Positions 1 through 64,000 of a stretch of DNA of 64,000 bases are shown here, one piece after another. The stretch comes from Granulimonas faecalis. GTDB lineage: Bacteria > Actinomycetota > Coriobacteriia > Coriobacteriales > Atopobiaceae. Numbering within the stretch: position 1 is the stretch's first letter; each line of letters starts with the position of its first letter. The notes below the pieces were generated by a model, which saw nothing but the letters and a program-made list of their open reading frames with translations, had not been told where the DNA came from and did not search any database. The position numbers were made by a program, and so were the translations under genes. The DNA is taken from the NCBI RefSeq assembly GCF_022834715.1, contig NZ_BQKC01000001.1, positions 1,214,501-1,278,500 on the forward strand, written 5' to 3'.

Positions 1-261
1 GTCGCCGCATGCCTCCGGGCCGTGGGCGCCGACGTCTCCGTGGAGGGCGACGACATCCTCGTCCACGGCGGCGCGCCCCTCCCGGGCGGCGCCGTGGACG
101 CCGCCAACGACCACCGCATCGCCATGATGGCCGCCGTGGCGGCCACGCGCTGCGAGGGGCCCGTGACCATCAGGGGGGCCGAGTGCGTGGCCAAGAGCTA
201 CCCCCGGTTCTTCGACGACTACGCCGCCCTCGGCGGCACCGTGAGGGAGGTGCGCCCGTGA
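1..261 (+). CDS. aroA: 3-phosphoshikimate 1-carboxyvinyltransferase (EPSP synthase), C-terminal part
   Basis: This is the last ~86 codons of EPSP synthase, cut by the left edge of the window. The enzyme joins PEP to shikimate 3-phosphate, the sixth step of the shikimate pathway, in the cytosol. The visible part carries the family's DHRIAM motif (DHRIAMMAAVAA) and the C-terminal KSYPRFF...L segment that closes the second domain. Its TGA overlaps the GTG start of aroC (GTGA), so the two are translationally coupled and lead a + strand aromatic operon. Nothing unusual is visible; the N-terminal domain lies outside the window. Confidence 0.93.
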   Translation, partial: VAACLRAVGADVSVEGDDILVHGGAPLPGGAVDAANDHRIAMMAAVAATRCEGPVTIRGAECVAKSYPRFFDDYAALGGTVREVRP

Positions 262-1394
262 GCTCCACCATCGGCACCTCGGTGCGCTGCACCGTCTTCG
301 GCCAGTCCCACTCCGAGGCCATCGGCTGCGTCGTCGAGGGACTGCCCGCCGGCTTCCGACCCGACATGGGGCGCCTCGCGCGCTTCATGGCCCGCAGGGC
401 CCCCGGCCGCGACCCGTGGTCCACGCCGCGCAGGGAGGCCGACGCCCCGCGCATCGTCTCGGGCCTCAACCCCGACGGCGAGACCTGCGGAGCGCCCCTC
501 TGCGCCATCGTCGCGAACACGAACACCCGCAGCTCCGACTACGAGGAGCTCCGGCGCGTGCCGCGCCCCGGCCATGCCGACTGGCCCGTCCAGGTGCGCT
601 GGGAGGGGTTCCAGGACGTCGCCGGCGGCGGCCACTTCTCCGGCCGCCTCACCGCCCCCCTCTGCGTCGCCGGCGGCATCTGCCTCCAGATGCTCGAGGG
701 GCGCGGCGTCTCCGTGGCCGCCCACCTCGCCGAGGTCGCGGGCGTGGCCGACGAGCCCCTCGTCTACCGCCTCGACGCCCCGGGCGCGGAGGCCGCCCTC
801 CGGGCCCAGATGGCCGCCCTCGCCGACGCCGCCTTCCCCGTCCTCGACGCCGAGGCGGGCGAGGCCATGAGGGCGGCCGTCGAGGAGGCGCGGGCGGGCC
901 TCGACTCCGTGGGCGGCGTCGTGGAGTGCGTGGCCACGGGCCTGCCCGCCGGCGTGGGCTCGCCCATGTTCGACGGCGTCGAGAACCTCCTCGCCCGGGC
1001 GCTCTTCGGCATCCCGGCCGTCAAGGGCGTGGAGTTCGGCAGCGGGTTCCGGGCCGCCTCCATGCGCGGCAGCGAGCACAACGACCCCTACGTCCCAGGC
1101 GCCCGCGGCCCCCAGCCCGCCAAGAACGACGCCGGCGGCATCCTCGGCGGCCTCACCACGGGCGCGCCGCTGCGCGTGGCCGTGGCCGTCAAGCCCACGT
1201 CCTCCATCGGGCGCCCCCAGCGCTCGGTCGACGTCGCGACGGGCGAGGCGGCCGAGCTCCGCGTCAGGGGGCGTCACGACCCCTGCATCGCCCCCCGGGC
1301 CGTCCCCGTGGTCGAGGCCGTCTGCGCCCTCGTCCTCATGGACGCCCTCGTCACGTTCTCCCCCCGCGACGCCGTCTGGCGCCCCGGCAACTGA
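258..1394 (+). CDS. aroC: Chorismate synthase
   Basis: 378-residue chorismate synthase, which removes phosphate from EPSP to give chorismate using reduced FMN. Family landmarks are the N-terminal FGQSH (family usually FGESHG), the SGRLTAP...AGGI block near residue 125, and the GSGF...GSEHND segment near residue 260. I chose the GTG at 258 because it overlaps the aroA stop (GTGA), and the product then begins SSTIGTSVRCTVFGQSH, as expected for the family. A longer reading upstream in this frame is only the shadow of aroA. It sits between aroA and pheA in the aromatic operon. Length is normal. Confidence 0.95.
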   Translation: MSSTIGTSVRCTVFGQSHSEAIGCVVEGLPAGFRPDMGRLARFMARRAPGRDPWSTPRREADAPRIVSGLNPDGETCGAPLCAIVANTNTRSSDYEELRRVPRPGHADWPVQVRWEGFQDVAGGGHFSGRLTAPLCVAGGICLQMLEGRGVSVAAHLAEVAGVADEPLVYRLDAPGAEAALRAQMAALADAAFPVLDAEAGEAMRAAVEEARAGLDSVGGVVECVATGLPAGVGSPMFDGVENLLARALFGIPAVKGVEFGSGFRAASMRGSEHNDPYVPGARGPQPAKNDAGGILGGLTTGAPLRVAVAVKPTSSIGRPQRSVDVATGEAAELRVRGRHDPCIAPRAVPVVEAVCALVLMDALVTFSPRDAVWRPGN

Positions 1395-1420
1395 CCGTCA
1401 CCCACCGGAAGGAGACCCCC

Positions 1421-2566
1421 ATGGCAGACCTCTCCCAGATCCGCGAGCGCATCGACGCCGTCGACAGCCAGCTCCTCGACCTCTTCTCCCAGCGCATGGC
1501 GCTCACCGACGAGGTGGCCGCCTACAAGGCCGGGCGCGGCCTGCCCGTGCTCGACCGCGCCCGCGAACGCGCGAAGATCGCCGAGGTCTCCGAGGCGGCC
1601 CCCGAGGGCGTCCGCGACTATGCCGTGGTGCTCTTCAACCTCCTCATGGAGGTGTCGCGGGCCAACCAGTCCGCCTACGTCTCGGGCAACGCCGACCTCG
1701 TCGAGGCCATCGAGCGGGCGCGCCGCGACACCCCCGACCTCTTCCCCCGCACGGCCTTCGTGGCCTGCCAGGGCGTGGAGGGGGCCTACTCCCAGCTGGC
1801 GGCCGACAAGCTCTTCAAGCACGCCGACCTCTCGTTCTTCTCGACGTTCGAGGGCGTCTTCAAGGCCGTCGACCAGGGCTTCTGCCAGTACGGCGTGCTG
1901 CCGTTCGAGAACTCCACGGCCGGCACCGTCAACCAGGTCTACGACCTCATGGGCGCCTACGACTTCCACATCGTGCGGACCGTGCGCCTCAAGGTGGACC
2001 ACAACCTGCTCGCCAAGCCCGGCTGCACCCTCGAGGCCGTGACGGACATCTACTCCCACCAGCAGGCCATCGACCAGTGCGCCGACTTCCTGGCCTCCCT
2101 GGAGGGCGTGACCGTGCACATGGTCGAGAACACCGCCGTGGCCGCCAAGATGGTGGCCGACGGCGACAACCCCGGGGCCGCCGCCCTCGGCAGCCGGAGC
2201 GCCGCCGAGGTCTACGGCCTGGAGACCGTGCGCCGCGCCGTGCAGGACCTGGGCGGCAACTACACGCGCTTCGCCTGCATCTCCAAGAACCTCGAGATCT
2301 ACCCCGGCGCCGACCGCACCTCGCTCTCGGCCGTGGTCGCCAACCGCCCCGGGTCCCTCTACAAGGTGCTGGCCCGCTTCTACTCGCTGGACATCAACCT
2401 CGTGAAGCTCGAGAGCCGCCCCCTCCCCGACCGCGACTTCGACTACCTGTTCTACTTCGACGTCGACTGCCCCGTGGCCGCGCCCGAGTTCACCCGCCTC
2501 GTCGGCTCCCTCGACGACGTCTGCGAGGAGTTCCGCTACCTGGGCTCCTACTCCGAGGAGGTCTAG
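1421..2566 (+). CDS. pheA: Bifunctional chorismate mutase / prephenate dehydratase
   Basis: 381-residue P-protein that converts chorismate to prephenate and then phenylpyruvate. Residues ~1-85 are an AroQ-type chorismate mutase (RIDAVDSQLLDLFSQRM...). Residues ~105-280 are prephenate dehydratase, with the catalytic NYTRF motif. Residues ~290-370 are an ACT domain with an ESRP motif, which in this family binds phenylalanine for feedback inhibition. The ATG at 1421 has a strong GGAAGGAG Shine-Dalgarno and follows the aroC stop by 26 nt; the aroE-aroK gene starts 3 nt after its stop. Domain order and size match the Gram-negative and actinobacterial P-protein. Confidence 0.95.
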   Translation: MADLSQIRERIDAVDSQLLDLFSQRMALTDEVAAYKAGRGLPVLDRARERAKIAEVSEAAPEGVRDYAVVLFNLLMEVSRANQSAYVSGNADLVEAIERARRDTPDLFPRTAFVACQGVEGAYSQLAADKLFKHADLSFFSTFEGVFKAVDQGFCQYGVLPFENSTAGTVNQVYDLMGAYDFHIVRTVRLKVDHNLLAKPGCTLEAVTDIYSHQQAIDQCADFLASLEGVTVHMVENTAVAAKMVADGDNPGAAALGSRSAAEVYGLETVRRAVQDLGGNYTRFACISKNLEIYPGADRTSLSAVVANRPGSLYKVLARFYSLDINLVKLESRPLPDRDFDYLFYFDVDCPVAAPEFTRLVGSLDDVCEEFRYLGSYSEEV

Positions 2567-2569
2567 GCC

Positions 2570-3940
2570 ATGACGGGTCGCGAGGTCATAGCGCCCGCCG
2601 CCGACGCGGTGGCGGAGGCGCTCGCCGCGGGGCGGGCCGTGCGCGACGCCGAGCAGGGACCCGCCCCCGAGGACGCCCCCTACGGGCTCCTCGGCGGCGC
2701 CCTCGGCCACTCGTGGTCGCCCCGGATCCACCGGGAGCTGGGAAGCTTCCCCTACGCCCTCCACGCGCTGCCGGACCCCGCGGACGCCGCGGACCTCGTC
2801 CGCAGCGGCGACTGGCGCGGCCTCAACGTCACCATCCCCCACAAGCGCCTGGCCGCCGAGGCGGCCGACGTCCGCACGCCCTTCGTCGAGGCCCACGGCG
2901 CGGCCAACACGCTTGTGCGCCTCGACGACGGGCGCGTCCTCGCCGACAACACGGACCCGTGGGGTTTCGCCTTCCTCCTCGACGGCTTCCTGCGGCGCCA
3001 CATGGGGGCCGACGCCTCATGGCTCCGAGGGCGCAAGGCCGTGGTGCTCGGGACCGGCGGCGCCTCCGAGGCCGTGGGCTCCGTGCTGTCCGAGGCCGGC
3101 GCCGAGGTGGCCCGCATCAGCCGCTCCGGGGGCCCGGGCCACGGCTACGGGACCCTCGTGGAGGACCACGGCGACGCGGCCCTGCTCGTGAACACGACGC
3201 CGGTGGGGATGTACCCCGCGTGCCCGGCGTCGCCCCTCCCCGCCGGCATCCTCGGGGCCATGGAGGGGCTTCGGGGGGTCCTCGACATCGTCTACAACCC
3301 GCTGCGTACCGGGCTCGTGCTCGACGCCCGTGACGCCGGCATCCCCGCCGAGGGCGGCCTCGTCATGCTCGTCGCCCAGGCCCTCCGCTCGAGCGAGCTC
3401 TGGCAGGGCGTGGGGCTCGACCACGACCTCGTGGGGCGGATCGCCGGCGAGCTGGAGCGCGGGTCCATGAACGTGTTCTTCATCGGCATGCCGGGCTGCG
3501 GGAAGACCGGCGCCGCCCGCAGGCTCGCGCGCATGGTCCAGCGCCCCTTCGTCGACCTCGACGACGCCTTCGAGATGGAGTACGGCGAGACGCCGGCAGC
3601 GTGCATCGCCCGCGACGGCGAGGCGGCCTTCCGCGACCGGGAGACCGCGGTGCTCGCCGCCCATGGCGCCGACACCGGCCTCGTCGTGGCCTGCGGGGGC
3701 GGCGTGGTGTGCCGCCCGGAGAACCGCCGCCTCATGGAGCAGAACGGCACGGTCGTCATGCTCGACCGCCCGCTCGACCAGCTCTCCCGCAACGACCGGC
3801 CGCTCACCGCGGCCAGGGGCGTGGAGGCGCTGGCCGCCGAGCGCATGCCCCTCTACCGGGAGTGGGCCGACCTCGAGGTGCGCTGCACCGGCTCGGCCGA
3901 GGGCGACGCCGTGCTCGTGAGGTCCCTGCTCGGCCTCTGA
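2570..3940 (+). CDS. aroE: Shikimate dehydrogenase-shikimate kinase fusion (AroE-AroK)
   Basis: 456-residue fusion. Residues ~35-295 are shikimate dehydrogenase: SWSP shikimate-binding serines, NVTIPHK with the catalytic lysine, NTDPWGF, and a GTGGAS-type NADP loop. Residues ~300-456 are shikimate kinase: Walker A GMPGCGKT, the DLDDAFE magnesium site, the RD/E segment, CGGGVV substrate loop and an RPLT lid. One chain would therefore reduce 3-dehydroshikimate and phosphorylate the product, two consecutive steps. It starts 3 nt after the pheA stop. The N-terminal ~35 residues are not part of the dehydrogenase core. The fused order EK differs from the better known plant DHQ-SDH fusion. Confidence 0.92.
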   Translation: MTGREVIAPAADAVAEALAAGRAVRDAEQGPAPEDAPYGLLGGALGHSWSPRIHRELGSFPYALHALPDPADAADLVRSGDWRGLNVTIPHKRLAAEAADVRTPFVEAHGAANTLVRLDDGRVLADNTDPWGFAFLLDGFLRRHMGADASWLRGRKAVVLGTGGASEAVGSVLSEAGAEVARISRSGGPGHGYGTLVEDHGDAALLVNTTPVGMYPACPASPLPAGILGAMEGLRGVLDIVYNPLRTGLVLDARDAGIPAEGGLVMLVAQALRSSELWQGVGLDHDLVGRIAGELERGSMNVFFIGMPGCGKTGAARRLARMVQRPFVDLDDAFEMEYGETPAACIARDGEAAFRDRETAVLAAHGADTGLVVACGGGVVCRPENRRLMEQNGTVVMLDRPLDQLSRNDRPLTAARGVEALAAERMPLYREWADLEVRCTGSAEGDAVLVRSLLGL

Positions 3941-3948
3941 CCGCCCGC

Positions 3949-3976
3949 CGGCGGCCGGGTTCATGCCCGGCCGCCG
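3949..3976 (+). other. GC-rich hairpin after the aroE-aroK gene
   Basis: Perfect 11-bp inverted repeat (CGGCGGCCGGG / CCCGGCCGCCG) with a 6-nt loop starting 8 nt after the stop codon. There is no T-run after it, so it is at best a pause or processing hairpin rather than a clear intrinsic terminator. Confidence 0.45.
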
Positions 3977-4093
3977 CTCGGCGGCCAGCCGTGCTCGTTC
4001 AAAGGAACATCGCCCCCAGCGGACCCGCGCTCCCCCATCATGGAAAAATGATTCCGATAACGAAGGGTCGGCCATGGAGGGGGAGGTGCCCGC

Positions 4094-5083
4094 GTGGACT
4101 CTGGGAAGACCGCCCGGCAGGTGCTCGACGCCTGCGGGGGCAAGGGGAACGTGAGGGCCAACGCCATCTGCATGACCCGGCTGAGGCTCGAGCTCGATGA
4201 CACCTCGCAGGTGGACTCCGACCGCCTTGGCACACTCCACGGCGTCCTCGGCGTCCGCTCCCACGGCACCAACGGCGTGGAGGTCGTGTTCGGCCCCGCC
4301 GTCATCGACGCCATCGCCCTCGACTTCTGCGACCTCACCGGGCTCCCGCTCGGCCGCAAGACCGCCAAGGCCATCTCGACCATGACGGTCGGGGCGCCGC
4401 GACGCGAGGCCAGGCCCCGCCAGGAGGTGCCGCGCGACGCCAACCCCGGCCGACGGGCCAGCTACGCCGCCCAGCGCAAGGCCAACCGCGCCCTCAAGGC
4501 CTCCGCGGCCGCACAGGACGCCGCCGCGGAGGCCCGGACGGACGACCTCGACCAGCTCCGCCGCATGCTCGAGGGCCCGGGCTCGCTCCTCGACGCCGCC
4601 GACGCCGCGGCGGCCGCCACCGCGCGGGCCGAGGAGCCCGCGACGCCGCGCCTTCTCGTGCTCAACGGCCCCAACCTCAACATGCTGGGCGTGCGCGAGC
4701 CCGCCATCTACGGGAGCGGCACCTACGCCGACCTCGTCTCCCTCTGCCGGCGCGAGGGCAGGCTCGCGGGCTTCTCCGAGGTGCGCTGCTTCCAGAGCAA
4801 CCACGAGGGAGCCCTGGTGGACGAGATCCAGGCCGCGCTCGGCCGCTACGACGCCATCGTCCTCAACCCCGCCGCCTACACGCACACCTCTGTGGCCCTG
4901 CTCGACGCCCTCAAAGCCGTGGGCATCCCCTGCGTGGAGGTGCACATCTCCGACGTCTCGTCCCGCGAGGACTTCCGCCAGGTGAGCTACGTGCGCGCCG
5001 CCTGCGTGGCCACCGTGTCCGGCGAGGGGCTCGCGGGTTACGGGCACGCCATCCGCATCCTCGCGGACGCGCTCGACGGCTGA
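4094..5083 (+). CDS. aroQ: PTS EIIB domain fused to type II 3-dehydroquinate dehydratase
   Basis: 329-residue fusion. Residues ~3-78 are a glucose-type PTS EIIB domain; Cys26 sits in NAICMTRLRLELD, fitting the EIIB phosphorylation-site pattern (N, hydrophobic, x5, C-x-T-R-hydrophobic). Residues ~95-185 are an Ala/Arg-rich linker. Residues 186-329 are a type II dehydroquinase: NGPNLNMLG, the RxPxxYG lid, NHEG, NPAAYTHTS, EVHISD and GYG. The dehydratase makes 3-dehydroshikimate, the substrate of the preceding gene. No EIIC or EIIA domain is present. The GTG at 4094 follows a GGAGGGGGAGG Shine-Dalgarno; the ATG at 4074 is out of frame. A phosphorylation switch on aromatic flux is inferred, not shown. 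Confidence 0.88.
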   Translation: MDSGKTARQVLDACGGKGNVRANAICMTRLRLELDDTSQVDSDRLGTLHGVLGVRSHGTNGVEVVFGPAVIDAIALDFCDLTGLPLGRKTAKAISTMTVGAPRREARPRQEVPRDANPGRRASYAAQRKANRALKASAAAQDAAAEARTDDLDQLRRMLEGPGSLLDAADAAAAATARAEEPATPRLLVLNGPNLNMLGVREPAIYGSGTYADLVSLCRREGRLAGFSEVRCFQSNHEGALVDEIQAALGRYDAIVLNPAAYTHTSVALLDALKAVGIPCVEVHISDVSSREDFRQVSYVRAACVATVSGEGLAGYGHAIRILADALDG

Positions 5084-5111
5084 GGCCGCCGGCACGCCCC
5101 CGCATATGGAG

Positions 5112-5145
5112 AAAGGCGCGGCCCCCGAGGGGGCCGCGCCTTTCC
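5112..5145. terminator. Bidirectional intrinsic terminator
   Basis: A 15-bp stem (AAAGGCGCGGCCCCC / GGGGGCCGCGCCTTT) lies between the convergent aroQ fusion and the small gene at 5164. The A/T ends of the stem supply a short U-tract in either direction. Confidence 0.75.
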
Positions 5146-5163
5146 GTGCCGTCGTCCGGGGCC

Positions 5164-5373
5164 TCAGCTCGCCACGTCGTGGGGCTCGTCGAGGCCGAAG
5201 GCCGCGTAGCCGTTGCGGCACTCCCCCGCCTCGATGGCGCTCTTGATGGCATAGATGCCGTCGGCGGTGGACAGGCCGCAGCCTGCGGGCATCCAGAAAC
5301 TCTCGCCGAAGCGGCGCTCGAACTCGTCGCACAGGTCGTAGAATCGGTCGATGGCGGTTGTCGGGGCATTCAT
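5164..5373 (-). CDS. Small hypothetical protein (69 aa)
   Basis: Unrecognised 69-residue acidic protein with no signal peptide or membrane segment; it contains two Cys and several aromatic residues (RFYDLCDEFERRFGESFW). I chose the ATG at 5373 because GGAG lies 8 nt upstream; the in-frame GTG at 5382 and ATG at 5379 are too close to that site. It is transcribed alone toward the aroQ terminator. Codon use matches its neighbours, so it is probably a real gene, but no function can be given. Confidence 0.6.
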   Translation of the reverse strand: MNAPTTAIDRFYDLCDEFERRFGESFWMPAGCGLSTADGIYAIKSAIEAGECRNGYAAFGLDEPHDVAS

Positions 5374-5425
5374 GGTCATCACTCCAACCCAGGGCGCTCA
5401 GCCGTCTGGCAACTGGAACAACTTT

Positions 5426-5444
5426 AACAGGTTAAAAACAGGTT
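5426..5444. promoter_or_regulatory. Direct repeat AACAGGTT x2 upstream of the small gene
   Basis: Two copies of AACAGGTT start at 5426 and 5437, 11 bp apart (one helical turn), in an AT-rich patch ~55 nt upstream of the 69-aa gene. This spacing suits a protein-binding site overlapping a promoter. No regulator can be named. A perfect 14-bp palindrome (ATGGGGCGCCCCAT) lies nearby at 5482-5495. Confidence 0.35.
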
Positions 5445-5649
5445 GTAAGCATGTTCGTCGATACGAAGGGCGAACGGTCGAATGGGGCGCCCCATCGCGA
5501 CATCCCGGACGGTCCGGGGCCCTGCCGTCGACGGTCTCATGCCGCCCTATCGCACAGCGTGGGCGAGCTGTGGCACGGCGGCGGCCCCACGGTCACGATG
5601 GGCTCCGTTGGGTATCGACCACGACACGCACCCGGAGAAGGGAGACCCC

Positions 5650-6339
5650 ATGTCCCGCACCGTAGTCCTCGAGGGCGACGTCCCCAGCGCGCCCTGCATC
5701 GTCGACCCCGCGCCGCTCTCGCACCTCGCCCCCGGCGAGGCCTTCGCCATGGAGGCGCACCCGCTCACCGAGGGGGAGCGCTCCGCGCTCGAGGGGGCCG
5801 GCGCGTTCACCGAGCGCCGGCCGGCCTACGCCCTCTGGTACGGCGGGTCCTTCGTGGGTGCCGCCACGGGCCTCACCCACGCAGTCCGCGCCCTCCTCTC
5901 GCTCGGAGACTCCGTCACGGTGGCGGCCGTGCGCACCGAGGGCGGGCTGGGCGGCTACCGCGGCGTAGAGCTCGAGCTCCCGGAGGCCGACCCCTTCGAG
6001 CGCTGGTACCGCTTCGTGGAGTGCGGCGTCGATATGCCCCTCGACGCCCCCGTCTCGGTCGTCAACCTCGCCGTGGAGGAGGGCGCCCCGCAGGGCGGGC
6101 GCGCGACCGTGACCGTGGGCGAGCCCCAGGGCGAGGCGCTTCCCGTCACCCTCGCCGGGACCGATGCGGAGGGCTCCCCCACCTCGGCCACCTACTCCGT
6201 CGTGCCGCGCCAGCACCACTCCTACGGGGTGCTCGAGACCCTCGCGGGACGCACGTGCGAGGCCGTCGTGGAACGGCGCGACAGCTTCACGCACCGTGGC
6301 ACCCGGTACCTGAAGGTCTTCATCGACACCGCGCGCTGA
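5650..6339 (+). CDS. Hypothetical protein (229 aa)
   Basis: Unrecognised 229-residue soluble acidic protein without a signal peptide or membrane segment. I chose the ATG at 5650 because of the GAGAAGGGAG Shine-Dalgarno 5 nt upstream; the longer in-frame reading from 5482 has low-complexity, non-conserved-looking sequence. The C-terminal ~40 residues (YSVVPRQHHSYGVLETL...FTHRGTRYLKVFID) look like a small beta-rich fold. The metallopeptidase gene follows 3 nt after its stop, so the two are probably co-transcribed. No function can be assigned. Confidence 0.6.
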   Translation: MSRTVVLEGDVPSAPCIVDPAPLSHLAPGEAFAMEAHPLTEGERSALEGAGAFTERRPAYALWYGGSFVGAATGLTHAVRALLSLGDSVTVAAVRTEGGLGGYRGVELELPEADPFERWYRFVECGVDMPLDAPVSVVNLAVEEGAPQGGRATVTVGEPQGEALPVTLAGTDAEGSPTSATYSVVPRQHHSYGVLETLAGRTCEAVVERRDSFTHRGTRYLKVFIDTAR

Positions 6340-6342
6340 CCC

Positions 6343-7107
6343 GTGGCCCGCATCCGGAGGTTCTCCTGCGAGGTGGCCGGCGTGCCCGTGGACGTGGTGT
6401 TCCGGGCGCGGCGGCGCTTCGTGCTGCGGCCCGGCCGCGACGGACGGGTGACGGTCTCGGCGCCGAGGTCCATGGGGCGCGCGGCCGTGCTGGCATGGCT
6501 CGGGGGCGAGGGCGCCGACGTCCTCGCCCCCGTCGCCCAGCGCCTGCCTGCGGCCGACGAGCTCGAGCGTAGGCGCGCCTGGGGCCGGCTCCGGGAGGGC
6601 GACGTCGTCGCCGTCTGGGGGCGCCCGGTCGCGGTGCGCCTCGAGACGGCGGAGGGGAGGCCGGCCGCCCGCGTCGAGGACGGGTCGCTCGTGCTCGGGG
6701 TCCCCGACCCGAAGGACCCCTCGGAGGAGGCCCACCAACTTAGGAGGCGCCTCTTCGAGGGGCTGCTGAGAAGCGAGCTCGCCGCGGCGGTTCCCGGGGC
6801 CCGGGAGCGGGCCGAGAGGGCCGTCGGCACAGGGACCGGCCGGTGGACCGTGCGGCGCATGGGCAGCCGCTGGGGCTCCTGCCGGCCGTCCACGGGCTCG
6901 GTCTCGATCGCGCTCGACCTCGCCTGCCACGACCCGGCCTTCCTCGACCTCGTGGCCGTGCACGAGGTCGCCCACATGGAGGCGCCCGACCACGGCCCCC
7001 GCTTCTCGGAGGTCATGGACCGGGCGCTGCCGGGGTGGCGCGGGCTCCAGGCGGACCTCGACCGCGAGGGCATGCGGCTGCCGCCCGACGCCCCGGCCAA
7101 GGCTTAG
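6343..7107 (+). CDS. YgjP-like (DUF45) zinc metallopeptidase-domain protein
   Basis: 254-residue protein whose C-terminal half carries the YgjP/DUF45 signature: RMGSRWGSC near residue 170, then HEVAHMEAPDHGPRF near residue 206. This gives HExxH plus a third histidine, the zinc site of minigluzincin-type peptidases related to SprT. The N-terminal ~100 residues (RRFVLRPGRDGRVTVSAP) match the beta-rich start seen in this family. A GTG start at 6343 follows the previous stop by 3 nt. The substrate is unknown; family members are often found near restriction or DNA repair genes, which is not the case here. Confidence 0.82.
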   Translation: MARIRRFSCEVAGVPVDVVFRARRRFVLRPGRDGRVTVSAPRSMGRAAVLAWLGGEGADVLAPVAQRLPAADELERRRAWGRLREGDVVAVWGRPVAVRLETAEGRPAARVEDGSLVLGVPDPKDPSEEAHQLRRRLFEGLLRSELAAAVPGARERAERAVGTGTGRWTVRRMGSRWGSCRPSTGSVSIALDLACHDPAFLDLVAVHEVAHMEAPDHGPRFSEVMDRALPGWRGLQADLDREGMRLPPDAPAKA

Positions 7108-7116
7108 GGTCGGGGG

Positions 7117-7980
7117 CTAGTACGGGACGTAGTGTGTCACGAGGTAGCCGCCGTCGCAGCAGGTCTGGAACCCGATGCCGCCGTCGGCATGGGTGAAGTC
7201 GTAGACGCCGCTCGCATAGTAGTCGGAGCCCTCGGGCACCACCATGGATCCCGCGTAGGCGTAGCGCTGGCCGTCGACGACCACTGTGTCGGGCCTGGAC
7301 GCGATCTGCCCGCCGGACTCGGACCAGTCGTGGGCCACGTAGTAGCCGTCGGCCCACTGGGTGCAGGCCCCGTCGGACGCGCCCTCGGCCGCCCCGTACT
7401 CGTCGCGGTAGGAGACGTTCCACGCGTCGTCGCCCCCGGTGACCTCGGCGCCGCCGGCCGACACGGCCCCGTCGGCGGCCCTGTCGGCGGCCCCGGCGGC
7501 GGCCCCGGCGGCGGCACCCGCCGCAGGGTCCCGGGCCCTGCGCCCTTCGGCGGCCCGCAGCTCGGCGGCGCGGGTCTCGGCCGCTTTCTCCTCCGCGGAG
7601 CGTGTGGCGGCGTCGGCGGCCGCATGGAGCCGGTCCCCGAGCGCCCGGGCGTCCATGACCCCCGGCACGCCGCCGAAGACGCCGGCACCGGCGCTGCCCC
7701 GCCGCGCGATCGCCTGGATGTCGCGGTTGGCCCGGGCGATGAGGGCGTCAAGCTCGCAGTAGGTGGAGGGGTCCTTGACGGAGCCGGCGTCGAGCGGGGC
7801 CGCGGCGGACGAGGCGTAGAGTGCCGCCTCGCTCAGGGTGGCGATGTCCTCGTCGGCCGGGGCGCCGGGACCCGGGGCAGACCGGAGCGCGGCGGCGTCG
7901 GCCGCGGCGGCGGGGCCCGCAAGGGCGATGGCGAGGGCGGCTGACGCCGCGAGGAGGGGCGCGTGGGCGATTCTGTCCAT
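7117..7980 (-). CDS. Secreted Ala-rich protein of unknown function
   Basis: 287-residue exported protein. Start ATG at 7980 has AAAGGAAAG upstream. Residues 1-28 form a signal peptide (MDRIAHAPLLAASAALAIALAG...AAA). Residues ~110-185 are an Ala/Glu/Arg-rich helical or coiled-coil stretch that turns into a repeated AAGAAAG linker. The final ~85 residues form a Cys-containing globular module rich in aromatic residues (WADGYYVAHDWS...DGGIGFQTCCDGGYLVTHYVPY) with at least four cysteines. I know similar C-terminal modules in secreted actinobacterial proteins but cannot name the fold. It is monocistronic. Confidence 0.65.
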   Translation of the reverse strand: MDRIAHAPLLAASAALAIALAGPAAAADAAALRSAPGPGAPADEDIATLSEAALYASSAAAPLDAGSVKDPSTYCELDALIARANRDIQAIARRGSAGAGVFGGVPGVMDARALGDRLHAAADAATRSAEEKAAETRAAELRAAEGRRARDPAAGAAAGAAAGAADRAADGAVSAGGAEVTGGDDAWNVSYRDEYGAAEGASDGACTQWADGYYVAHDWSESGGQIASRPDTVVVDGQRYAYAGSMVVPEGSDYYASGVYDFTHADGGIGFQTCCDGGYLVTHYVPY

Positions 7981-8178
7981 GGGGTTCTTTCCTTTGTGAT
8001 GAGCCCTGAACCGAGCTGCGGTCACATCGGAATTACCCTCAGAAAAGGGACTCTCAACTCAGGGGGAATAACAGAGGGACAATCTCAGGAGTCGTCCCCA
8101 TGGTTGAATCCAGACTAATGATTGTTCGTATCAGTTGCATTCAGCCTGAAACAACGGGGCAGCCCGGCATCGGGGGTC

Positions 8179-8478
8179 TCACGCGATGAGGGCGGCAACG
8201 GCCGCACGGAAGCGGTCCGGGTCGACGCCGTAGAGCCGCGTGAGGGCGAGCTTCTCGGCGCGGTCCAGACGCTTGATCAGGGCCTCGGCCCGCATGGCCT
8301 CGTGGCGCGTGGGGAAGGCCGCCTCGGCGGCGAGGGAGACGGGCCGGCGGCTCCTCGTGTATCGAGCGCCCGTGCCCGCGTTGTGGGACGCCACGCGACG
8401 GGCCACGTCCACGGTGTATCCTGTGTAGAGGGAGCCGTCGGAGCAACGGACCATATAGACGCTGTAAAGACCCTCCAT
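8179..8478 (-). CDS. GIY-YIG nuclease superfamily protein (YhbQ/UPF0213 type)
   Basis: 99-residue single-domain GIY-YIG protein: YSVYMVRCSDGSLYTGYT supplies the two tyrosine-containing strands, followed by the conserved RV..HN.G.GARYTRSRRPV segment with the catalytic-type arginine, and E88-like glutamate in HEAMRAEALIK. Such proteins are often annotated as endonucleases. The ATG at 8478 begins the fold directly. The upstream in-frame extension is discarded because it overlaps the divergent yccF gene. The two start regions are only 40 nt apart, so their promoters must overlap. Confidence 0.85.
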   Translation of the reverse strand: MEGLYSVYMVRCSDGSLYTGYTVDVARRVASHNAGTGARYTRSRRPVSLAAEAAFPTRHEAMRAEALIKRLDRAEKLALTRLYGVDPDRFRAAVAALIA

Positions 8479-8518
8479 GAGCTCCCTCCCCGGCCGCCTG
8501 ACCCTACGAGGAGGACCC

Positions 8519-8878
8519 ATGCGCACCCTGGGAAACATTATATGGATCGTCACCGGCGGGTGGGTCACCGCCCTGGCCTGGCTGCTCATAGGTCTCGTGT
8601 GGTGCCTCACGTTCGTGGGCATCCCCGTGGGGAGGCAGGCCTTCAAGATGGCCGCGCTCGCCCTCGCGCCCTTCGGCAAGGAGATCGTCTACGGGGGCGG
8701 CCTGCCGTCGTGCCTGGCCAACGGCCTCTGGCTCGTCTTCGGTGGTGCCGAGATGGCCCTCGGCTACCTGTTCCTAGGGGCCATCTGGTGCGTCACCGTG
8801 GTGGGGGCGCCCTTCGGCGTGCAGCTCTTCAAGATGGCCAAGCTGTCGCTCCTGCCCTTCGGGGCGGAGGTGCGCTAG
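8519..8878 (+). CDS. YccF-family inner membrane protein
   Basis: 119-residue membrane protein with two internal YccF repeats. Each has a hydrophobic helix followed by a GIPVGRQAFKMAALALAPFGK-type motif; the second copy reads GAPFGVQLFKMAKLSLLPFG. About four membrane helices are expected. Function in E. coli and others is unknown. The ATG at 8519 has an ACGAGGAGG Shine-Dalgarno. It is divergent from the GIY-YIG gene. Confidence 0.88.
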   Translation: MRTLGNIIWIVTGGWVTALAWLLIGLVWCLTFVGIPVGRQAFKMAALALAPFGKEIVYGGGLPSCLANGLWLVFGGAEMALGYLFLGAIWCVTVVGAPFGVQLFKMAKLSLLPFGAEVR

Positions 8879-9300
8879 AACGAAGGCGGGGCCGAGGCGC
8901 ACGGCCAGTCGGGCGAGAGGCGCCCCCCACGGCCCTTCTTGGGCACGGGAACCCGCGAATGCGCGGTTCTCCCGACACGAGGGGCTCTCGATATGCGGCT
9001 TGGCGCGAAAGGCCCCCGTTGCGCGGCCCGTCTGGCCTGAGACGGCTCCAAAGCGCGGTTTCGGGGCGAGACGGGGCCCGAATCGCGCATCGGGGGGGGC
9101 GTTCATACCGCTGCCATCGCGCATTCGCGGCCGTTCGCACCAAACCGCGCATCCAAGGCCGTTCGTGCCGCAACCGCCCCGCATCGACGCCCCCTTCGCG
9201 CCACGGCTAACACTCGCCGCGTCCCGATTATCCCGCACCGCAGGGGCTCACCGGGGTGGAGCCCTGCCGTACCGGTACGCCTTCCGCGCACCCTCCTCAC
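8879..9300. repeat. Intergenic block of degenerate ~30-bp repeats
   Basis: 465 bp without a credible gene. Between ~8955 and ~9190 a GCGCGG/CGCGCAT core recurs about eight times at 27-34 bp intervals (cores near 8961, 8994, 9021, 9052, 9084, 9118, 9146, 9180). The first four read in the GCGCGG orientation and the last four in the complementary orientation. The best preserved pair, 9118-9141 and 9146-9169, agrees at 19 of 24 positions and shares GGCCGTTCG. Arms are too divergent and spacers too short for CRISPR. Long readings across the block are low-complexity and look non-coding. Confidence 0.6.
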
Positions 9301-9336
9301 AAAAAAACAGGCCTCCGGGTTGCCCCGATGGCCTGT
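9301..9336 (-). terminator. Intrinsic terminator of tRNA-Val
   Basis: ACAGGCC/GGCCTGT stem with an inner CGGG/CCCG pairing, followed on the minus strand by seven T residues, immediately downstream of the tRNA. Confidence 0.85.
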
Positions 9337-9343
9337 GACTGTG

Positions 9344-9418
9344 TGGTGGGCGTTACAAGATTTGAACTTGTGACCTCTTCCGTGTCAGGGAAGCGCTCTC
9401 CCCCTGAGCTAAACGCCC
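9344..9418 (-). tRNA. tRNA-Val(GAC)
   Basis: 75-nt cloverleaf with acceptor GGGCGTT/AACGCCC, D-stem GCTC/GAGC and anticodon stem CTTCC/GGAAG around loop CTGACAC, giving anticodon GAC. The 3' CCA is encoded. Confidence 0.96.
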
Positions 9419-9455
9419 GTTGGTTGCCGCGCCACGTGCCCGCGCAACAGAATTG

Positions 9456-9484
9456 AGTATAAGAGCCCCGTCCTCGCCATGCAA
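9456..9484 (-). promoter_or_regulatory. Promoter of tRNA-Val
   Basis: Minus-strand -35 TTGCAT (9479-9484), a 17-bp spacer and -10 TATACT (9456-9461), placing the start about 30 nt upstream of the mature tRNA. Confidence 0.85.
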
Positions 9485-9514
9485 GACCCATTTTTCGCCT
9501 TTTTCCCGTCGCCC

Positions 9515-10405
9515 CTAGCGGGCCGGGTCGACCAGGTAGAGCTCCCGGAGCCGGGCCACGCGGCCGGCGTCCATGCCCAGGGCCTCGTCGAGGTAGGCGT
9601 CCACGGAGCCCCAGCTGCCCCGCACGGCGTCGAAGGCGCGGCGCAGGCTCTCCTCCTCCACGGTGTAGAGGACATGGGCCATGGCGGCCAGCTTGGCCGG
9701 GAAGAGGCGGCGGTCGGCCAGGGCGAGTACGGCGCGGGCCCAGCCCGGCTGGGTGAAGCGGTTGGAGGCGAGGTAGTCCTCCACCACGAGCTCCTCGGGG
9801 ACGCCGAGCGCGTGCTCGAGGAGCGCCGCGGCGATGCCGGTGCGGTCCTTGCCGGCGCTGCAGTGCCAGAGCACGGCGGACGGTGCCGGCCGCTCTCCCA
9901 CGGCCATGACCACGTCGAAGAACCGGCGGTAGCCCGCGATGCCCTCGTCGCCCGTGACGATCTGGGCGTACATCTCGCTCATGCGCCCCTCGGTGCCCAT
10001 CTCGTACTCACGGAAGAGCGCAAGGAGCTCGCGCGGGCCCATGGAGCGCGTGATTCCGGCGGCCGACGCCGCGATGACCGGCAGGAACTCGAAGCTCGCC
10101 GCAGGGAAGAGCCCGGCGGGGTCGGGTTTGGCGGAGCGCTCCCGCTCCGTGCGGAGGTCCACCACGGCCGCAAGCCCGAGGTCGGCCAGGAGGCGCGCGT
10201 CCGCCACGCTGGCCCCGGCGAGCTCGCCCGAACGCAGCAGGCGCCCCGGGACCACCACACGGCCGTCGGCCGTGGCGAGGCCGCCGAGGTCGCGGGCGTT
10301 GCGCACGCCGGTAAGCCCCATGTGGCCCCAGTCCGAGGCCGCGAAGCGCCGCTCGAGCGCCACCTCCGCAAGGTCGGGTGCCGCCGTCTGCCTCCCGTGG
10401 CCCAT
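9515..10405 (-). CDS. Tyrosine/lipid-type protein phosphatase (Y_phosphatase3 family)
   Basis: 296-residue phosphatase with the P-loop HCSAGKDRTG near residue 178. This HCxxGKDRTG form is typical of the PtpB/LipA group of dual-specificity phosphatases, which act on phosphotyrosine and often on phosphoinositides. The N-terminal GVRNARDLGGLATADGRVV segment (family NxRDLGG) and the RSGEL/DLRTERER motifs support this. Start ATG at 10405 has GGAGGAGGGCCC upstream. There is no signal peptide, so it is probably cytosolic, unlike secreted mycobacterial PtpB. It is followed by the tRNA-Val promoter region. Confidence 0.87.
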   Translation of the reverse strand: MGHGRQTAAPDLAEVALERRFAASDWGHMGLTGVRNARDLGGLATADGRVVVPGRLLRSGELAGASVADARLLADLGLAAVVDLRTERERSAKPDPAGLFPAASFEFLPVIAASAAGITRSMGPRELLALFREYEMGTEGRMSEMYAQIVTGDEGIAGYRRFFDVVMAVGERPAPSAVLWHCSAGKDRTGIAAALLEHALGVPEELVVEDYLASNRFTQPGWARAVLALADRRLFPAKLAAMAHVLYTVEEESLRRAFDAVRGSWGSVDAYLDEALGMDAGRVARLRELYLVDPAR

Positions 10406-10426
10406 GGGCCCTCCTCCCCTCGCGCC

Positions 10427-11401
10427 TCAGCCGTTGGGGGCGAGTTGCTTGCCCACCACGAGGTTCTGGAAGCGCCCCTCTATGAACTCGTCGTTGAAGT
10501 GGCCATCCACGTAGACGTCGACGGCGTTCTGGGGTGGTATGCCCAAACTCCGCTGGCCCATGCGGTAGAAGCAGTAGGCCGTGGCGAGCAGGTCGACGGA
10601 GATCGCCACAACGAGGACAGCCACCACCACCCCCTGGAGCCGGTGCGACGGCTCGCCGACGACCCACACGATCTCGGGCAGGACGAGGCGGGCGTACACC
10701 ACGCCGAGGAGGCCCCACACGAAGATGGACGACCAGCAGATCCACTGGGTGATGGCGTCGGGGAGGCCGAGGTAGGTCCAGCTCTGGGCGTGCCAGAAGT
10801 ACTCCATGGCCATGCCGGTGCTCTGCTCGATGGCAGCGCCGGCCCCCATGGAGACGAGGAAGACCTCGGCGAGGGAGGCCTTGCGGAAGTTCCAGAGCAC
10901 GACGGTGAACAGCAGGCCGCCGAACCCGTAGAGGGGTGAGAAGGGCCCCCACACCACACCGGCACGGTTCTCCATGCGGCCCTGGGAGTGCCACATCCAC
11001 ACCTCCTCGGCGAAGAGGCCCAGCATGCTCGCCACGATGAAGACGACGACGTAGACCGTGATGCCCAAGGTGGCGCGGTCGAGGTACTGGTCGCGGGCAA
11101 GGCGCTCGGCGCGACGCACGGCGCGACGCTGCTCGGAGGAGACGGCCGAGGCCGGCCGGGTGGCCATGGAGCCGTAGGCGGGGTCCGCGGGCGGGGTGCG
11201 ACGCCAGAGGGGCCGGGGCAGGCGCCGGCGGCCGCCGAGGGTGCCGGCGTCCACGGCCGAGTCGGGCTCGAAGCGCTCCTCGCCGAGCGACCGGGCCCTG
11301 CCCCGGGAACGGAGCTGGGCGTCCATCACCGAGCGCGAGCACCAGGCGGCGAGCATGCAGACGAAGATGACGAGCAGTATGACGAGGAGGGTGTTGATCA
11401 C
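10427..11401 (-). CDS. CmpB-like membrane protein (putative ABC transporter type IV family, PF06541)
   Basis: 324-residue membrane protein. One N-terminal helix (residues ~3-22) is followed by a ~100-residue charged cytosolic stretch, then four or five helices from ~113 to ~275. The central GPFSPLYGFGGLLFTVVLW matches the GPxxPxYGFG signature of the CmpB family, whose members carry a transporter name but no proven transport. The GTG at 11401 is preceded by a weak GGAA only, so the start is uncertain. It lies 21 nt upstream of the phosphatase gene and probably shares its transcript. Confidence 0.72.
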   Translation of the reverse strand: MINTLLVILLVIFVCMLAAWCSRSVMDAQLRSRGRARSLGEERFEPDSAVDAGTLGGRRRLPRPLWRRTPPADPAYGSMATRPASAVSSEQRRAVRRAERLARDQYLDRATLGITVYVVVFIVASMLGLFAEEVWMWHSQGRMENRAGVVWGPFSPLYGFGGLLFTVVLWNFRKASLAEVFLVSMGAGAAIEQSTGMAMEYFWHAQSWTYLGLPDAITQWICWSSIFVWGLLGVVYARLVLPEIVWVVGEPSHRLQGVVVAVLVVAISVDLLATAYCFYRMGQRSLGIPPQNAVDVYVDGHFNDEFIEGRFQNLVVGKQLAPNG

Positions 11402-11474
11402 AGGGCGGTTCCACTCTCAAGCCGGGCGAACGTACTTCCGCAATGGTACCCGCAAAGGGAATGGGTTTTTCCCC

Positions 11475-11504
11475 TTGCATCGCCGTCCGGGGTTGGTCTA
11501 TAGT
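11475..11504 (+). promoter_or_regulatory. Promoter of the tRNA-Gly/tRNA-Cys transcript
   Basis: -35 TTGCAT (11475-11480), an 18-bp spacer and -10 TATAGT (11499-11504), 12 nt upstream of the tRNA. Confidence 0.8.
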
Positions 11505-11515
11505 AGCCCCTGCAA

Positions 11516-11591
11516 GCGGACATGGCTCAGTTGGTAGAGCATCACCTTGCCAAGGTGAGGGTCGCGGGTTCGAATCCCGTTGTCCGCTCCA
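11516..11591 (+). tRNA. tRNA-Gly(GCC), copy 1
   Basis: 76-nt cloverleaf with acceptor GCGGACA/TGTCCGC, anticodon loop TTGCCAA (GCC) and an encoded CCA. It is identical to the copy at 11851. Confidence 0.97.
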
Positions 11592-11602
11592 GTGTTTATC
11601 AG

Positions 11603-11625
11603 GGCCGGTTTCGATCGGCCTTTTT
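11603..11625 (+). terminator. Terminator between tRNA-Gly and tRNA-Cys
   Basis: GGCCG/CGGCC stem with a 5-T run. It may be leaky, because tRNA-Cys begins 8 nt after it and I see no separate promoter. Confidence 0.6.
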
Positions 11626-11632
11626 ATTCTCT

Positions 11633-11706
11633 GGCGACGTGGCCAAGTGGTAAGGCAGAGGCCTGCAAAGCCTTTACCCCCAGTTCGAATCTGGGCGTCG
11701 CCTCCA
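11633..11706 (+). tRNA. tRNA-Cys(GCA)
   Basis: 74-nt cloverleaf with acceptor GGCGACG/CGTCGCC, anticodon stem GAGGC/GCCTT around CTGCAAA (GCA) and an encoded CCA. Confidence 0.96.
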
Positions 11707-11714
11707 GACAGACC

Positions 11715-11741
11715 GGCCGGCCCCGCGGGGCCGGCCTTTTT
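11715..11741 (+). terminator. Terminator of tRNA-Cys
   Basis: GGCCGGCCCC/GGGGCCGGCC stem followed by five T residues. Confidence 0.85.
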
Positions 11742-11808
11742 CTTGCCGCACACCCTCCACGACTGATGTGGCAGATATGCCCGGAGCCTGATTTGCCGAC
11801 TTTCTGCC

Positions 11809-11836
11809 TTGCGCCGCCCGCCGAGGCTGCTATAGT
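11809..11836 (+). promoter_or_regulatory. Promoter of the second tRNA-Gly
   Basis: -35 TTGCGC (11809-11814), a 16-bp spacer and -10 TATAGT (11831-11836), 14 nt upstream of the tRNA. Confidence 0.7.
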
Positions 11837-11850
11837 AGTCGAGTCTTCAC

Positions 11851-11926
11851 GCGGACATGGCTCAGTTGGTAGAGCATCACCTTGCCAAGGTGAGGGTCGC
11901 GGGTTCGAATCCCGTTGTCCGCTCCA
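11851..11926 (+). tRNA. tRNA-Gly(GCC), copy 2
   Basis: Exact 76-nt duplicate of the tRNA at 11516, including CCA, with its own promoter and terminator. The flanks differ from copy 1. Confidence 0.97.
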
Positions 11927-11936
11927 GAATCTCCAG

Positions 11937-11957
11937 GCCGCCTCCGGGCGGCTTTTT
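11937..11957 (+). terminator. Terminator of tRNA-Gly copy 2
   Basis: GCCGCC/GGCGGC stem followed by five T residues. Confidence 0.8.
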
Positions 11958-12017
11958 CTTTGTCAGCGCTTCCCCTCCCACGGCGCCGCGCCATGGAAAA
12001 GGCCCCCGCAGGGCCCT

Positions 12018-12791
12018 TCAGGCGCTCATGATCATGCGCAGCCCCTCCTCCAGGGGATTGAGCGGGCGGCCGAAGAGCTTCACCAGCCGCACCACGGTCC
12101 CGTGACCGAAGGGCTTGGCGTGGATCTCCACGCTGTCGCAGAGCAGGCGCATGATCTTGATGCCGCGACCGTGCTCGAGGGTTACGACCGGCTCCTCGTC
12201 ATCGCCGATCTCGAAGCCAGGCCCGTTGTCCACGGCCTCCATGACGAGGCGGTCGGGGTAGACGGCCACCGTGAGGAAACCCGTGCCCTGCGGGGTGTGC
12301 AGCACGCAGTTGCCCATGGCCTCGCCGGCGGCGAGCGTCATGTCGAAGACCTCCGACTCCTCGAGAGGCAGGCCCTCGAGGAGCTCCCGCAGGCAGTCGC
12401 GGGCCATCTCGAGGTTCTCGGGCATGATGCGGAGCGTGAGCCTCCGGAGCGGCGAGGCGCCCGGCGGAAGGGGCGGTACGGGCCCCAGGGGGCGGCGTCT
12501 GGCGGAACAGGGCACGAAGGGGAGCAGGCACCCCACGCCGAGGGCGTGCATAACGCGCTCGGAGACGTTCACGAGCGTGAGCGACCCCCCGCGGGAACGG
12601 GCGGCGCGGACGACCGTGAGGATGGACGCCAGGCCTGTGGAGTCGACGTAGTCGGCCTTCTCCATGTCGAGGACGATGCGCTTGCAGCCGCCGTCCACGA
12701 GCTCGAGCAGATGGCCCTTGAGGGCGGGGGCGGTGACGACGTCGAGGTTGCCCTGGACGGGGACGAGCATGCAGTCGGAGATGATGAGCAT
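12018..12791 (-). CDS. STAS domain-HATPase (anti-sigma antagonist/anti-sigma kinase) fusion
   Basis: 257-residue fusion of two partner-switching components. Residues ~1-90 are a STAS domain with the DSTGL phospho-acceptor motif (Ser51), as in SpoIIAA/RsbV. Residues ~115-257 are a SpoIIAB/RsbW-type HATPase: N-box LAAGEAMGNCVLH (Glu157, Asn161), G1 box VDNGPGF and a GRGIKIM lid. In the classical system these are separate proteins, the kinase phosphorylating the STAS serine and holding a sigma factor. Start ATG at 12791 has AGGAGG, 4 nt spacing. No sigma factor gene is adjacent. The PP2C phosphatase upstream (14077-16362) is its likely opponent. Confidence 0.85.
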   Translation of the reverse strand: MLIISDCMLVPVQGNLDVVTAPALKGHLLELVDGGCKRIVLDMEKADYVDSTGLASILTVVRAARSRGGSLTLVNVSERVMHALGVGCLLPFVPCSARRRPLGPVPPLPPGASPLRRLTLRIMPENLEMARDCLRELLEGLPLEESEVFDMTLAAGEAMGNCVLHTPQGTGFLTVAVYPDRLVMEAVDNGPGFEIGDDEEPVVTLEHGRGIKIMRLLCDSVEIHAKPFGHGTVVRLVKLFGRPLNPLEEGLRMIMSA

Positions 12792-12910
12792 GTGACCTCC
12801 TGTCTGGGCTCTGTCCCCTGGCGTTTTGTCGCCCATGACTATTCCCCGTTGGGGGAGGCGGCACGCACTGTCAACCCGTCTCCCTTATTCATATTTCCTC
12901 ACGGTATCTG

Positions 12911-12935
12911 ATACCCACCTGCGAGCGACCTCAAC
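12911..12935 (-). promoter_or_regulatory. Possible alternative-sigma (SigB/SigF-like) promoter
   Basis: Minus-strand GTTGAG (12930-12935), 13 bp, GGGTAT (12911-12916), resembling the GTTTAA-N14-GGGTAT class. It lies 120 nt upstream of the STAS-HATPase start. It overlaps the palindrome GGTATCTGATACC (12903-12915). Confidence 0.35.
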
Positions 12936-13066
12936 AGGTCGACTCCGCCGAACAGTTAGCGCGTGCCACAGGATGAGGAAATAGGAGAAGCACACCCTGG
13001 GTCGCAATAACGCATTGATTGGCGGCTTCACCGCCGTGCACCCGCAGGCCGACCGCCCGGAGAAGC

Positions 13067-14080
13067 TCAGCGGGGGCATCGGGGCACCGGCTGCCCGGCG
13101 ACGTCACCCGACGGAGTATCCCCAGCGCCGGTACTGTGTCCACCCACCGCGGCGGCACCGAGGGCGGCGTCGTCGGCCTCGCCGAGGCGCCGCTCCAGCG
13201 CTGTGTCAGGCTCGATATGAACGATTACTTCACCGACCTCACCGAAGCGGTCGCGGAGCCGCGCCTCCACAGCCTCCCCCACCCCGTGGCCGTCCAGCAC
13301 AGTCATAAGGGGGTCAACCAGAACATGGAGGTCGACGAAGACCTCCCCCTCGGTTCCCCGTGTGCGGATGTTGTGAACCGAGCGGACGCCGGGCACCTCG
13401 GAGGCGCACGAGCGCACCTCCCCCTCGTCGAGACGGGCGGCGTCGGAGAGGGTCGTGCTCGCGGAACGAAAGACCTCCACGGCCGAGACGGCGATGGCGG
13501 CGCCCACGACGAGGGACACGACCGCGTCAGCCACGGGGAAGCCCATCTGGACCACGACGAGGCCGACGATGACCGAGACCGAGACGAGGGCGTCGGAACG
13601 GGTGTGCAGCGCGTCGGCCACGAGCACCTCGCTCTTGAGGCGGCGGCCGCTCAGCCGCTCGCCGCGGCTCACGGCGAGGTTCACGGCGAGGGTGCCCACC
13701 ATGACGACATAGCTGCCCACGTTCACCGTGACGGCGTCCCGGCGCCCCATGAGGGCGCCGACGCCGTCGGCGCAGAGGTTGAAGGCCGCCACGACGAGCA
13801 TGACCCCGATGGCCACGGAGGCGTAGGTCTCGAACTTCGCATGACCGTAGGGGTGCCCGCGGTCGGGCGGCTGCGCCGCCAGCGACGCGCCCACGATGCC
13901 CACCACGTTGGAGAGGGCGTCGAAGGCGCTCGCGACGCCGTCGCTGCGCATGGAGAGCGAGCCGGTAGCCTGGCCGTAAAGGAACTTCGCGGCGGCCACG
14001 ACGAGGTTGAGGGCCATGACCACCCAGAGCACCCTCACGATGTCGCGGAGGCGATTGCCGCGGGTGTCGGCGGCGGTCAC
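13067..14080 (-). CDS. Cation diffusion facilitator (CDF) family metal exporter
   Basis: 337-residue CDF transporter. Six membrane helices span residues ~12-215. The metal-binding residues are visible in the second helix (SDGVASAFDALSNVVG) and in HTRSDALVS of the fifth, equivalent to the zinc/iron site of FieF. GHPYGHAKFE is the usual cytosolic histidine loop. Residues ~220-300 are the C-terminal cytosolic dimerisation domain (HNIRTRGTEGEVFVDLHV...). The GTG start at 14080 overlaps the stop of the phosphatase gene (GTGA). That coupling to a stress-signalling phosphatase is unusual, but may reflect only a shared promoter. Confidence 0.9.
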   Translation of the reverse strand: MTAADTRGNRLRDIVRVLWVVMALNLVVAAAKFLYGQATGSLSMRSDGVASAFDALSNVVGIVGASLAAQPPDRGHPYGHAKFETYASVAIGVMLVVAAFNLCADGVGALMGRRDAVTVNVGSYVVMVGTLAVNLAVSRGERLSGRRLKSEVLVADALHTRSDALVSVSVIVGLVVVQMGFPVADAVVSLVVGAAIAVSAVEVFRSASTTLSDAARLDEGEVRSCASEVPGVRSVHNIRTRGTEGEVFVDLHVLVDPLMTVLDGHGVGEAVEARLRDRFGEVGEVIVHIEPDTALERRLGEADDAALGAAAVGGHSTGAGDTPSGDVAGQPVPRCPR

Positions 14081-16362
14081 GAGGGGGCCCCGGCGGTGCT
14101 GTCGGCGTCCAGGCCGTCGAAGCGCACGGCCATCATGGCGACGTCGTCGTCGAGGCGGTTCTCGGTGAACTCGTAGAGGGTCGCCATGATCTTGTCGGGG
14201 ATGTCGTGGACGTCGAGGTCGATGTTGCGCACCACGGCGTCGCGGAGGCCCATCTCGCCAAAGAACGTGCCGTCGGCGCCCCGCGCCTCTGTGGCTCCGT
14301 CGGTGTAGAGCAGGAGCTCGTCGCCGGGCCGCAGGCGCACGTGGCCGTCGCGGTAGACCATCTCACGGAAGGCCCCCACGACCCCCGACTGTACATTGAG
14401 GAGCTCGGTCTGCTGCTCCGCGGGGTGCAGCAGCAGCGCGGGCGGGTGGCCGGCGCAGCAGTAGGTGAGCGTGCCCTCCGCGACGTCGATGACGCCCACG
14501 AACACGGTAGCGAACGTCTCGAGCCGGGAGAAGCCCAGAAAGAAGTCGTTGAGCGAGCGCACCATGTGGGAGGGTGCCAGACCCTCCCATGAGTAGGCGC
14601 CGAGGGCCGTGCGGACGGCCGCCGACACCGACGCCGACTGCACGCCCTTGCCCGCCACGTCGCCCAGGATGACGCAGGCACGGTTGCCGGGCAGGCGGAT
14701 GAGGTCGTAGAAGTCGCCGCCCACATCGGCCGTCTCGGTGGCCGAGTTGTAGATGGCCTGCGCCGTGAGCCCCTCCACGTGTTGGAGGTGGTTGCCCAGG
14801 CCCGACTGCAGCGTGTGGCTGATGAGGGCGTCCTGGGCCCGCTGGGTCTGGCGGCGCTCGAGGCGGTGGACGTCCTGCACGAAGCGCTTGAAGTAGGTGT
14901 ACGAGAGCGACGGGAGGGCCGTGCCGCCGTCTTTGGTCACGAGGAAGCCCCGGGACTCGCCCACGAGACGATCCATGATCACGAGGACGCCGTCGTTGGC
15001 GATGCCCTTCTCGGACACCCAGCCCCGGAGTGTGGCGAGCTTGGAGAACGGCCAGATGTGGACGTCCTCGTAATGCCACTCGTCGTCTCGGAGCATGTCC
15101 ACGTCGAAGGGGAAGTCGACGAGCTCGCCGGCGGGCGTCTTGATGAACAGGGTGTCCTGGTGGAGGTTCTTGAAGATGGGCATGAAGGAGCAGCCCACAG
15201 CGGCCGCCATGGCCTCGAAGGCGTCGTAGTAGTCGAGGAGCGTGGCCTTCTCCCCCAACCCCTCCAGGTGCAGGAGGCGCTCGCTGGCGGCGTTGGACAC
15301 GCGCTCGTTGGAGTGCGCCCTCGCCGAGAGCGTGGCGGTCATGAGCTCGTTGGCGTGGTGAAGCGCGAGGATGTCGAGGACCTTGGCGTCGTGGCCGTGG
15401 AGGGCATGCGGGGCGTTCCACCCCACGAGGGCCACAGCGACGACCGTGGCGTCGTAGACGATGGGCACCGAGAAGAACGAGACGAGCGGCAGCGACTCGA
15501 GCTCCGGGGCCCCATGCACCTCCTTGGTGGCCTTCTCGGAGAGGACGACCTCGCCGTCGAGCCCGCGGTGGCGGTCGAAGGCCAGGGTGTGCCGGACCTC
15601 CCCCGCGAGCGACGCGAGGCGGTCCTGGGACGTGATGTAGGAGGGCATCTCCCTGCCGTCCACGTCGCCCGTGAAGCTCTTGAGGGCGTAGCCGCCCGAT
15701 CCGGCCAGGTAGAGCGCGCCGGCGTCCGCGTCAACGGCGTCGCGGAGCTCGGAGACCAGCATGTCCCGGACGCCGCTGGCGTCGCCCGACACCACGGCGC
15801 CGCCGAGCTCGCTCATGAGCGCCACCACGTCGGCGGGCCCCTCACGGCCGATGGAGGCCACGCGCACGTCGGCGTCGGCCACGGCGGCGACCTCGTCCGA
15901 GGAGAGCGCCGCACCGTCCACCGAGACGTCAGACGTCGGCCGCGGGCCGTCGGGCTCCGGGGCGCTGGCCACCGACGTGGGCCGTGCCACGAGGAGGAAC
16001 GACCCGTCGTCCCCCATCGCGCGGGCACGCACCACCACGCGTACCTTGGTGCCCTCCGTGGGGCGTCGGCAGAGGAGCGTCGCCTTGGAGCCGTCCAGGG
16101 GGAACGGGAGGCGGTCATGGGGGTTGGGGATGCCCGACAGCGGCAGGAACAGGGCGTTGACGTCGATGCCGAGAAGCTGCTGGCGCGTGAGCCCCGAGAG
16201 CGACGCGAGGTTCTCGTTGGCGATGATGACGCGCCCGGAGGCGTCGTAGCCCGCCACGGCGTCGTCGACCATGGCGAGGATGTCGAAGACGGCGTTGAGC
16301 CCGCAGAAGGCCTTGATGCGGCCCCCCGTGTCGGTGGCCGTGATGTTGCTGCCTAGGATCAT
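14077..16362 (-). CDS. PAS-GAF-PP2C (SpoIIE/RsbU-type) serine phosphatase
   Basis: 761-residue signalling phosphatase. Residues ~22-125 are a PAS domain (AMVDDAVAGYDASGRVIIANENLASLSG). Residues ~185-345 are a GAF-like region (LVSELRDAVDADAGALYLA...). Residues ~355-520 form another sensor-like stretch ending in a helical linker. Residues ~535-755 are the PP2C domain: DVGGDFYDLI and GDVAGKGVQSA metal-site motifs, CCAGHPPALLL and LYTDGATEARG. Such enzymes dephosphorylate STAS proteins, here plausibly the STAS-HATPase fusion at 12018. Start ATG at 16362 follows a GGGGGAG; the in-frame extension to 16404 lacks a better site. No membrane helices, so sensing is cytosolic. Confidence 0.9.
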   Translation of the reverse strand: MILGSNITATDTGGRIKAFCGLNAVFDILAMVDDAVAGYDASGRVIIANENLASLSGLTRQQLLGIDVNALFLPLSGIPNPHDRLPFPLDGSKATLLCRRPTEGTKVRVVVRARAMGDDGSFLLVARPTSVASAPEPDGPRPTSDVSVDGAALSSDEVAAVADADVRVASIGREGPADVVALMSELGGAVVSGDASGVRDMLVSELRDAVDADAGALYLAGSGGYALKSFTGDVDGREMPSYITSQDRLASLAGEVRHTLAFDRHRGLDGEVVLSEKATKEVHGAPELESLPLVSFFSVPIVYDATVVAVALVGWNAPHALHGHDAKVLDILALHHANELMTATLSARAHSNERVSNAASERLLHLEGLGEKATLLDYYDAFEAMAAAVGCSFMPIFKNLHQDTLFIKTPAGELVDFPFDVDMLRDDEWHYEDVHIWPFSKLATLRGWVSEKGIANDGVLVIMDRLVGESRGFLVTKDGGTALPSLSYTYFKRFVQDVHRLERRQTQRAQDALISHTLQSGLGNHLQHVEGLTAQAIYNSATETADVGGDFYDLIRLPGNRACVILGDVAGKGVQSASVSAAVRTALGAYSWEGLAPSHMVRSLNDFFLGFSRLETFATVFVGVIDVAEGTLTYCCAGHPPALLLHPAEQQTELLNVQSGVVGAFREMVYRDGHVRLRPGDELLLYTDGATEARGADGTFFGEMGLRDAVVRNIDLDVHDIPDKIMATLYEFTENRLDDDVAMMAVRFDGLDADSTAGAPS

Positions 16363-16452
16363 GGCTCCCCCGCCCTTCCGACGCACCAGGGTGCCTCCGG
16401 GCACCTTCCTGCCGACCCGGCGGGAAGGTGCGGTCCCTCAACCAACGCGGTC

Positions 16453-16467
16453 GGTATCGAGGATACT
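16453..16467. promoter_or_regulatory. Palindrome GGTATC-GAG-GATACT upstream of the phosphatase gene
   Basis: Arms GTATC and GATAC surround 3 bp, 91 nt upstream of the PAS-GAF-PP2C start. Near-identical motifs occur at 12903-12915 (STAS-HATPase) and 40297-40311 (bacteriocin). Confidence 0.35.
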
Positions 16468-16518
16468 CGCACCGCCGCACGATCGTTCCCAATTTCTGAA
16501 AAAGATTGGCGCGACAAG

Positions 16519-16548
16519 AAAAAAGCCCGTGTCCCTTGGGACACGGGC
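16519..16548 (-). terminator. Terminator of tRNA-Leu
   Basis: GCCCGTGTCCC/GGGACACGGGC stem with a 2-nt loop, followed on the minus strand by six T residues. Confidence 0.9.
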
Positions 16549-16559
16549 CTCGTTCTCGA

Positions 16560-16650
16560 TGGTGTCGGAGGCGGGACTTGAACCCGCACGACCTTTTAGT
16601 CAGTCACTAGCACCTCAAGCTAGCGCGTCTGCCAATTCCGCCACTCCGAC
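16560..16650 (-). tRNA. tRNA-Leu(GAG)
   Basis: 91-nt class II tRNA with acceptor GTCGGAG/CTCCGAC, anticodon stem CTAGC/GCTAG around TTGAGGT (GAG), a long variable arm and an encoded CCA. Confidence 0.96.
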
Positions 16651-16668
16651 ATCGGTGGTGCGAAGAAG

Positions 16669-16696
16669 ATACTAGCACAGGCCTCCGGCGGCGCAA
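16669..16696 (-). promoter_or_regulatory. Promoter of tRNA-Leu
   Basis: Minus-strand -35 TTGCGC (16691-16696), a 16-bp spacer and -10 TAGTAT (16669-16674), 18 nt upstream of the tRNA. It sits next to the decayed 3' end of preA. Confidence 0.7.
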
Positions 16697-16755
16697 CCGA
16701 GAATCTCGACCAATCTCGTCAGGCCGCCACGGAGGGCTCCCCTCCCCTACAGGAG

Positions 16756-17844
16756 GCCCGTCCCACACGACGGCCCGGTGGGCGCCGTCACAGCAGGAGA
16801 TGTAGCAGCGGCCGCACCCCATGCAGGCGTCCTGGTCCACCTCCGGGTACACGCGGCAGTCGCGGTCGAGGTCCTCGACGGAAAGGGTGTTCGGCACCGC
16901 GAGACCCACGAGGTCGGCGAGGGAGTCGACGCCCTGGGACCCCATGTAGCGGGCGAGGCCGTCCTTCATGTCCTCCGCGCCACGCGGTAGCCGTACTGCA
17001 TGACGGACGTGGTCACCTGCAGCGTGGTGGCGCCCATGAGGATGAACTCGCAGGCGTCGCGCCAGGTCTCGTTGCCGCCGATCCCGGAGACGGGGAGGTC
17101 CGCGAGCTCGGGGGCGGAGCGCATCTGCTGGAGGAACCGCAGGGCGACGGGCTTCACGGCCTTGCCGGAGAAGCCGGAGACGGCGCTCTTGCCGTTGACG
17201 ACGGGCCGAGATCCACGTTGGCCACGGACTTCACGGTGTCGACAGCCACGATGCCGTCCGCCCCGCCCTCGAGGGAGGCCTTGGCCACCGCGCGCATGTC
17301 GGTGATGTTGGCGTCGTCTTGGCGAGCACCGGCAGCGACGTCCCGCGCTTGACGGCGGCGGCGTAGCGGCGGCAGAGGTCCGGGTTCACCCCCACGTCGG
17401 AGCCCATGGCGTGGCTCGTCATCTGGGGGCTGGAGAGGTTCATCTCCACCATGTCGGCGCCGGCGGCCTCCGCGGTGCGGGCGAGCTCCTCCCACTCGCC
17501 CTCGTCCTGGCCCATGAGCGAGGCGATGAGGACGCCGTCGGGTACTCGGCCTTGAGGCACCGTATGGCCGCAAGGTCGCTCTCGAGCGGGTGTTCGGCGA
17601 TCTGCCCCATGTTCTTGAAGCCCACGAACGGCGTGCACTCCTTGGTGAGCTCGTCGAAGCGTGGGGGCACCTCGTTGACCTTGAAGTCGTCGGTGTGCAG
17701 GGTCTTGTAGACCACGCCGCCCCAGCCGGTCTCGTAAGCCTTGGCGCACATCCCGTAGCAGTTGCCGACGGGGGACGAGGAGAGGCAGAACGGGTTCTGG
17801 AAGTGGACGCCGAGGAAGTCGACGGAGAGGTCGCGACTCGCCAT
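16756..17844 (-). pseudogene. preA: Decayed dihydropyrimidine dehydrogenase subunit PreA (four frameshifts, 3' truncation)
   Basis: Joining three reading frames gives a recognisable PreA, the FMN/Fe-S subunit of NAD-dependent dihydropyrimidine dehydrogenase. It begins [19 protein letters not shown] at 17844 and runs through [47 protein letters not shown] and [15 protein letters not shown] to a single CMGCGRCYISCCDGAHRAV ferredoxin cluster. Each frame change is explained by one missing base, near 17541, 17310, 17204 and 16981. The second 4Fe-4S cluster expected after CDGAHRAV is absent; similarity ends near 16756, just before the tRNA-Leu promoter. All four lesions are in GC-rich runs, so local assembly error is the alternative. 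Confidence 0.85.
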
Positions 17845-17860
17845 AGTCACTCGCCCCCTT

Positions 17861-17935
17861 TCACCGACTCGCCTCCTCCACAGCGGTCGAAGGCGTGTAG
17901 GCGCGGCGCCACCCCGTCTCGTAGGGACAGTCCAT
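17861..17935 (-). pseudogene. 24-codon ORF, possible remnant of the preT N-terminus
   Basis: Short ORF starting [16 protein letters not shown] and ending TAVEEASR, with a strong GGAAGGAG Shine-Dalgarno, ending 16 nt before preA. The ending TAVEEASR resembles the start of the EEASRCLLC motif at the N-terminus of PreT/GltD-type flavoproteins, the usual partner of PreA. I infer that preT was deleted, leaving its first codons. It could instead be a leader peptide. There are too few residues for certainty. Confidence 0.45.
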
Positions 17936-18044
17936 GGGTCTCCTTCCGCTGGGTCGACGCGGCAATGCGGCCTTACGGCTTTGCAGGTCGATGCCCCGAA
18001 AGGCGATAAGACACCGTGCAGCCCCCGTGAGAGGGGCCGCACGG
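17936..18044 (-). other. Structured leader candidate upstream of the preT/preA remnant
   Basis: The minus-strand sequence between nrdG and the 24-codon ORF folds well by eye. A 12-bp hairpin (CCGTGCGGCCCC with GGGGGCTGCACGG, one G-U pair, 18014-18044) could be the nrdG terminator, although only a poor T-tract follows. Next come CCTTTCGGGG and GCCGTAAGGC (17970-17979), a GNRA-capped stem flanked by GACCTGCAAA and CGCGTCGACCC. I compared it mentally with TPP, c-di-GMP-I, cobalamin and THF riboswitches and found no convincing match. Confidence 0.35.
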
Positions 18045-18087
18045 TCGGCAAATGATTTTGAGATGTATCTAAGGGAGTTTCCCGGCC

Positions 18088-18657
18088 CTAGAGGTGCAGC
18101 TCCTGGCAGCCCATGGAGTGCTGGGCGAACACCGGGTCATCCTCCCAGAGCACCGTGCGACCGGCCTCGAGGCTCCGGGACACGTCGATGATGCGCTGGT
18201 TCTGCGAGCCGCGGAACCTCAGGGTGATGTCCTTGAGCTCGTGGACGAACGGCCCGTCCACGAGCACGTCCACGGACCGCAGGAGCCGTTCGGTGACCTC
18301 GGTGTGGCGGGGCGAGGAGGGGTCGAGGAGCTCGTCGAGGACGTCGCCCGTGTACACCCACACGTCCTTGCCCGGGCACTCGGCGCGGACCCGCTCTAGG
18401 AAGGGAGCGAGCGCCCGCTGGTTGGACGGCTCCATGGGCTCGCCCCCGAGCACGGACAGGCCCGCTATATAAGAGGGGGCGAGGGAGTCGAGGACCTCCT
18501 GTTGCAGCGCCTCGTCGAAGGCGTCGCCATAGGAGAAGTCCCAGGCCACCTCGTTGAAGCAGCCGGGGCAGCGGTGGGTGCAGCCGGAGACGAACAGGCT
18601 CGTCCGCACACCGGTGCCGTTGGCGATGTCGCAGTACTTGACGTTGGCGCAGTTCAT
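18088..18657 (-). CDS. nrdG: Anaerobic ribonucleotide reductase activating protein
   Basis: 189-residue radical-SAM activase that installs the glycyl radical on NrdD. The 4Fe-4S motif is CTHRCPGC (CxxxCxxC) near residue 26, preceded by NGTGVRTSLFVSGC, with a LGGEPM segment near residue 72. Length is slightly above typical NrdG (~155-180). The ATG at 18657 has GAGGT upstream. It follows nrdD by 70 nt. A perfect 10-bp GC hairpin (18677-18698) in this gap may adjust the NrdD:NrdG ratio. It is co-regulated with nrdD. Confidence 0.94.
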   Translation of the reverse strand: MNCANVKYCDIANGTGVRTSLFVSGCTHRCPGCFNEVAWDFSYGDAFDEALQQEVLDSLAPSYIAGLSVLGGEPMEPSNQRALAPFLERVRAECPGKDVWVYTGDVLDELLDPSSPRHTEVTERLLRSVDVLVDGPFVHELKDITLRFRGSQNQRIIDVSRSLEAGRTVLWEDDPVFAQHSMGCQELHL

Positions 18658-18727
18658 GGGACCTCGATGGAAGGGCGGGCCGCCCCGTGGGGCGGCCCGG
18701 TCGGCGGTGACGGGTATGGGGCCGGAC

Positions 18728-20950
18728 CTAGAGGTGCAGGACGCGGTCGCGGATCTCCTCGGTGCGGCCCTGGTTCCAGAACTGCGTGCCGATGTAGCCG
18801 CAGGTGCGCCGGGCGACGTTGAGGGTGGTCTGGTCGCGGTTGCCGCAATGCGGGCATTCCCACACGAGCTTGCCGTCGTCCTCCACGATCCTGATCTCTC
18901 CGTCGAAGCCGCAGGCCTGGCAGTAGTCGCTCTTGGTGTTGAGCTCGGCGTACATGATGTTGTCGTAGATGAAGCGCAGCACGCTCATGACCGCCTCGAG
19001 GTTGTCCTGCATGTCGGGGACCTCGACGTAGGAGATGGCGCCGCCCGGGGAGAGGCGCTGGAACTCGCTCTCGAAGCGCAGCTTGGTGAAGGCGTCGATC
19101 TGCTCGGCCACGTGCACGTGGTAACTGTTGGTGATGTAGCCGTGGTCGGTGACGCCGGGGACGACGCCGAAGCGGCGCTGGAGGCACTTGGCGAACTTGT
19201 AGGTGGTGGACTCCAGGGGCGTGCCGTAGAGGGAGAAGTCGATGTCCGTGGCGGCCTTCCACTCGGCGCACTTGTCGTTCATGTGCTGCATGACGGCCAA
19301 GGCGAACGGCGTGGCCTCGGCGTCGGTGTGGCTGTGGCCGGTCATGTAGCGCACGCACTCGTAGAGGCCGGCGTAGCCGAGGCTGATGGTGGAGTAGCCG
19401 CCGAAGAGCAGCGGGTCGATGACCTCGCCCTTGGGCAGGCGGGCCAGGGCGCCGTACTGCCAGAGGATAGGCGCGGCGTCCGAGAGCGTGCCCCTGAGGC
19501 GGTTGTGACGGCACATGAGGGCGCGGTGGCAGAGCTCCAGGCGCTCGTCGAAGATGCGCCAGAACTCGTCCATGTCGCCGCCGCTGGAGAGGGCGACGTC
19601 CGGGAGGTTGATGGTGACCACGCCCTGGTTGAAGCGGCCGTAGTACTTGGGCTTGCCCGGCTCGTAGTCGCCGGCATTGGCCACGTTGCCGTAGCCGTTG
19701 CCGGAGCGGTCGGGCGTGAGGAAGGACCGGCAGCCCATGCAGGTGTAGACGTCGCCCTCACCCTCGACCTCACCGGCCGAGAGCTTGAGCTTGCGCATCA
19801 TCTTCTCGGAGATGTAGTCGGGCACCATGCGCTTGGCGGTGCACTTGGCCGCAAGCTGGGTGAGGTAGTAGTACTTCTGGCCGGGCTCGAGGTTGTCCTC
19901 CTCCAGCACGTAGATGAGCTTGGGGAAGGCGGGGGTGACCCAGACGCCGGCCTCGTTCTTGACACCCTCGTAGCGCTGGCGGAGGGTCTCCTCGATGATG
20001 AGGGCGAGGTCGTGCTTCTCCTGGGCGTCGCGGGCCTCGTTGAGGTACATGAAGACCGTGACGAAGGGTGCCTGGCCGTTGGTGGTCATGAGGGTGACCA
20101 CCTGATACTGGATGGTCTGGACACCGCGGCGGATCTCGTCGAGGAGGCGCTCCTCGACGATGCGGCCCACCTGCCCTTCCTCGGGCTCGATGCCGAGCTC
20201 CTCGAGCTCGCGCACGAAGTCGCGGCGGATGCGGCGGCGCGAGACGTCCACGAAGGGCGCCAGGTGCGTGAGGGAGATGGACTGGCCGCCGTACTGGCTG
20301 GAGGCCACCTGGGCGATGATCTGGGTGGCGATGTTGCAGGCCGTGGAGAAGGAGTGCGGCTTCTCGATGAGGGTGCCGCTGATCACGGTGCCGTTCTGCA
20401 GCATGTCCTCGAGGTTGACGAGGTCGCAGTTGTGCATGTGCTGCGCGTAGTAGTCGGCGTCGTGGAAGTGGATGATGCCCTCGTCGTGGGCCTCCACCAC
20501 CTCGCGCGGCAGCAGAATGCGGTTGGCGAGGTCCTTGGACACCTCGCCGGCCATGTAGTCGCGCTGCACGGAGTTGACCGTGGGGTTCTTGTTGGAGTTC
20601 TCCTGCTTGACGTCCTCGTTGTTGCACTCGATGAGCGAGAGGATGCGCTCGTCGGTGGTGTTGGAGGTGCGTTTGAGGCTCTGGACGTAACGGTAGGTGA
20701 TGTAGTTGCGGGCCACCGAGAAGGCGCCCTTGGCCATGATCTGGTCCTCCACCATGTCCTGGACCTCTTCCACCGTCACGGTGTGGCCGCAGGCCTCGCA
20801 CTCGGCCTCGACGGCGGTGGCGGCGTCGTCGATCTGCGCCTCGGTGAGCCGCACGGGTTCGGGGACGGTCACGTTGGCCCCCCGGATGGCGTTGACGATC
20901 TTTGCGACGTCGAAGGTCGCCTCGGACCCGTTGCGCTTGATGATCTTCAT
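18728..20950 (-). CDS. nrdD: Anaerobic ribonucleoside-triphosphate reductase
   Basis: 740-residue class III ribonucleotide reductase, making dNTPs without oxygen. Residues ~1-90 are an ATP-cone (MKIIKRNGSEATFDVAKIVNAI) for allosteric control. The large barrel domain follows. Near the C-terminus a zinc site (CQACG...CPHCG) precedes RRTCGYIG, whose glycine carries the radical. The ATG at 20950 has AAGGAGAG 5 nt upstream; upstream in-frame codons have no such site. The long leader holds two hairpins and NrdR-box-like sites. This enzyme marks an anaerobic lifestyle. Confidence 0.96.
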   Translation of the reverse strand: MKIIKRNGSEATFDVAKIVNAIRGANVTVPEPVRLTEAQIDDAATAVEAECEACGHTVTVEEVQDMVEDQIMAKGAFSVARNYITYRYVQSLKRTSNTTDERILSLIECNNEDVKQENSNKNPTVNSVQRDYMAGEVSKDLANRILLPREVVEAHDEGIIHFHDADYYAQHMHNCDLVNLEDMLQNGTVISGTLIEKPHSFSTACNIATQIIAQVASSQYGGQSISLTHLAPFVDVSRRRIRRDFVRELEELGIEPEEGQVGRIVEERLLDEIRRGVQTIQYQVVTLMTTNGQAPFVTVFMYLNEARDAQEKHDLALIIEETLRQRYEGVKNEAGVWVTPAFPKLIYVLEEDNLEPGQKYYYLTQLAAKCTAKRMVPDYISEKMMRKLKLSAGEVEGEGDVYTCMGCRSFLTPDRSGNGYGNVANAGDYEPGKPKYYGRFNQGVVTINLPDVALSSGGDMDEFWRIFDERLELCHRALMCRHNRLRGTLSDAAPILWQYGALARLPKGEVIDPLLFGGYSTISLGYAGLYECVRYMTGHSHTDAEATPFALAVMQHMNDKCAEWKAATDIDFSLYGTPLESTTYKFAKCLQRRFGVVPGVTDHGYITNSYHVHVAEQIDAFTKLRFESEFQRLSPGGAISYVEVPDMQDNLEAVMSVLRFIYDNIMYAELNTKSDYCQACGFDGEIRIVEDDGKLVWECPHCGNRDQTTLNVARRTCGYIGTQFWNQGRTEEIRDRVLHL

Positions 20951-21432
20951 TGGGACTCTCCTTGGGCCGTGCGGTTTGACGGTGAACCACATCATCTTGT
21001 GGTTGAAATCGAGGTGTCGCCGCGGCCTGCCGACCGCGGCGACACCTATGATACGGAGGCTCCGTCACGAGGAACAGACTTGACATCGGTCGTGTGTAGT
21101 GGTGTGCAAAAGTCCCCTGAACAACAATCCCTAGAAGTAGGACTACCATAAAACACAATATGTGGTGTATGACAACCATGGGACCATTGGAAGGACAATC
21201 AGGGGCTTCCTGGGGCACACGTTTGGCCGAGAGCGAAACACCCAGCTCCAGGGCCCTCCCCACGCCCCGCGGGCCAAAGCCGGGAACCCCGGGTAAGACA
21301 CAAGATGTTGTGTCTCGCGGTGGGCGGCGGTCCCGCCGTGGCCGGACGGGCGCCCCCGCCAGGGCCGGCACCGGGTAGTATAAGGGGGTTGCAGACGCGC
21401 CCCGCCACCGGGGCACAACCAAAGGAGGAACC
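20951..21432. promoter_or_regulatory. nrdD-trpS divergent control region
   Basis: 482 bp without a gene. NrdR-box-like sites lie at 21153-21168 (ACACAATATGTGGTGT) and 21298-21313 (ACACAAGATGTTGTGT), each matching 14 of 16 consensus positions (ACACWATATMTWGTGT). A weaker palindrome, CCACATCATCTTGTGG, is at 20987-21002. In the nrdD leader a perfect 13-bp inverted repeat with an 8-nt loop occupies 21013-21046. On the trpS side TAGTAT (21376-21381) is a plausible -10 without a clear -35. NrdR repression of nrdD is expected for the family; control of trpS by the distal box is open. Confidence 0.7.
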
Positions 21433-22482
21433 ATGGCAAACGAGGAGAGCTTCGCCGAGGCGCAGAGGCGGTCCGACGCCATGTGGAAATCCCTTGGAGA
21501 GGACGGTGGCGCCCACACCCTCCTCTCGGGCGACCGCCCCACGGGCCGCCTGCACCTGGGCCACTACTTCGGCACCGTGCGCGAGCGCGTTCGGCTCCAG
21601 GAGATGGGCGTCAACACCAACATCCTCATCGCCGACTACCAGGTGATCACGGACCGCGACACCACGGCCCATATCACCGAGTACGCCTACGACATGATCC
21701 TCGACTACCTCGCCGTGGGCATCGACCCCGAGCGGGCCACGATCTTCTGCCACTCGGCCGTGCCGGCGCTCAACCAGCTCATGCTGCCGTTCCTCTCCCT
21801 CGTGAGCGAGAGCGAGCTCCTGCGCAACCCCACGGTCAAGGCCGAGCAGGAGGCCTCGGGCCACGCCCTCACCGGCCTGCTCCTCACCTACCCCGTGCAC
21901 CAGGCCTGCGACATCCTGTTCTGCAAGGCCGACTGCGTCCCCGTGGGCAAGGACCAGCTCCCCCACATCGAGCTCACCCGCAACATCGCCCGGCGCTTCA
22001 ACGAGCGCTACGGCAAGGTGTTCCCCATGCCCGTGGGCCTGCTGTCCGACACCCCGCTCCTCCCGGGCCTCGACGGCCGCAAGATGTCCAAGAGCTACGG
22101 CAACTCCATCGCCATCTCCATGACCGCCGAGGAGACCGCCAAGCTCATCCGCAAGTCCAAGACCGACTCGGAGCGCACCATCACCTTCGACCCGGAGAAC
22201 CGCCCCGGCGTCTCGGCCCTCATCACCACTGCCTCCGTCATGACCGGCCGCGACCCGGAGGAGATCGCCGACTCCATCGGCGACGCCGGCGCCGGCGCCC
22301 TCAAGCGCTACGTCACCGAGGTCGTGGACGACTACATGGCCCCCATCCGCGAACGCCGCGCCGCCTTCGCCGCCCAGCCCGCCCTCGTGCGCGAGATCCT
22401 CCACGAGGGCAACCGCCGCGCCAACGAGGTCGCCGACGAGACCCTCGCCCAGGTGCGCGAGGCGATGGGCATGGTCTACTAG
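21433..22482 (+). CDS. trpS: Tryptophanyl-tRNA synthetase
   Basis: 349-residue class I synthetase charging tRNA-Trp. The HIGH-type motif reads HLGHY (residue ~42) after SGDRPTGRL, and the KMSKS loop is GRKMSKSYGN near residue 220. DRDTTAHITEYAY and GKDQLPHIELTRNIA are typical of the family. The ATG at 21433 has AAAGGAGG 4 nt upstream. It is monocistronic and ends at a strong terminator. I see no T-box or trp attenuator in the leader. Confidence 0.96.
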   Translation: MANEESFAEAQRRSDAMWKSLGEDGGAHTLLSGDRPTGRLHLGHYFGTVRERVRLQEMGVNTNILIADYQVITDRDTTAHITEYAYDMILDYLAVGIDPERATIFCHSAVPALNQLMLPFLSLVSESELLRNPTVKAEQEASGHALTGLLLTYPVHQACDILFCKADCVPVGKDQLPHIELTRNIARRFNERYGKVFPMPVGLLSDTPLLPGLDGRKMSKSYGNSIAISMTAEETAKLIRKSKTDSERTITFDPENRPGVSALITTASVMTGRDPEEIADSIGDAGAGALKRYVTEVVDDYMAPIRERRAAFAAQPALVREILHEGNRRANEVADETLAQVREAMGMVY

Positions 22483-22533
22483 GGGCACACCCGCCCCCCT
22501 GCGCGACCCCGTCGACACCCCGCGCCCCATGGA

Positions 22534-22568
22534 AAGGGCCCCGCCGCACTTAGTGCGGCGGGGCCCTT
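22534..22568. terminator. Bidirectional terminator trpS / YfcC transporter
   Basis: 16-bp stem AAGGGCCCCGCCGCAC / GTGCGGCGGGGCCCTT with a TTA loop and T-rich ends, between convergent genes. Confidence 0.88.
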
Positions 22569-22610
22569 CTTTGGACCTTCCGTGGTCGCGAGTTTCAATG
22601 GCGCCTTCCG

Positions 22611-24191
22611 CTAGGCGGGCACCACCATGCAGGCCACCGTCACGATGACGACGAGGACCACGAAGAGGATCGCCAGGAGCTTGGTGGCGAACTTCAGCCA
22701 AGTGGAGTACTCCACGCGGGCCAGCGCCAGGCCACCCATGATGGCGCCGCAGGTGGGCGTGAACAGGTTCACGAAGCCGTTGGCGCTGGAGTAGATCTGC
22801 ACCATGACCTCGGGCGAGAAGCCCAGCTCCACAGCCAGCGGGCCCATGATGGGCATGGACACGGTGGCCATGCCGGAGCTCGACGGGATGAGGAAGGACA
22901 GGAGCACGTAGAGGATGAAGGACAGGGGAGCGAAGACGATGGCGCTCATGCCCTTGAGACCGGCGGCGGCAGAGGCCAGAATCCAGTTGGAGAGGCCGGT
23001 AACGTCCATGAGGACGGAGACGCCGCGGGCGAGGGCGATGACGAGCACGACGCCCATCATGTCGCCGGCGCCGGCGATGAAGGTGTCCACGAGCTCGCGC
23101 TCGGACAGGCCGGCCACGACGCCGATGATGATGGCCATGATGAGGAACCAGGCCGTGGCCTCGGCGAAGTACCACTGGCCGAGCGGGGTGCCGGTGAGGA
23201 AGGCGGACCAGCCGAGGGACGTGGTGGTCTCGCTGGTCACGACGGCGTCGGGCTCGGAGTTGAACACGATGTCGCCGTCGATGCCGCCGTCGCCCCAGGC
23301 GGCGACGATCTCGTCACCGGTGATGGGGGCGGTGACCTCCTCGGAGGCGTAGCCGGCGTTGAAAGCGTTGACGCCCAGGTCCTCCCAAGGGATGAAGCCG
23401 ATGATCATGACGACGAAGGTGACGGCGAACAGGGCCAGGACGGCCTTCTGGCGGCCAGTGATGGCCTTGGCCTCGGACACGGCCTTGGCGGCGCTGCCGT
23501 ACTCCTTCTCGGCGGCCTCGATCTCGTGGCCGGTGAGGATGGACTTGCCGGTGTCGGCCTTGACCTTCTTGGCGTAGTTGTACACGAAGAGGATCGAGAT
23601 GACGTCGGCCACGACCATGAGGATCAGGCCGAGGACGATGATGATCGTCTGGTCCACCGGGATGCCGATGGAGGTGAGCGTGGCGGAGGCGACGCCCGTG
23701 GCGAACGGGTTGACCGTGGAGCCGAGCACGCCGCAGCCGGCGCCGAGCAGCACCATGGCCGCACCCACGAGCACGTCGGTGCCGGCGGCCATCATGGTGG
23801 CGGCGAGCAGGGCGTAGAAGCCCACGGACTCCTCGCAGAAGCCGTAGGTGGTGCCCATGATCGAGAAGATGATCATGAGGATGGGAATGAGCTTGAGCTC
23901 GTTGCCGCCCATGGCGCGCACCAGCGTCGAGATGCCGGCGTTCAGGGCGCCGGAGCGCTCGACGATGGCAAGGAAGCCACCGAGCACCATGACGAACAGG
24001 CAGACATCGACGGCGTCGACGAAGCCCTCTGCGGGGGCCATCAGCACGTCACCCAGGGTGGCGGCAGTGATGTCCGGGATTGCCGCGGACATGGCAATGG
24101 AGATAAGAGCCACCACGATCAGGATGATGAACAAGATCGTGTAAGAAGAGAGCATCTCCCGCTTCTTCTTAGGCTTTGTCACGTCTGACAT
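22611..24191 (-). CDS. YfcC-family transporter (probable arginine/ornithine or basic amino acid carrier)
   Basis: 526-residue membrane protein of the YfcC/ArcD-like ion-transporter family with about 12 helices. Characteristic blocks are GFLAIVERSGALNAG, MGTTYGFCEESVGFYALL, GAGCGVLGSTVNPFATG, a second inverted half with FLIPSSSGMATVSMPIMGPLA, and FTPTCGAIMGGLALA near the end. A ~90-residue soluble loop divides the halves. The ATG at 24191 has AAAGGAG; the in-frame extension upstream is low-complexity. YfcC members accompany arginine deiminase genes in many bacteria, and this is the last gene of the arc cluster here. Substrate is inferred from context only. Confidence 0.85.
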   Translation of the reverse strand: MSDVTKPKKKREMLSSYTILFIILIVVALISIAMSAAIPDITAATLGDVLMAPAEGFVDAVDVCLFVMVLGGFLAIVERSGALNAGISTLVRAMGGNELKLIPILMIIFSIMGTTYGFCEESVGFYALLAATMMAAGTDVLVGAAMVLLGAGCGVLGSTVNPFATGVASATLTSIGIPVDQTIIIVLGLILMVVADVISILFVYNYAKKVKADTGKSILTGHEIEAAEKEYGSAAKAVSEAKAITGRQKAVLALFAVTFVVMIIGFIPWEDLGVNAFNAGYASEEVTAPITGDEIVAAWGDGGIDGDIVFNSEPDAVVTSETTTSLGWSAFLTGTPLGQWYFAEATAWFLIMAIIIGVVAGLSERELVDTFIAGAGDMMGVVLVIALARGVSVLMDVTGLSNWILASAAAGLKGMSAIVFAPLSFILYVLLSFLIPSSSGMATVSMPIMGPLAVELGFSPEVMVQIYSSANGFVNLFTPTCGAIMGGLALARVEYSTWLKFATKLLAILFVVLVVIVTVACMVVPA

Positions 24192-24852
24192 GCCTTGGGT
24201 CTCCTTTCCTCGTTGGGGGCGGACCTCTTTTGAGACGCGCCCCGTGCGGGGGCTCACCAGAGCCCCTCCCCTAATGATTCCTGACTCATTTTATACATAT
24301 GAAGATTCCCTTAATGCCGAAAACTGGGATTAGGCGGCAAAGGTACCGCTTACTGGTACATTACGGCCGTTCGCGGAAACCTAGATGAAATAATGCAAAT
24401 TTCCCCTGTTTTCGCAGTTAGAAGCCGACTTTAGTCATACGTGTAGTTATTATTTATTAAGTTATGATTTATCCATTTACTGTCCCGATATTCCATCCAT
24501 AAGGTTTTAGCCGACTTTACGCCATCAAACCATTTTCATCATATACGCAATAAAGGGACACTGATTCATGATTTCCTATGAATGACCTTCCTGGTGCACG
24601 CAGGCGGCAAGACGGCACTGGCTTATGCATGGGCACCCAAGGCGCATCCCTATGAACAATTATAGACCTGCCGACCTGTGCCCATCCGCCCCCCTCTCCC
24701 AAAGCACAGCCAGTGCCCGTCCAAAGATGTTGGAGCCGGGTCGTCGCCACGGCCGCAACAATCTGTCGGGAGGCGCACAAAGAAGGGACGCCGAGCGAAC
24801 ATGCGCGACGCCCCTTCCTTGGGCACGGTTTTTCCTGGGATGGAGGGCAAGG
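24192..24852. other. AT-rich intergenic region with repeated motif
   Basis: 660 bp between the APC antiporter and the YfcC gene, markedly richer in A/T than the surrounding genes. The 11-mer AGCCGACTTTA occurs at 24423-24433 and 24509-24519, exactly 86 bp apart. GTACC-N7-GGTAC is near 24342. TATAAA lies near 24290 on the minus strand, ~100 nt before the YfcC start, as a possible -10. I find no credible gene; an 87-codon minus-strand reading at 24517-24780 lacks a Shine-Dalgarno and coding bias. Confidence 0.5.
24775..24816 (-). terminator. Probable terminator after the APC antiporter
   Basis: On the minus strand AAGGGGCGTCG pairs with CGGCGTCCCTT (11 bp, two G-U) and is followed by TCTTTGTG, a weak T-tract. 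Confidence 0.5.
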
Positions 24853-26322
24853 CTAGATGACGATGATGCCCGTGGCCAAAAGGATGACGGCCAGAACAGC
24901 GCCTGCAATGACGACGTATTCCACAACGTGCTCGGCCGGCGTAAAGGACCTCACGCCCTCTGTCTTGCGGGCGCTCACATAGGCGAAGAGGCCCGGGATG
25001 TAGCCGATACAGGTGAGGAGCAGAAAGCTCCAGCCGTTGAAAAGCACGCCGACGACCAAGAAGGCCAGGGCGATAAGGCCGATGACGGCCTGGCCCGCCT
25101 GCTTGTGAGCAAGGGAGTACTTCATCTGGTAAGCGGCGGCCAAGGCCCAGGTAACCACGATGGCAACGGTGCACATGGAGAACGCGAAGTCATAGGCGCT
25201 CTCGGAGAAAATCACGACGATCAGGAAGGCCTGGGTGCAGGCGGCAACCACGAGCAGCGAGAACTGCGGCGACTTCTTGTCGTTGAGCTGGCCGAAGGAG
25301 GCCGGCAGCAGCTTGTGGTTGGCCATGAGCTGGGTGGTCTCGGCGGGCAGGATGGTGAACGAGAGCCAGCAGCCGGCGATGGAGACGATCATGGCGATGG
25401 TGATGAAGGGACCGCCCCAGCCCGGGGCCATGAGGTTGAAGACCTCGGCCATGGAGGTGGTGTCGTTGAGCTGGGCAATCTCGGTGTAGGGCATGAAGCC
25501 GAAGGGCAGCACGGACACGCCGATGTAGATGACGAGCAGGGCCACAAGGCCGATGACCGTGGCCTTGCCAGCGTCGCTCTTCTTCTGGGCGCGGCTCGAA
25601 AGCACCGAGGCGCCCTCGATGCCGATGAAGCACCACATCATGATGATCAGGCAGTTGACCACCTGCTGGCCCACAGATCCCAGGGCCACGGCGTCGGGGC
25701 CGGCCTGGCCCATGGCCACGAGGTTGTCGTAGAGCTGGCCCCAGAAGTCCTGGGTGAAGACACCCGCGTTGAACATCACGACACCGAAGACGATGAAGAG
25801 CGCGAGGGCGGCGACCTTGGCCACCATGACGATGGCGTTTAGGAACGAGGCGCTCTCGACGCCGCGAATCACCAGGAAGGTCAGGGCCCACATGAAGATT
25901 GAGGCAATGACCACGCAGGGCACGGTGTTGCCGCTGGCAAAAGGCGGATAGAACATGCCCACGGCGCTCATCATGGCCGTGGCGAAGGCCACGTTGCCCA
26001 GCCATGCGGAAAGCCAGTAGCCCCAGCCCGAAAGGAAACCGGCGAACGGTCCGAAGCCCTCAGTGGCGTAGCTGAAGATGCCGTCGAGGTCGGGACGCTT
26101 CTCGCCCAGGTTCTTCAGGGAAAGGGCGAGCATGAGGAAGCCGACGCCGGCAATGCCCCAAGCGATGAGGGCCGGGCCTGGGGCCGCGACCTGGGCGATC
26201 TGACCGGTGAGGGCAAAGGCGCCCGAACCGATGCAGGAGCTCACCACCATACCGATCAGCCCGAAAAGGCCGATCTTGCCCGCACCGCCCGACTGAGCGG
26301 CAGACGTCTGTCCGTCTGACAA
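24853..26322 (-). CDS. arcD: APC-family arginine:ornithine antiporter
   Basis: 489-residue amino acid antiporter of the basic amino acid/polyamine group of the APC superfamily, with 12-13 helices. The first helix has the glycine-rich substrate motif GMVVSSCIGSGAFAL. The conserved FIGIEGASVLSSRAQKKSD segment in the middle is typical of arginine/ornithine and lysine antiporters. The start is a TTG at 26322 with AAGGAGGG 5 nt upstream; the product begins SDGQTSAAQSGG. It follows arcB, so imported arginine would be exchanged for ornithine made by ArcA/ArcB. Confidence in substrate rests on context. Confidence 0.88.
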   Translation of the reverse strand: MSDGQTSAAQSGGAGKIGLFGLIGMVVSSCIGSGAFALTGQIAQVAAPGPALIAWGIAGVGFLMLALSLKNLGEKRPDLDGIFSYATEGFGPFAGFLSGWGYWLSAWLGNVAFATAMMSAVGMFYPPFASGNTVPCVVIASIFMWALTFLVIRGVESASFLNAIVMVAKVAALALFIVFGVVMFNAGVFTQDFWGQLYDNLVAMGQAGPDAVALGSVGQQVVNCLIIMMWCFIGIEGASVLSSRAQKKSDAGKATVIGLVALLVIYIGVSVLPFGFMPYTEIAQLNDTTSMAEVFNLMAPGWGGPFITIAMIVSIAGCWLSFTILPAETTQLMANHKLLPASFGQLNDKKSPQFSLLVVAACTQAFLIVVIFSESAYDFAFSMCTVAIVVTWALAAAYQMKYSLAHKQAGQAVIGLIALAFLVVGVLFNGWSFLLLTCIGYIPGLFAYVSARKTEGVRSFTPAEHVVEYVVIAGAVLAVILLATGIIVI

Positions 26323-26411
26323 GGGAACCCTCCTTCTCCGCAGGGAGGCTTTCGCCCCCGTTTTCTCACAACGCTGGAAGGTATTCCCAAAACAGGCTCC
26401 TTTGATTTCAA

Positions 26412-26438
26412 GTATATATACAGAAGCGACATATATAC
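26412..26438. promoter_or_regulatory. Inverted repeat GTATATAT-N11-ATATATAC upstream of arcD
   Basis: Perfect 8-bp arms separated by 11 bp in a strikingly AT-rich patch 90-116 nt upstream of the arcD start. Both arms contain TATA and could double as -10 elements. The sequence is unlike an ARG box. Confidence 0.4.
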
Positions 26439-26453
26439 CGTTTTATTCAGCGC

Positions 26454-26485
26454 AAAAAAGGGCCCCAGCAACTGCCGGGGCCCTT
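26454..26485 (-). terminator. Terminator of arcB
   Basis: AAGGGCCCC.GC / GC.GGGGCCCTT stem (one mismatch) followed on the minus strand by six T residues. Confidence 0.88.
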
Positions 26486-26508
26486 CGGGAGCACGCATGG
26501 AGCTGAAG

Positions 26509-27504
26509 TTACTTCAGGGTCGCGTACATGACGGCCTTGATGGTGTGCATGCGGTTCTCGGCCTCGTCGAAGACCTTGGACTGACGGGACTCGAAGACCT
26601 CGTCGGTGACCTCCATCTCCTTGATGCCGAACTTCTCGGCGACGTCCTCACCGATGGTGGTCTTGGTGTCGTGGAAGGACGGCAGGCAGTGCATGAAGAT
26701 AGCGTCCTTGTGGGCGAGGCCCATGAGCTCGCTGTTGACCTGGAAGGGCTTGAGCTCCTTGATGCGCTCGGCCCAGAGCTCGGCCGGCTCGCCCATGGAC
26801 ACCCAGATGTCGGTGTAGAGGACGTCGGCGTCGGTGGCGGCGGCCTTCGGGTCGTCGGTGAAGGTGATGGTGGCGCCGGTCTCGGCGGCGATCTTCTCGC
26901 AGGTGGCGATCAGCTCGTCGGTGGGACGCAGCTCCTTGGGGCCGCAGCCCACGAAGTGCATGCCCATCTTGGCGCAGAGCACCATGAGGGAGTTGCCCAT
27001 GTTGTTGCGGGTGTCGCCGAAGAAGACGAACTTCAGGCCCTTGACGCCCATGGGGAAGTTCTCCTCGATGGTGAGGAGGTCGGCGATCATCTGCGTGGGG
27101 TGGAACTCGTCGGTGAGGCCGTTCCACACCGGGACGCCGGCCTTCTCGGCCAGCTCCTCGACGAGCTCCTGGGAGAAGCCACGGTACTCGATGCCGTCGT
27201 ACATGCGGCCGAGGACGCGGGCGGTGTCCTCGATGGACTCCTTCTTGCCCATCTGGGAGCTGCCGGGGTCGAGGTAGGTGACGCCCATGCCGAGGTCGTT
27301 GCCGGCCACCTCGAAGGAGCAGCGGGTACGGGTGGAGGTCTTCTCGAAGAGCAGGACGATGTTCTTGCCGGCGAGGTACTTGTGGGGCACACCGTTGCGC
27401 TTCATGTCCTTGAAGGTCTTGGACACGTCGACGAGGTACTGGATCTCCTCAGGGGTGTAGTCGAGAATCTTGGTAAAGCTGCGGCCGGCGATGTTGACAC
27501 CCAT
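26509..27504 (-). CDS. arcB: Ornithine carbamoyltransferase (catabolic, arc cluster)
   Basis: 331-residue carbamoyltransferase. STRTRCSFE near residue 55 is the carbamoyl-phosphate loop, HPTQ near residue 135 and HCLPSFHD near residue 272 complete the active site, and DLGMGVTYLDPGSSQMGKKES is the usual 80s loop. In the arginine deiminase pathway it converts citrulline and phosphate to ornithine and carbamoyl phosphate. Its place between arcA and the antiporter supports the catabolic role; no other arginine biosynthetic genes are present. The ATG at 27504 is well placed after GAAAGGAAC. Confidence 0.94.
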   Translation of the reverse strand: MGVNIAGRSFTKILDYTPEEIQYLVDVSKTFKDMKRNGVPHKYLAGKNIVLLFEKTSTRTRCSFEVAGNDLGMGVTYLDPGSSQMGKKESIEDTARVLGRMYDGIEYRGFSQELVEELAEKAGVPVWNGLTDEFHPTQMIADLLTIEENFPMGVKGLKFVFFGDTRNNMGNSLMVLCAKMGMHFVGCGPKELRPTDELIATCEKIAAETGATITFTDDPKAAATDADVLYTDIWVSMGEPAELWAERIKELKPFQVNSELMGLAHKDAIFMHCLPSFHDTKTTIGEDVAEKFGIKEMEVTDEVFESRQSKVFDEAENRMHTIKAVMYATLK

Positions 27505-27589
27505 CGTTGCGGTTCCTTTCTGTCATGCGCCCCCGATGGGGCGCGGCGTTTGAAGCATCGGGATAGCGCGGGCCCCAGGCCCGCGTCGA

Positions 27590-27616
27590 CCGGGGGCCGG
27601 ACGGGCCGGCCCCCGG
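27590..27616 (-). other. GC-rich hairpin between arcA and arcB
   Basis: Perfect 11-bp arms (CCGGGGGCCGG / CCGGCCCCCGG) around a 5-nt loop, 14 nt after the arcA stop, without a T-run. It may stabilise the arcA transcript or partially terminate. Confidence 0.5.
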
Positions 27617-27629
27617 AGGAGGCTGAGGT

Positions 27630-28880
27630 TTAGAGGTCCTCGCGCCAGAACGGCATGCTCATGCAGCGGGGGCCGCCGCGGCCGCGGGAGAGCTCGGCGC
27701 TCGGGATGACCAGGAGCTCCATGCCGGCCTTGTAGAGGATGTCGTTGGTGACGTTGTTGCGCTGGTAGACGCAGATGGTGCCGGGGCGCACGCAGAGCGT
27801 GTTGGAACCGTCGTTCCACTGCTCGCGGGCAGCCGCGATGGGGTCGCCGCCGCCGCAGGGGATCAGCGTGACCTGGTCGAGGCCCAGGATCTTGGCGAGG
27901 GTGTGCTCGAGGGTGTCGTTCATCTCCTCGATCTTGACCTCGTTCTCCTCCTTGCCCGGGGTGAGCTTGAACACCTGCAGGGTGCCCATGATGGCGGGGT
28001 GGATGGTGAACTTGTCGACGTCGATCTGCGTGAACACCGTGTCGAGGTGCATGAAGGCACGGGAGCTCGGGATGTTGAAGGCGTAGATCTCGTCGATCGG
28101 GCAGTCCTCGTGGCCCCAGAACATGTGGTTGGCCATGACGTCGATGGCAGCGGCCTCGGTGCGCTGGGAGATGCCCACGGCGATGGCGTGGCTGTTGAGG
28201 TTCAGCACGTCGCCGCCCTCGGTATGGTATGCGGAGTTGCGGCGATACCACAGCGGGGAGTCCTTGTAGTCGGGGTGGTACTTGAAGATGTACTTGCCGT
28301 AGAGGGTCTCGCGGTTGCGGGTGACCGAGTACATGCGGTTGAGGTTGACGCCGTTGCCCACCACCGCGAACGGATCGCGGGTGAAGTAGAGGTTGGGCAT
28401 CGGGTCGACCAGGAGGTCGCTCTCGGTGTCGCCGTCGGTGCCCACGATGGAGCGCAGGGTCTCGCTGGCCTTGACGGGCAGCTGCACCTCCTGCTTGGTC
28501 ACACCGGCCATGGTGTGGAGCACCATCTCGTAGTTGTCCTTGAACGAGTCGATGTACTCGCGGATGATGGCCGGGGCGTGCTTGCCGGTGATGCCGGCCT
28601 CGGAGATCCACTGGTCGAGGAACTCGTCACGGGCGCCGGGGGCGGCGTCGAGGGCCTCGGCCACGAGCTTCTCGAGGTAGAGCACCTCGACACCCTGATC
28701 GCGCAGGGTCTGGGCGAAGGTGTCGTGCTCCTCCTGGGCGACGGGCAGGAAGGGAACGTCGTCGAACAGCAGACGCTCCAGCTCGTCGGGGGGCAGGTTG
28801 AGCAGCTCGTCGCCGGGGCGATGCAGCATGACCTTCTTCAGGTCGCCGATCTCGCTCGGGACATGTAGCCCTTTGGACAT
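27630..28880 (-). CDS. arcA: Arginine deiminase
   Basis: 416-residue arginine deiminase, hydrolysing arginine to citrulline and ammonia. Family blocks: LHRPGDELLNLPP at the N-terminus, PNLYFTRDPFAVVGNGV near residue 165, the HTEGGDVL active site near residue 225, and MHLDTVFT near residue 280. The catalytic cysteine is in the C-terminal RGRGGPRCMSMP, where Cys406-like sits. The ATG at 28880 has GAAGGAGG 4 nt upstream. It is the first gene of the arc cluster, behind a long AT-rich control region with a Crp/Fnr-like palindrome. Confidence 0.96.
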   Translation of the reverse strand: MSKGLHVPSEIGDLKKVMLHRPGDELLNLPPDELERLLFDDVPFLPVAQEEHDTFAQTLRDQGVEVLYLEKLVAEALDAAPGARDEFLDQWISEAGITGKHAPAIIREYIDSFKDNYEMVLHTMAGVTKQEVQLPVKASETLRSIVGTDGDTESDLLVDPMPNLYFTRDPFAVVGNGVNLNRMYSVTRNRETLYGKYIFKYHPDYKDSPLWYRRNSAYHTEGGDVLNLNSHAIAVGISQRTEAAAIDVMANHMFWGHEDCPIDEIYAFNIPSSRAFMHLDTVFTQIDVDKFTIHPAIMGTLQVFKLTPGKEENEVKIEEMNDTLEHTLAKILGLDQVTLIPCGGGDPIAAAREQWNDGSNTLCVRPGTICVYQRNNVTNDILYKAGMELLVIPSAELSRGRGGPRCMSMPFWREDL

Positions 28881-29446
28881 TGTGCCTCCTTCTGTCGACG
28901 GCGCCTCGCCTTTTTGCGGGACGCCAGCCATTGTGCGGACCAATTATCGGTGGGAACACGCGGTTCGCGGGGTTCTCGGGCACCCGCCAGCCTCGGTTTC
29001 GCTGTGCCAATTATGGTTCGCTGACGGTGAATAATGTTTCCTGTTCACGGCCAACGGTTACTTTTCAGCTGTGGACGGCAATATGCTCTGAATTTGGCCT
29101 TATTAGTGAATTCGTTGTGTATAACTCGTGGTTTACCTGTGATTATGCAATCACACTAAAATACGGGTTCTCTATTTAATTCAATGCATCCCCCCATTGA
29201 TACAACACATCAGAAAACTGCAATATTTGCTTTATCCGACAGTGCCGTAATATGTGCATATAGTCTCTCTATTACTGCATATTATTGCGGGACCATGCAT
29301 AGGGGCCGAAACGGCCTTGGAAAATCGGCGCCCCCTTGCTGCGAAAGACGCGTTTCAATGCCCGAAATGCAGCCGGCCCCACAGCGCATCCACCGCATAA
29401 TGGGGATGAAAACAACCGGCCGCAAGGCCGACATCGAGGAGCGCCC
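28881..29446. other. arcA-ppk divergent control region
   Basis: 566 bp, AT-rich relative to the flanks. It contains the palindrome at 29138-29155 described separately, a minus-strand TATACA (29118-29123) that could be the arcA -10, and a GGCCGAAACGGCC palindrome near 29307. Several TATTAT/TAATAT hexamers near 29250-29285 could serve the ppk promoter, but no pair with good -35 spacing stands out. TGAAT/ATTCA-like halves hint at ArgR but none forms a full ARG box. No credible gene. Confidence 0.5.
29138..29155. promoter_or_regulatory. Crp/Fnr-like palindrome upstream of arcA
   Basis: TGTGATT-ATGC-AATCACA, perfect 7-bp arms. It resembles Crp/Fnr-superfamily sites but with TGTGA-N8-TCACA instead of N6. 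ArcR regulators of arginine deiminase operons belong to this superfamily. The centre is ~35 bp upstream of the start predicted from TATACA (29118-29123), suitable for activation. Confidence 0.5.
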
Positions 29447-32344
29447 ATGGCCAAGAGCCCTAAGAAAAAGAAAAACAACCTGAAAAAAACTCGAGAGGCC
29501 CACAAAAAACGGAAGGACACAGGCCAGAAGGGGCAAGCGCCCGACAAGCGCGCCCAAAAGGACAAGGCGCACGGCGGCAAAAAGGCCAAGCGCGACGCCG
29601 CGGCCCTCAAGGCCTATGCCAAGAGCGCGAGCCGCAAGGGGCACGAGGAGTCCAGGCGCGCCCGCGCCAAGGAGGCACCCCACCAGCTCAGAGACTACTC
29701 CTACACCCAGAACCGCGAGGTAAGCTGGCTGCGCTTTGACGACCGCGTACTCACCGAGGCGCTCACGCCCGAGGTGCCGCTCTTCGAGCGCCTCAAGTTC
29801 TGCGCCATCTTCCAGAGCAACCTCGACGAGTGGTTCATGATCCGCGTGGGCGGCCTCTCCACCATGGAGGGCCTCAAGAACCCGCCGCGCGACAACAAGA
29901 GCGACCTCACCCCTGCCCAGCAGCTCGACGCGCTGTTCTCTTTGCTCCCCGACCTTCTCGGGCGCCAAGAGGAGGCCTTCGGCGCCATCGAGCGCCAGCT
30001 CGAGCGCTTCGGCCTGGAGCGCGTGGGCGTGGGAGACTTCGACGACCGCGACAACGTGGCCGTGGGCCGCCACTTCGACCGGGTGCTTCTGCCTGTGCTC
30101 TCCCCCCTTGTTGTGGACCCGCGCCACCCCTTCCCCAACCTGCGCAACGGGCAGCTCTACGTCATGTGCGCCCTCGACGCCGGCGAGGAGGGAGAGCTGC
30201 TCGGCATGGTGGAGGTGCCACCCAACGCGCCCCGCGTCGTGGCGCTGCCCTCGGGCCCCGACCGCTACCGCTACGCGCTCGTGGAGGACGTCATCGTCCA
30301 AGGCCTCGCCCACTCCGACGTATTCGGCTCCATGGTTCCCACGAAATGCGCCGTCGTGCGCGTCACCCGCAACGCCGACATCGACCCCGACGGCGAGGGC
30401 GTGGAGGAGGAAGAGGACTACCGCCAGCACATGAAGAAGATCCTGCGCCGCCGTTTGCGCCTCGACCCGGTGCGCGTGGAGTTCCAGGGCAGCCTGGGCG
30501 AGGAGCTCGAGGAGCTGGTACGCGAGGAGTTGGGCCTCTCCCGCGAGCGGGTGAGCCGCCTCGACATCCCGCTGGACCTCTCTTATGTATACGGCCTCGA
30601 GTCGAAGCTGCCTGCCCGTCACCGGCAGGCGCTGCTGTTCGAGCCCTTCGAGCCGCAGGGCTCCCCCATGGTCGACGCCTCCGTGCCCGTGCGCGACCAG
30701 GTCATGGACCACGACGTCTTGCTCTACTTCCCCTACGAGTCCATGAACCCGTTCCTCGACCTCGTGCGCCAGGCCGCCACCGACGACGAGTGCATCTCCA
30801 TCCGCATCACCCTCTACCGCGTGGCCACCCGCTCGCGCCTCTGCGAGAGCCTTATCACTGCCGCCGAGAACGGCAAGGACGTCACCGTCCTCATGGAGCT
30901 CCGCGCGCGCTTCGACGAGAAGAACAACATAGAGTGGGCCGAGCGCCTCTCCCAGGCCGGCTGCACCGTCATCTACGGCTCCGAAGGCTACAAGTGCCAC
31001 TCCAAGATCTGCCAGATCACCTACCACGGCACCGACGGCATCCGCCGCATCACCTGTTTGGGCACCGGCAACTTCAACGAGAAGACCGCCCGCCTGTACT
31101 CCGACTTCTTGCTGCTCACGGCCGACAAAGGCATCGGCGAGGACGGCAACGCATTCTTCAGGAACCTCACCCTGGGCAACCTCCATGGCACCTACCGCCA
31201 CCTGGGCGTGGCCCCTTCGGGCCTGAAGCCGCTCATCATGCGCGGCCTCGACCGCGAGATCGGCCGCGCCCGCTCCGGGGCGCGCGGCCGCGTGTTCATG
31301 AAGATGAACTCGTTCACCGACCGCGACGTCATCGACAAGGTGGCCGAGGCGGTGCAGGCGGGCGTCTCGGTGACCCTTGTCGTCCGCGGCATCTGCTGCA
31401 TCCTGCCGGGCATCGCAGAGCGCACCGAAGGCCTTGAGATCCGCCAGATCGTTGGACGCCTGCTGGAGCACTCCCGCGTCTACGCCTTCGGCGAGCATGC
31501 CGACACGCTCTATCTGTCGAGCGCCGACATGATGACCCGCAACACCGAGCGCCGCGTGGAGATCTGCTTCCCCGTGCTCGACCCCACCTGTCGCGAGCTC
31601 GTGGTGGAGTACATGGACCTCCAACTCTCCGACAACGTGAAGGCCAGGCGCCTCACGACGTCGGGAACGTGGAGCCCTATCCCTGTGGAAGCCGACGACC
31701 CTTTGGTCAACAGCCAAGAGGTGCTCATCGCCCTCGCCTACCACCACGCCATGGTCAATCGCGGGCACGCTGACCGCGGCACCCCCCTCTCGCCCGAGCT
31801 GGCGTCGTTGCCGCCCGACGTGACCAGACGCCTCATCGCCCTCTACGCCGGTTACCCGGCAACGAGGGTCCCCAACGTCGCCGCCGACGTGCGCCCCATG
31901 GCCGTTGGCGCAGACCCCGTTGTGGAGGACGAGGTGCTCGCCCGAGCCGTCACCGCCGGCGCCGCGACCCTTGCCGAAGCCGACAAGGCCGTTGGAGAAA
32001 ACGACGCGCCGGCGTCGGGCCTTCCCCACGAGCCCGACTTTGCCGCCGATCCGGACAAGTCCGCCGCAGAGCCGAGCCCGCAAAAAAAGGAGGGCGCAGG
32101 CGGGAAAGACGCGGACGAGGTGAAGGCAGAACCCACCGTGGAAGGGTCGGCAGGCAGCGAGGCTCCCACCACCATCGTGCGCAGGCCCCCCGGGCGCGTC
32201 GCCGCGGCGCTCTCCCTCATCGGCCTGGGGCTTCGCACCCTTGTCATGGGGCCCGAGGCGGCACAGGCGGCCCAGGCCAAGGCGGACAGGAAAAACGAGC
32301 GAGAGCAGAGGCGGCGCGAGCGACGCCGCAGGGAGGGACGGTAG
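29447..32344 (+). CDS. ppk1: Polyphosphate kinase 1 with extended termini
   Basis: 965-residue PPK1, which makes polyphosphate from ATP. The conserved core covers ~80-830: NREVSWLRFDDRVL, the SNLDEWFMIRVGG segment, YKCHSKICQITY with the phospho-histidine (E. coli His435), CLGTGNFNEKTARLY, and GRLLEHSRVYAFG with the second histidine (E. coli His592) before YLSSADMMTRN. The first ~75 residues are extremely Lys/Arg-rich and the last ~130 hold an acidic/Ala stretch and a final Arg-rich tail (ERRRREGR). E. coli PPK is ~690 residues, so both ends are additions. The ATG at 29447 has GAGGAG upstream. Confidence 0.93.
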   Translation: MAKSPKKKKNNLKKTREAHKKRKDTGQKGQAPDKRAQKDKAHGGKKAKRDAAALKAYAKSASRKGHEESRRARAKEAPHQLRDYSYTQNREVSWLRFDDRVLTEALTPEVPLFERLKFCAIFQSNLDEWFMIRVGGLSTMEGLKNPPRDNKSDLTPAQQLDALFSLLPDLLGRQEEAFGAIERQLERFGLERVGVGDFDDRDNVAVGRHFDRVLLPVLSPLVVDPRHPFPNLRNGQLYVMCALDAGEEGELLGMVEVPPNAPRVVALPSGPDRYRYALVEDVIVQGLAHSDVFGSMVPTKCAVVRVTRNADIDPDGEGVEEEEDYRQHMKKILRRRLRLDPVRVEFQGSLGEELEELVREELGLSRERVSRLDIPLDLSYVYGLESKLPARHRQALLFEPFEPQGSPMVDASVPVRDQVMDHDVLLYFPYESMNPFLDLVRQAATDDECISIRITLYRVATRSRLCESLITAAENGKDVTVLMELRARFDEKNNIEWAERLSQAGCTVIYGSEGYKCHSKICQITYHGTDGIRRITCLGTGNFNEKTARLYSDFLLLTADKGIGEDGNAFFRNLTLGNLHGTYRHLGVAPSGLKPLIMRGLDREIGRARSGARGRVFMKMNSFTDRDVIDKVAEAVQAGVSVTLVVRGICCILPGIAERTEGLEIRQIVGRLLEHSRVYAFGEHADTLYLSSADMMTRNTERRVEICFPVLDPTCRELVVEYMDLQLSDNVKARRLTTSGTWSPIPVEADDPLVNSQEVLIALAYHHAMVNRGHADRGTPLSPELASLPPDVTRRLIALYAGYPATRVPNVAADVRPMAVGADPVVEDEVLARAVTAGAATLAEADKAVGENDAPASGLPHEPDFAADPDKSAAEPSPQKKEGAGGKDADEVKAEPTVEGSAGSEAPTTIVRRPPGRVAAALSLIGLGLRTLVMGPEAAQAAQAKADRKNEREQRRRERRRREGR

Positions 32345-33661
32345 ATGCGCCTCAAGATAGAGTCCATGGCCTACGGGCCCGACGCCGTGGCCCACGCCGA
32401 TGACGGCAGGGCGGTGTTCGTGACGGGAGCGGTGCCCGGCGACGTCGTTGAGGCCGAGGTGGTGCGAGAGGAAAAGCGCCTTGTCAAAGCGCGGGTCACA
32501 GCCGTGCTGGAGCCGTCTCCCGACCGCGTGGAGCCGCGCTGCCCGTGGGCCTCGGTCTGCGGCGGCTGTCCTTGGGCCGCCATGGACTACGCGGCGCAGC
32601 TCGCCGCCAAGCGCGACAACGTGGTGCAGAGCCTCTCGCGCATCGGGCACCTAGGGGCAGAGCGGGCCGAGGCCCTTGTGGCACCGGTTCTGGCCCCCGG
32701 AGCTTCGTGGGGCTACCGCAACAAGGTGGAGCTCGCCGTGGAGCGCAGGCGCGGCCGCGCTGTCGTGGGCATGCACGCCCAGGGCGACTCCGGCGTAGTG
32801 AAGGTGGACCGCTGCCTGTTGCTGGACGCGGACCACGAGGGGCTTGTGAAGGCGGTCTCGGGGTCGCTCTCCTACCTTGCCAACTCCCACAACCTCAACG
32901 TGGAGCGCGTGGGCATCCGGGCCTCAAGGCGCACGGGCGACGTGGAGGTGGCCCTCTGGACGGAGCCGAGCCCGTTTCCCCGCGCCCAGGCCGCCAAGAT
33001 TCTCGGCGACGCCACGGGTGCCAGCTCCATTGTGCGCGTCATGACAAAGGGCCCGCTCAAGGCCCGCAAGCTGGCCGGCACCGAACGCCTGGACGGCAAC
33101 GGCTGGTGGCAGGAGCGCATCCTCGACGAGACCATGCGGGTGAGTGCCCCGTCGTTCTTCCAAGTGAACACGCTGGGCGCCGAGCAGCTCGTGCAGCTGG
33201 TGCTGGAGGCCCTTGAACCCGGCGCAGACGACGCGGCCATGGACCTCTACTCGGGCGCCGGCACGTTCACGCTGCCGCTGGCGCGTCGCGCAAGCTGGGT
33301 GGATGCCGTGGAGTCCTACGGCCCCGCCGTGGGCAACCTGCGCCACAACCTCGAGCGCGCCGGCATCGACAACGCTGACGCCGTGGGAGGCGACGCCGGC
33401 CGCGAGTTTCCCGACGAGGGAGCCGACATCGTGGTGGTGGACCCGCCGCGAGCAGGCCTCGCCCCCGACGTGGTGGAAAAGCTCTCCACCCTGGACGCCC
33501 GCGCCATCGCCTACGTGTCGTGCGACCCGGCCACGCTCGCCCGGGACCTCGACCGTTTTGAGGAGGCGGGGCGTTTCTCTCCCGTCTGGGTGAAGCCGGT
33601 GGACCTCTTCGCCCAGACCTTCCACGTGGAGTGCGTCACGCTGCTGCGCCCCCGCTCCTAG
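32345..33661 (+). CDS. rlmD: 23S rRNA (uracil-5-)-methyltransferase, RlmD/RumA family
   Basis: 438-residue RNA m5U methyltransferase. Residues ~1-55 are a TRAM RNA-binding domain. A 4Fe-4S site is formed by CPWASVCGGC and a later cysteine in VDRCLLL. The C-terminal SAM domain has MDLYSGAGTFTLPLA, DPPRAGL and YVSCDPATLARD with the catalytic cysteine. The ATG follows the ppk TAG directly (TAGATG), so the pair is translationally coupled. TrmFO-like or RlmC specificity cannot be excluded from sequence alone. Confidence 0.92.
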   Translation: MRLKIESMAYGPDAVAHADDGRAVFVTGAVPGDVVEAEVVREEKRLVKARVTAVLEPSPDRVEPRCPWASVCGGCPWAAMDYAAQLAAKRDNVVQSLSRIGHLGAERAEALVAPVLAPGASWGYRNKVELAVERRRGRAVVGMHAQGDSGVVKVDRCLLLDADHEGLVKAVSGSLSYLANSHNLNVERVGIRASRRTGDVEVALWTEPSPFPRAQAAKILGDATGASSIVRVMTKGPLKARKLAGTERLDGNGWWQERILDETMRVSAPSFFQVNTLGAEQLVQLVLEALEPGADDAAMDLYSGAGTFTLPLARRASWVDAVESYGPAVGNLRHNLERAGIDNADAVGGDAGREFPDEGADIVVVDPPRAGLAPDVVEKLSTLDARAIAYVSCDPATLARDLDRFEEAGRFSPVWVKPVDLFAQTFHVECVTLLRPRS

Positions 33662-33712
33662 ACAGTAGAGCAACTGCCGGCGCCTCTGCCCGCACCACGT
33701 CCCACAACAACC

Positions 33713-33757
33713 GCGCCACGGTGGCGTGCCGCACCACCGGGCACGCCACCGTGGCGC
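33713..33757. repeat. 18-bp inverted repeat in the rlmD-P1 peptidase gap
   Basis: Perfect 18-bp arms (reading GCGCCACGGTGGCGTGCC on the left) with a 9-nt loop. The following GTTTT is a weak T-tract. A partial copy (CTACGGTGGCGCGC) occurs near 33789. Confidence 0.65.
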
Positions 33758-33837
33758 ATCGTTTTGCCGATTTGGCCGATTCGTTGCGCTACGGTGGCGC
33801 GCTTCTCCTCCCGTCCGCACAACAGGGCGGCACCGAT

Positions 33838-33894
33838 GCGCCTGGGGGCGGCTGGGGGCGACCCTTTGAGTCGCCCCCAGCCGCCCCCAGGCGC
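33838..33894. repeat. 25-bp perfect inverted repeat
   Basis: Arms of 25 bp at 33838-33862 and 33870-33894 around a 7-nt loop (CCTTTGA), containing GGGGGCGGCTGGGGGCG. There is no T-run on either side, so it is not a standard terminator. It lies between convergent rlmD and the P1 peptidase. Confidence 0.7.
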
Positions 33895-33931
33895 AGTGCC
33901 TCACACACAGCAACAGGAAGGAAGATGGCCC

Positions 33932-34900
33932 CTACCCTGCCGCCCCGGGAAAGCCGTAGGCGGTTCGGGCCTCCCGACAGCCGGACGCCACGGCGTCTGC
34001 CAGCACCCGTTGGCCGAGGACGCCCACAAGGTCCACCGGCATCTCGACCTGGCCTGTGGCGAGCACGAACACGGAGTCGCCGTCGTTGGTGGTATGGCTG
34101 GGCGCGATGGCGCGGGCATACCCGTCTGAGCACATCTGCGCCACCTTGGTGGCCTGGGCCTTCGTGAGCTTGGCGTTGGTCGTCACGCACGAGATGGTGG
34201 TATTGGTGCGGTCGAGCACGGACAGGGGCATGGACGCGCCGGCCAAAATGGCCGACAGGGGGTCCGCCACCTGAGCCGCGGAGTCGGCGGCCACCCGCGC
34301 GCCCGCCACCGGGGCGCCTGTGGCGGGGTCTGTCACCGAGCCCACCGCGTTCACCGCGACAACGGCCGTCACCACGAGCGGGCCCGCCGAGGCGGACGAC
34401 CACCCGAAGCCGCCCTTCATGGCCATGTCGGGGCCGAGGAACTTTCCCACGGTGCAACCCGTGCCGGCGCCCACGTTGCCCTGGGCAAGACCTGCCGCGT
34501 CCGAGCCGTCGAGCGCCTCGGCGCAGGCCTCGGCCCCCATGGCGGCATCGGGCCTCACGGAGGGGTCGCCCACCGCCAGGTCGAACAGGCATGCGCCGCA
34601 CACGATGGGTACACGGCAGACCCCGAGGTCAAGGCCTATGTCCCTGCGCTCCAGCTCGTCCATGACGCCCGATGAGGCTGCAAGCCCGTAGGCGGAGCCG
34701 CCGGAAAGCACCACGGCGTAGACGCGGTCCACGGTCTCCTCGGGGCGCAGCAGGTCGGTCTCGCGGGTGGCCGGGGCGCCGCCGGCCACGTCCACGGCCC
34801 CGACGGCCCCCGCAGGCGCCACCACCACCGTGACCCCGGTGCCCGCCTCAGGGTCGCTGCGATGCCCCACGTACACGTCGTCGAATCCTGGGAGCCTCAT
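33932..34900 (-). CDS. P1 family (S58/DmpA-type) peptidase
   Basis: 322-residue N-terminal-nucleophile hydrolase of family S58, which includes DmpA aminopeptidases and 6-aminohexanoate-oligomer hydrolases. Typical features are the FDDVYVGHRSD start, VVLSGGSAYGLAASSGVM near residue 85, and the self-cleavage region NTTISCVTTNAKLTKAQ near residue 245. The ATG at 34900 has AAAGGAGGGG upstream; the extension to 34987 overlaps the palindrome and maf. There is no signal peptide. Substrate is unknown. Confidence 0.9.
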   Translation of the reverse strand: MRLPGFDDVYVGHRSDPEAGTGVTVVVAPAGAVGAVDVAGGAPATRETDLLRPEETVDRVYAVVLSGGSAYGLAASSGVMDELERRDIGLDLGVCRVPIVCGACLFDLAVGDPSVRPDAAMGAEACAEALDGSDAAGLAQGNVGAGTGCTVGKFLGPDMAMKGGFGWSSASAGPLVVTAVVAVNAVGSVTDPATGAPVAGARVAADSAAQVADPLSAILAGASMPLSVLDRTNTTISCVTTNAKLTKAQATKVAQMCSDGYARAIAPSHTTNDGDSVFVLATGQVEMPVDLVGVLGQRVLADAVASGCREARTAYGFPGAAG

Positions 34901-34938
34901 GGCGCCCCTCCTTTCATGGACAACCCCTATATCAAGAT

Positions 34939-34968
34939 CGCCTGAAAGCACATATGTGCTTTCAGGCG
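34939..34968. promoter_or_regulatory. 30-bp perfect palindrome between maf and the P1 peptidase
   Basis: Fully self-complementary with no spacer: half-site CGCCTGAAAGCACAT. It occupies the 83-nt gap between the maf stop and the peptidase start, followed on the minus strand by GATATA, a possible -10. Full dyad symmetry suggests an operator more than a terminator. Confidence 0.55.
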
Positions 34969-34983
34969 CGTATATGGCCTCTG

Positions 34984-35574
34984 TCACGAAGCGTCAGTGC
35001 CCATCGTACGGAGAAAGGCGCGCATCCTCCGGGAAAGCTCTGCCACGGGCAGGCCGACCACGTTGTCGTAATTGCCGTCGATGTCGCGCACGAGCAGGCT
35101 TCCAAGGCCTTGGATGGCGTAGGCGCCCGCCTTGTCAAAGCACTCCCCGCTCGCCACGTAGGAGGAGATCTCGGCCGGCTCAAGGTCGAAGAAGCGTACA
35201 TCGGTGGTACAGGTGAACGTCTCGTCGGCCACAGAGCCGTCGGCTGCGTGCAACGCCATGGCACAGCCGGTGGACACGTGGTGCACGCGGCCCGAGAGCT
35301 CGGTGAGCATGGCTTGTGCCTGCTTGGGCGAGGCGGGCTTCCCCAAGGCCTCATCTCCCATCCACACGATGGTGTCTGCGCCCACGACAAGCTCGTTGAC
35401 CTCAGCCTTTTCCACCATGGCAAGGGCCTTCATACGGGCGAGGCGGGCCACGAGCTCCAAGGGCGCCTCCCCTTCAAGGCGACGCTCGTCAACGTCGGCA
35501 GGCATGACCCGCGGGCAGAAGCCGGCGCGGTGCATAAGCTCTATGCGCCTCGGAGAGGCGGACGCGAGTATCAC
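34984..35574 (-). CDS. maf: Maf family nucleotide pyrophosphatase
   Basis: 196-residue Maf protein, which hydrolyses non-canonical or modified dNTP/UTP and is linked to cell division arrest. The family start LASASPRR follows a GTG at 35574, then ELVVGADTIVWMGDEALGKP near residue 70 with the catalytic aspartate and lysine. The GTG lies 4 nt after the DJ-1 gene stop, so it is coupled to it. Slight overlap with the GGAG in that stop region provides the Shine-Dalgarno. Confidence 0.9.
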   Translation of the reverse strand: MILASASPRRIELMHRAGFCPRVMPADVDERRLEGEAPLELVARLARMKALAMVEKAEVNELVVGADTIVWMGDEALGKPASPKQAQAMLTELSGRVHHVSTGCAMALHAADGSVADETFTCTTDVRFFDLEPAEISSYVASGECFDKAGAYAIQGLGSLLVRDIDGNYDNVVGLPVAELSRRMRAFLRTMGTDAS

Positions 35575-35578
35575 GGCC

Positions 35579-36130
35579 CTACTCCACGAGCATGGCCGAT
35601 GCCACCCGACGGGCATCCTCTTCCCCGAGCAGGGCGGCCACAAGGGCGAGGCCAAAGGGCACGGCAAACGCGGGGCCGCTGGCCGTGACGAGGTTGCCGT
35701 CGCGGTACACGCCGTTTTTCTCGGGGCGCACGCCTGCCGGGAAGTCGGTGTCGCAACCGGGATAGCACGTGGCGACCCGGCCGTCGAGCAGGCCGTTCTC
35801 GGCCAGAAGCGCAGGGGCGGCACAGATGCAGCCGAGGAGGTCGGAGCTGGCGGCACGGCGTTTGAGCTCGGCTGCGACCGCAGGGCAGGCACGCAGGTTG
35901 TCGACGCCGCCGAGGCCGCCCGGCACAATCACGAGGTCGAAGGAGGCAAGGTCGACGTCGGCGAGCTCCGCGTCGCAGACCACCGGCACCCCTTGGGCGG
36001 ACGTGACGGTGGAACCGGTGCAGCCTGCGCGGCTCACTTGGGCCCCGGCACGGGCAAGGCAGTCTGCCGGGGCCAGCGCCTCGATGGTCTCAAACCCATC
36101 CGCCAGAAGAACGGCGCATGTCTTTGCCAT
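35579..36130 (-). CDS. DJ-1/PfpI family protein
   Basis: 183-residue single-domain DJ-1/ThiJ protein. LLADGFETIEALAP carries the conserved glutamate, and GCICAAPALLAE near residue 100 holds the reactive cysteine of the nucleophile elbow. Members include glyoxalases, chaperone-like and deglycase-like proteins; which applies here is not decidable. It is the first gene of a two-gene unit with maf and divergent from the HAD phosphatase. Confidence 0.9.
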   Translation of the reverse strand: MAKTCAVLLADGFETIEALAPADCLARAGAQVSRAGCTGSTVTSAQGVPVVCDAELADVDLASFDLVIVPGGLGGVDNLRACPAVAAELKRRAASSDLLGCICAAPALLAENGLLDGRVATCYPGCDTDFPAGVRPEKNGVYRDGNLVTASGPAFAVPFGLALVAALLGEEDARRVASAMLVE

Positions 36131-36247
36131 GATGATCCCCTTCCCGTATGAACATAGACTTTTCTCAGTCTAGCGCCGGGAAATGCCGCCGGAGGCGCCC
36201 GTGGCTAGAATGGTCGCGACACACACTCAGAAGGAAAGGCACTGCCG

Positions 36248-37087
36248 ATGTACCACATCGTTGCAAGCGACATGGACGAGACGTTCCTCGGCCACAACAA
36301 GAGACCCACCCAGTCAAACCTTGATGCCGTGGCCGCCATGGGGAAGCTGGGGGTCCGTTTTGTGGTGGCCACCGGCCGCCCCTACTTCAGCGTCCAGGGC
36401 ATCCTGGAAGAGGTGGGCACAAAGGGCGACCCTGACTCCTACACCATCACCCTCAACGGCGGCTACGTGTGCGCCAACGACGGCACGGTGGTTGCCGCGC
36501 ACCCGCTTGATGCCGCCGTGACCGAGCGCCTGCGCGCCTTTGGGGAGGAGCGGGGCCTCTGCGGCCACATGTACCTAGAGGGGCGCACCTTGGCCATGAG
36601 CCTTAACGACGGCGAGCGGGAGTTTTTGCGCGGCCGTATGGAAGTGGTTCCGTCCACGTGGGAGGAAGCGGCTTCGCTGGACGAGCCTGTGTACAAGATC
36701 CTGTTCGAGAACACCGACCTTGACGCCCTCCATGTCCTCCGCGACGAGGCGCAAGACGCCCTCGGCGACCTCGTGGACGCCGTAGAGCCGGTGTTCTCGA
36801 GCGATCGCTACGTGGAGTTCAACCCCGCAGGCGTGGGCAAAGGCTCGGGCCTCGCAGAAATCGCCGCCACCCTCGGCGTGCCCATGGACGAGACGGTGGC
36901 CTTGGGCGACTCGGTGAACGACCTCTCCATGCTCGAGGTGGCAGGCCTTCCCCTCGTGGTCTCCAACGTGAGCGAGCTAGCGAGGCCGCTTCTGCCAAAG
37001 GGCTGCCGCATCCTGCGGTCGAGCTGCGACGACGGCTGCATGCCCGAAGTGCTGGACGACTACCTCAAGCCGTCGATGGACCAGTAA
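36248..37087 (+). CDS. HAD superfamily (Cof-type) sugar phosphatase
   Basis: 279-residue HAD IIB hydrolase. Motif I is ASDMDETFL, motif II ATGRP, motif III Lys in GKGSGLAEIA, and motif IV LGDSVNDLSML, all in order, with the large type-IIB cap between motifs II and III. It would dephosphorylate a phosphosugar or related metabolite such as FMN or PLP. The ATG at 36248 follows GAAGGAAAG; TAGAAT near 36207 is a plausible -10. Confidence 0.92.
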   Translation: MYHIVASDMDETFLGHNKRPTQSNLDAVAAMGKLGVRFVVATGRPYFSVQGILEEVGTKGDPDSYTITLNGGYVCANDGTVVAAHPLDAAVTERLRAFGEERGLCGHMYLEGRTLAMSLNDGEREFLRGRMEVVPSTWEEAASLDEPVYKILFENTDLDALHVLRDEAQDALGDLVDAVEPVFSSDRYVEFNPAGVGKGSGLAEIAATLGVPMDETVALGDSVNDLSMLEVAGLPLVVSNVSELARPLLPKGCRILRSSCDDGCMPEVLDDYLKPSMDQ

Positions 37088-37099
37088 GCCCGACCGCTC

Positions 37100-37759
37100 T
37101 TAGACGAGGCGCCCTTCCTCCATGGTGAGGATCCGGTCGCACTTGTCGGCCATGGTCATGTCATGGGTGACCATCACAAGGGTCTTGCCGGCATCGCGGG
37201 TGGCGCGAAGAAGCGAGTCCATGACGATGTTGGCCATCCTCCTGTCAAGGGAGCCGGTGGGCTCGTCGGCAAGAATGAGGTCGCCGGGCTTGAGCATGGC
37301 CCGGGACATGGCCACGCGCTGTTTCTCCCCTCCGGAAAGCTCGCTCACCACAGAGTCCAGCTTGTCCCCCACGCCAAAACGCCCCAGCATCTCCTGGATA
37401 TGGGACAGCTTCTCCTTCTTTGCCAGCTTGGTGTGGTAGAGGGCCAGAAGCAGGTTGTCGCGCACCGTCTTGGAGTCGATGAGGGCAAACGACTGGAAGA
37501 GGTAGTTGATGGCGCTGCGGCGAAGGAGCATGGCGCTGCGGCTGTTGATGGGCGGGTAGGCCTTTCCCAGTAGGCAGACCGAGCCCGACGTGGGGGTGTC
37601 GAGCAGCCCCAAGATATTGAGCAGCGTGGTCTTTCCGCAGCCTGACGGCCCGGTGACGGCCACCGCCTCCCCTGCGGCAATGCTGAGGCTGAGCCCCGAG
37701 AGGACCCTGTGCTCGCCAAAGCACTTGACAAGGTCTTTTACCTGGATAGAGGAGTCCAT
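37100..37759 (-). CDS. ABC transporter ATPase of the lactococcin-972-like locus
   Basis: 219-residue ABC ATPase of the MacB/LolD shape: Walker A GPSGCGKT near residue 36, signature LSGGEKQR near 140, Walker B LILADEPTG and the switch His in THDMT. It belongs to the subgroup found with lactococcin-972-type bacteriocins (TIGR03608-like). Two ATGs overlap or touch the permease stop (ATGATGG); I chose 37759, where AAAGGAG is 5 nt away, over 37762. It is the last gene of the bacteriocin locus and would energise export or self-protection. Confidence 0.88.
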   Translation of the reverse strand: MDSSIQVKDLVKCFGEHRVLSGLSLSIAAGEAVAVTGPSGCGKTTLLNILGLLDTPTSGSVCLLGKAYPPINSRSAMLLRRSAINYLFQSFALIDSKTVRDNLLLALYHTKLAKKEKLSHIQEMLGRFGVGDKLDSVVSELSGGEKQRVAMSRAMLKPGDLILADEPTGSLDRRMANIVMDSLLRATRDAGKTLVMVTHDMTMADKCDRILTMEEGRLV

Positions 37760-39918
37760 CATTGCTCCTTTGACACGGTTTCCAACACGACCGCCACAGA
37801 CCTTCGGCGGGCCGCCAGCACGATGAGCAGGTTGGAGGCAACGAGCAGCGCGCCGCCCATGAGAAGGCCTGCAGTGGACTGGGCGAGGGCGCTCACGGCC
37901 ACGCCCGTAAGCGTGGCGATGTTCACAAAGAGGAACTCCCTCCGGTAAATGGTCCACGGGCCAAAGCCGAGCACGCACTTGACCGACACCTCCCGGGCGC
38001 TCACCCGGTTGACCACCTCGACGATGCAAAGGACCATGACGGCGACGATGATCACAAGCATGGCAAGGACGATGCCGAACAAGAAAAAGAGCTCCTCGAA
38101 TAACTTTTTCATGCCGTCGATGAAGTTGCCCACGGTGGCAAATCGCAGGTCCAAGCCACTGTTCAAGGCGACAGAGTCGTTGTCCAAAAGCTGGGAGGCG
38201 GCTTGGCCATCCAGTTTCAAGTAGCTGTTGAGGCCGCTGGCTACCAGGCTCTCCGACTCAAAGGGCACCATGTTCTCGGCGCTCAGCACGGCGATGACCA
38301 TGCCCGAGGTCTCTGCAGGCTCCCCCTCATGGGTGGCCCAGGTGAACAGCCCCTTGGCCCCGTCGTAGGGAACGAACTCCGTGGAAGGGTGCTTCATGTA
38401 CTCCGTGACGATATTGGAGTCCCACGGCTTTCGAGACGCGAGAAGGTACGATTTCAGAGCCTCGGTCTCGCCCGCGCTCAGCGAACTCGGCAGCAGGTAC
38501 ACGCGCACCCCCTGCCTCACCTTGGCAAGGACGTCGGGCGAAAGCTCCACGCCGGCCTGCTCGAGATAGGAGGGAGAAGCTGCCAGATACCAGAAAGGGA
38601 CGGGGCGCACCGCGGCATCGGGCAGGTCGCCCTCAATATCGACCTCAGGGGTATAGGAGACATTTGACAGGTAGACGCCCTCATCGTCCTCGTGGGCGGC
38701 ATACCAGTCGTAGACGTCCTTGGCCTGGGCCATCGCATCGCCCACAAAGTGCTGTCCGTCCACGGAAAGGTCCTTGACCACCCACCAGTCCTCGTAGGCG
38801 CTCCACACAGAGCGGGTGCGGGCAAGGTCTGTGTACATGGCAAGCGGCTGATTGATATACAAAGAGCCGCCAAAGACCGCAGCCAAGGTGACAAGGTACA
38901 CGCCGGCCGCCAATACGTAGAATCCCCGCCGCGAGTAGCGGGCGCAGATGGCGTCCACCGGCTTGACAAGCAGGATGGGCAGGGCGGCAAGGGCCAACGA
39001 GAGCAAAACCGCCACGACCGGCGCGGCCACGATTGTGCCCACAAAGGCCGCCAACGGGGCGGTGAGGCCAAAGCCGCTCAACATGAGGGCGGTGCCTGCC
39101 AAGCATACCGGCACCACGGCAAGCAGCTGCGCCAGCTGGGGCCTGAACAGCCGAAGCAAAAATCCCCCCGCGCCCCATCCCAGCATCAGGCGCACGCCGA
39201 GGGTCTTGAGCTCCAAAAGAGAGCGGGCCACCAAAAGAAGGGAAAGCCCGAGGGCGAGCAGAAGGAAGGCCCCGGCGGAGAAGAATGCGAAAAGGCCTGC
39301 CATCGGCACAGAGCCGAAGGTTTTTTCTGTCAGCGCCTCCCCACTGCACCCCGTGGCAGTCGCGACATCGGCCAGAAGCGCCTGGAACTCCTCGTCGCTC
39401 AGCCCCAACACCGTGCAGGAGCTGCCCACAACTGCAGCAGAATCCAGTTTTTGAACCCTAAAGTATGCCCCGGCGCGAATGCTTGGCAGCTCTTGCACCC
39501 GGTCGAAGGCGTTGTTGCCAAAGCCCGCATAGGCGCCGGGCGCGCCTGAGACCACCGCGCTCACCACAGCATCGTCCACGACGGGAGTGCCCAATACGTC
39601 CAAGGGCTCCACGGCGGAAACCGCAGCAGAAGAGGCCAAAACGCCAAAGGTATAGAGAGTGGCCCCCGACTGCTGCACGACCGAGTCGTGGCTCACCACG
39701 GTCATGGGATGGTCTTGGGCAAACGCCTGGACCGCACCCACCAAGCGCTCCCTGCTCTCATCGGAGAGCTGCATGGTGTAGAGAGTGGGGCGGTCGGCGA
39801 GCCACGAGCCCGCCGACCGCATCACCAAGGCCTCCAAAACCCCCTTGGCGCAGAGCGTGCCGACAGCAGCAAGGCAAACAATGACGACCAAGCTGACTAC
39901 CGAGTACCATCTCTTCAC
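37759..39918 (-). CDS. Bacteriocin-associated integral membrane protein (putative immunity/export permease)
   Basis: 719-residue protein with 7-8 membrane segments: one at residues ~7-27, four between ~207 and ~355, and two or three after ~612. Two large extracytoplasmic domains (~30-205 and ~360-605) lie between them. This layout fits the lactococcin-972-associated 7TM immunity family (TIGR01654-like) and resembles MacB/FtsX permeases. A GTG at 39918 has GAGAGG upstream. It lies 61 nt after the bacteriocin gene, and its stop overlaps the ATPase start. Immunity versus export cannot be separated from sequence. Confidence 0.8.
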   Translation of the reverse strand: MKRWYSVVSLVVIVCLAAVGTLCAKGVLEALVMRSAGSWLADRPTLYTMQLSDESRERLVGAVQAFAQDHPMTVVSHDSVVQQSGATLYTFGVLASSAAVSAVEPLDVLGTPVVDDAVVSAVVSGAPGAYAGFGNNAFDRVQELPSIRAGAYFRVQKLDSAAVVGSSCTVLGLSDEEFQALLADVATATGCSGEALTEKTFGSVPMAGLFAFFSAGAFLLLALGLSLLLVARSLLELKTLGVRLMLGWGAGGFLLRLFRPQLAQLLAVVPVCLAGTALMLSGFGLTAPLAAFVGTIVAAPVVAVLLSLALAALPILLVKPVDAICARYSRRGFYVLAAGVYLVTLAAVFGGSLYINQPLAMYTDLARTRSVWSAYEDWWVVKDLSVDGQHFVGDAMAQAKDVYDWYAAHEDDEGVYLSNVSYTPEVDIEGDLPDAAVRPVPFWYLAASPSYLEQAGVELSPDVLAKVRQGVRVYLLPSSLSAGETEALKSYLLASRKPWDSNIVTEYMKHPSTEFVPYDGAKGLFTWATHEGEPAETSGMVIAVLSAENMVPFESESLVASGLNSYLKLDGQAASQLLDNDSVALNSGLDLRFATVGNFIDGMKKLFEELFFLFGIVLAMLVIIVAVMVLCIVEVVNRVSAREVSVKCVLGFGPWTIYRREFLFVNIATLTGVAVSALAQSTAGLLMGGALLVASNLLIVLAARRRSVAVVLETVSKEQ

Positions 39919-39979
39919 TGGATACCCTCTCGTAGATGTAAAGGGAAACTAGGCCAAGGGGATTAAACCAGGAGCCGCC

Positions 39980-40270
39980 TTACCCCCGGCAGTTCCAGTA
40001 GGCCTGAATTGTTGACGGGCCAACAAACCCCCATGCCTGCGACAGTGTGCCGGGCTGCTGCCAGCCAGAGCTGTATCCATTAACAGAAGAGCAATGCTCG
40101 TATTTTTGAGAGTTGCAATCAGAGAAGCCAAAGACACCGGCGTTGCGGCCGTAGTTCCAGTAAACTCCGGTGCCTTTGTAGTAGACGGTCCGGGCCAACG
40201 CGGCGCCGGAGACCCCGGCGCAGAGAGCGGTGCAGAGCGCGGCGGCAACGAGCGATTTCTTGACCTTCAT
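39980..40270 (-). CDS. Lactococcin-972-family bacteriocin precursor
   Basis: 96-residue secreted peptide. Residues 1-26 are a Sec signal (MKVKKSLVAAALCTALC...GAALA) with predicted cleavage after ALA. The ~70-residue mature part is aromatic and Gly/Ser-rich: GTGVYWNYGRNAG, HCSSVNGYSSGW and a C-terminal AYWNCRG. The W-x-YG start, an H-x-SSV stretch and the aromatic-Asn C-terminus agree with the lactococcin 972 family, whose founder binds lipid II and blocks septation. It has three cysteines in the mature part, unlike the Cys-free founder. GGAGGT precedes the ATG. The membrane protein and ABC ATPase follow. Confidence 0.82.
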   Translation of the reverse strand: MKVKKSLVAAALCTALCAGVSGAALARTVYYKGTGVYWNYGRNAGVFGFSDCNSQKYEHCSSVNGYSSGWQQPGTLSQAWGFVGPSTIQAYWNCRG

Positions 40271-40292
40271 AATCGACCTCCGTTCGAGGGCC

Positions 40293-40322
40293 TATTGGTA
40301 TCTCAGATACTAATCCCCAATA
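40293..40322 (-). promoter_or_regulatory. Nested palindromes upstream of the bacteriocin gene
   Basis: GGTATC-TCA-GATACT (40297-40311) lies inside TATTGG...CCAATA (40293-40298 and 40317-40322), 23-52 nt upstream of the bacteriocin ATG. The inner motif recurs at 12903 and 16453. Confidence 0.4.
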
Positions 40323-40463
40323 CCGCAGGCACAGCCCTCGTGGATGCCGACGATTTACCTATTTAACTGGAAGGGGCCCATGACCAAAAAGAGCGGAGCC
40401 CCGAGCTTTCCCTCAGGTGGGTGGCCCCTCGAGTGCAACTGGGCCGCTCCGGCCGAACACAGT

Positions 40464-40537
40464 GCGACCGGGCCGCAGGTCCCGGGGCATCTGAGCGGCA
40501 AAGCCGCGAATTGCCCCAGGACCTGCGGCCCGGTCGC
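40464..40537. repeat. 74-nt three-tier palindrome
   Basis: Outer perfect 19-bp arms (40464-40482 / 40519-40537), then GGGGCA/TGCCCC (6 bp), then GCGGC-AAA-GCCGC at the tip. It begins 27 nt after the glycosyltransferase stop. No T-run follows on either strand, so it is a structured or REP-like element rather than an ordinary terminator. Confidence 0.7.
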
Positions 40538-40563
40538 GTCAAATGAAACAGCCGAAGCGCCGC

Positions 40564-41601
40564 CTAGTTGAACTTGACCACCTTCTGGATGATGCGGTAC
40601 AGGCCGATGGAGGTCTTCTCCCCCATCTTGGTGGGGAGATTGGCACCGATGCCGATAAGGCCCTTGCGGCAGTAGTTGTACATGCGCTTGTCGTACTGCT
40701 TGAAGTACTCCCAGAGGGCGTCGCAGTTGAGGCGCGCGTTGGGGACGTCGGACAGGCGCGCGAAGATGGAGCACACGGCCATCATGAGGTTCATGTAGTC
40801 GAGCATGTACGTGCGGAGCTTGGTGCTCTCGACGTCGTCGTAGAGGTGGTAGGCGTCCATCATGATGCGGGTGACCCGCAGCTGCTGGTCGATGCGGCCC
40901 GCCATGACCTTCTCGTTGACCGACTGGTCCTCGCGGCCGATGAAGTAGCGGTAGAGGTCGACGTCCAGGTAGTACAGCGTCTTGCAGCGGGGCAGCGGCA
41001 CGTAGGCGTAGATGTTGTCCACGTAGAACGTGTGCGCCGGCATGGGGATGCCGCCGTCGCGTAGGATGTCGGTGCGGTAGCACAGGGCGTGCATGAGCAG
41101 GTTCTGGTCGTAGCCGAAGTGCCCGATCTTCTCCCAGGTGAGGACCTTGTTGCGACGCAGGGCGAACCGGTAGTCGATGACGTTCTGCTTGCCGTCCTCC
41201 ACGTGCTCGTAGACGTAGTTGGTGACGACGAGGTCCACGCGCACGTCGTAGTCGATGAAGCTGCGGAGGGTCTTCATCAGGGAGTCGAGGGCGTCGCCGT
41301 CGTACCAGTCGTCGGAGTCGCACACCTTGAAGTAGACGCCGTCGGCCGCCTCGAGCGCGGAGAGGACGGCCATGCCGTGGCCGCCGTTCTCCTGGTGGAC
41401 GGCCTTCACGAGGTCGGGGTAGCGGGCCTCCCATGCCTTGGCCTTGGCGAAGGTGTCGTCCTTGGTGGAGCCGTCGTCGACGACGATGACCTGGATGTCG
41501 TCGGAGAAGTGGGCCCCCTCGAGGATCGAGGAGATCGCGTGGTCCATGTACTCGGCCGAGTTGTAGCAGGGAATGCCTACGGAAAGCGTCTTGGTGCTCA
41601 T
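40564..41601 (-). CDS. Family 2 glycosyltransferase
   Basis: 345-residue GT2 enzyme with a GT-A fold: LSVGIPCYNSAEYM at the start, VIVVDDGSTKDD with the nucleotide-binding aspartates, and a DSDDWYDGDAL segment carrying the DxD-type metal site. The donor is unknown; the neighbouring glf suggests transfer of galactofuranose or assembly of a cell-wall glycan. ATG 41601 begins at the domain; the in-frame ATG at 41619 has a slightly better spaced AGGAA and may be the true start. It is co-directional with glf, 51 nt downstream. Confidence 0.88.
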   Translation of the reverse strand: MSTKTLSVGIPCYNSAEYMDHAISSILEGAHFSDDIQVIVVDDGSTKDDTFAKAKAWEARYPDLVKAVHQENGGHGMAVLSALEAADGVYFKVCDSDDWYDGDALDSLMKTLRSFIDYDVRVDLVVTNYVYEHVEDGKQNVIDYRFALRRNKVLTWEKIGHFGYDQNLLMHALCYRTDILRDGGIPMPAHTFYVDNIYAYVPLPRCKTLYYLDVDLYRYFIGREDQSVNEKVMAGRIDQQLRVTRIMMDAYHLYDDVESTKLRTYMLDYMNLMMAVCSIFARLSDVPNARLNCDALWEYFKQYDKRMYNYCRKGLIGIGANLPTKMGEKTSIGLYRIIQKVVKFN

Positions 41602-41652
41602 CGGTGGGTGCGTCCTCATCTGTCGGGTTCCTGACGGGTCGTGGTGCCCCCG

Positions 41653-42855
41653 TCAGGCGTGGGCGGCCATGAGTTCGTCGGAGAGTGCCAGGGCCGACGC
41701 GGTGACGCCGTCCATGTCGTAGTAGCGGTACTCGGCGAGGCGGCCGACCGGGTGGAAGTTGGTGAGGTGGTCCACACGGTCGCGGTAGCGGCGGTACAGC
41801 TCCTCGTTCTGAGGCTCGATGATGGCGTAGTAGGGCGTCATGCCGCGGCCGCGCTCGTAGGGCTGCGGGTACTCGCGCATGATGGTGGTGACGCCCTCCT
41901 TGACCTGGCCGGTCATGATCTTGAACTCGGTGATGCGGGTGAAGTCCTCGCTCGTGGTGTAGTTGACGGTGCCCACGGGCTGGAACCGGTCCATGTCCAG
42001 GGTCTCGAAGCGCATGTCGAGGCTGCGGTAGGGCAGGTCGCCGAGGTCGCAGCCGAACAGCTCGTCGAGGGGGCCGGTGTAGACGACCTCGCCGCCGTAG
42101 GGCTTGCCCTGGACGGTGACGTGCTCGTCGTCCACGGTCAGGATGTCGCGGGCGTCGACCTCGAGGAAGACGTCGATGAGGTCGTGGTCGAGCATGCGCT
42201 CGAACATGCGGGTGTAGCCCTGCTCGGGCATGCCCTGGTAGGGGGCCGCCGGGAAGTAGCGGTCGTCGTCACCGATGAACACCGGGACGCGGCCGGTGAT
42301 GGACGGGTCGATCTCGTCGGGGGTCTTGCCCCACTGCTTCATCGTGTAGTAGAGGAAGACGTTCTCGTAGACGTAGTCCGCAACCTCCTGCAGGTCGGGG
42401 TCGTTCTTCTCCCGGAGCTGCATGATGGGCACCTTCTTGTTCTCGCCGAAGGCGGCCACGAGCTTGCGGTAGAGCTCCTCGCCGCGCTCCTCGCCGAAGG
42501 CGAGCTTGAGGCTGGCGTGGTTGAACGGGACGGGCATGAGGGTGCCGTGGATGTCGGCCAGCACGCGGTGCTGGTAGTCCGTCCAGCCGGTGAAGCGGGA
42601 GAGGAACTGGTCCACGCGCTCGGAGAAGGTGTGGTAGATGTGCGGGCCGTACACGTGCACGAGGATCCCCGCGTCGTCGTAGGCGTCGTAGGCGTTGCCG
42701 GCGATGTGGTCGCGGCGCTCGAGGACGCACACCTTGAAGCCGCAGCCCTCGGCGAGCCGGCGGGCGCAGACCGCCCCGGCATAGCCGGCGCCGACGACCA
42801 CCATGTCGTAGTCCTCGGCGCGGAAACCCTCCGGCAGCCCGGTACGTATGCTCAT
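41653..42855 (-). CDS. glf: UDP-galactopyranose mutase
   Basis: 400-residue flavoenzyme converting UDP-galactopyranose to UDP-galactofuranose. VVVGAGYAGAVCARRLAE is the FAD-binding Rossmann loop, followed by GNAYDAYDDAGILVHVYGPHIYHT, LMPVPFN, and ARDILTV...VYTGPLDELFG; YRSLDMRFE and GTVNYT are substrate-binding segments. The RHIxGN signature appears as DHIAGNAY. The ATG at 42855 has AGAAGGG upstream. It is the first gene of the glf-glycosyltransferase pair. Confidence 0.95.
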   Translation of the reverse strand: MSIRTGLPEGFRAEDYDMVVVGAGYAGAVCARRLAEGCGFKVCVLERRDHIAGNAYDAYDDAGILVHVYGPHIYHTFSERVDQFLSRFTGWTDYQHRVLADIHGTLMPVPFNHASLKLAFGEERGEELYRKLVAAFGENKKVPIMQLREKNDPDLQEVADYVYENVFLYYTMKQWGKTPDEIDPSITGRVPVFIGDDDRYFPAAPYQGMPEQGYTRMFERMLDHDLIDVFLEVDARDILTVDDEHVTVQGKPYGGEVVYTGPLDELFGCDLGDLPYRSLDMRFETLDMDRFQPVGTVNYTTSEDFTRITEFKIMTGQVKEGVTTIMREYPQPYERGRGMTPYYAIIEPQNEELYRRYRDRVDHLTNFHPVGRLAEYRYYDMDGVTASALALSDELMAAHA

Positions 42856-42956
42856 GGATCGAACCCTTCTGTCACGGCACGGAGGCGCCCCCGGACCGTC
42901 GGGCAGCCAGGAGACGCCAAGCCACGTATTCCGCAAGAAATGTTAGCACGCGTACC

Positions 42957-42962
42957 TATAAT
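42957..42962 (+). promoter_or_regulatory. -10 element of pta
   Basis: Consensus TATAAT, 89 nt upstream of pta. No good -35 is visible at 16-18 bp. Confidence 0.55.
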
Positions 42963-43051
42963 GGTCGCGAGCGGCACGGACCGCCACGATATGCCCGCAT
43001 GGAAGGCCGGCGCTCGGCCGCGGGGCCCACCCAGAGAGAGGAAGCGTTTCC

Positions 43052-44038
43052 ATGAGCGACTTTTTGGCACGTATGAAGGCACAGGCGGCGGGCGACCGCA
43101 AGACCATCGTGCTCCCCGAGGGCGAGGACCCCAGAACCATCGAGGCCGCCCGCCGGATCGTGGAAGAGGGCCTCGCGGACCTCGTCATCCTCCACAACGG
43201 CGAGGAGCCCGAGCCCGTGGAGGGCGCCCGCATGGTCGACCCCCGCACCTCGCCCAAGCACGAGGCCTACGCCCAGGAGCTCCGCCGCCTCCGCGCCAAG
43301 AAGGGCATGACCATCGAGCAGGCCCGCGAGCTCGTGGACGACGCCACGTACTTCGGCACCATGATGGTCAAGATGGGCGACGCCGACGGCCTCGTCTCGG
43401 GCGCCTGCCACTCCACCGCCAACACGCTGCGGCCCGCGCTCCAGATCCTCAAGACCGCCCCGGGCACCAAGCTCGTCTCCGGCTTCATGGTCGTGTGCGT
43501 GCCCGACTGCGAGTACGGCGACCACGGCACCTTCGTCTTCTCCGACATCGGACTCAACGAGTACCCCGACGCCGAGGCCCTCTCCGAGATTGCCATCGCG
43601 AGCGCCGCCTCCTGGAAGCAGCTCATGGGCACCGAGCCCCACGTGGCCATGCTCTCCTACTCCAGCCACGGCTCCGCCAACTCCGAGTACGTGGACAAGG
43701 TGGCCGAAGCCACGGCCCTCGTGCACGCCAAGGCCCCCGGCCTCCTCTGCGACGGCGAGCTCCAGACCGACGCCGCCCTCGACGAGACCGTGGGCGCGCT
43801 GAAGGCCCCCACCTCCGAGGTGGCCGGCAACGCCGACGTCCTCGTCTTCCCCAACCTCGACGCCGGCAACATCGGCTACAAGCTCGTGCAGCGCCTGGCC
43901 AAGGCCGAGGCCTACGGCCCGCTGCTCCAGGGCATCGCCAAGCCGGTCAACGACCTCTCCCGCGGCTGCTCCGCCACCGACATCGTGGCCGTGGTGGCCA
44001 TCACCGCCGTCCAGGCCCAGCTCGCCTCCGCCGAGTAG
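43052..44038 (+). CDS. pta: Phosphate acetyltransferase
   Basis: 328-residue short-form Pta, which exchanges acetyl-CoA and acetyl phosphate. TIVLPEGEDPRTIEAA at the start, GDADGLVSGACHSTANTLRPALQ near residue 110, SGFMVVCVPDCEYG, and LVFPNLDAGNIGYKLVQRLA near residue 265 are family hallmarks. There is no N-terminal regulatory domain, as usual outside enterobacteria. The ATG follows GAGAGGAAG. Its partner ackA lies 10 kb away at 54318 on the other strand, so the acetate pathway is split. Confidence 0.95.
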   Translation: MSDFLARMKAQAAGDRKTIVLPEGEDPRTIEAARRIVEEGLADLVILHNGEEPEPVEGARMVDPRTSPKHEAYAQELRRLRAKKGMTIEQARELVDDATYFGTMMVKMGDADGLVSGACHSTANTLRPALQILKTAPGTKLVSGFMVVCVPDCEYGDHGTFVFSDIGLNEYPDAEALSEIAIASAASWKQLMGTEPHVAMLSYSSHGSANSEYVDKVAEATALVHAKAPGLLCDGELQTDAALDETVGALKAPTSEVAGNADVLVFPNLDAGNIGYKLVQRLAKAEAYGPLLQGIAKPVNDLSRGCSATDIVAVVAITAVQAQLASAE

Positions 44039-44068
44039 GCCGCAGGACAACCCCGCGCCCGCACGCAG

Positions 44069-44113
44069 AGGGCCGGGCGCCGCTCCCCCGACGGGGGCGG
44101 CGCCCGGCCCTTC
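44069..44113. terminator. Bidirectional terminator pta / GNAT
   Basis: 15-bp stem AGGGCCGGGCGCCGC / GCGGCGCCCGGCCCT, with TTCCCC after it, between convergent genes. Confidence 0.65.
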
Positions 44114-44141
44114 CCCATGGCGCGGGACCGTGCCTGAGGTC

Positions 44142-44627
44142 TCAGGCCAGCTCGAAGGCCAGGCGTTCCGTGCCGTCGTGGACGGTGACCGTGCCGCGGG
44201 GCGAGAGGCCCTGGGCGGCGAGGGCGCGGAGCATGGGGGCGTTGTCCCGGTGGGTGTCGACGCGCACGTGGGGGTTCTCGGAGCGGGCCTGCTCCACGGC
44301 GGCGGCAAGGACCCCGCGGGCCGACCCGTCGGACGCCACGCGGTGCAGCGTGACATAGGGCGAGGCGTCGAGCCACTCGCCGTCGATGGAGGCGTAGGAG
44401 GGCTCGTCGCCCAGGCAGACGGCGAAGCACCCGCAGACGCGGCCGCCCTCCTCCGTCACCCAGAGGCGCCCCGCAAAGACGTCCTCCGCCACGAGCGCGG
44501 CCGGGGGCCACGAAGAGCCCCACTGCCCGGGGTTCCCCGAGGCTGCCATGAACCGCCGTGCGGCGGCGTAGACGGCCAGACAGGCGGGGATGTCGGCCTC
44601 GGTGGCCGGACGGCGGGCGAGCACCAC
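44142..44627 (-). CDS. GNAT family N-acetyltransferase
   Basis: 161-residue GNAT protein: ARRPATEADIPACLAVYAAARRFM at the start, then WVTEEGGRVCGCFAV on the central sheet, LHRVASDGSARGVLAAAVEQARS as the acetyl-CoA loop (V-A-x-x-x-x-x-G variant), and VRVDTHRDNAPMLRALAAQG near the end. The acceptor is unknown. The GTG at 44627 starts immediately after the nitroreductase TAG, with GGAG 6 nt upstream, so the pair is coupled. Confidence 0.85.
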   Translation of the reverse strand: MVLARRPATEADIPACLAVYAAARRFMAASGNPGQWGSSWPPAALVAEDVFAGRLWVTEEGGRVCGCFAVCLGDEPSYASIDGEWLDASPYVTLHRVASDGSARGVLAAAVEQARSENPHVRVDTHRDNAPMLRALAAQGLSPRGTVTVHDGTERLAFELA

Positions 44628-45143
44628 CTAGAGCTCCGAGTAGAGCTCGTCCACGGCCTTGCGGCGCCCGTGCTGCTCGGCCGGGGCCGCGTCGGGCGCG
44701 GGGTAGCCGATGGGGAACAGGGCCACGAGGTCGTAGCCGGCCGTCTCGGGCAGAGCCACCTGGAGCGCGGGGGCGTCGAAGCAGGCCACCCATGTGCTGC
44801 CGAGGCCGAGGTCGGAGGCGGCGAGCATCATCTGGGTCGCGGCGATGGAGGCGTCCACGCCGGCGAAGTTGGCCGAGTCGTACCGGCGGGTCCACGCCTC
44901 GTCGGCCTTGGCGCCCACAAGCAGGAACTCCGGCGCGCCGAAGGTGAACCGGCAATTCCCCTCGACAGCGGCGCGGGCCTCCTCGGAGGCGATCCGCCAC
45001 ACGTGGAACGGCTGGCGGTTCACGGCCGTGGGGGCCACGCGTGCCGCCTCCACGACGGCGGCGAGCTTCTCGGGCTCGACGGCCCGAGAGCCGTCGAAGG
45101 CGCGGCACGAGTACCGGGCGCGGACGAGGTCGGTGTACTCCAT
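44628..45143 (-). CDS. Nitroreductase family protein
   Basis: 171-residue short nitroreductase, probably FMN-dependent and dimeric. RYSCRAFDGSRAVEPEKL carries the RRSxRxF-type FMN phosphate site, AARVAPTAVNRQPFHVW the second FMN motif, and DASIAATQMMLAASDLGLGSTWV the dimer-interface helix. The physiological substrate is unknown. The ATG at 45143 has GAGAAAGG upstream. It lies 38 nt downstream of pckA. Confidence 0.88.
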   Translation of the reverse strand: MEYTDLVRARYSCRAFDGSRAVEPEKLAAVVEAARVAPTAVNRQPFHVWRIASEEARAAVEGNCRFTFGAPEFLLVGAKADEAWTRRYDSANFAGVDASIAATQMMLAASDLGLGSTWVACFDAPALQVALPETAGYDLVALFPIGYPAPDAAPAEQHGRRKAVDELYSEL

Positions 45144-45181
45144 GGCGAAGCCTTTCTCGCGGGGCCCCGGCCGGGCGGCCG

Positions 45182-46780
45182 TCAGGCCTCGGGGATGTGG
45201 GGGCCGCCGGCCTCTGCGATGTCGGCCATGTCGGGGAACCGGCGGTCGAAGTTCTCCTTGAACATGATAGCCAGCTCGAGGGCGCAGCGGTCGTAGGCGC
45301 AGCCGTCCACCCAGGTGCTCCGGGGGTCGAGGATACGCGGCTCCACGCCGGGGCAGGACAGCGGGACGTCGAGGTTGAAGAGGTCGTTGTGCACGAACGT
45401 CGCCTCCTCGATGGAGCCGTCGAGCACTGCGTCGACGATGGCGCGGGTGGCACCGAGGTCGATGCGGTGGCCCGTGCCGTAGGGGCCGCCGGTCCAACCG
45501 GTGTTCACGAGGTAGCAGCGCACCTGGTGGCGGCCGATCTTCTCACCGAGCTTGCGAGCGTAAACCTCGGGGGCCAGCGGCATGAACGGCTCGCCGAACA
45601 TGGAGGAGAACGTGGGATACGGCTCCTCGACGCCCTCCTCGGTGCCGGCCACCTTGGAGGTGAATCCGGTGAGGAAGTGGTACTTGGCTCCCTCGGGGGT
45701 GAGGCGCGAGACCGGGGGCAGCACCCCGAAGGCGTCGGCCGTGAGGAAGATGACGACGTCGGGGATGCCGTCCACACCGGTGAGCAGGGCGTTCTTGACG
45801 TACTCCACGGGATAGGACACGCGGGTGTTCTCGGTGACGGAGTCGTCCATGTAGTCGGGCTTGCGCGTGAGCGGGTTCAGCACCACGTTCTCGCAGAGGG
45901 TGCCGAACCGGATGGCGTCCCAGATCTCGGGCTCGCGGTTGCGGGTGAGGCCGATGGTCTTGGCGTAGCAGCCACCCTCGATGTTGAAAACGCCCTCGCG
46001 GCACCACGCGTGCTCGTCGTCGCCGATGAGCTGGCGGCGCGGGTCGGCCGAGAGGGTGGTCTTTCCGGTGCCCGAGAGGCCGAAGAACACGGCGCTGGAG
46101 TTGGTGGCGGGGTCGACGTTGGCCGAGCAGTGCATGGTGAGGACGTCGTCCTCCACCGGCAGCAGGTAGTTCATGACCGAGAAGACGGCCTTCTTGATCT
46201 CTCCCGAGTAGCCGGTGCCGGCCACGAGCACCACGCGCTCCTCGAAGTTGATGACGACGGCCGCCTCGGAGTTGGTGCCGTGGACCTTGGGGTCGCACTT
46301 GAAGCTGGGGCACGCCAGGACCACGAAGTCCGGGTCGCCGTAGCGCCAGAGCTCGAAGCGGTTGGGGCGTACGAGCATCTGTTTGACGAAGAGCGCCTGG
46401 TGGGCCTCCTCGGCCACCACCATGAACTTGCGGCTGTGGGGGCGCCGGGCGCCGGCGAGGCCGCGGATGACGAACGGGTCGCGCTCGCTCAGGCGCTCGC
46501 AGATGCCGCGCTTGATGCGGCGGTAGTGCTCCTCGGAGATGGGGCGGTTGACCTCTCCCCAGCAGATGGCGGAGCGCTGGGCCTCGGTGTCCACGATGAA
46601 GCGGTCCTTGGGCGAGCGGCCGCAGCGGTCGCCCGTGCGCACGACGAGGGAGCCCGTGGACGCGAGCTCGCCCTCCTTGCGGACGAGCGCCTCCTCCACC
46701 AGCTGGGTCACGGAGAGGTCCCAGTGGACGTCCTCCTCCTGGACGCGGATGCCGTAGGCGGAAAGTCGCTCGTCGAACAT
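45182..46780 (-). CDS. pckA: Phosphoenolpyruvate carboxykinase (ATP)
   Basis: 532-residue ATP-dependent PEPCK, interconverting oxaloacetate and PEP. FGLSGTGKTTLSAD near residue 245 is the P-loop, RVVLVAGTGYSGEIKKAVFSVMN near 200 and GDDEHAWCREGVFNIEGGCYAKTIGL near 265 hold metal and substrate ligands, and VNTGWTGGPYGTGHRI near 425 is conserved. In fermenting anaerobes it often runs toward oxaloacetate. The ATG at 46780 has GAGGAGG upstream. It leads a three-gene run with the nitroreductase and GNAT genes. Confidence 0.96.
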   Translation of the reverse strand: MFDERLSAYGIRVQEEDVHWDLSVTQLVEEALVRKEGELASTGSLVVRTGDRCGRSPKDRFIVDTEAQRSAICWGEVNRPISEEHYRRIKRGICERLSERDPFVIRGLAGARRPHSRKFMVVAEEAHQALFVKQMLVRPNRFELWRYGDPDFVVLACPSFKCDPKVHGTNSEAAVVINFEERVVLVAGTGYSGEIKKAVFSVMNYLLPVEDDVLTMHCSANVDPATNSSAVFFGLSGTGKTTLSADPRRQLIGDDEHAWCREGVFNIEGGCYAKTIGLTRNREPEIWDAIRFGTLCENVVLNPLTRKPDYMDDSVTENTRVSYPVEYVKNALLTGVDGIPDVVIFLTADAFGVLPPVSRLTPEGAKYHFLTGFTSKVAGTEEGVEEPYPTFSSMFGEPFMPLAPEVYARKLGEKIGRHQVRCYLVNTGWTGGPYGTGHRIDLGATRAIVDAVLDGSIEEATFVHNDLFNLDVPLSCPGVEPRILDPRSTWVDGCAYDRCALELAIMFKENFDRRFPDMADIAEAGGPHIPEA

Positions 46781-47013
46781 GGGACCTCCTCGGGTACGCG
46801 GCGGCCCGGCCGCGGCACAGGGCCGGGACCGGGTCTCGACGACGGGGATCGGAAAACAACGCGAACGAAACGGCGCGCTGTCGTCGTGTTTCACGGGCTA
46901 TCGAGCCACCGTAACACAGTCTGAACGAATCTATCTTGCCCCATGGGACCGAGGGGCGCCATAGTTGGGATGTTAAATCTTGGGACGGGGCGCGGCCCCG
47001 GGAGGGAGGCGCC

Positions 47014-47799
47014 GTGGAGCCGTCGTCAGCGACCGTCGCGGCCTACAGCCCGTGCGGGTCCACCGCCGCGGTGTGCCGGGCCGTCGCCGAGGGTACGGGG
47101 CTCGCCTGGGACGAGCGCGACCTCGCGCGGGGCACGCGGCCCGAGCCCGTGGACCCGGGCACCCTCGTGGTGCTCGGGGCGCCGGTGGCCGGAGGCGCCG
47201 TGCCGGCCCTGGGGCTGGAGCGCCTCGGGCGCGTGCACACGGCGTTCTCCCCCTGCGTCCTCGTGTGCGCCTACGGGGACCGCGACCCGGGCCACGGGCT
47301 CCACGACCTCGAGGCCATCGCGCCGGGCCTCGGGCTCGTCCCCGTGGCGGCCGTGCTCGCTCCGGTGCGCCACGTCATGGTCCCCGCCCTCGGCGCCGGC
47401 CGGCCCACGGCAGACGACCTCGCCGCCTACCGCTCGTTCGGCGCCGCCGTCGCCTCCGCGCTCCGGGACGCCGGCGGGCTCTTCGACCTCGCTCCCCCGC
47501 CGCTCCCGCCCGCCTCCTGCCCCCGCGAGCGCCTCGAGCTCGGGTTCACGGCCGAGTGCGACCCGGCTGCCTGCGTGGGGTGCGGGGCCTGCGCCGGCGC
47601 GTGCCCCGCTGGCTGCATCCCCGCCGACGAGCCCTACCTCACCGACACCGCCCGCTGCGACGGCTGCATGGCCTGCATCGGGGTGTGCCCCGTGCGGGCG
47701 CGGTCCCTCTCGGACCCGGCCCGGCTCGCCGCCGTGCGGGAGCGCTGCACCGCGGGGTGGGAGGGGCCGCACCGCCCGCGGCTCGTCATGGGGGCCTAG
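47014..47799 (+). CDS. Flavodoxin-like/dicluster ferredoxin protein (EFR1-type)
   Basis: 261-residue protein. The first ~160 residues form a flavodoxin-like domain (SPCGSTAAVCRAVAEG, LVVLGAPVAGG, CVLVCAYGDRD). The C-terminal ~65 residues hold two 4Fe-4S motifs, CVGCGACAGACPAGC and CDGCMACIGVCPVRA. It is likely a cytosolic electron carrier or part of a ferredoxin-linked reductase. GTG at 47014 has GGGAGGGAGG upstream. Its stop overlaps the convergent ABC gene stop (CTAG), leaving no room for a terminator. Confidence 0.85.
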   Translation: MEPSSATVAAYSPCGSTAAVCRAVAEGTGLAWDERDLARGTRPEPVDPGTLVVLGAPVAGGAVPALGLERLGRVHTAFSPCVLVCAYGDRDPGHGLHDLEAIAPGLGLVPVAAVLAPVRHVMVPALGAGRPTADDLAAYRSFGAAVASALRDAGGLFDLAPPPLPPASCPRERLELGFTAECDPAACVGCGACAGACPAGCIPADEPYLTDTARCDGCMACIGVCPVRARSLSDPARLAAVRERCTAGWEGPHRPRLVMGA

Positions 47800-49214
47800 G
47801 CGCCGGCCGCCGGCGAGAGCGGGACGACCCGGGCCCCGAGACGGGCCGCCTCCTCGGGCCCGTGCACGAGGAAGACGACGGCGCGCGTGCGAGCGGCCCC
47901 GCGCACCGCGGCGGCGACGGAGTCCCGGGCGCCGGCGTCCAGCCCCGAGAAGGGCTCGTCGAGGACGAGGGGGCCCGCGGGGGCGGCCAGGGCCCGGGCC
48001 AGGGCCACGCGGCGGCGCTGGCCGCCGGAGAGCCCCCGGACCGGGCGGCCGAGGCAGCCCTCGGGAAGGAGCCGCCCCAGCACGGAGCGGGCCTCCGCCG
48101 CGTCGCCGCAGACGAGCGCCACGTTCTCCTCGGCGGTGAGGCCGTCCACGAGGTCGGTGCCCTGCGTGAGCAGGCCGAGGGGGGCGTCGGGCCCGCACTC
48201 TCCCGCCGACGGCCCGAGCCACCCGCACCAGGCGGCGGCGAGGCTGGACTTGCCCGCCCCGGACGGCCCCACCACGGCCACGGGGTCACCCGGCGCCGCC
48301 TCGAGGGTGACCGGCGCCGCGACGGGCACCCCGCCGTGGGAGACCTCGAGCCCGCGGGCCCACAGCACGGTGCCGGGCTCCCGGGCAGCCGGGCCCCGGC
48401 GCACGGCCAGGGACACGGCGAGGCGCCGGGCCCAGGGCACCGACGCGGCCACGAGGGCCGTGACGAGGCGCTCGGATACCGCCGCGCAGGCCACGACCGT
48501 GACGGTCCACGCCATGAGGGCGGGGGTGTCGAGCAGGAGCTTGGCCTGGTAGACCTGGGCGCCCAGGGTGGTGCCGGACAGGGCGATGAGCTCGGCGGCG
48601 ACACCGGCCTTCCACGCCATGCCCACCGTCACGCGGGAGGTCGCCGCGAGGTAGGGCTGGAGGCCGGGCCAGGAGCAGGCAAGGAGCCTCGACCCGCGGC
48701 CCACGCCCATGACGGCGAGGGCGCGCTCGACGGTGCGGTCGCGGGCGCCGAGCCCCTCGAGGGCCGAGAAGTAGTAGGCCGGGAGCACGACCATGGCCAC
48801 GCACGCCATGCCGACGCCGGCGGAGCCCACCCAGAGCAGCAGGATCACCACGAGGCACGCCACGGGGACGGCCTTGAGGGCCAGCATGGGCGGCTCGAGA
48901 GCCACGCGCACCCCGGGGCGGCGCGAGGCGGCAGCCCCCATAAGGCAGCCGAGGGCGGCGGACCCGAGGAAGCCCAGGGCCACATGAAGCGCCGAGAGCC
49001 CCACGGAGCCCCAGTAGGCCCCGGTGGACGCAAGCGACACGAGGGAGGCGGCGGCGTCGACGGGGCCGCTGAGCAGGAGGGGCCGGCCCACGGCCCAAGC
49101 CGCGAGCTGCCACAGGGCGAGCCAGCCGAGGACGGCGGCCGCCCGGGCCCGACGCGCGGCGGCGGGGCCGTGCGCGGGCGCCGGGCGGCCGCCGTTCGGG
49201 GACGTGGAGGCCAT
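47796..49214 (-). CDS. ABC importer with permease and ATPase fused in one chain
   Basis: 472-residue fusion. Residues ~25-275 are a SsuC/ThiX-type permease with about six helices and an EAA-like loop (ERALAVMGVGRGSRLL...WPGLQPYL). Residues ~285-472 are a short ATPase: Walker A GPSGAGKSS, signature LSGGQRRR, Walker B PLVLDEPFSG and a late H-loop (VHG). Importer permease and ATPase are normally separate, so this is unusual. The ATG follows the binding-protein TAG directly (TAGATG). The substrate is unknown; sulfonates, nitrate-like anions or thiamine precursors are typical for the family. Confidence 0.87.
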   Translation of the reverse strand: MASTSPNGGRPAPAHGPAAARRARAAAVLGWLALWQLAAWAVGRPLLLSGPVDAAASLVSLASTGAYWGSVGLSALHVALGFLGSAALGCLMGAAASRRPGVRVALEPPMLALKAVPVACLVVILLLWVGSAGVGMACVAMVVLPAYYFSALEGLGARDRTVERALAVMGVGRGSRLLACSWPGLQPYLAATSRVTVGMAWKAGVAAELIALSGTTLGAQVYQAKLLLDTPALMAWTVTVVACAAVSERLVTALVAASVPWARRLAVSLAVRRGPAAREPGTVLWARGLEVSHGGVPVAAPVTLEAAPGDPVAVVGPSGAGKSSLAAAWCGWLGPSAGECGPDAPLGLLTQGTDLVDGLTAEENVALVCGDAAEARSVLGRLLPEGCLGRPVRGLSGGQRRRVALARALAAPAGPLVLDEPFSGLDAGARDSVAAAVRGAARTRAVVFLVHGPEEAARLGARVVPLSPAAGA

Positions 49215-50228
49215 CTAGTCGAGCCAGTAGAAGTCGTCCTCGGGCATGCCGCCGCCCACCGACGCGGGGTCGGCGTCGAAGAGCACCGAGAGGTAGCCGG
49301 ACAGGGCGTCCCTCATCCCCTGGCCGGTGACGCAGGCGAGCCCGCAGTGCGGGATGGCCTTCTCGGCGAGGGCCTCGTTGTCCACGACGCCCTTCTCAAC
49401 GGCCACCTCGGCGGCCGAGGCCGGGTCGGCGAGCACGGCCTCGACGGACGCCTTCTGGGCGTCGACGAAGGAGCGGACCTCGTCGGGGTGCTCGGCGAGG
49501 AACTCCGCGCGCACCACGGTGACGCCGGTCACGAGCTCCGAGCCCTCGGGCGCCACGGCCTTCCAGGCGTCGCCGAGGCCGAAGGCGGTGCGGGCGCCGG
49601 ACACCTTGGAGAGGGCCGCGGTGGCGTAGGGCTGGGGCAGCACGGCGACGGCGGAGGGGTCGGCCGCCAGCGCGGCAACGACCTCGGTGGCCTCGCTCTT
49701 GTACTCGAGGGTCACCTGGTCGGCCACGCCGGCCTTGGAGAGCAGGTACTCCATCACGTACTGGGGCGTGGCGCCCTTGCCGGTGAGGTAGACCGTGCGC
49801 CCGGCAAGGGACGCGACGTCGGTGACGCTGGCATCGGCCGTGACGCACTCGAGCACCGAGAGCGTGTTGATGTCGACGGCCTGCACCTCGCCGTCGGTCT
49901 TCTGGTAGAGCACGGCGGCCACGTTGGCGGGCACGAGGGCGACGTCCACGTCGCCGGCCACGACCTTCTTGACCACCTCGTCGGCGGTGCCCACGACGTC
50001 AAAGGAGCAGGGCACGGGGGCGTCGCCGGCGTCGGCCCTGTCCATGAGGTCGAGGAGGCCTATGGAGGTGGGGCCCTTCATGGACGCCACGCGAACGGTG
50101 ACGGGCGCCTTCCCCGCGTCGTCGGCGGGGGCGGCGGTGTCGGCGGGGCCGCAGGCGGCGAGGCCACAGACGGCGAACAGGGCGAGGGCGGCGGCGATGG
50201 CGGCCGCCCGGAAGCGCTTCTTGACCAT
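49215..50228 (-). CDS. Lipoprotein substrate-binding protein of the fused ABC importer (NMT1/SsuA-like)
   Basis: 337-residue periplasmic-type binding lipoprotein: the signal ends FAVCGLAAC, a lipobox with cysteine 26. The mature part has VRVASMKGPTSIGLLDLMDRA, VALVPANVAAVLYQ and VYLTGKGATPQYVMEYLLSKAG, typical of the NMT1/SsuA fold. The acidic C-terminus ends EDDFYWLD. The family binds small anions or pyrimidines; the ligand here is not predictable. It is upstream of and coupled to the fused permease-ATPase. Confidence 0.88.
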   Translation of the reverse strand: MVKKRFRAAAIAAALALFAVCGLAACGPADTAAPADDAGKAPVTVRVASMKGPTSIGLLDLMDRADAGDAPVPCSFDVVGTADEVVKKVVAGDVDVALVPANVAAVLYQKTDGEVQAVDINTLSVLECVTADASVTDVASLAGRTVYLTGKGATPQYVMEYLLSKAGVADQVTLEYKSEATEVVAALAADPSAVAVLPQPYATAALSKVSGARTAFGLGDAWKAVAPEGSELVTGVTVVRAEFLAEHPDEVRSFVDAQKASVEAVLADPASAAEVAVEKGVVDNEALAEKAIPHCGLACVTGQGMRDALSGYLSVLFDADPASVGGGMPEDDFYWLD

Positions 50229-50254
50229 GGGGTTCCTTGTCTCTCAGGTGGATG

Positions 50255-51277
50255 TCAGCCCTCGTCGTGCGGGAAGACGATGCCCTCGCGCAGGCGGACG
50301 GTGTCCATGATGCCGATCACGGCCAGGGTGTTCTCGTTGAGGCGCTCCAGGGAGAGCTCGCCGCGGCAGGCGGCCAGGAAGTCGGCGACCTCGAACTCCA
50401 TGTTGCCCACCTCGTGGTCGGTCCGGTTCTTCCGCCCGGGGACCGGGAGCACCTGGCTCGAGCCGTCGCCGTAGAAGACCTCGATGCGTCTGGGCTGGGG
50501 CACGCTGTCGACGATCATGGTGCCCTTCTCCCCCTCGATCTGGGCCGGGAGGCGGTCGTCGGTGACCTTGGAGTACGACACCGTGGCCACGGCGTCGGGG
50601 TAGTCGAAGAGCACGGTGCCGCAGAGGTCGATGGTGCCGCCGTCGCCCGTGACGTCGACGGTGTCGGCGAAGCACATGAGGTCGTCCGGCTCGCCGAGCA
50701 TGAGTACGAGGGCGTTCAGCGGGTAGATGCCGATGTCCATGAGGGCGCCCGTAGCGAAGGCGGGGTCGAAGATGTTGGTCTGCTCCCCGGCGAGCACCTT
50801 GTCGTAGCGGCTGGAGTACTTGCCGTAGGGGAAGCTGGCCCTGCGGAGGGTGCCGAGGAAGTGGAGGTTCTCGGCCACGACACGCCAGGCGGGGTCGTGC
50901 ACGAGGCGCATGGCCTCCATGGCCACGACGCCCTTCTCCCTGGCGGCCTCGAACACGCGCCTCGCCTCGGCCCGGGTGGTGCCGAGGGGCTTCTCCACGA
51001 GGACGTGCTTGCCGCCCCCGATCATCTTGAGGGCCTGCTCGGCGTGGAGCAGGTTGGGGCTCGCGATGTAGACGGCGTCCACGGAGTCGTCGGCCGCGAG
51101 GGCGTCGAGGCTGTCCCAGGCCCTGTCCGCGCCGTGGGCGCGCGACCACTCCTCCGCCTTCTCGAGGGAGCGGGAGTAGGCGCCTGCGAAGGTGATACCG
51201 TCGACGAGCCCCACGGCCTCCAGGAACTGGCCGGTGATCATGGACGTGCCGATGGTGGCGATCCTGAGGTCTTCCAT
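50255..51277 (-). CDS. Gfo/Idh/MocA family oxidoreductase
   Basis: 340-residue NAD(P)-dependent oxidoreductase. IATIGTSMITGQFLEAV is the Rossmann start, HVLVEKPLG near residue 95 carries the EKP catalytic lysine, and MEAMRLVHDP and DIGIYPLNALVLML follow in the C-terminal alpha/beta domain. The substrate is probably a sugar or polyol. The ATG at 51277 has GGAAGG upstream. It is divergent from a sugar epimerase, suggesting a carbohydrate role. Confidence 0.9.
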   Translation of the reverse strand: MEDLRIATIGTSMITGQFLEAVGLVDGITFAGAYSRSLEKAEEWSRAHGADRAWDSLDALAADDSVDAVYIASPNLLHAEQALKMIGGGKHVLVEKPLGTTRAEARRVFEAAREKGVVAMEAMRLVHDPAWRVVAENLHFLGTLRRASFPYGKYSSRYDKVLAGEQTNIFDPAFATGALMDIGIYPLNALVLMLGEPDDLMCFADTVDVTGDGGTIDLCGTVLFDYPDAVATVSYSKVTDDRLPAQIEGEKGTMIVDSVPQPRRIEVFYGDGSSQVLPVPGRKNRTDHEVGNMEFEVADFLAACRGELSLERLNENTLAVIGIMDTVRLREGIVFPHDEG

Positions 51278-51386
51278 CGCCTTCCTTTCTTGGTAAATGA
51301 CTAAAAGCCATTGTCTCACGACCGGCGCCCGTGGTAGGACGGGAACGGGCGCCCACCGGGGGCGCCGTTTCCGAGAGGAGCGTGCC

Positions 51387-52268
51387 GTGGGCGCAACCAC
51401 CGTCATCGCAAGCGACAACCTCAGGGCGGCCGTCGACTCCGAGGGGGCGCAGCTCCTGTCGCTCGCCCTCGACGGCCGTGAGTACCTCTGGCGGGGCGAC
51501 GGGCGGTGGTGGCCCCGCCGCGCCCCGGTGCTGTTCCCCATCGTGGGCGCGCTCCGCGGCGACCGCTGCACCACCCAGCAGGGGCCCGCGACCATGGCGC
51601 AGCACGGCATCGCCCGCACCCACGAGCACGAGGTCGTGGACGTCCGGCCCGCCTCCGTCACGTTCCGCCTCACCGACGACGAGGGCACGCGGGGGCAGTG
51701 GCCCTACGCCTTTTCCCTCTCCATGACCTACGCCGTCGGGGACGGGGCGCTGGCCCAGACTTTCTCGGTGGAGAACACCGGCGACGTGCCCATGCCCTTC
51801 CAGCTGGGCGGCCACCCCGCCTTCAACGTGCCGCTGGAGCCAGGCTCCGGCGAGGCGTTCGAGGACTGGGTGCTCGAGTTCGCCGAGCCCTGGACCTACG
51901 AGGCGCCGGTCATCCACGACCGCCTCATCGACTGGTCCGACCGCGTGGCGGTCGTCGACGACGAGGCCGTGCTGCCCCTCTCCCACCGGCTGTTCGACCG
52001 CGACGCCATCGTGCTCCAGGACGTGCCCGGCCGCACCGTGCGCCTGGAGGGCACCAGGTCGGGCCACGGCGTCGAGGTGAACTTCCCCGGCTTCAAGTAC
52101 TGCGGCATCTGGTCGGCCGCCGGCGACGCCCCCTTCGTGGCCGTGGAGCCCTGGACGGGCACGGCCACGGGTACCGACGAGGGCGACGCCATGGAGGGGA
52201 AGCGCGGCGTGACCCTGCTCGCCCCCGGCGGGACCTTCGAGCGCACCTTCACCGTGCGCCCGTTCTAG
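51387..52268 (+). CDS. Aldose 1-epimerase family protein
   Basis: 293-residue galactose-mutarotase-like protein. LLSLALDGREYLWRGD opens the beta-sandwich, HGIARTHEHEV carries the first active-site histidine, FQLGGHPAFNVPL the second, and FVAVEPWTG the glutamate near residue 260. It belongs to the LacX/YphB-like branch. The GTG at 51387 has AGGAG upstream; in-frame ATG at 51297 has none. It ends at a C10G8 tract. Confidence 0.88.
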   Translation: MGATTVIASDNLRAAVDSEGAQLLSLALDGREYLWRGDGRWWPRRAPVLFPIVGALRGDRCTTQQGPATMAQHGIARTHEHEVVDVRPASVTFRLTDDEGTRGQWPYAFSLSMTYAVGDGALAQTFSVENTGDVPMPFQLGGHPAFNVPLEPGSGEAFEDWVLEFAEPWTYEAPVIHDRLIDWSDRVAVVDDEAVLPLSHRLFDRDAIVLQDVPGRTVRLEGTRSGHGVEVNFPGFKYCGIWSAAGDAPFVAVEPWTGTATGTDEGDAMEGKRGVTLLAPGGTFERTFTVRPF

Positions 52269-52354
52269 CCCCCCCCCCGGGGGGGGAAGGCGCGGCACGT
52301 AGAAGGGCGCGGCACACAGAGGGCGCCCGCGGCCGGTGGCGGCTGCGGGCGCCC
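52269..52354. other. C10G8 tract and hairpin between convergent genes
   Basis: Ten C (52269-52278) then eight G (52279-52286) directly after the epimerase stop form a perfect GC-only hairpin. A second hairpin, GGGCGCCCGC / GCGGGCGCCC, is at 52321-52354. Neither has a T-run. Confidence 0.6.
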
Positions 52355-52407
52355 TCGTCACAGGCGTCTTCGTGGGTATATCGGGAGCGCCGGCGGCCGC
52401 CCGGCCT

Positions 52408-53343
52408 CTACGGGCGGCTCACCACGAGGCGCATGGAGCCCTCAAGGAAGAGCGTGGGAACCGTAGAGGGGGCGATGAAGTTGGAGCCCGCCTTGACGGC
52501 GTGGCCGTTGGCCGTGCCCTCGCCGGCGATAACCGACACGCACAGGAACGGGGCGTCCTCGGCGAGCTCGAGGGAGCCATCCACGTCCACGGTCTCCACG
52601 GTGTAGTCCTCGTTGCTCTCGAGCACGGCCACGCCGCGGTCGTCCGCCACGACGTCCACCTCGCCGGAGGCGGGGGCCACGACGCCGTAGTCCACGACGT
52701 CGCAGGACCTGTCGATGTGGAGCTCGCGCTTGGTGCCGTCCTCGGTGACGCGGTCGTAGTCGTAGAGGCGGTAGGTGACGTCGCTCGACTGCTGGGTCTC
52801 GAGGATCATCGTGCCGTGCTTGATGGCGTGCACCGTGCCCGGGTCGATCTGGAAGAAGTCGCCCTTGTGGATGGGCAGCTCGTTGAGGAGCTCGTCCCAG
52901 CGGCCGGCGTCCACCATGGCGCGGAACTCCTCGGGGTCCTTGGCGTTCTGGCCCACGATGATGGTGGCGTCGGGCTCGCAGTCGAGGACGTACCAGCACT
53001 CGCGCTTGCCGAGGCTGCCGTTCTCGTGCTCGGCGGCGTAGGCGTCGTCGGGGTGGATCTGCACGGAGAGGTCGCCCTCGGCGTCGAGGATCTTGATGAG
53101 GAGCGGGAAGCGGTCGCCCTCCATGGAGCCGAAGGCCTCGCGGTGCCCGTCCCAGACCTCGGAGAGGTGCATGCCGTCGTACTCCCCGCCCACCACGACG
53201 CAGTCGCCGTGGGGGTGCGCGCTGATGGCCCAGCACTCGCCGATGGGGCCGTCGGGGATGTCGTAGCCGAACTCGGTGGCGAGGCGCCGGCCGCCCCAGA
53301 TTTTCTCGTGGAAGACGGGCTCGAGGAAGATGAGGTCGGCCAT
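52408..53343 (-). CDS. manA: Mannose-6-phosphate isomerase, class I
   Basis: 311-residue zinc isomerase interconverting mannose 6-phosphate and fructose 6-phosphate. KIWGGRRLATEFGY opens the cupin, FPLLIKILDAEGDLSVQIHPDD near residue 85 provides zinc ligands, and GDFFQIDPGTVHAI near 165 the third histidine. The ATG at 53343 has GAAGGAG upstream. It is divergent from a GntR regulator (148 bp), which may control it. Confidence 0.94.
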   Translation of the reverse strand: MADLIFLEPVFHEKIWGGRRLATEFGYDIPDGPIGECWAISAHPHGDCVVVGGEYDGMHLSEVWDGHREAFGSMEGDRFPLLIKILDAEGDLSVQIHPDDAYAAEHENGSLGKRECWYVLDCEPDATIIVGQNAKDPEEFRAMVDAGRWDELLNELPIHKGDFFQIDPGTVHAIKHGTMILETQQSSDVTYRLYDYDRVTEDGTKRELHIDRSCDVVDYGVVAPASGEVDVVADDRGVAVLESNEDYTVETVDVDGSLELAEDAPFLCVSVIAGEGTANGHAVKAGSNFIAPSTVPTLFLEGSMRLVVSRP

Positions 53344-53491
53344 GGTGCGCTCCTTCGGGTGAGGCTCTGCGGGCACCCCCACTTTAACCCCCGTCGCGGC
53401 CGCGGGCGCGCCCCGGCGGGAAAGGCCACGGTCCGCACGCAATGAGGGCTATCATTGAGGGGCTTTGATATGTCGACCGTCGAGGAGGGAC

Positions 53492-54205
53492 ATGCCGCTC
53501 AAATACCTGTTTGTGGCCGACGACATAGAGTCCAAGATCCGGAGCGGCGAGTTCAAGCCCCAGCGGCGCCTCCCCTCGTGCGACGAGCTGTGCGAGACCT
53601 ACGACGTGAGCCGCATCACCGTGCGCAAGGCCATGGACGTGCTCTACGACCGCGGCCTCGTGATCAAGCGCAGGGGGTCGGGCACCTACGTCAAGGACGT
53701 GGACCCCGAGGACTCCGCGCCCCTCGACCAGCTCGTGCAGGGCTACTCCGAGAGCGCGCGGGAGCTCGGAGCCTCCGTGGACACCCAGATCCTCACCTTC
53801 GAGGTGTGCGGGGCCGAGGGGGTTGTCGCCGAGCGGCTCCGCGTGCCCGAGGGGACGCCGGTCTACCACATCGAGCGCGTCCGCTCCATCGACGGCAGCC
53901 GCGGTGCGGTGGCCTACACCTGGATCCCCGTCAAGACGGTCCCCAACCTCACCAAGCAGCAAGCCGCACAGTCCATCTACCGCCACGTGGAGGTGGGGCT
54001 CGGCCTCACGGTCTCCTCCACGCACCGTTCCATCCGCGCGGTGATGCCGAACCTCAACGAGCGCATCTGGCTCTCCCTGCCCTCCGAGGTGCCCATCCTC
54101 GAGATCGACCAGGTGAGCTTCCTGTCAGACGGCAGGCTGTTCGAGTACACGGTCCTCCACCACGACACCCGCGACTGGAGCTTCCGCTGCGTCGACACCA
54201 AATAG
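53492..54205 (+). CDS. GntR-family transcriptional regulator (HutC/UTRA type)
   Basis: 237-residue repressor. Residues ~5-70 are the winged helix (LPSCDELCETYDVSRITVRKAMDVLYDRGLVIKRRGSGTYV). Residues ~95-235 are a UTRA effector domain that in this family binds sugar phosphates or similar metabolites. The ATG at 53492 has GAGGAGGG upstream; longer readings lack a site. The divergent manA makes mannose or fructose phosphate a candidate effector. A TATCAT near 53450 could be a -10. Confidence 0.9.
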   Translation: MPLKYLFVADDIESKIRSGEFKPQRRLPSCDELCETYDVSRITVRKAMDVLYDRGLVIKRRGSGTYVKDVDPEDSAPLDQLVQGYSESARELGASVDTQILTFEVCGAEGVVAERLRVPEGTPVYHIERVRSIDGSRGAVAYTWIPVKTVPNLTKQQAAQSIYRHVEVGLGLTVSSTHRSIRAVMPNLNERIWLSLPSEVPILEIDQVSFLSDGRLFEYTVLHHDTRDWSFRCVDTK

Positions 54206-54245
54206 ACGGTGAGGCCCCGGGCGAAGGACGGCGGCGGAGAGGAAA

Positions 54246-54282
54246 GGGGGCGCCCGCGACCCGACCGGTCGCGGGCGCCCCC
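54246..54282. terminator. Bidirectional terminator gntR / ackA
   Basis: 16-bp stem GGGGGCGCCCGCGACC / GGTCGCGGGCGCCCCC with a 5-nt loop, between convergent genes; T-tract is short (TGTT). Confidence 0.65.
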
Positions 54283-54317
54283 TGTTCACACAGCCGGGAC
54301 GATGCGGGGCGGCCGCC

Positions 54318-55487
54318 CTAGGCCAGCTTCTCCTGGACGTCGAGGGCGATCATGAGCTCCTCGTTGGTGGGCACCACAAGGACGCGGATGGCGGAGTCGG
54401 CCGCGGAGATCTCGCGGACCTCGTCGCTGCGCACGGCGTTCTTGGCGTCGTCGATCCTGACGCCCATCCACCCGAGCTTGGCGCAGATGCGAGCGCGCGC
54501 GTCGTCGGAGTTCTCGCCGATGCCGGCGGAGAAGGCGATGGTGTCGAAGCCCTCCATGGCCTCGGCCATCTCGAGGATGAGCTGGGCGGAGCGGTAGGCG
54601 AACATGTCGAGCGCGACCTCGGCCTTCTCGTCACCCTTAGCGGCGGCCTCCTCGATGTCGCGGGAGTCGCTGGAGATGCCGGAGAGGGCGAGCAGGCCCG
54701 ACTGCTTGTTCATCATGGTGTCGACCTCGTCGACGGTGTAGCCGCCCTCGCGCTGCAGGTAGAAGACCGTGGCGGGGTCGAGGGTGCCGCAGCGGGTGCC
54801 CATGATGAGGCCGTCGAGGGGCGTGAGGCCCATGGTGGTCTCGACGGAGTGGCCGTCCTCGACGGCACAGAGGGAGGCGCCGGAGCCGAGGTGGCACGAC
54901 ACGAGCTTGTGGCAGGCGCCGTCCGTGAACTCCTGCACGGCGCGCCAGATGAAGCGGTGGGAGGTGCCGTGGGCGCCGTACTTGCGGATGTGCAGGCTGT
55001 CCACCACGTCGCGCGGCAGGGCGTAGCGCCAGGCGCGCTCGGGCATGTTGTAGTGGAAGGCGGTGTCGGGCACGATCACGTTGCCGAGGGAGGGGTACAG
55101 CTCGCGGCAGATCTCCACGACGTCGGCCTCGGCGTAGTTGTGGAGGGGGGCCAGCGGGGCGACCTCGCGGACCTTGGCGAGCACCTCGTCGTCCACCACG
55201 GCGGACTCGGGGAAGTACCAGCCGCCCTGGACCACGCGGTGGCCGATGCCGTCCACCGGCAGCCCGAGGCCGTCGATGATCTCGAAGACGTGCTTGACCG
55301 CGGTCTTGTGGTCGGGGAGGTCGACGACGAGCCGCTCCTTCTCACCGCCGCGCTCCTGGTGGCCGATGAACGACCCGTCGATGCCGATGCGCTCGCAGTT
55401 TCCCTTGGCGAAGACCTCGCCGGTGTCTACGTCGAGCAGCTGGTACTTGAGGGAAGAGCTGCCGGCATTGATGACCAGTACGTTCAT
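54318..55487 (-). CDS. ackA: Acetate kinase
   Basis: 389-residue acetate kinase, producing ATP from acetyl phosphate. VLVINAGSSSLKYQL is the phosphate-1 motif, FHYNMPERAWRYALP and YGAHGTSHRF near 175-190 the substrate site, CHLGSGASLCAVEDGHSVETTMGLTPLDG the phosphate-2 motif, and FSAGIGENS near 325 the adenosine motif. The ATG at 55487 has GAGGAGG upstream. It is unlinked to pta at 43052. Confidence 0.96.
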   Translation of the reverse strand: MNVLVINAGSSSLKYQLLDVDTGEVFAKGNCERIGIDGSFIGHQERGGEKERLVVDLPDHKTAVKHVFEIIDGLGLPVDGIGHRVVQGGWYFPESAVVDDEVLAKVREVAPLAPLHNYAEADVVEICRELYPSLGNVIVPDTAFHYNMPERAWRYALPRDVVDSLHIRKYGAHGTSHRFIWRAVQEFTDGACHKLVSCHLGSGASLCAVEDGHSVETTMGLTPLDGLIMGTRCGTLDPATVFYLQREGGYTVDEVDTMMNKQSGLLALSGISSDSRDIEEAAAKGDEKAEVALDMFAYRSAQLILEMAEAMEGFDTIAFSAGIGENSDDARARICAKLGWMGVRIDDAKNAVRSDEVREISAADSAIRVLVVPTNEELMIALDVQEKLA

Positions 55488-55526
55488 GGACGTCCTCCTC
55501 TGGGGGCCCGGGGCCCGCTCTCGTGG

Positions 55527-55552
55527 AAACGCCGGCCCTTGTGGGCCGGCGT
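55527..55552 (-). terminator. Terminator of the HIT/C_GCAxxG_C_C transcript
   Basis: 10-bp stem ACGCCGGCCC / GGGCCGGCGT with a 4-nt loop and a short TTT on the minus strand. Confidence 0.55.
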
Positions 55553-55592
55553 CAGACAAGTGTACACGCTTGACCGCGAATGGGAGACAGGT

Positions 55593-56024
55593 TCAGCCCT
55601 CGCCCACCAGCACGTCGTAGGCCACACCGGCGCCCGTGCCCACGCAGTCGTGGCACCCGAGCAGCACGGGGCCGCCGGTGCGCCCCTTGATCAGGGCGCA
55701 GGTGACGGAGCCCACGGCGTCCCGGTAGCGGCCGAGGAGCTCCCTGCCCACGGCGTAAGTGGCCGCCTTGGAGTCGGGGGCATCGAGGCGGCGCGTGGAG
55801 CCGACGAGGCCGGAGACCACGCAGGCGCCGGATATGGCCCCGCACGTGCCGCCCATGTCGCCCATGCCGAGCCCGAGGCCCTCGCAGGCGGCGAACAGCT
55901 GGGCCTCGTCGAGGTCGACGGCGCCGCCGAGGGCCTCGGCCAGGGCGCAGGCCACGGCCTGGGCGCAGTTGTAGCCCCCCGTGTGGAGCTCGAGGGCGCG
56001 CGCCACCGTCTCCTCGCGGGTCAT
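55593..56024 (-). CDS. C_GCAxxG_C_C family redox protein
   Basis: 143-residue protein of the C_GCAxxG_C_C family: YNCAQAVACALAEALG near residue 20, GTCGAISGACVV near 63 and CALIKGR...GCHDCVGTGAG near the C-terminus, carrying the conserved cysteines. The family is common in anaerobes and is thought to bind a metal or cluster; function is unproven. The ATG at 56024 overlaps the HIT gene stop (ATGA). Confidence 0.88.
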   Translation of the reverse strand: MTREETVARALELHTGGYNCAQAVACALAEALGGAVDLDEAQLFAACEGLGLGMGDMGGTCGAISGACVVSGLVGSTRRLDAPDSKAATYAVGRELLGRYRDAVGSVTCALIKGRTGGPVLLGCHDCVGTGAGVAYDVLVGEG

Positions 56025-56377
56025 CGGCCGCCCTCGCAGACGGCGAGGGACTCCCCCAGCGGGGCGCCGCCCAGGACGTGGATGTGGGCGTGAGGCACCG
56101 TCTGCCCGGCGTCGGCGCCGGTGTTGGCGATGCAGCGGAAGCCGGTGGCGTCGACGCCGGTGGTGCGGGCCACCTCGGCCACCGCGTCGAACATGGCCTT
56201 GAGGGTCTCCGCCGGCACGCCGTCGGTCACGGACCCGTAGTGGGCCTTGGGGATCACGAGCACATGCACCGGCGCCTGGGGCGAGAGGTCCTTGAAGGCA
56301 CACACGAGGTCGTCCTCGTACACCTTCTCGGCCGGGATCTCCCCCGCGGCGATCTTGCAGAAGACGCAGTCCTCCAT
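56021..56377 (-). CDS. HIT family nucleotide hydrolase (HINT type)
   Basis: 118-residue histidine-triad protein. CVFCKIAAGEIPAEKVYEDD is the start, HVLVIPKAHYGSV the middle, and HAHIHVLGG near residue 100 is the catalytic triad. It would hydrolyse phosphoramidates of AMP. It overlaps the following gene by 4 nt and lies 27 nt after xseB. Confidence 0.94.
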   Translation of the reverse strand: MEDCVFCKIAAGEIPAEKVYEDDLVCAFKDLSPQAPVHVLVIPKAHYGSVTDGVPAETLKAMFDAVAEVARTTGVDATGFRCIANTGADAGQTVPHAHIHVLGGAPLGESLAVCEGGR

Positions 56378-56404
56378 GGGTTCCTCCTCTGGATGGGGTC
56401 CGGG

Positions 56405-56701
56405 CTAGAAGAGCGGGCCGTCGGCGCCGTAGGGGGGCCGGGCCGCCGGCTGCGGGGCCGCGGCGCCCTGGGCGCCCGCGGGGGCCTGCTGGGGCTGGGT
56501 GGCGTCGAAGAGCACGGAGACCTGCTGCTGGGCGCTCGCGAGGCGCCCGCGGAGGCTCGTGAGGAGCTCGACGCCGCGCGCGTAGGCGCCGAGGGCCTCC
56601 TCGAGCTCGAGGTCGCCGCGCTCGAGCGACGAGACGATCTGCTCGAGCTCGACGGAGGCCTGCTTGAACGTGAGCTGGTCCACCGGGGTGGGCTCTGCCA
56701 T
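56405..56701 (-). CDS. xseB: Exodeoxyribonuclease VII small subunit
   Basis: 98-residue XseB. The core (LTFKQASVELEQIVSSLERGDLELEEALGAYARG) is the family's helical repeat. The C-terminal ~35 residues are Gln/Ala/Pro-rich and longer than usual. It lies 22 nt downstream of xseA, forming the standard ExoVII pair. Confidence 0.92.
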   Translation of the reverse strand: MAEPTPVDQLTFKQASVELEQIVSSLERGDLELEEALGAYARGVELLTSLRGRLASAQQQVSVLFDATQPQQAPAGAQGAAAPQPAARPPYGADGPLF

Positions 56702-56723
56702 GGGTGGCTCCTTCCGCTGTGGG

Positions 56724-58133
56724 TTACCGGGTGGTGGGTGCGGGCGTGCAGGCCGCGACCGTGGCCGTGAACGAGCCGTCCGACACCGAGACGTCGACGC
56801 TGTCGCCGGGCGAGAGCGAGGCTACCGAGCTCGCCACCGCGCCGTCCGGGCCGCGCACGATGGCGTAGCCGCGGGCGATGACCTTGAGGGGCGAGAGGGC
56901 CTCGAGGGAGGCCGCCATGCGCCTCACGGCCTCCTCGCCGCGACGGGTCACGGACGGGGCCGCGCGGCCGAGCCGCCCGGAGAGCGACTCGAGCGCGGCC
57001 AAGGAGGGCGCGGTGACCGCGGAGGCGGCCCGGCCGAGGCGCGAGCCCTGGACGTCGAGGGACGCCCCATGGGACCTGAGCAGGCCCTCCATGGCCCCCG
57101 CGAGGTCGTCGGCCATGAGCTCCACCGTGGCCCGCCGGGCGTCCACCACGGCCTCGGGGCCCGAGAGCACCGGCCGGGCCGCAAGGGCCTCCACCCGCGC
57201 GGCCTCGAGGGAGAGACGCGCGCCCAGGGCCTGGCCCATGCGGCCGGCAAGGACGTCGAGGGCGCGGGACTCCCCCTCCAGGCGGTGGGAGAAGGAGGAG
57301 GCGAGGCGCTGGCCCCAGCGGTCCAGGGCGGCCGTGAGCGACACGGTGTCGGGCGCCACGGACTCGGCGGCGGCGGTAGGGGTGGAGCAGCTGCGGTCCG
57401 CCACGTCGTCCGCGATGGAGTGGTCGGGCTCGTGGCCGATGCCCGTGACCACCGGGACGGGGCACGCGGCCACGGCGCGGGCCACCGACTCGTCGTTGAA
57501 GGCCATGAGGTCCTCGAAGGAGCCGCCCCCGCGCACGAGCAGCACGGCGTCGGGCGCGGAGGCCGCGGCCGCCCGCAGGCCCTCGACGATGGTGGCCGGG
57601 GCGTCGGGGCCCTGCACGGAGCAACCCACGACGTCGATACGCACGAGGGGGTTGCGGCGGGCCAGCGTGCGCTTGACGTCGTCGATGACGGCGCCGGAGA
57701 GCGAGGTCACCACGCACACGCGCTCGCAGAAGGAGGGCACGGGGCGCTTGCGCGCGGGGTCCATGAGGCCCTCGGCCTCGAGGCGCCGGGCGAGCTCGGC
57801 CACCCGCTGGCGGAGTAGCCCCTCCCCCGCCAGGGAGAGGCGCCGGGCCACGAAGCTCAGGCGGCCCGAGCGCTCGTACACCTGGAACGATCCGCTCATG
57901 GTCACCTCGAGGCCGTCGCGCAGCTGCACGCCGGAGCCCTGGTAGACGCCACGCCACACGATGACGTCCATGGCGGCCGACTCGTCCTTGACCGAGAAGT
58001 AGCAGTGGCCGCTGCGGGCGTTGGGGCCGCGGAAGCCGCTGACCTCGCCGATGACCTGGATCTGGGGGATGTCCTCGACGGTGCGCCTGGCGAGCCCGAC
58101 GGCCGCCGACACCGAGAGGGGGCGAACCGCCAC
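56724..58133 (-). CDS. xseA: Exodeoxyribonuclease VII large subunit
   Basis: 469-residue XseA, which degrades single-stranded DNA. Residues ~1-100 are the OB-fold (IGEVSGFRGPNARSGHCYFSVKD), and VVTSLSGAVIDDVKRTLARR, VRGGGSFEDLMAFNDESVARA and TGIGHEPDHSIADDVAD are the catalytic blocks. A coiled coil (~270-390) and a short C-terminal part follow. A GTG at 58133 starts directly after the YugP gene stop. Family usually has a TPTAAAE motif, present here. Confidence 0.95.
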   Translation of the reverse strand: MAVRPLSVSAAVGLARRTVEDIPQIQVIGEVSGFRGPNARSGHCYFSVKDESAAMDVIVWRGVYQGSGVQLRDGLEVTMSGSFQVYERSGRLSFVARRLSLAGEGLLRQRVAELARRLEAEGLMDPARKRPVPSFCERVCVVTSLSGAVIDDVKRTLARRNPLVRIDVVGCSVQGPDAPATIVEGLRAAAASAPDAVLLVRGGGSFEDLMAFNDESVARAVAACPVPVVTGIGHEPDHSIADDVADRSCSTPTAAAESVAPDTVSLTAALDRWGQRLASSFSHRLEGESRALDVLAGRMGQALGARLSLEAARVEALAARPVLSGPEAVVDARRATVELMADDLAGAMEGLLRSHGASLDVQGSRLGRAASAVTAPSLAALESLSGRLGRAAPSVTRRGEEAVRRMAASLEALSPLKVIARGYAIVRGPDGAVASSVASLSPGDSVDVSVSDGSFTATVAACTPAPTTR

Positions 58134-58134
58134 C

Positions 58135-58830
58135 TCAGTCCCTCCTGTTGCTGACGCCGAGCAGGTAGAGCAGCTGCAGGCACGACACGAGGGCCGCGGC
58201 CACGTAGGTGAGGGCGGCGGCGGTGAGCACCTTGCGGGCGCCCGCGACGACCTCGCCGTCGAACCCGGCCGTCCGCAAGTACGCGAGCGCGCGCCGGGAG
58301 GCGTCGAACTCCACCGGGAGCGTGACGAGCTGGAAGAGCACGGAGGCCGCGAACAGGATGATGGCGAGGTCGACGAGGCCGGCGAACGACATGGAGATGC
58401 CGACGATGAGCACGATCATCCAGACATTGCTTGCGAGGTTGACGACGGGGACCAGCGCCGTGCGGATGCGGCCGGGCACGTAGCCCTTGTCGTACTGCAC
58501 GGCGTGGCCGGCCTCGTGGCAGGCCACCGCGGCGGAGGCCACCGAGGCGCCGGAGAGGTTTGCCTGCGACAGGTGCAGGGAGTTGTCGCGGGGGTCGAAG
58601 TGGTCCGTGAGCTCGCCGGGGACGACCTCGATGCCGACGCCGCCGACACCGTCCGCCTCGAGCATGGAGCGGGCGATGAAGGCGCCGGTGCGGCCGTCGG
58701 GCACGGGGACCCTGCTCCAGCGCTTGTAGGTGCTGTCAATGTAGTGCTGGGTGGCGAAGCCCAGGACGAGGGAGACGACCACCAGGAGCAGGTAGCCGGA
58801 GTCGAACCCCATGGGATAGTACAGGGGCAT
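58135..58830 (-). CDS. YugP-family membrane zinc metallopeptidase
   Basis: 231-residue membrane peptidase of the Zn_peptidase_2 (YugP) family. Four hydrophobic segments lie near 10-28, 125-145, 148-168 and 200-222. The active site is ACHEAGHAVQ (HExxH) near residue 103; the DNSLHLSQANLSG segment precedes it. Its substrate is unknown. The ATG at 58830 has GAGGAGTG upstream. xseA and xseB follow, so it leads this run. Confidence 0.9.
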   Translation of the reverse strand: MPLYYPMGFDSGYLLLVVVSLVLGFATQHYIDSTYKRWSRVPVPDGRTGAFIARSMLEADGVGGVGIEVVPGELTDHFDPRDNSLHLSQANLSGASVASAAVACHEAGHAVQYDKGYVPGRIRTALVPVVNLASNVWMIVLIVGISMSFAGLVDLAIILFAASVLFQLVTLPVEFDASRRALAYLRTAGFDGEVVAGARKVLTAAALTYVAAALVSCLQLLYLLGVSNRRD

Positions 58831-58938
58831 GCTTGATCACTCCTCAGGTACGAGGGTCGGACCTTCCGACCCTGACGGTTTCCCAAGTATAGCCCAGCGG
58901 GCGTTGCAGAACATCTGTTCTATACAACCCGCAAAGGG

Positions 58939-60075
58939 TCAGAGGAGCTCCACTCGGCCGTCCTTCACGGTGAGGCCGGCGCGCCCCGCGAGAAGGTCGG
59001 ACAGGATGTCGCCCATGAGGTCGCGGCGCCACCCCTCCCCCAGCCTCGAGGACGCCGGGTCGTCGAGGAACGCCATCAGGTCGTCGCGCCCGGAGAGGAG
59101 CTGGGGGGCGATGGACTCCCGCTCCGCCACGAGGCGGACCAGGGCGTTCATGAGGTCGACCACGCTCTCGGACTCCTGGGTGGGCCGGGCGCGGTGCACG
59201 ACGCGGGGGCACCGGTCCTGCGGGCACGACAGACCGCGGCGCACGGCCAAGACGATGGCGTCGCCATCCTTCTCCTTGAGCTGGGCCGTGCCCCTCACGC
59301 GGCGCAGGCGCTCCTGGGTGCGAGGCATGCGCTTGGACACCTCGATGACGACCTCGTCGGAGAGCAGCCACTTGCGCGGCACGTCGCGCTGGGCCGCCTT
59401 GCGCTCGCGCCAGGCGGCCACCTCCCGGCAGACGGCCAACTGGCGGCCGTTCAGGGTGCCCACGCGCTTCACGTGGCGGAAGGCGTCCTCGGGATCGGCG
59501 GCGCAGCGCGCCTTGGCGACGAGGGCCTCCATCTCGGGGAGCACCCAGGTGAGGCGGTCGAGGCGCACGAGCTCGGCCACGAGGCCGTCGTAGACGGCGG
59601 GCAGGTAGCGCACGTCGTCCTCGGCGTAGGACACCTGCTCCGGGTCCAAGGGGCGCCGGGTCCAGTCGGTCAGGCTCTCGGTCTTGGGCAGGTGCACGCC
59701 GCACACGGCCTCCACGAGGGCGCCGTAGCCCATCTGCAGGCGGTGCCCCACGAACGCGGCCGCCACCTGGGTGTCGAAGACAGGATCGGGGATGTCGCCG
59801 AACAGGATCTGGAAGATCTCGAGGTCCTGGCTGCAGGCGTGCAGCACCTTGACCCGGGCGCGGTCGAACAGGAGGTCGCGCAGAGGCGCGAGGGCCTCGC
59901 CCGTGAGCGCGATGACGTCCACGGCCGCCTGCTCGTCGTGGGTGCCCACCTGGAGGAGACAGGGCTGCGGGCGGAAGGTGCGCTCCCGCAGGAACTCGGT
60001 GTCGAGGGCGAGCATGGGCGAGGATGCGGCTCTCCCGCAGAACGCGGCGAGCTCGGCGGCGCTGTCTATGAACAA
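58939..60075 (-). CDS. rnd: Ribonuclease D
   Basis: 378-residue 3'-5' exonuclease involved in tRNA 3' processing. Exo I is LALDTEFLRE, Exo II HACSQDLEIF with DTQVAAAFVGH, and Exo III YAEDDVRYLPAVYD, giving the DEDD-y active site. An HRDC domain occupies ~205-285, with a weaker second helical domain to the end. A TTG at 60075 with AGAAGGA upstream is the most likely start, as the fold begins FIDSAAELAAF; the extension to 60132 is poorly conserved in appearance. Confidence 0.92.
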   Translation of the reverse strand: MFIDSAAELAAFCGRAASSPMLALDTEFLRERTFRPQPCLLQVGTHDEQAAVDVIALTGEALAPLRDLLFDRARVKVLHACSQDLEIFQILFGDIPDPVFDTQVAAAFVGHRLQMGYGALVEAVCGVHLPKTESLTDWTRRPLDPEQVSYAEDDVRYLPAVYDGLVAELVRLDRLTWVLPEMEALVAKARCAADPEDAFRHVKRVGTLNGRQLAVCREVAAWRERKAAQRDVPRKWLLSDEVVIEVSKRMPRTQERLRRVRGTAQLKEKDGDAIVLAVRRGLSCPQDRCPRVVHRARPTQESESVVDLMNALVRLVAERESIAPQLLSGRDDLMAFLDDPASSRLGEGWRRDLMGDILSDLLAGRAGLTVKDGRVELL

Positions 60076-60214
60076 TGGGGTTCCTTCTGACCGGTCCCGC
60101 ACAGGGACCGGCGGGGCGTGGGCTGGCTGCACGGCCCTGGGTCGGGGCCGACCCCTATACTAGACCGACAGGCGAGGCCGCGGCGAGTGCGGCCCCACGG
60201 CGGGAGGGGGACCC

Positions 60215-61189
60215 ATGAGGACCCTGATAGTGCACAACGGGGCGTCGGGGTTCGGGTCGGACGCCGTGTACCTGTTCGAGCGGAGTCTCCTCCACACGGG
60301 CGACCGCTGCGAGTTCCGCTCGCTCGCGGCCGACTGGGACGCCGACGAGGCCGTGGCGGACGCCGACGACTTCGACCTCGTGGTGGTGTCGGGCGGCGAC
60401 GGCACCGTGGCGTCGCTCCTCTACGCCCTGCGCCGCCACCGGGCGATCGTCTGCGTCTTCCCCTCGGGGACGGCCAACCTGTTCTTCGCCAGCCTCGGCA
60501 ACTCCCCGGAGCCGGCAGCCCTCGCCCGCGCGTGCCGCATCGGCCGGACCATGGAGTGCGACCTCGGCGAGGTGGGCTGGATGGGCCCCGAGGGGCGCGA
60601 GCACCGTGCGGGCTTCACCCTCATGAGCGGCACCGGGTTCGACGCCGAGCTCATGCGCGCCGCCGTCCCCAACAAGAAGGCCATGGGCCAGGCCGCCTAC
60701 CTCATGGCCGCCGTGGGCAACCCCAACCCGCCGCTGGTCACCTTCACCGTGGAGGCCGACGGCGAGACCTTCGTGCGCGAGGGTATCGCCTGCATTGCCG
60801 CCAACAGCGCCATGCTTCAGGGCGACCTCGAGATCGTGCCCGACTCCCGCCTCGACGACGGCCTCCTCGACATCATCGTCCTGGAGTCCCCCGACGCCGT
60901 GGGGCTCCTGAAGCCGCTGTTCCTGGGCCTCATCGACCGCCACGGCGCAAACCTGGGGCGCCCGTCCATCGAGCGGTTCAGGGCCAGGGAGGCCACCATA
61001 TCGTCGAGCCGCCCGATCCCCATGCAGATAGACGGCGACCCCCTCGACCACGAGGTCTCGTCGTTCACGGCCCGCATCCTGCCGGAGCGCTGCCGCCTCG
61101 TCGTCGACGCCCTCTCCCCCTATGCGGTGGAGAGCGGGGAGGCGCCGCTCTTCCCCGGCACCGAGGTCAAGGCCTTCCCCACCGACTGA
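60215..61189 (+). CDS. Diacylglycerol/lipid kinase family protein (YegS/BmrU type)
   Basis: 324-residue lipid kinase. LVVVSGGDGTVASLLYAL near residue 55 is the nucleotide motif GGDGT, FPSGTANLFFASLG follows, and GFTLMSGTGFDAELM and PDSRLDDGLLDIIVL belong to the beta-sandwich. Likely substrates are diacylglycerol or a polyprenol. TATACT at 60156-60161 may be its -10. The ATG at 60215 has GGAGGGGGACC upstream. It is monocistronic. Confidence 0.9.
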   Translation: MRTLIVHNGASGFGSDAVYLFERSLLHTGDRCEFRSLAADWDADEAVADADDFDLVVVSGGDGTVASLLYALRRHRAIVCVFPSGTANLFFASLGNSPEPAALARACRIGRTMECDLGEVGWMGPEGREHRAGFTLMSGTGFDAELMRAAVPNKKAMGQAAYLMAAVGNPNPPLVTFTVEADGETFVREGIACIAANSAMLQGDLEIVPDSRLDDGLLDIIVLESPDAVGLLKPLFLGLIDRHGANLGRPSIERFRAREATISSSRPIPMQIDGDPLDHEVSSFTARILPERCRLVVDALSPYAVESGEAPLFPGTEVKAFPTD

Positions 61190-61232
61190 CACCGCCCGGC
61201 ACGGCGCCCGAGGACAGGGCGCCCGGACAAGG

Positions 61233-61270
61233 GGACGGGCCCGCTCCCCAGGGGGTGCGGGCCCGTCCTT
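61233..61270. terminator. Bidirectional terminator lipid kinase / rfbA
   Basis: 12-bp stem GGACGGGCCCGC / GCGGGCCCGTCC with extra inner C/G pairs, then TTT, between convergent genes. Confidence 0.78.
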
Positions 61271-61292
61271 TGCCACGGTCCTCCCGTATGGC

Positions 61293-62174
61293 CTAGCGGC
61301 GCGTGGAGAGGGCGATCTTCTCGAGGTAGTGGCCGTACTCGGTCTTCTTGAGGCCGTCGGCGAGCTTGAGGAGCTGAGCGCGACGGATCCAGCCGGCGTC
61401 GTAGGCGATCTCCTCGAGGGCGGCCACCTTGACGCCCGTGGCCTCCTGGACGGAGCGGATGTACTCGCCCACGGAGAAGAGGCGGTCGATGGTGCCGGTG
61501 TCGAACCAGGCGAAGCCGCGGCCGAGCTGCTGCACCTTGAGGCGCTTGTCGTCGAGGTACATGCGGTTGAGGTCGGTGATCTCGAGCTCGCCGCGGGTGG
61601 AGGGCTGGAGGCGGGACGCGTAGTCGCAGACGTCGGAGGGGTAGAAGTACAGGCCGGTCACGACGTAGTTGGAGCGGGGCTCGAGGGGCTTCTCCTCGAG
61701 GGAGACCGCGTTGCCGTCGTCGTCGAACTCCACGACGCCGAAGTGCTGCGGGTCGTCGACGCGGTAGCCGAAGATCGTGGCCTGGCCGTCGGCGGCGTTC
61801 TTCTGGGCCGTCTTGAGCTTGTCGCCGAAGCCGGAGCCGTGGAACACGTTGTCGCCGAGCACGAGGGCCACGTCGTCGTCGCCGATGAAGTCGCGGCCGA
61901 TGACGAAGGCCTCGGCGATGCCGCCGCGGGTGGGCTGGGGGCGGTAGACGATGTTGATGCCGAGCTGGGAGCCGTCGCCCAGGAGCTCCTGGAAGGAGCC
62001 GAGGTGCTCGGGCTTGGAGATGACCAGGATGTCGCGGATGCCGGCCTCGAGGAGCACGGACAGCGAGTAGTAGATCAGGGGCTTGTCGTAGACCGGAAGG
62101 AGCTGCTTGGACGTGGCGCGGGTGATGGGATACATGCGCTTCCCATGGCCGCCTGCGAGGACGATTCCCTTCAT
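61293..62174 (-). CDS. rfbA: Glucose-1-phosphate thymidylyltransferase
   Basis: 293-residue RmlA, making dTDP-glucose, the first step toward dTDP-rhamnose. LAGGHGKRMYPITRATSKQLLPVYDKP is the nucleotide site (family LAGGxGTRLxPxTxxxxKQ; here H-K replaces T-R spacing with K12/R13), LVLGDNVFHGSG and GYRVDDPQHFGVVEFD follow, and WFDTGTIDRLF near 225 is conserved. The ATG at 62174 has GGGAGGT upstream. No rfbBCD is visible in the window. Confidence 0.93.
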   Translation of the reverse strand: MKGIVLAGGHGKRMYPITRATSKQLLPVYDKPLIYYSLSVLLEAGIRDILVISKPEHLGSFQELLGDGSQLGINIVYRPQPTRGGIAEAFVIGRDFIGDDDVALVLGDNVFHGSGFGDKLKTAQKNAADGQATIFGYRVDDPQHFGVVEFDDDGNAVSLEEKPLEPRSNYVVTGLYFYPSDVCDYASRLQPSTRGELEITDLNRMYLDDKRLKVQQLGRGFAWFDTGTIDRLFSVGEYIRSVQEATGVKVAALEEIAYDAGWIRRAQLLKLADGLKKTEYGHYLEKIALSTRR

Positions 62175-62296
62175 GGGGTGTGTACCTCCCTCTCCTGGGA
62201 TGGTTTGTACCGGGGCCTGCACCCCCGGGGACGTGCACAGTCCTTTGGAAGTATAGACGCTCCAAGGTGCCCCGGGACCGGGTTCCGAGCCGTATG

Positions 62297-63922
62297 TCAG
62301 ACGGACGCCTCGCCCGTGCGGTCGAACCCGTCGAGGTAGGCCGCCACGCTCCGGGTCATCTCGCGGGAGAAGGCCGAGTCGTGCTTGCGGGCGCAGAAGG
62401 CGCGCACCCACTCGTCGAACCCCTTGGCGCCCACGCGGTCCGCCACGAGGGAGCGGAGCCTGTCGCCCTCGAGGGTGCGGTAGCGGTCCCCCATGACCTT
62501 GGCCGCGAGCGGGGCCCTCCCCGGCTTGGGGCGTGCGGCCTGCCCGGCCGTCGGGAAGCCGAGCACGAGCATGGCCGCCGGGAAGACGTGGGGCGGCAGG
62601 CCCAGGAGCTCGGAGACCTCCTCCTTGCGCTCCATGACGTCGCCGATGTAGCAGGAGCCGAGCCCGAGGGCGTGCGCCGCCACGACGGCGTTCTGGGCGC
62701 AGATGACGGCGTCCGAGACGGCGAGCATGAGGTCGCCCACCCCTGGCGCACGGAACCCCTCGACGCCGGCCTCGGCGTAGAGGGCGGGCCAGATGCGGCA
62801 GTCGGCCAGGAACACGAGCACCCAGGGGGCCCGGGCGATGAACGGCTGGTCGTCGCAGAGCACGGCGAGGCGCGCCCTCGCCTCCGGGTCGTCCACCTGG
62901 ACGATGGAGTAGAGCTGCTGGTTCCCCGCCGTGGGCGCCTGGCAGGCGGCCTCGAGCACGGCCTCGCGGAGCTCGGGGCCCACCGGGTCGTCGATGAAGG
63001 CGCGCACCGACCTGCGGTCGAAGAGCTGCGAGACCACCGGGTCGTCGCGGTACGGGGAGGCGGGGCGGCCCCGCGCGGCGGCGCGCTCGGCGGCCGTCAC
63101 CGTGTGCTCGGCCAGCACGGCCGTGGTGACCGACCCCACGCCGCCCGGCACCGGGGTGGCGGCGCCGGCCCTGGCCGAGACGGGCCCCCAGTCGACGTCG
63201 CCCGCCATGGAGCCGTCCTCGTCCTCGCTCGTGCCCACGTCCACGACCCAGGCCCCGCGGGCCACCATGTCCGCCGTGATGGAGCGGGGGCGCCCCTGGC
63301 AGGTGACCACGAGGTCGGCGGTGCGGCAGGCGGCCGCGAGGTCGGCGGTGCGGGAGTGGCACACGGTCACCGTGGCGTCGCGGGCCAGCAGCAGCTGGGA
63401 CACGGGGCGGCCCACCGTGGACGAGCGCCCCACCACCGTGGCCGCGGCGCCGCGGCACTCGAAGCCGTAGTGGTCGAGGAGGCGCATCACCGCGGCCGCC
63501 GTGCAGGGGGCGAAGGCCGCCGGGTCGCCCGCGGCGAGGCCGGCGACGCTCGCCGGGGCCACGCCGTCGACGTCCTTGGCGGGCGCCACGAGCGCGGCGA
63601 CGGCCGCCTCCTCGATGTGGGGGGGCAGCGGCCGCAGCACGAGGATGCCGTGGACGGCGGGGTCGGCCGATAGGTCCGCCACAAGGCGCTCGAGCGCCCC
63701 CTGGGTCACGTCGGCGTCCAGCTCCACGACGTCGGCCTCGCACCCGCAGCCCTCGAGGCGCCGGGCCGCGGCCGCGCGGTACCAGCGGCTGCCGGGGTCG
63801 TCGCCCGCGGAGACGATGGCAAGCCGCGGGGTGACGCCGCGGTCGGCGAGGGCCGCGGCCCTCGCGAGGCAGGCGTCTCGGATGGAGGCGGCCACGGGTG
63901 CGCCCTCGAGCTCTCGGTTCAT
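62297..63922 (-). CDS. FolD-like protein fused to a nitroreductase
   Basis: 541-residue fusion. Residues ~1-290 are FolD-like (methylene-THF dehydrogenase/cyclohydrolase): GILVLRPLP, KDVDG, VVGRSSTVGRPVSQLLL and TPVPGGVGSVT. But the catalytic Lys of the YxxxK motif is replaced by Ala (Y48RAAA52), and the Gln of the usual LVQLPLP is Leu96. Residues ~298-541 are an NfsA-like nitroreductase (FDRRSVRAFIDDPV, APTAGNQQLYSIVQ, ALGLGSCYIGDV). The ATG overlaps the upstream stop (ATGA). The cofactor site looks intact; the cyclohydrolase is probably inactive. Confidence 0.85.
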   Translation of the reverse strand: MNRELEGAPVAASIRDACLARAAALADRGVTPRLAIVSAGDDPGSRWYRAAAARRLEGCGCEADVVELDADVTQGALERLVADLSADPAVHGILVLRPLPPHIEEAAVAALVAPAKDVDGVAPASVAGLAAGDPAAFAPCTAAAVMRLLDHYGFECRGAAATVVGRSSTVGRPVSQLLLARDATVTVCHSRTADLAAACRTADLVVTCQGRPRSITADMVARGAWVVDVGTSEDEDGSMAGDVDWGPVSARAGAATPVPGGVGSVTTAVLAEHTVTAAERAAARGRPASPYRDDPVVSQLFDRRSVRAFIDDPVGPELREAVLEAACQAPTAGNQQLYSIVQVDDPEARARLAVLCDDQPFIARAPWVLVFLADCRIWPALYAEAGVEGFRAPGVGDLMLAVSDAVICAQNAVVAAHALGLGSCYIGDVMERKEEVSELLGLPPHVFPAAMLVLGFPTAGQAARPKPGRAPLAAKVMGDRYRTLEGDRLRSLVADRVGAKGFDEWVRAFCARKHDSAFSREMTRSVAAYLDGFDRTGEASV

Positions 63923-64000
63923 CGGAGGTCCTCCTCGGCTCGGCGGATGGCGGAGGCGGCGAGGCGCTCGCCCTCGCCGCGGGCGGCGTCGGCCCGGGCC
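63919..64000 (-). CDS. 3' end of an upstream gene, identity unknown
   Basis: The last 26 codons of a minus-strand gene that runs off the right edge; product ends ARADAARGEGERLAASAIRRAEEDLR. The charged helical end would suit a small folate enzyme such as FchA, but this is only a guess from the neighbour. Its TGA overlaps the FolD-like start (ATGA). Confidence 0.5.
   Translation of the reverse strand, partial: ARADAARGEGERLAASAIRRAEEDLR

What the first reader, a model, noticed from the sequence alone, without database searches (positions are those of the whole stretch)
37100..40270. Lactococcin-972-like bacteriocin locus in a probable coriobacterium
A 96-aa precursor with a Sec signal and an aromatic, W-x-YG...AYWN mature part is followed by a 719-aa multi-TM protein and an ABC ATPase. 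This three-gene order is the hallmark of lactococcin 972-type loci, known mainly from Firmicutes and Streptomyces-like actinobacteria. The founder binds lipid II and inhibits septum formation. The mature peptide has three cysteines, unlike the founder, so a disulfide-bonded variant is possible.
Basis: partly seen in the sequence, partly recalled or inferred. Interest (0 to 1): 0.72.

Follow-up and report, generated by a model that had tools for sequence, protein, structure and literature searches.

The report
Divergent lactococcin-972-type bacteriocin locus
An actinobacterium related to the mouth and gut genus Olsenella carries a three-gene locus that most likely makes a small secreted antibacterial protein of the lactococcin 972 kind, plus an ABC transporter that most likely protects the maker; the toxin is so changed that standard databases miss it.

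Summary
In detail: on the minus strand lie a 96-aa Sec precursor (A, 40270-39980), a 719-aa permease (B, 39918-37759) and an ABC ATPase (C, 37762-37100). A scores below the curated cut-offs for lactococcin 972 (TIGR01653 22.4 vs 32.1 bits; PF09683 13.7 vs 22), but the locus is of that type: C's best NCBIfam match is TIGR03608, and B joins the TIGR01654/DUF1430 family by profile comparison and through a Macrococcus plasmid relative. B has the two-half plan of type VII ABC permeases (YbbP, BceB, LolE), which fits target-protection immunity better than export. A is under strong purifying selection. B survives without A in six genomes (dN/dS 0.09 in the clean pair), as expected of immunity. The three cysteines are real; C68 is invariant and C26 fixed in Atopobiaceae, so C26-C68 is the likely bond. 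Unexpected: in 10 of 11 loci, but not in the window, A's leader is a 12-14-nt complement of B's ribosome-binding site, with compensatory changes, suggesting an RNA panhandle around the toxin gene. Activity, lipid II binding and immunity are inferred. Verdict: a real, divergent coriobacterial variant of a known bacteriocin type; moderate interest.

The parts
39980..40270 (-). Gene A: 96-aa bacteriocin precursor (stop included)
   Evidence: TIGR01653 22.4 bits E 1.1e-4, below cut-off; 10 orthologous sequences, dN/dS 0.05-0.15
40193..40270 (-). Sec signal peptide, 26 aa, MKVKKSLVAAALCTALCAGVSGAALA
   Evidence: sequence: basic n-region, hydrophobic core, ALA before the invariant TVYY; no lipobox
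39983..40192 (-). Mature peptide, 70 aa, 7.83 kDa, pI 8.9, Cys 26/34/68
   Evidence: alignment A4
37759..39918 (-). Gene B: 719-aa permease, two type VII halves (TM1-ECD-TM2-4 twice); presumed immunity
   Evidence: profile match to pBL1/DUF1430 proteins; fold match YbbP Z 17.1, BceB 15.1; model mean pLDDT 57.5
37100..37762 (-). Gene C: ABC ATPase; Walker A, signature, Walker B and H-loop intact
   Evidence: TIGR03608 top hit E 1.8e-70; motifs
40277..40281 (-). Shine-Dalgarno GGAGG of A
   Evidence: sequence
40285..40340 (-). Leader hairpin just upstream of A's ribosome-binding site; stands where the relatives have the panhandle arm
   Evidence: z only -1.55, weak
39919..39979 (-). 61-nt A-B spacer; holds B's ribosome-binding region GAGAGGGTATCCAGT

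Best explanation
A divergent lactococcin-972-type bacteriocin locus. A is translated with a Sec signal, exported and cleaved after ALA (inferred from sequence). The mature 70-aa aromatic peptide acts outside the cell on related bacteria, most likely on a cell-wall target such as lipid II (inferred from the founder). B and C form a type VII ABC transporter: B is one chain carrying both permease halves with two extracellular domains, C is the ATPase pair. It most likely protects the producer by pulling the peptide off its target or the membrane, in the manner proposed for BceAB, and not by exporting it (inferred: A has its own Sec signal, and B is kept where A is lost). C26 and C68 probably form a bond tying the C-terminal strand to the body (inferred).
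For: Gene order A-B-C as in pBL1 and other plasmids. A: TIGR01653 is the only NCBIfam family matched; relatives L061, L062 and the Macrococcus peptide also match it first; the Macrococcus peptide is 43% identical over the mature part and is followed by a permease with 85 bits to TIGR01654 and an ATPase best matched by TIGR03608. B: hhalign of window group plus Macrococcus against pBL1-type B, E 6e-16 to 1e-18. C: TIGR03608 57 bits ahead of the next family. Fold: YbbP Z 17.1, BceB Z 15.1-11.4, LolE 10.5, with the N- and C-terminal halves each matching a half-permease. Selection on A. B without A retained: G022/G026 dN/dS 0.088 at dS 0.41; A remnant LEPYWNCR upstream of B in G077/G078. BceAB target protection: PMC7038271; family background: PMC11796350, PMC12345188.
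Against: A is below both curated cut-offs; on the mature part alone the evidence is marginal (hhalign P 0.0035; 15 of 2000 shuffles score as high; no PDB hit by profile). The GG motif and first invariant His of the family are missing. AlphaFold gave no usable peptide model (pLDDT 38.5), so the beta-sandwich is not shown. No activity data exist; B/C function is unproven in any lactococcin 972 locus (PMC11796350).
Confidence: 0.78

Rival explanations
1. BC exports A, as the TIGR03608 name 'putative bacteriocin export ABC transporter' suggests.
For: Family name; A and BC co-occur in one operon.
Against: A has a full Sec signal; type VII transporters generally act on the outer face of the membrane; B is kept under purifying selection without A.
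Confidence: 0.1
2. A is not a toxin but a secreted signal or an extracellular partner of the BC transporter, for example a sensor or substrate-delivery protein.
For: Very strong conservation of the mature part across genera is more than many toxins show; YbbP-type transporters can have extracellular partners (PMC12646458).
Against: Recurrent loss and disruption of A with BC kept is typical of costly toxins; the locus is homologous to proven bacteriocin loci (PMC11796350, PMC12345188).
Confidence: 0.1
3. BC is a general resistance device against other lipid-II-cycle antimicrobials and A is only a historic neighbour.
For: B matches BceB in fold; six genomes have BC without A.
Against: 11 of 17 full-length B genes of this clade have A directly upstream, and A itself is under selection.
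Confidence: 0.1

Closest known systems
Lactococcin 972 locus of pBL1 (lcn972-orf2-orf3; TIGR01653, TIGR01654/DUF1430, TIGR03608)
   Same: Sec precursor, then two-half permease, then ABC ATPase, same strand and order
   Different: Peptide not detectably similar by BLAST (E 9); the founder has no cysteine; no GG motif or first His here; ends YWNCRG
Unannotated peptide on Macrococcoides caseolyticum plasmid p19Msa1047-4 (L063)
   Same: 40-43% identical over the mature part, ends AYWNCR, same three-gene order
   Different: One Cys only; start position reads ATA, so it may be silent
Mediterrocin of Mediterraneibacter gnavus and streptococcin B of pneumococcus
   Same: Proven active lactococcin-972-like peptides with a permease and ABC protein beside them; mediterrocin is only 18% identical to the founder (PMC12345188, PMC11796350)
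   Different: Annotated as family members; Bacillota hosts
BceAB and YbbAP type VII ABC transporters
   Same: Permease fold and ATPase class
   Different: B has two directly fused 4-TM halves; no two-component or hydrolase gene next to it

Membership tests
Lactococcin 972 peptide family (TIGR01653) | Score above curated cut-off 32.1 bits | tested here: not met
   22.4 bits, E 1.1e-4
Lactococcin 972 peptide family (PF09683) | Score above gathering cut-off 22 bits | tested here: not met
   13.7 bits precursor, 14.8 mature
Lactococcin 972 peptide family | Sec signal followed by a mature peptide of about 65-75 aa | tested here: met
   absence of modification not testable
Lactococcin 972 peptide family | Beta-sandwich fold as in 2LGN | tested here: inconclusive
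   model pLDDT 38.5
Lactococcin 972 locus type | Peptide gene followed by TIGR01654/DUF1430 permease and TIGR03608 ATPase | tested here: inconclusive
   Order seen directly and homology shown by profile and bridge, but the curated scores fall short: TIGR01654 12.3 of 189 bits, TIGR03608 236.6 of 254.85. Homologous locus, divergent members.
Lactococcin 972 locus type | Antibacterial activity through lipid II and the septum | not testable with these tools
   needs bench work
Type VII ABC transporters | TM1, large extracytoplasmic domain, TM2-4 unit with cytosolic ATPase | tested here: met
   model of moderate confidence
BceAB peptide-resistance transporters | 10-TM permease with a BceRS-type two-component partner | tested here: not met
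   about 8 TM predicted; no two-component genes adjacent

The most novel reading that the evidence does not exclude
Atopobiaceae loci of this type control toxin and immunity through a long-range RNA panhandle: A's leader pairs perfectly with B's ribosome-binding site around the whole toxin ORF, so that translation of the two is mutually gated (in the style of hok fold-back inhibition). The window's copy has lost or replaced this element.
Probability: 0.4. Interest if true: 0.6.

Novelty: new variant of a known kind. Interest (0 to 1): 0.42.

Why it matters
It shows a lactococcin-972-type weapon in Atopobiaceae that curated models miss, in relatives of mouth and gut genera. The six genomes with B but not A give natural material to test the open question whether B and C of this family are immunity or export genes, which no study has verified (PMC11796350). 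The leader-to-RBS complementarity offers a testable control mechanism for toxin and immunity genes.

Tried and rejected
AlphaFold of the mature peptide: no usable model. PDB sequence search with the peptide profile and with the B profile: nothing relevant. Phage records: no relative of B. Literature on lactococcin 972 with Coriobacteria: no paper in the library. Lipoprotein reading of the signal (LCAG): no lipobox fit. Regulon-motif reading of GCACCGCCATTG: outside the locus it occurs at about chance level. Conserved ATA start in G051/G098 as a new start codon: not needed, an in-frame ATG lies 45-50 nt upstream. Panhandle in the window, Macrococcus, L061 and pBL1: not supported. Rfam over the locus: nothing. 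Sigma-70 promoter scan upstream of A: none.

Full report
Observation. The window holds three ORFs on the minus strand: A 40270-39980, B 39918-37759, C 37762-37100. A encodes MKVKKSLVAAALCTALCAGVSGAALA|RTVYYKGTGVYWNYGRNAGVFGFSDCNSQKYEHCSSVNGYSSGWQQPGTLSQAWGFVGPSTIQAYWNCRG. The mature part is 70 aa, 7.83 kDa, pI 8.9, Cys at 26, 34, 68. B and C overlap by ATGA. C has intact Walker A, signature, Walker B and H-loop. Neighbours are a HAD-type hydrolase (36248-37087, +) and a glycosyltransferase-like gene (40564-41619, -, named from its sequence only).

Family tests. Against NCBIfam, A matches only TIGR01653 (22.4 bits, cut-off 32.1); B matches only TIGR01654, weakly (12.3 of 189 bits); C matches TIGR03608 best (236.6 of 254.85), next family 179.6. 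Pfam gives PF09683 13.7 of 22 bits. By the letter of the curated rules A is therefore not a member. The mature part alone is marginal: 11.6 bits to TIGR01653, hhalign P 0.0035 aligned end to end with nine annotated or family-model-matched relatives, 15 of 2000 shuffles as good. The case for the locus rests on B, C, gene order and bridges.

Bridges. The window peptide is 43% identical over the mature part to an unannotated ORF on Macrococcoides plasmid p19Msa1047-4. That locus has a permease with 85 bits to TIGR01654 (E 4e-24) and an ATPase with TIGR03608 as top hit. The window group's B matches this permease at 1.7e-40 over 635 columns, and the joint profile matches the pBL1-type permeases at 6e-16 to 1e-18. 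Peptides L061 and L062 (same order, other family) link further. L051, above the TIGR01653 cut-off in the same class, also ends in AYWNC.

Distribution. The close hits are Olsenella, Atopobium and other Coriobacteriales records; Olsenella belongs to Atopobiaceae. In 140 genomes of the window's family, 19 have a match to B. Eleven have an A sequence directly upstream: G000 (window), G036, G038, G039, G048, G051, G057, G098, G116, G117, G120. Six have B without A: G022, G026, G049, G077, G078, G104; G077 and G078 keep a C-terminal scrap LEPYWNCR at the right place. Of the eleven, five have an intact start and signal (window, G036, G048, G057, G117). G038 and G039 share a TGA in the signal; G116 and G120 have -1 and +1 changes in an A-tract of the signal; G051 and G098 read ATA at the start position but have an in-frame ATG upstream.

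Selection. Pairs of mature A show near-saturated synonymous change and dN/dS near 0.05-0.15; G051/G098 0.03; the stop-bearing pair G038/G039 0.83 (5 non-synonymous, 2 synonymous codons), as expected for relaxed constraint but from few changes. B in the A-less pair G022/G026 has dN/dS 0.088 at dS 0.41. Thus B has a use without A. That fits immunity to a neighbour's peptide better than export of one's own; it parallels pneumococcal strains that lack the functional peptide but keep scbBC (PMC11796350).

B as a machine. The B model (mean pLDDT 57.5) shows TM1, domain 45-206, TM2-4, TM5, domain 379-595, TM6-8. Simple hydropathy gives eight TM in four other family proteins, the pBL1 founder among them, and nine segments in the window's B at a loose threshold, the extra one (281-299) falling in a loop of the model. 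Best structural matches are YbbP (Z 17.1), BceB (15.1 to 11.4) and LolE (10.5); the two halves each match half-permeases. Type VII systems work by mechanotransmission (PMC12646458), and BceAB is thought to free lipid-II-cycle targets from peptide drugs (PMC7038271). I infer target protection for BC.

Cysteines. C68 is invariant in all relatives including single-Cys ones (L061, Macrococcus); C26 is fixed in Atopobiaceae; C34 and the SSC position vary; G048 has only C26 and C68. So C26-C68 is the natural pair, and the single-Cys relatives could use C68 between chains. The actinobacterial sequences L064 and L065 (above and just below the TIGR01653 cut-off) also carry two cysteines, so cysteines in the family are not unique to this clade.

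Leader-RBS complementarity. In 10 of 11 loci the A leader (about -32 to -19) holds GCACCGCCATTG(C) or a variant, and the 15-18 nt before B's start hold its reverse complement, which includes B's Shine-Dalgarno GGCGGTG. Predicted pairing probability is near 1.0 within a 420-nt RNA that encloses A. Concerted changes support pairing: A-U to G-C at the outer end (G038/G039), U-A to C-G plus a C-G to U-G wobble in G048, and inner extensions in G051/G098 and G048. The sequence pair is nearly confined to this locus in each genome. The window has neither arm; it has a local leader hairpin of low significance. Whether the complementarity acts in RNA or as a DNA inverted repeat is not shown. Rows are related, so the number of independent events is small.

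Shown: ORFs, homology of B and C, conservation and selection, loss pattern, complementarity. Inferred: secretion, bacteriocin activity, lipid II target, immunity by target protection, the disulfide, RNA control.

Noticed in passing
L002, L003, L031, L004-L007, L035, L037, L038 (A leader and A-B spacer): 12-14-nt inverted complement between the leader of A and the ribosome-binding site of B in 10 loci, with compensatory changes; absent in the window.
   Followed up: partly
L004, L005 and L006, 5' end of A: A-tract in the signal sequence of three sister species reads A5GA, A6 and A8, putting two of the three out of frame; possible slippage or phase variation.
   Followed up: partly
L003 and L031, signal of A: Shared in-frame TGA at codon 9 in two Olsenella-type genomes; the peptide differs more between them (dS 0.045) than gene B does (dS 0.005).
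   Followed up: partly
L035, L037 and L063, start of A: ATA stands at the expected start position; no in-frame ATG/GTG/TTG upstream in the Macrococcus plasmid, where the gene is unannotated.
   Followed up: partly
window 40430-40560: 26-bp near-perfect GC-rich hairpin between the glycosyltransferase-like gene and A, -95.7 kcal/mol, z -9.7, single copy in the genome; probably the upstream gene's terminator.
   Followed up: partly
L008 1501-1767: Second lactococcin-972-like peptide in G051 with an in-frame TAG and cysteines (GGTWTYGNWLF...YWYRIC), likely a pseudogene.
   Followed up: no
pBL1 ORF2 and relatives (L063, L066-L068): TIGR01654 is named a 7-TM family, but hydropathy gives eight TM in the pBL1 protein and three relatives, in the two-half type VII plan.
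   Followed up: partly
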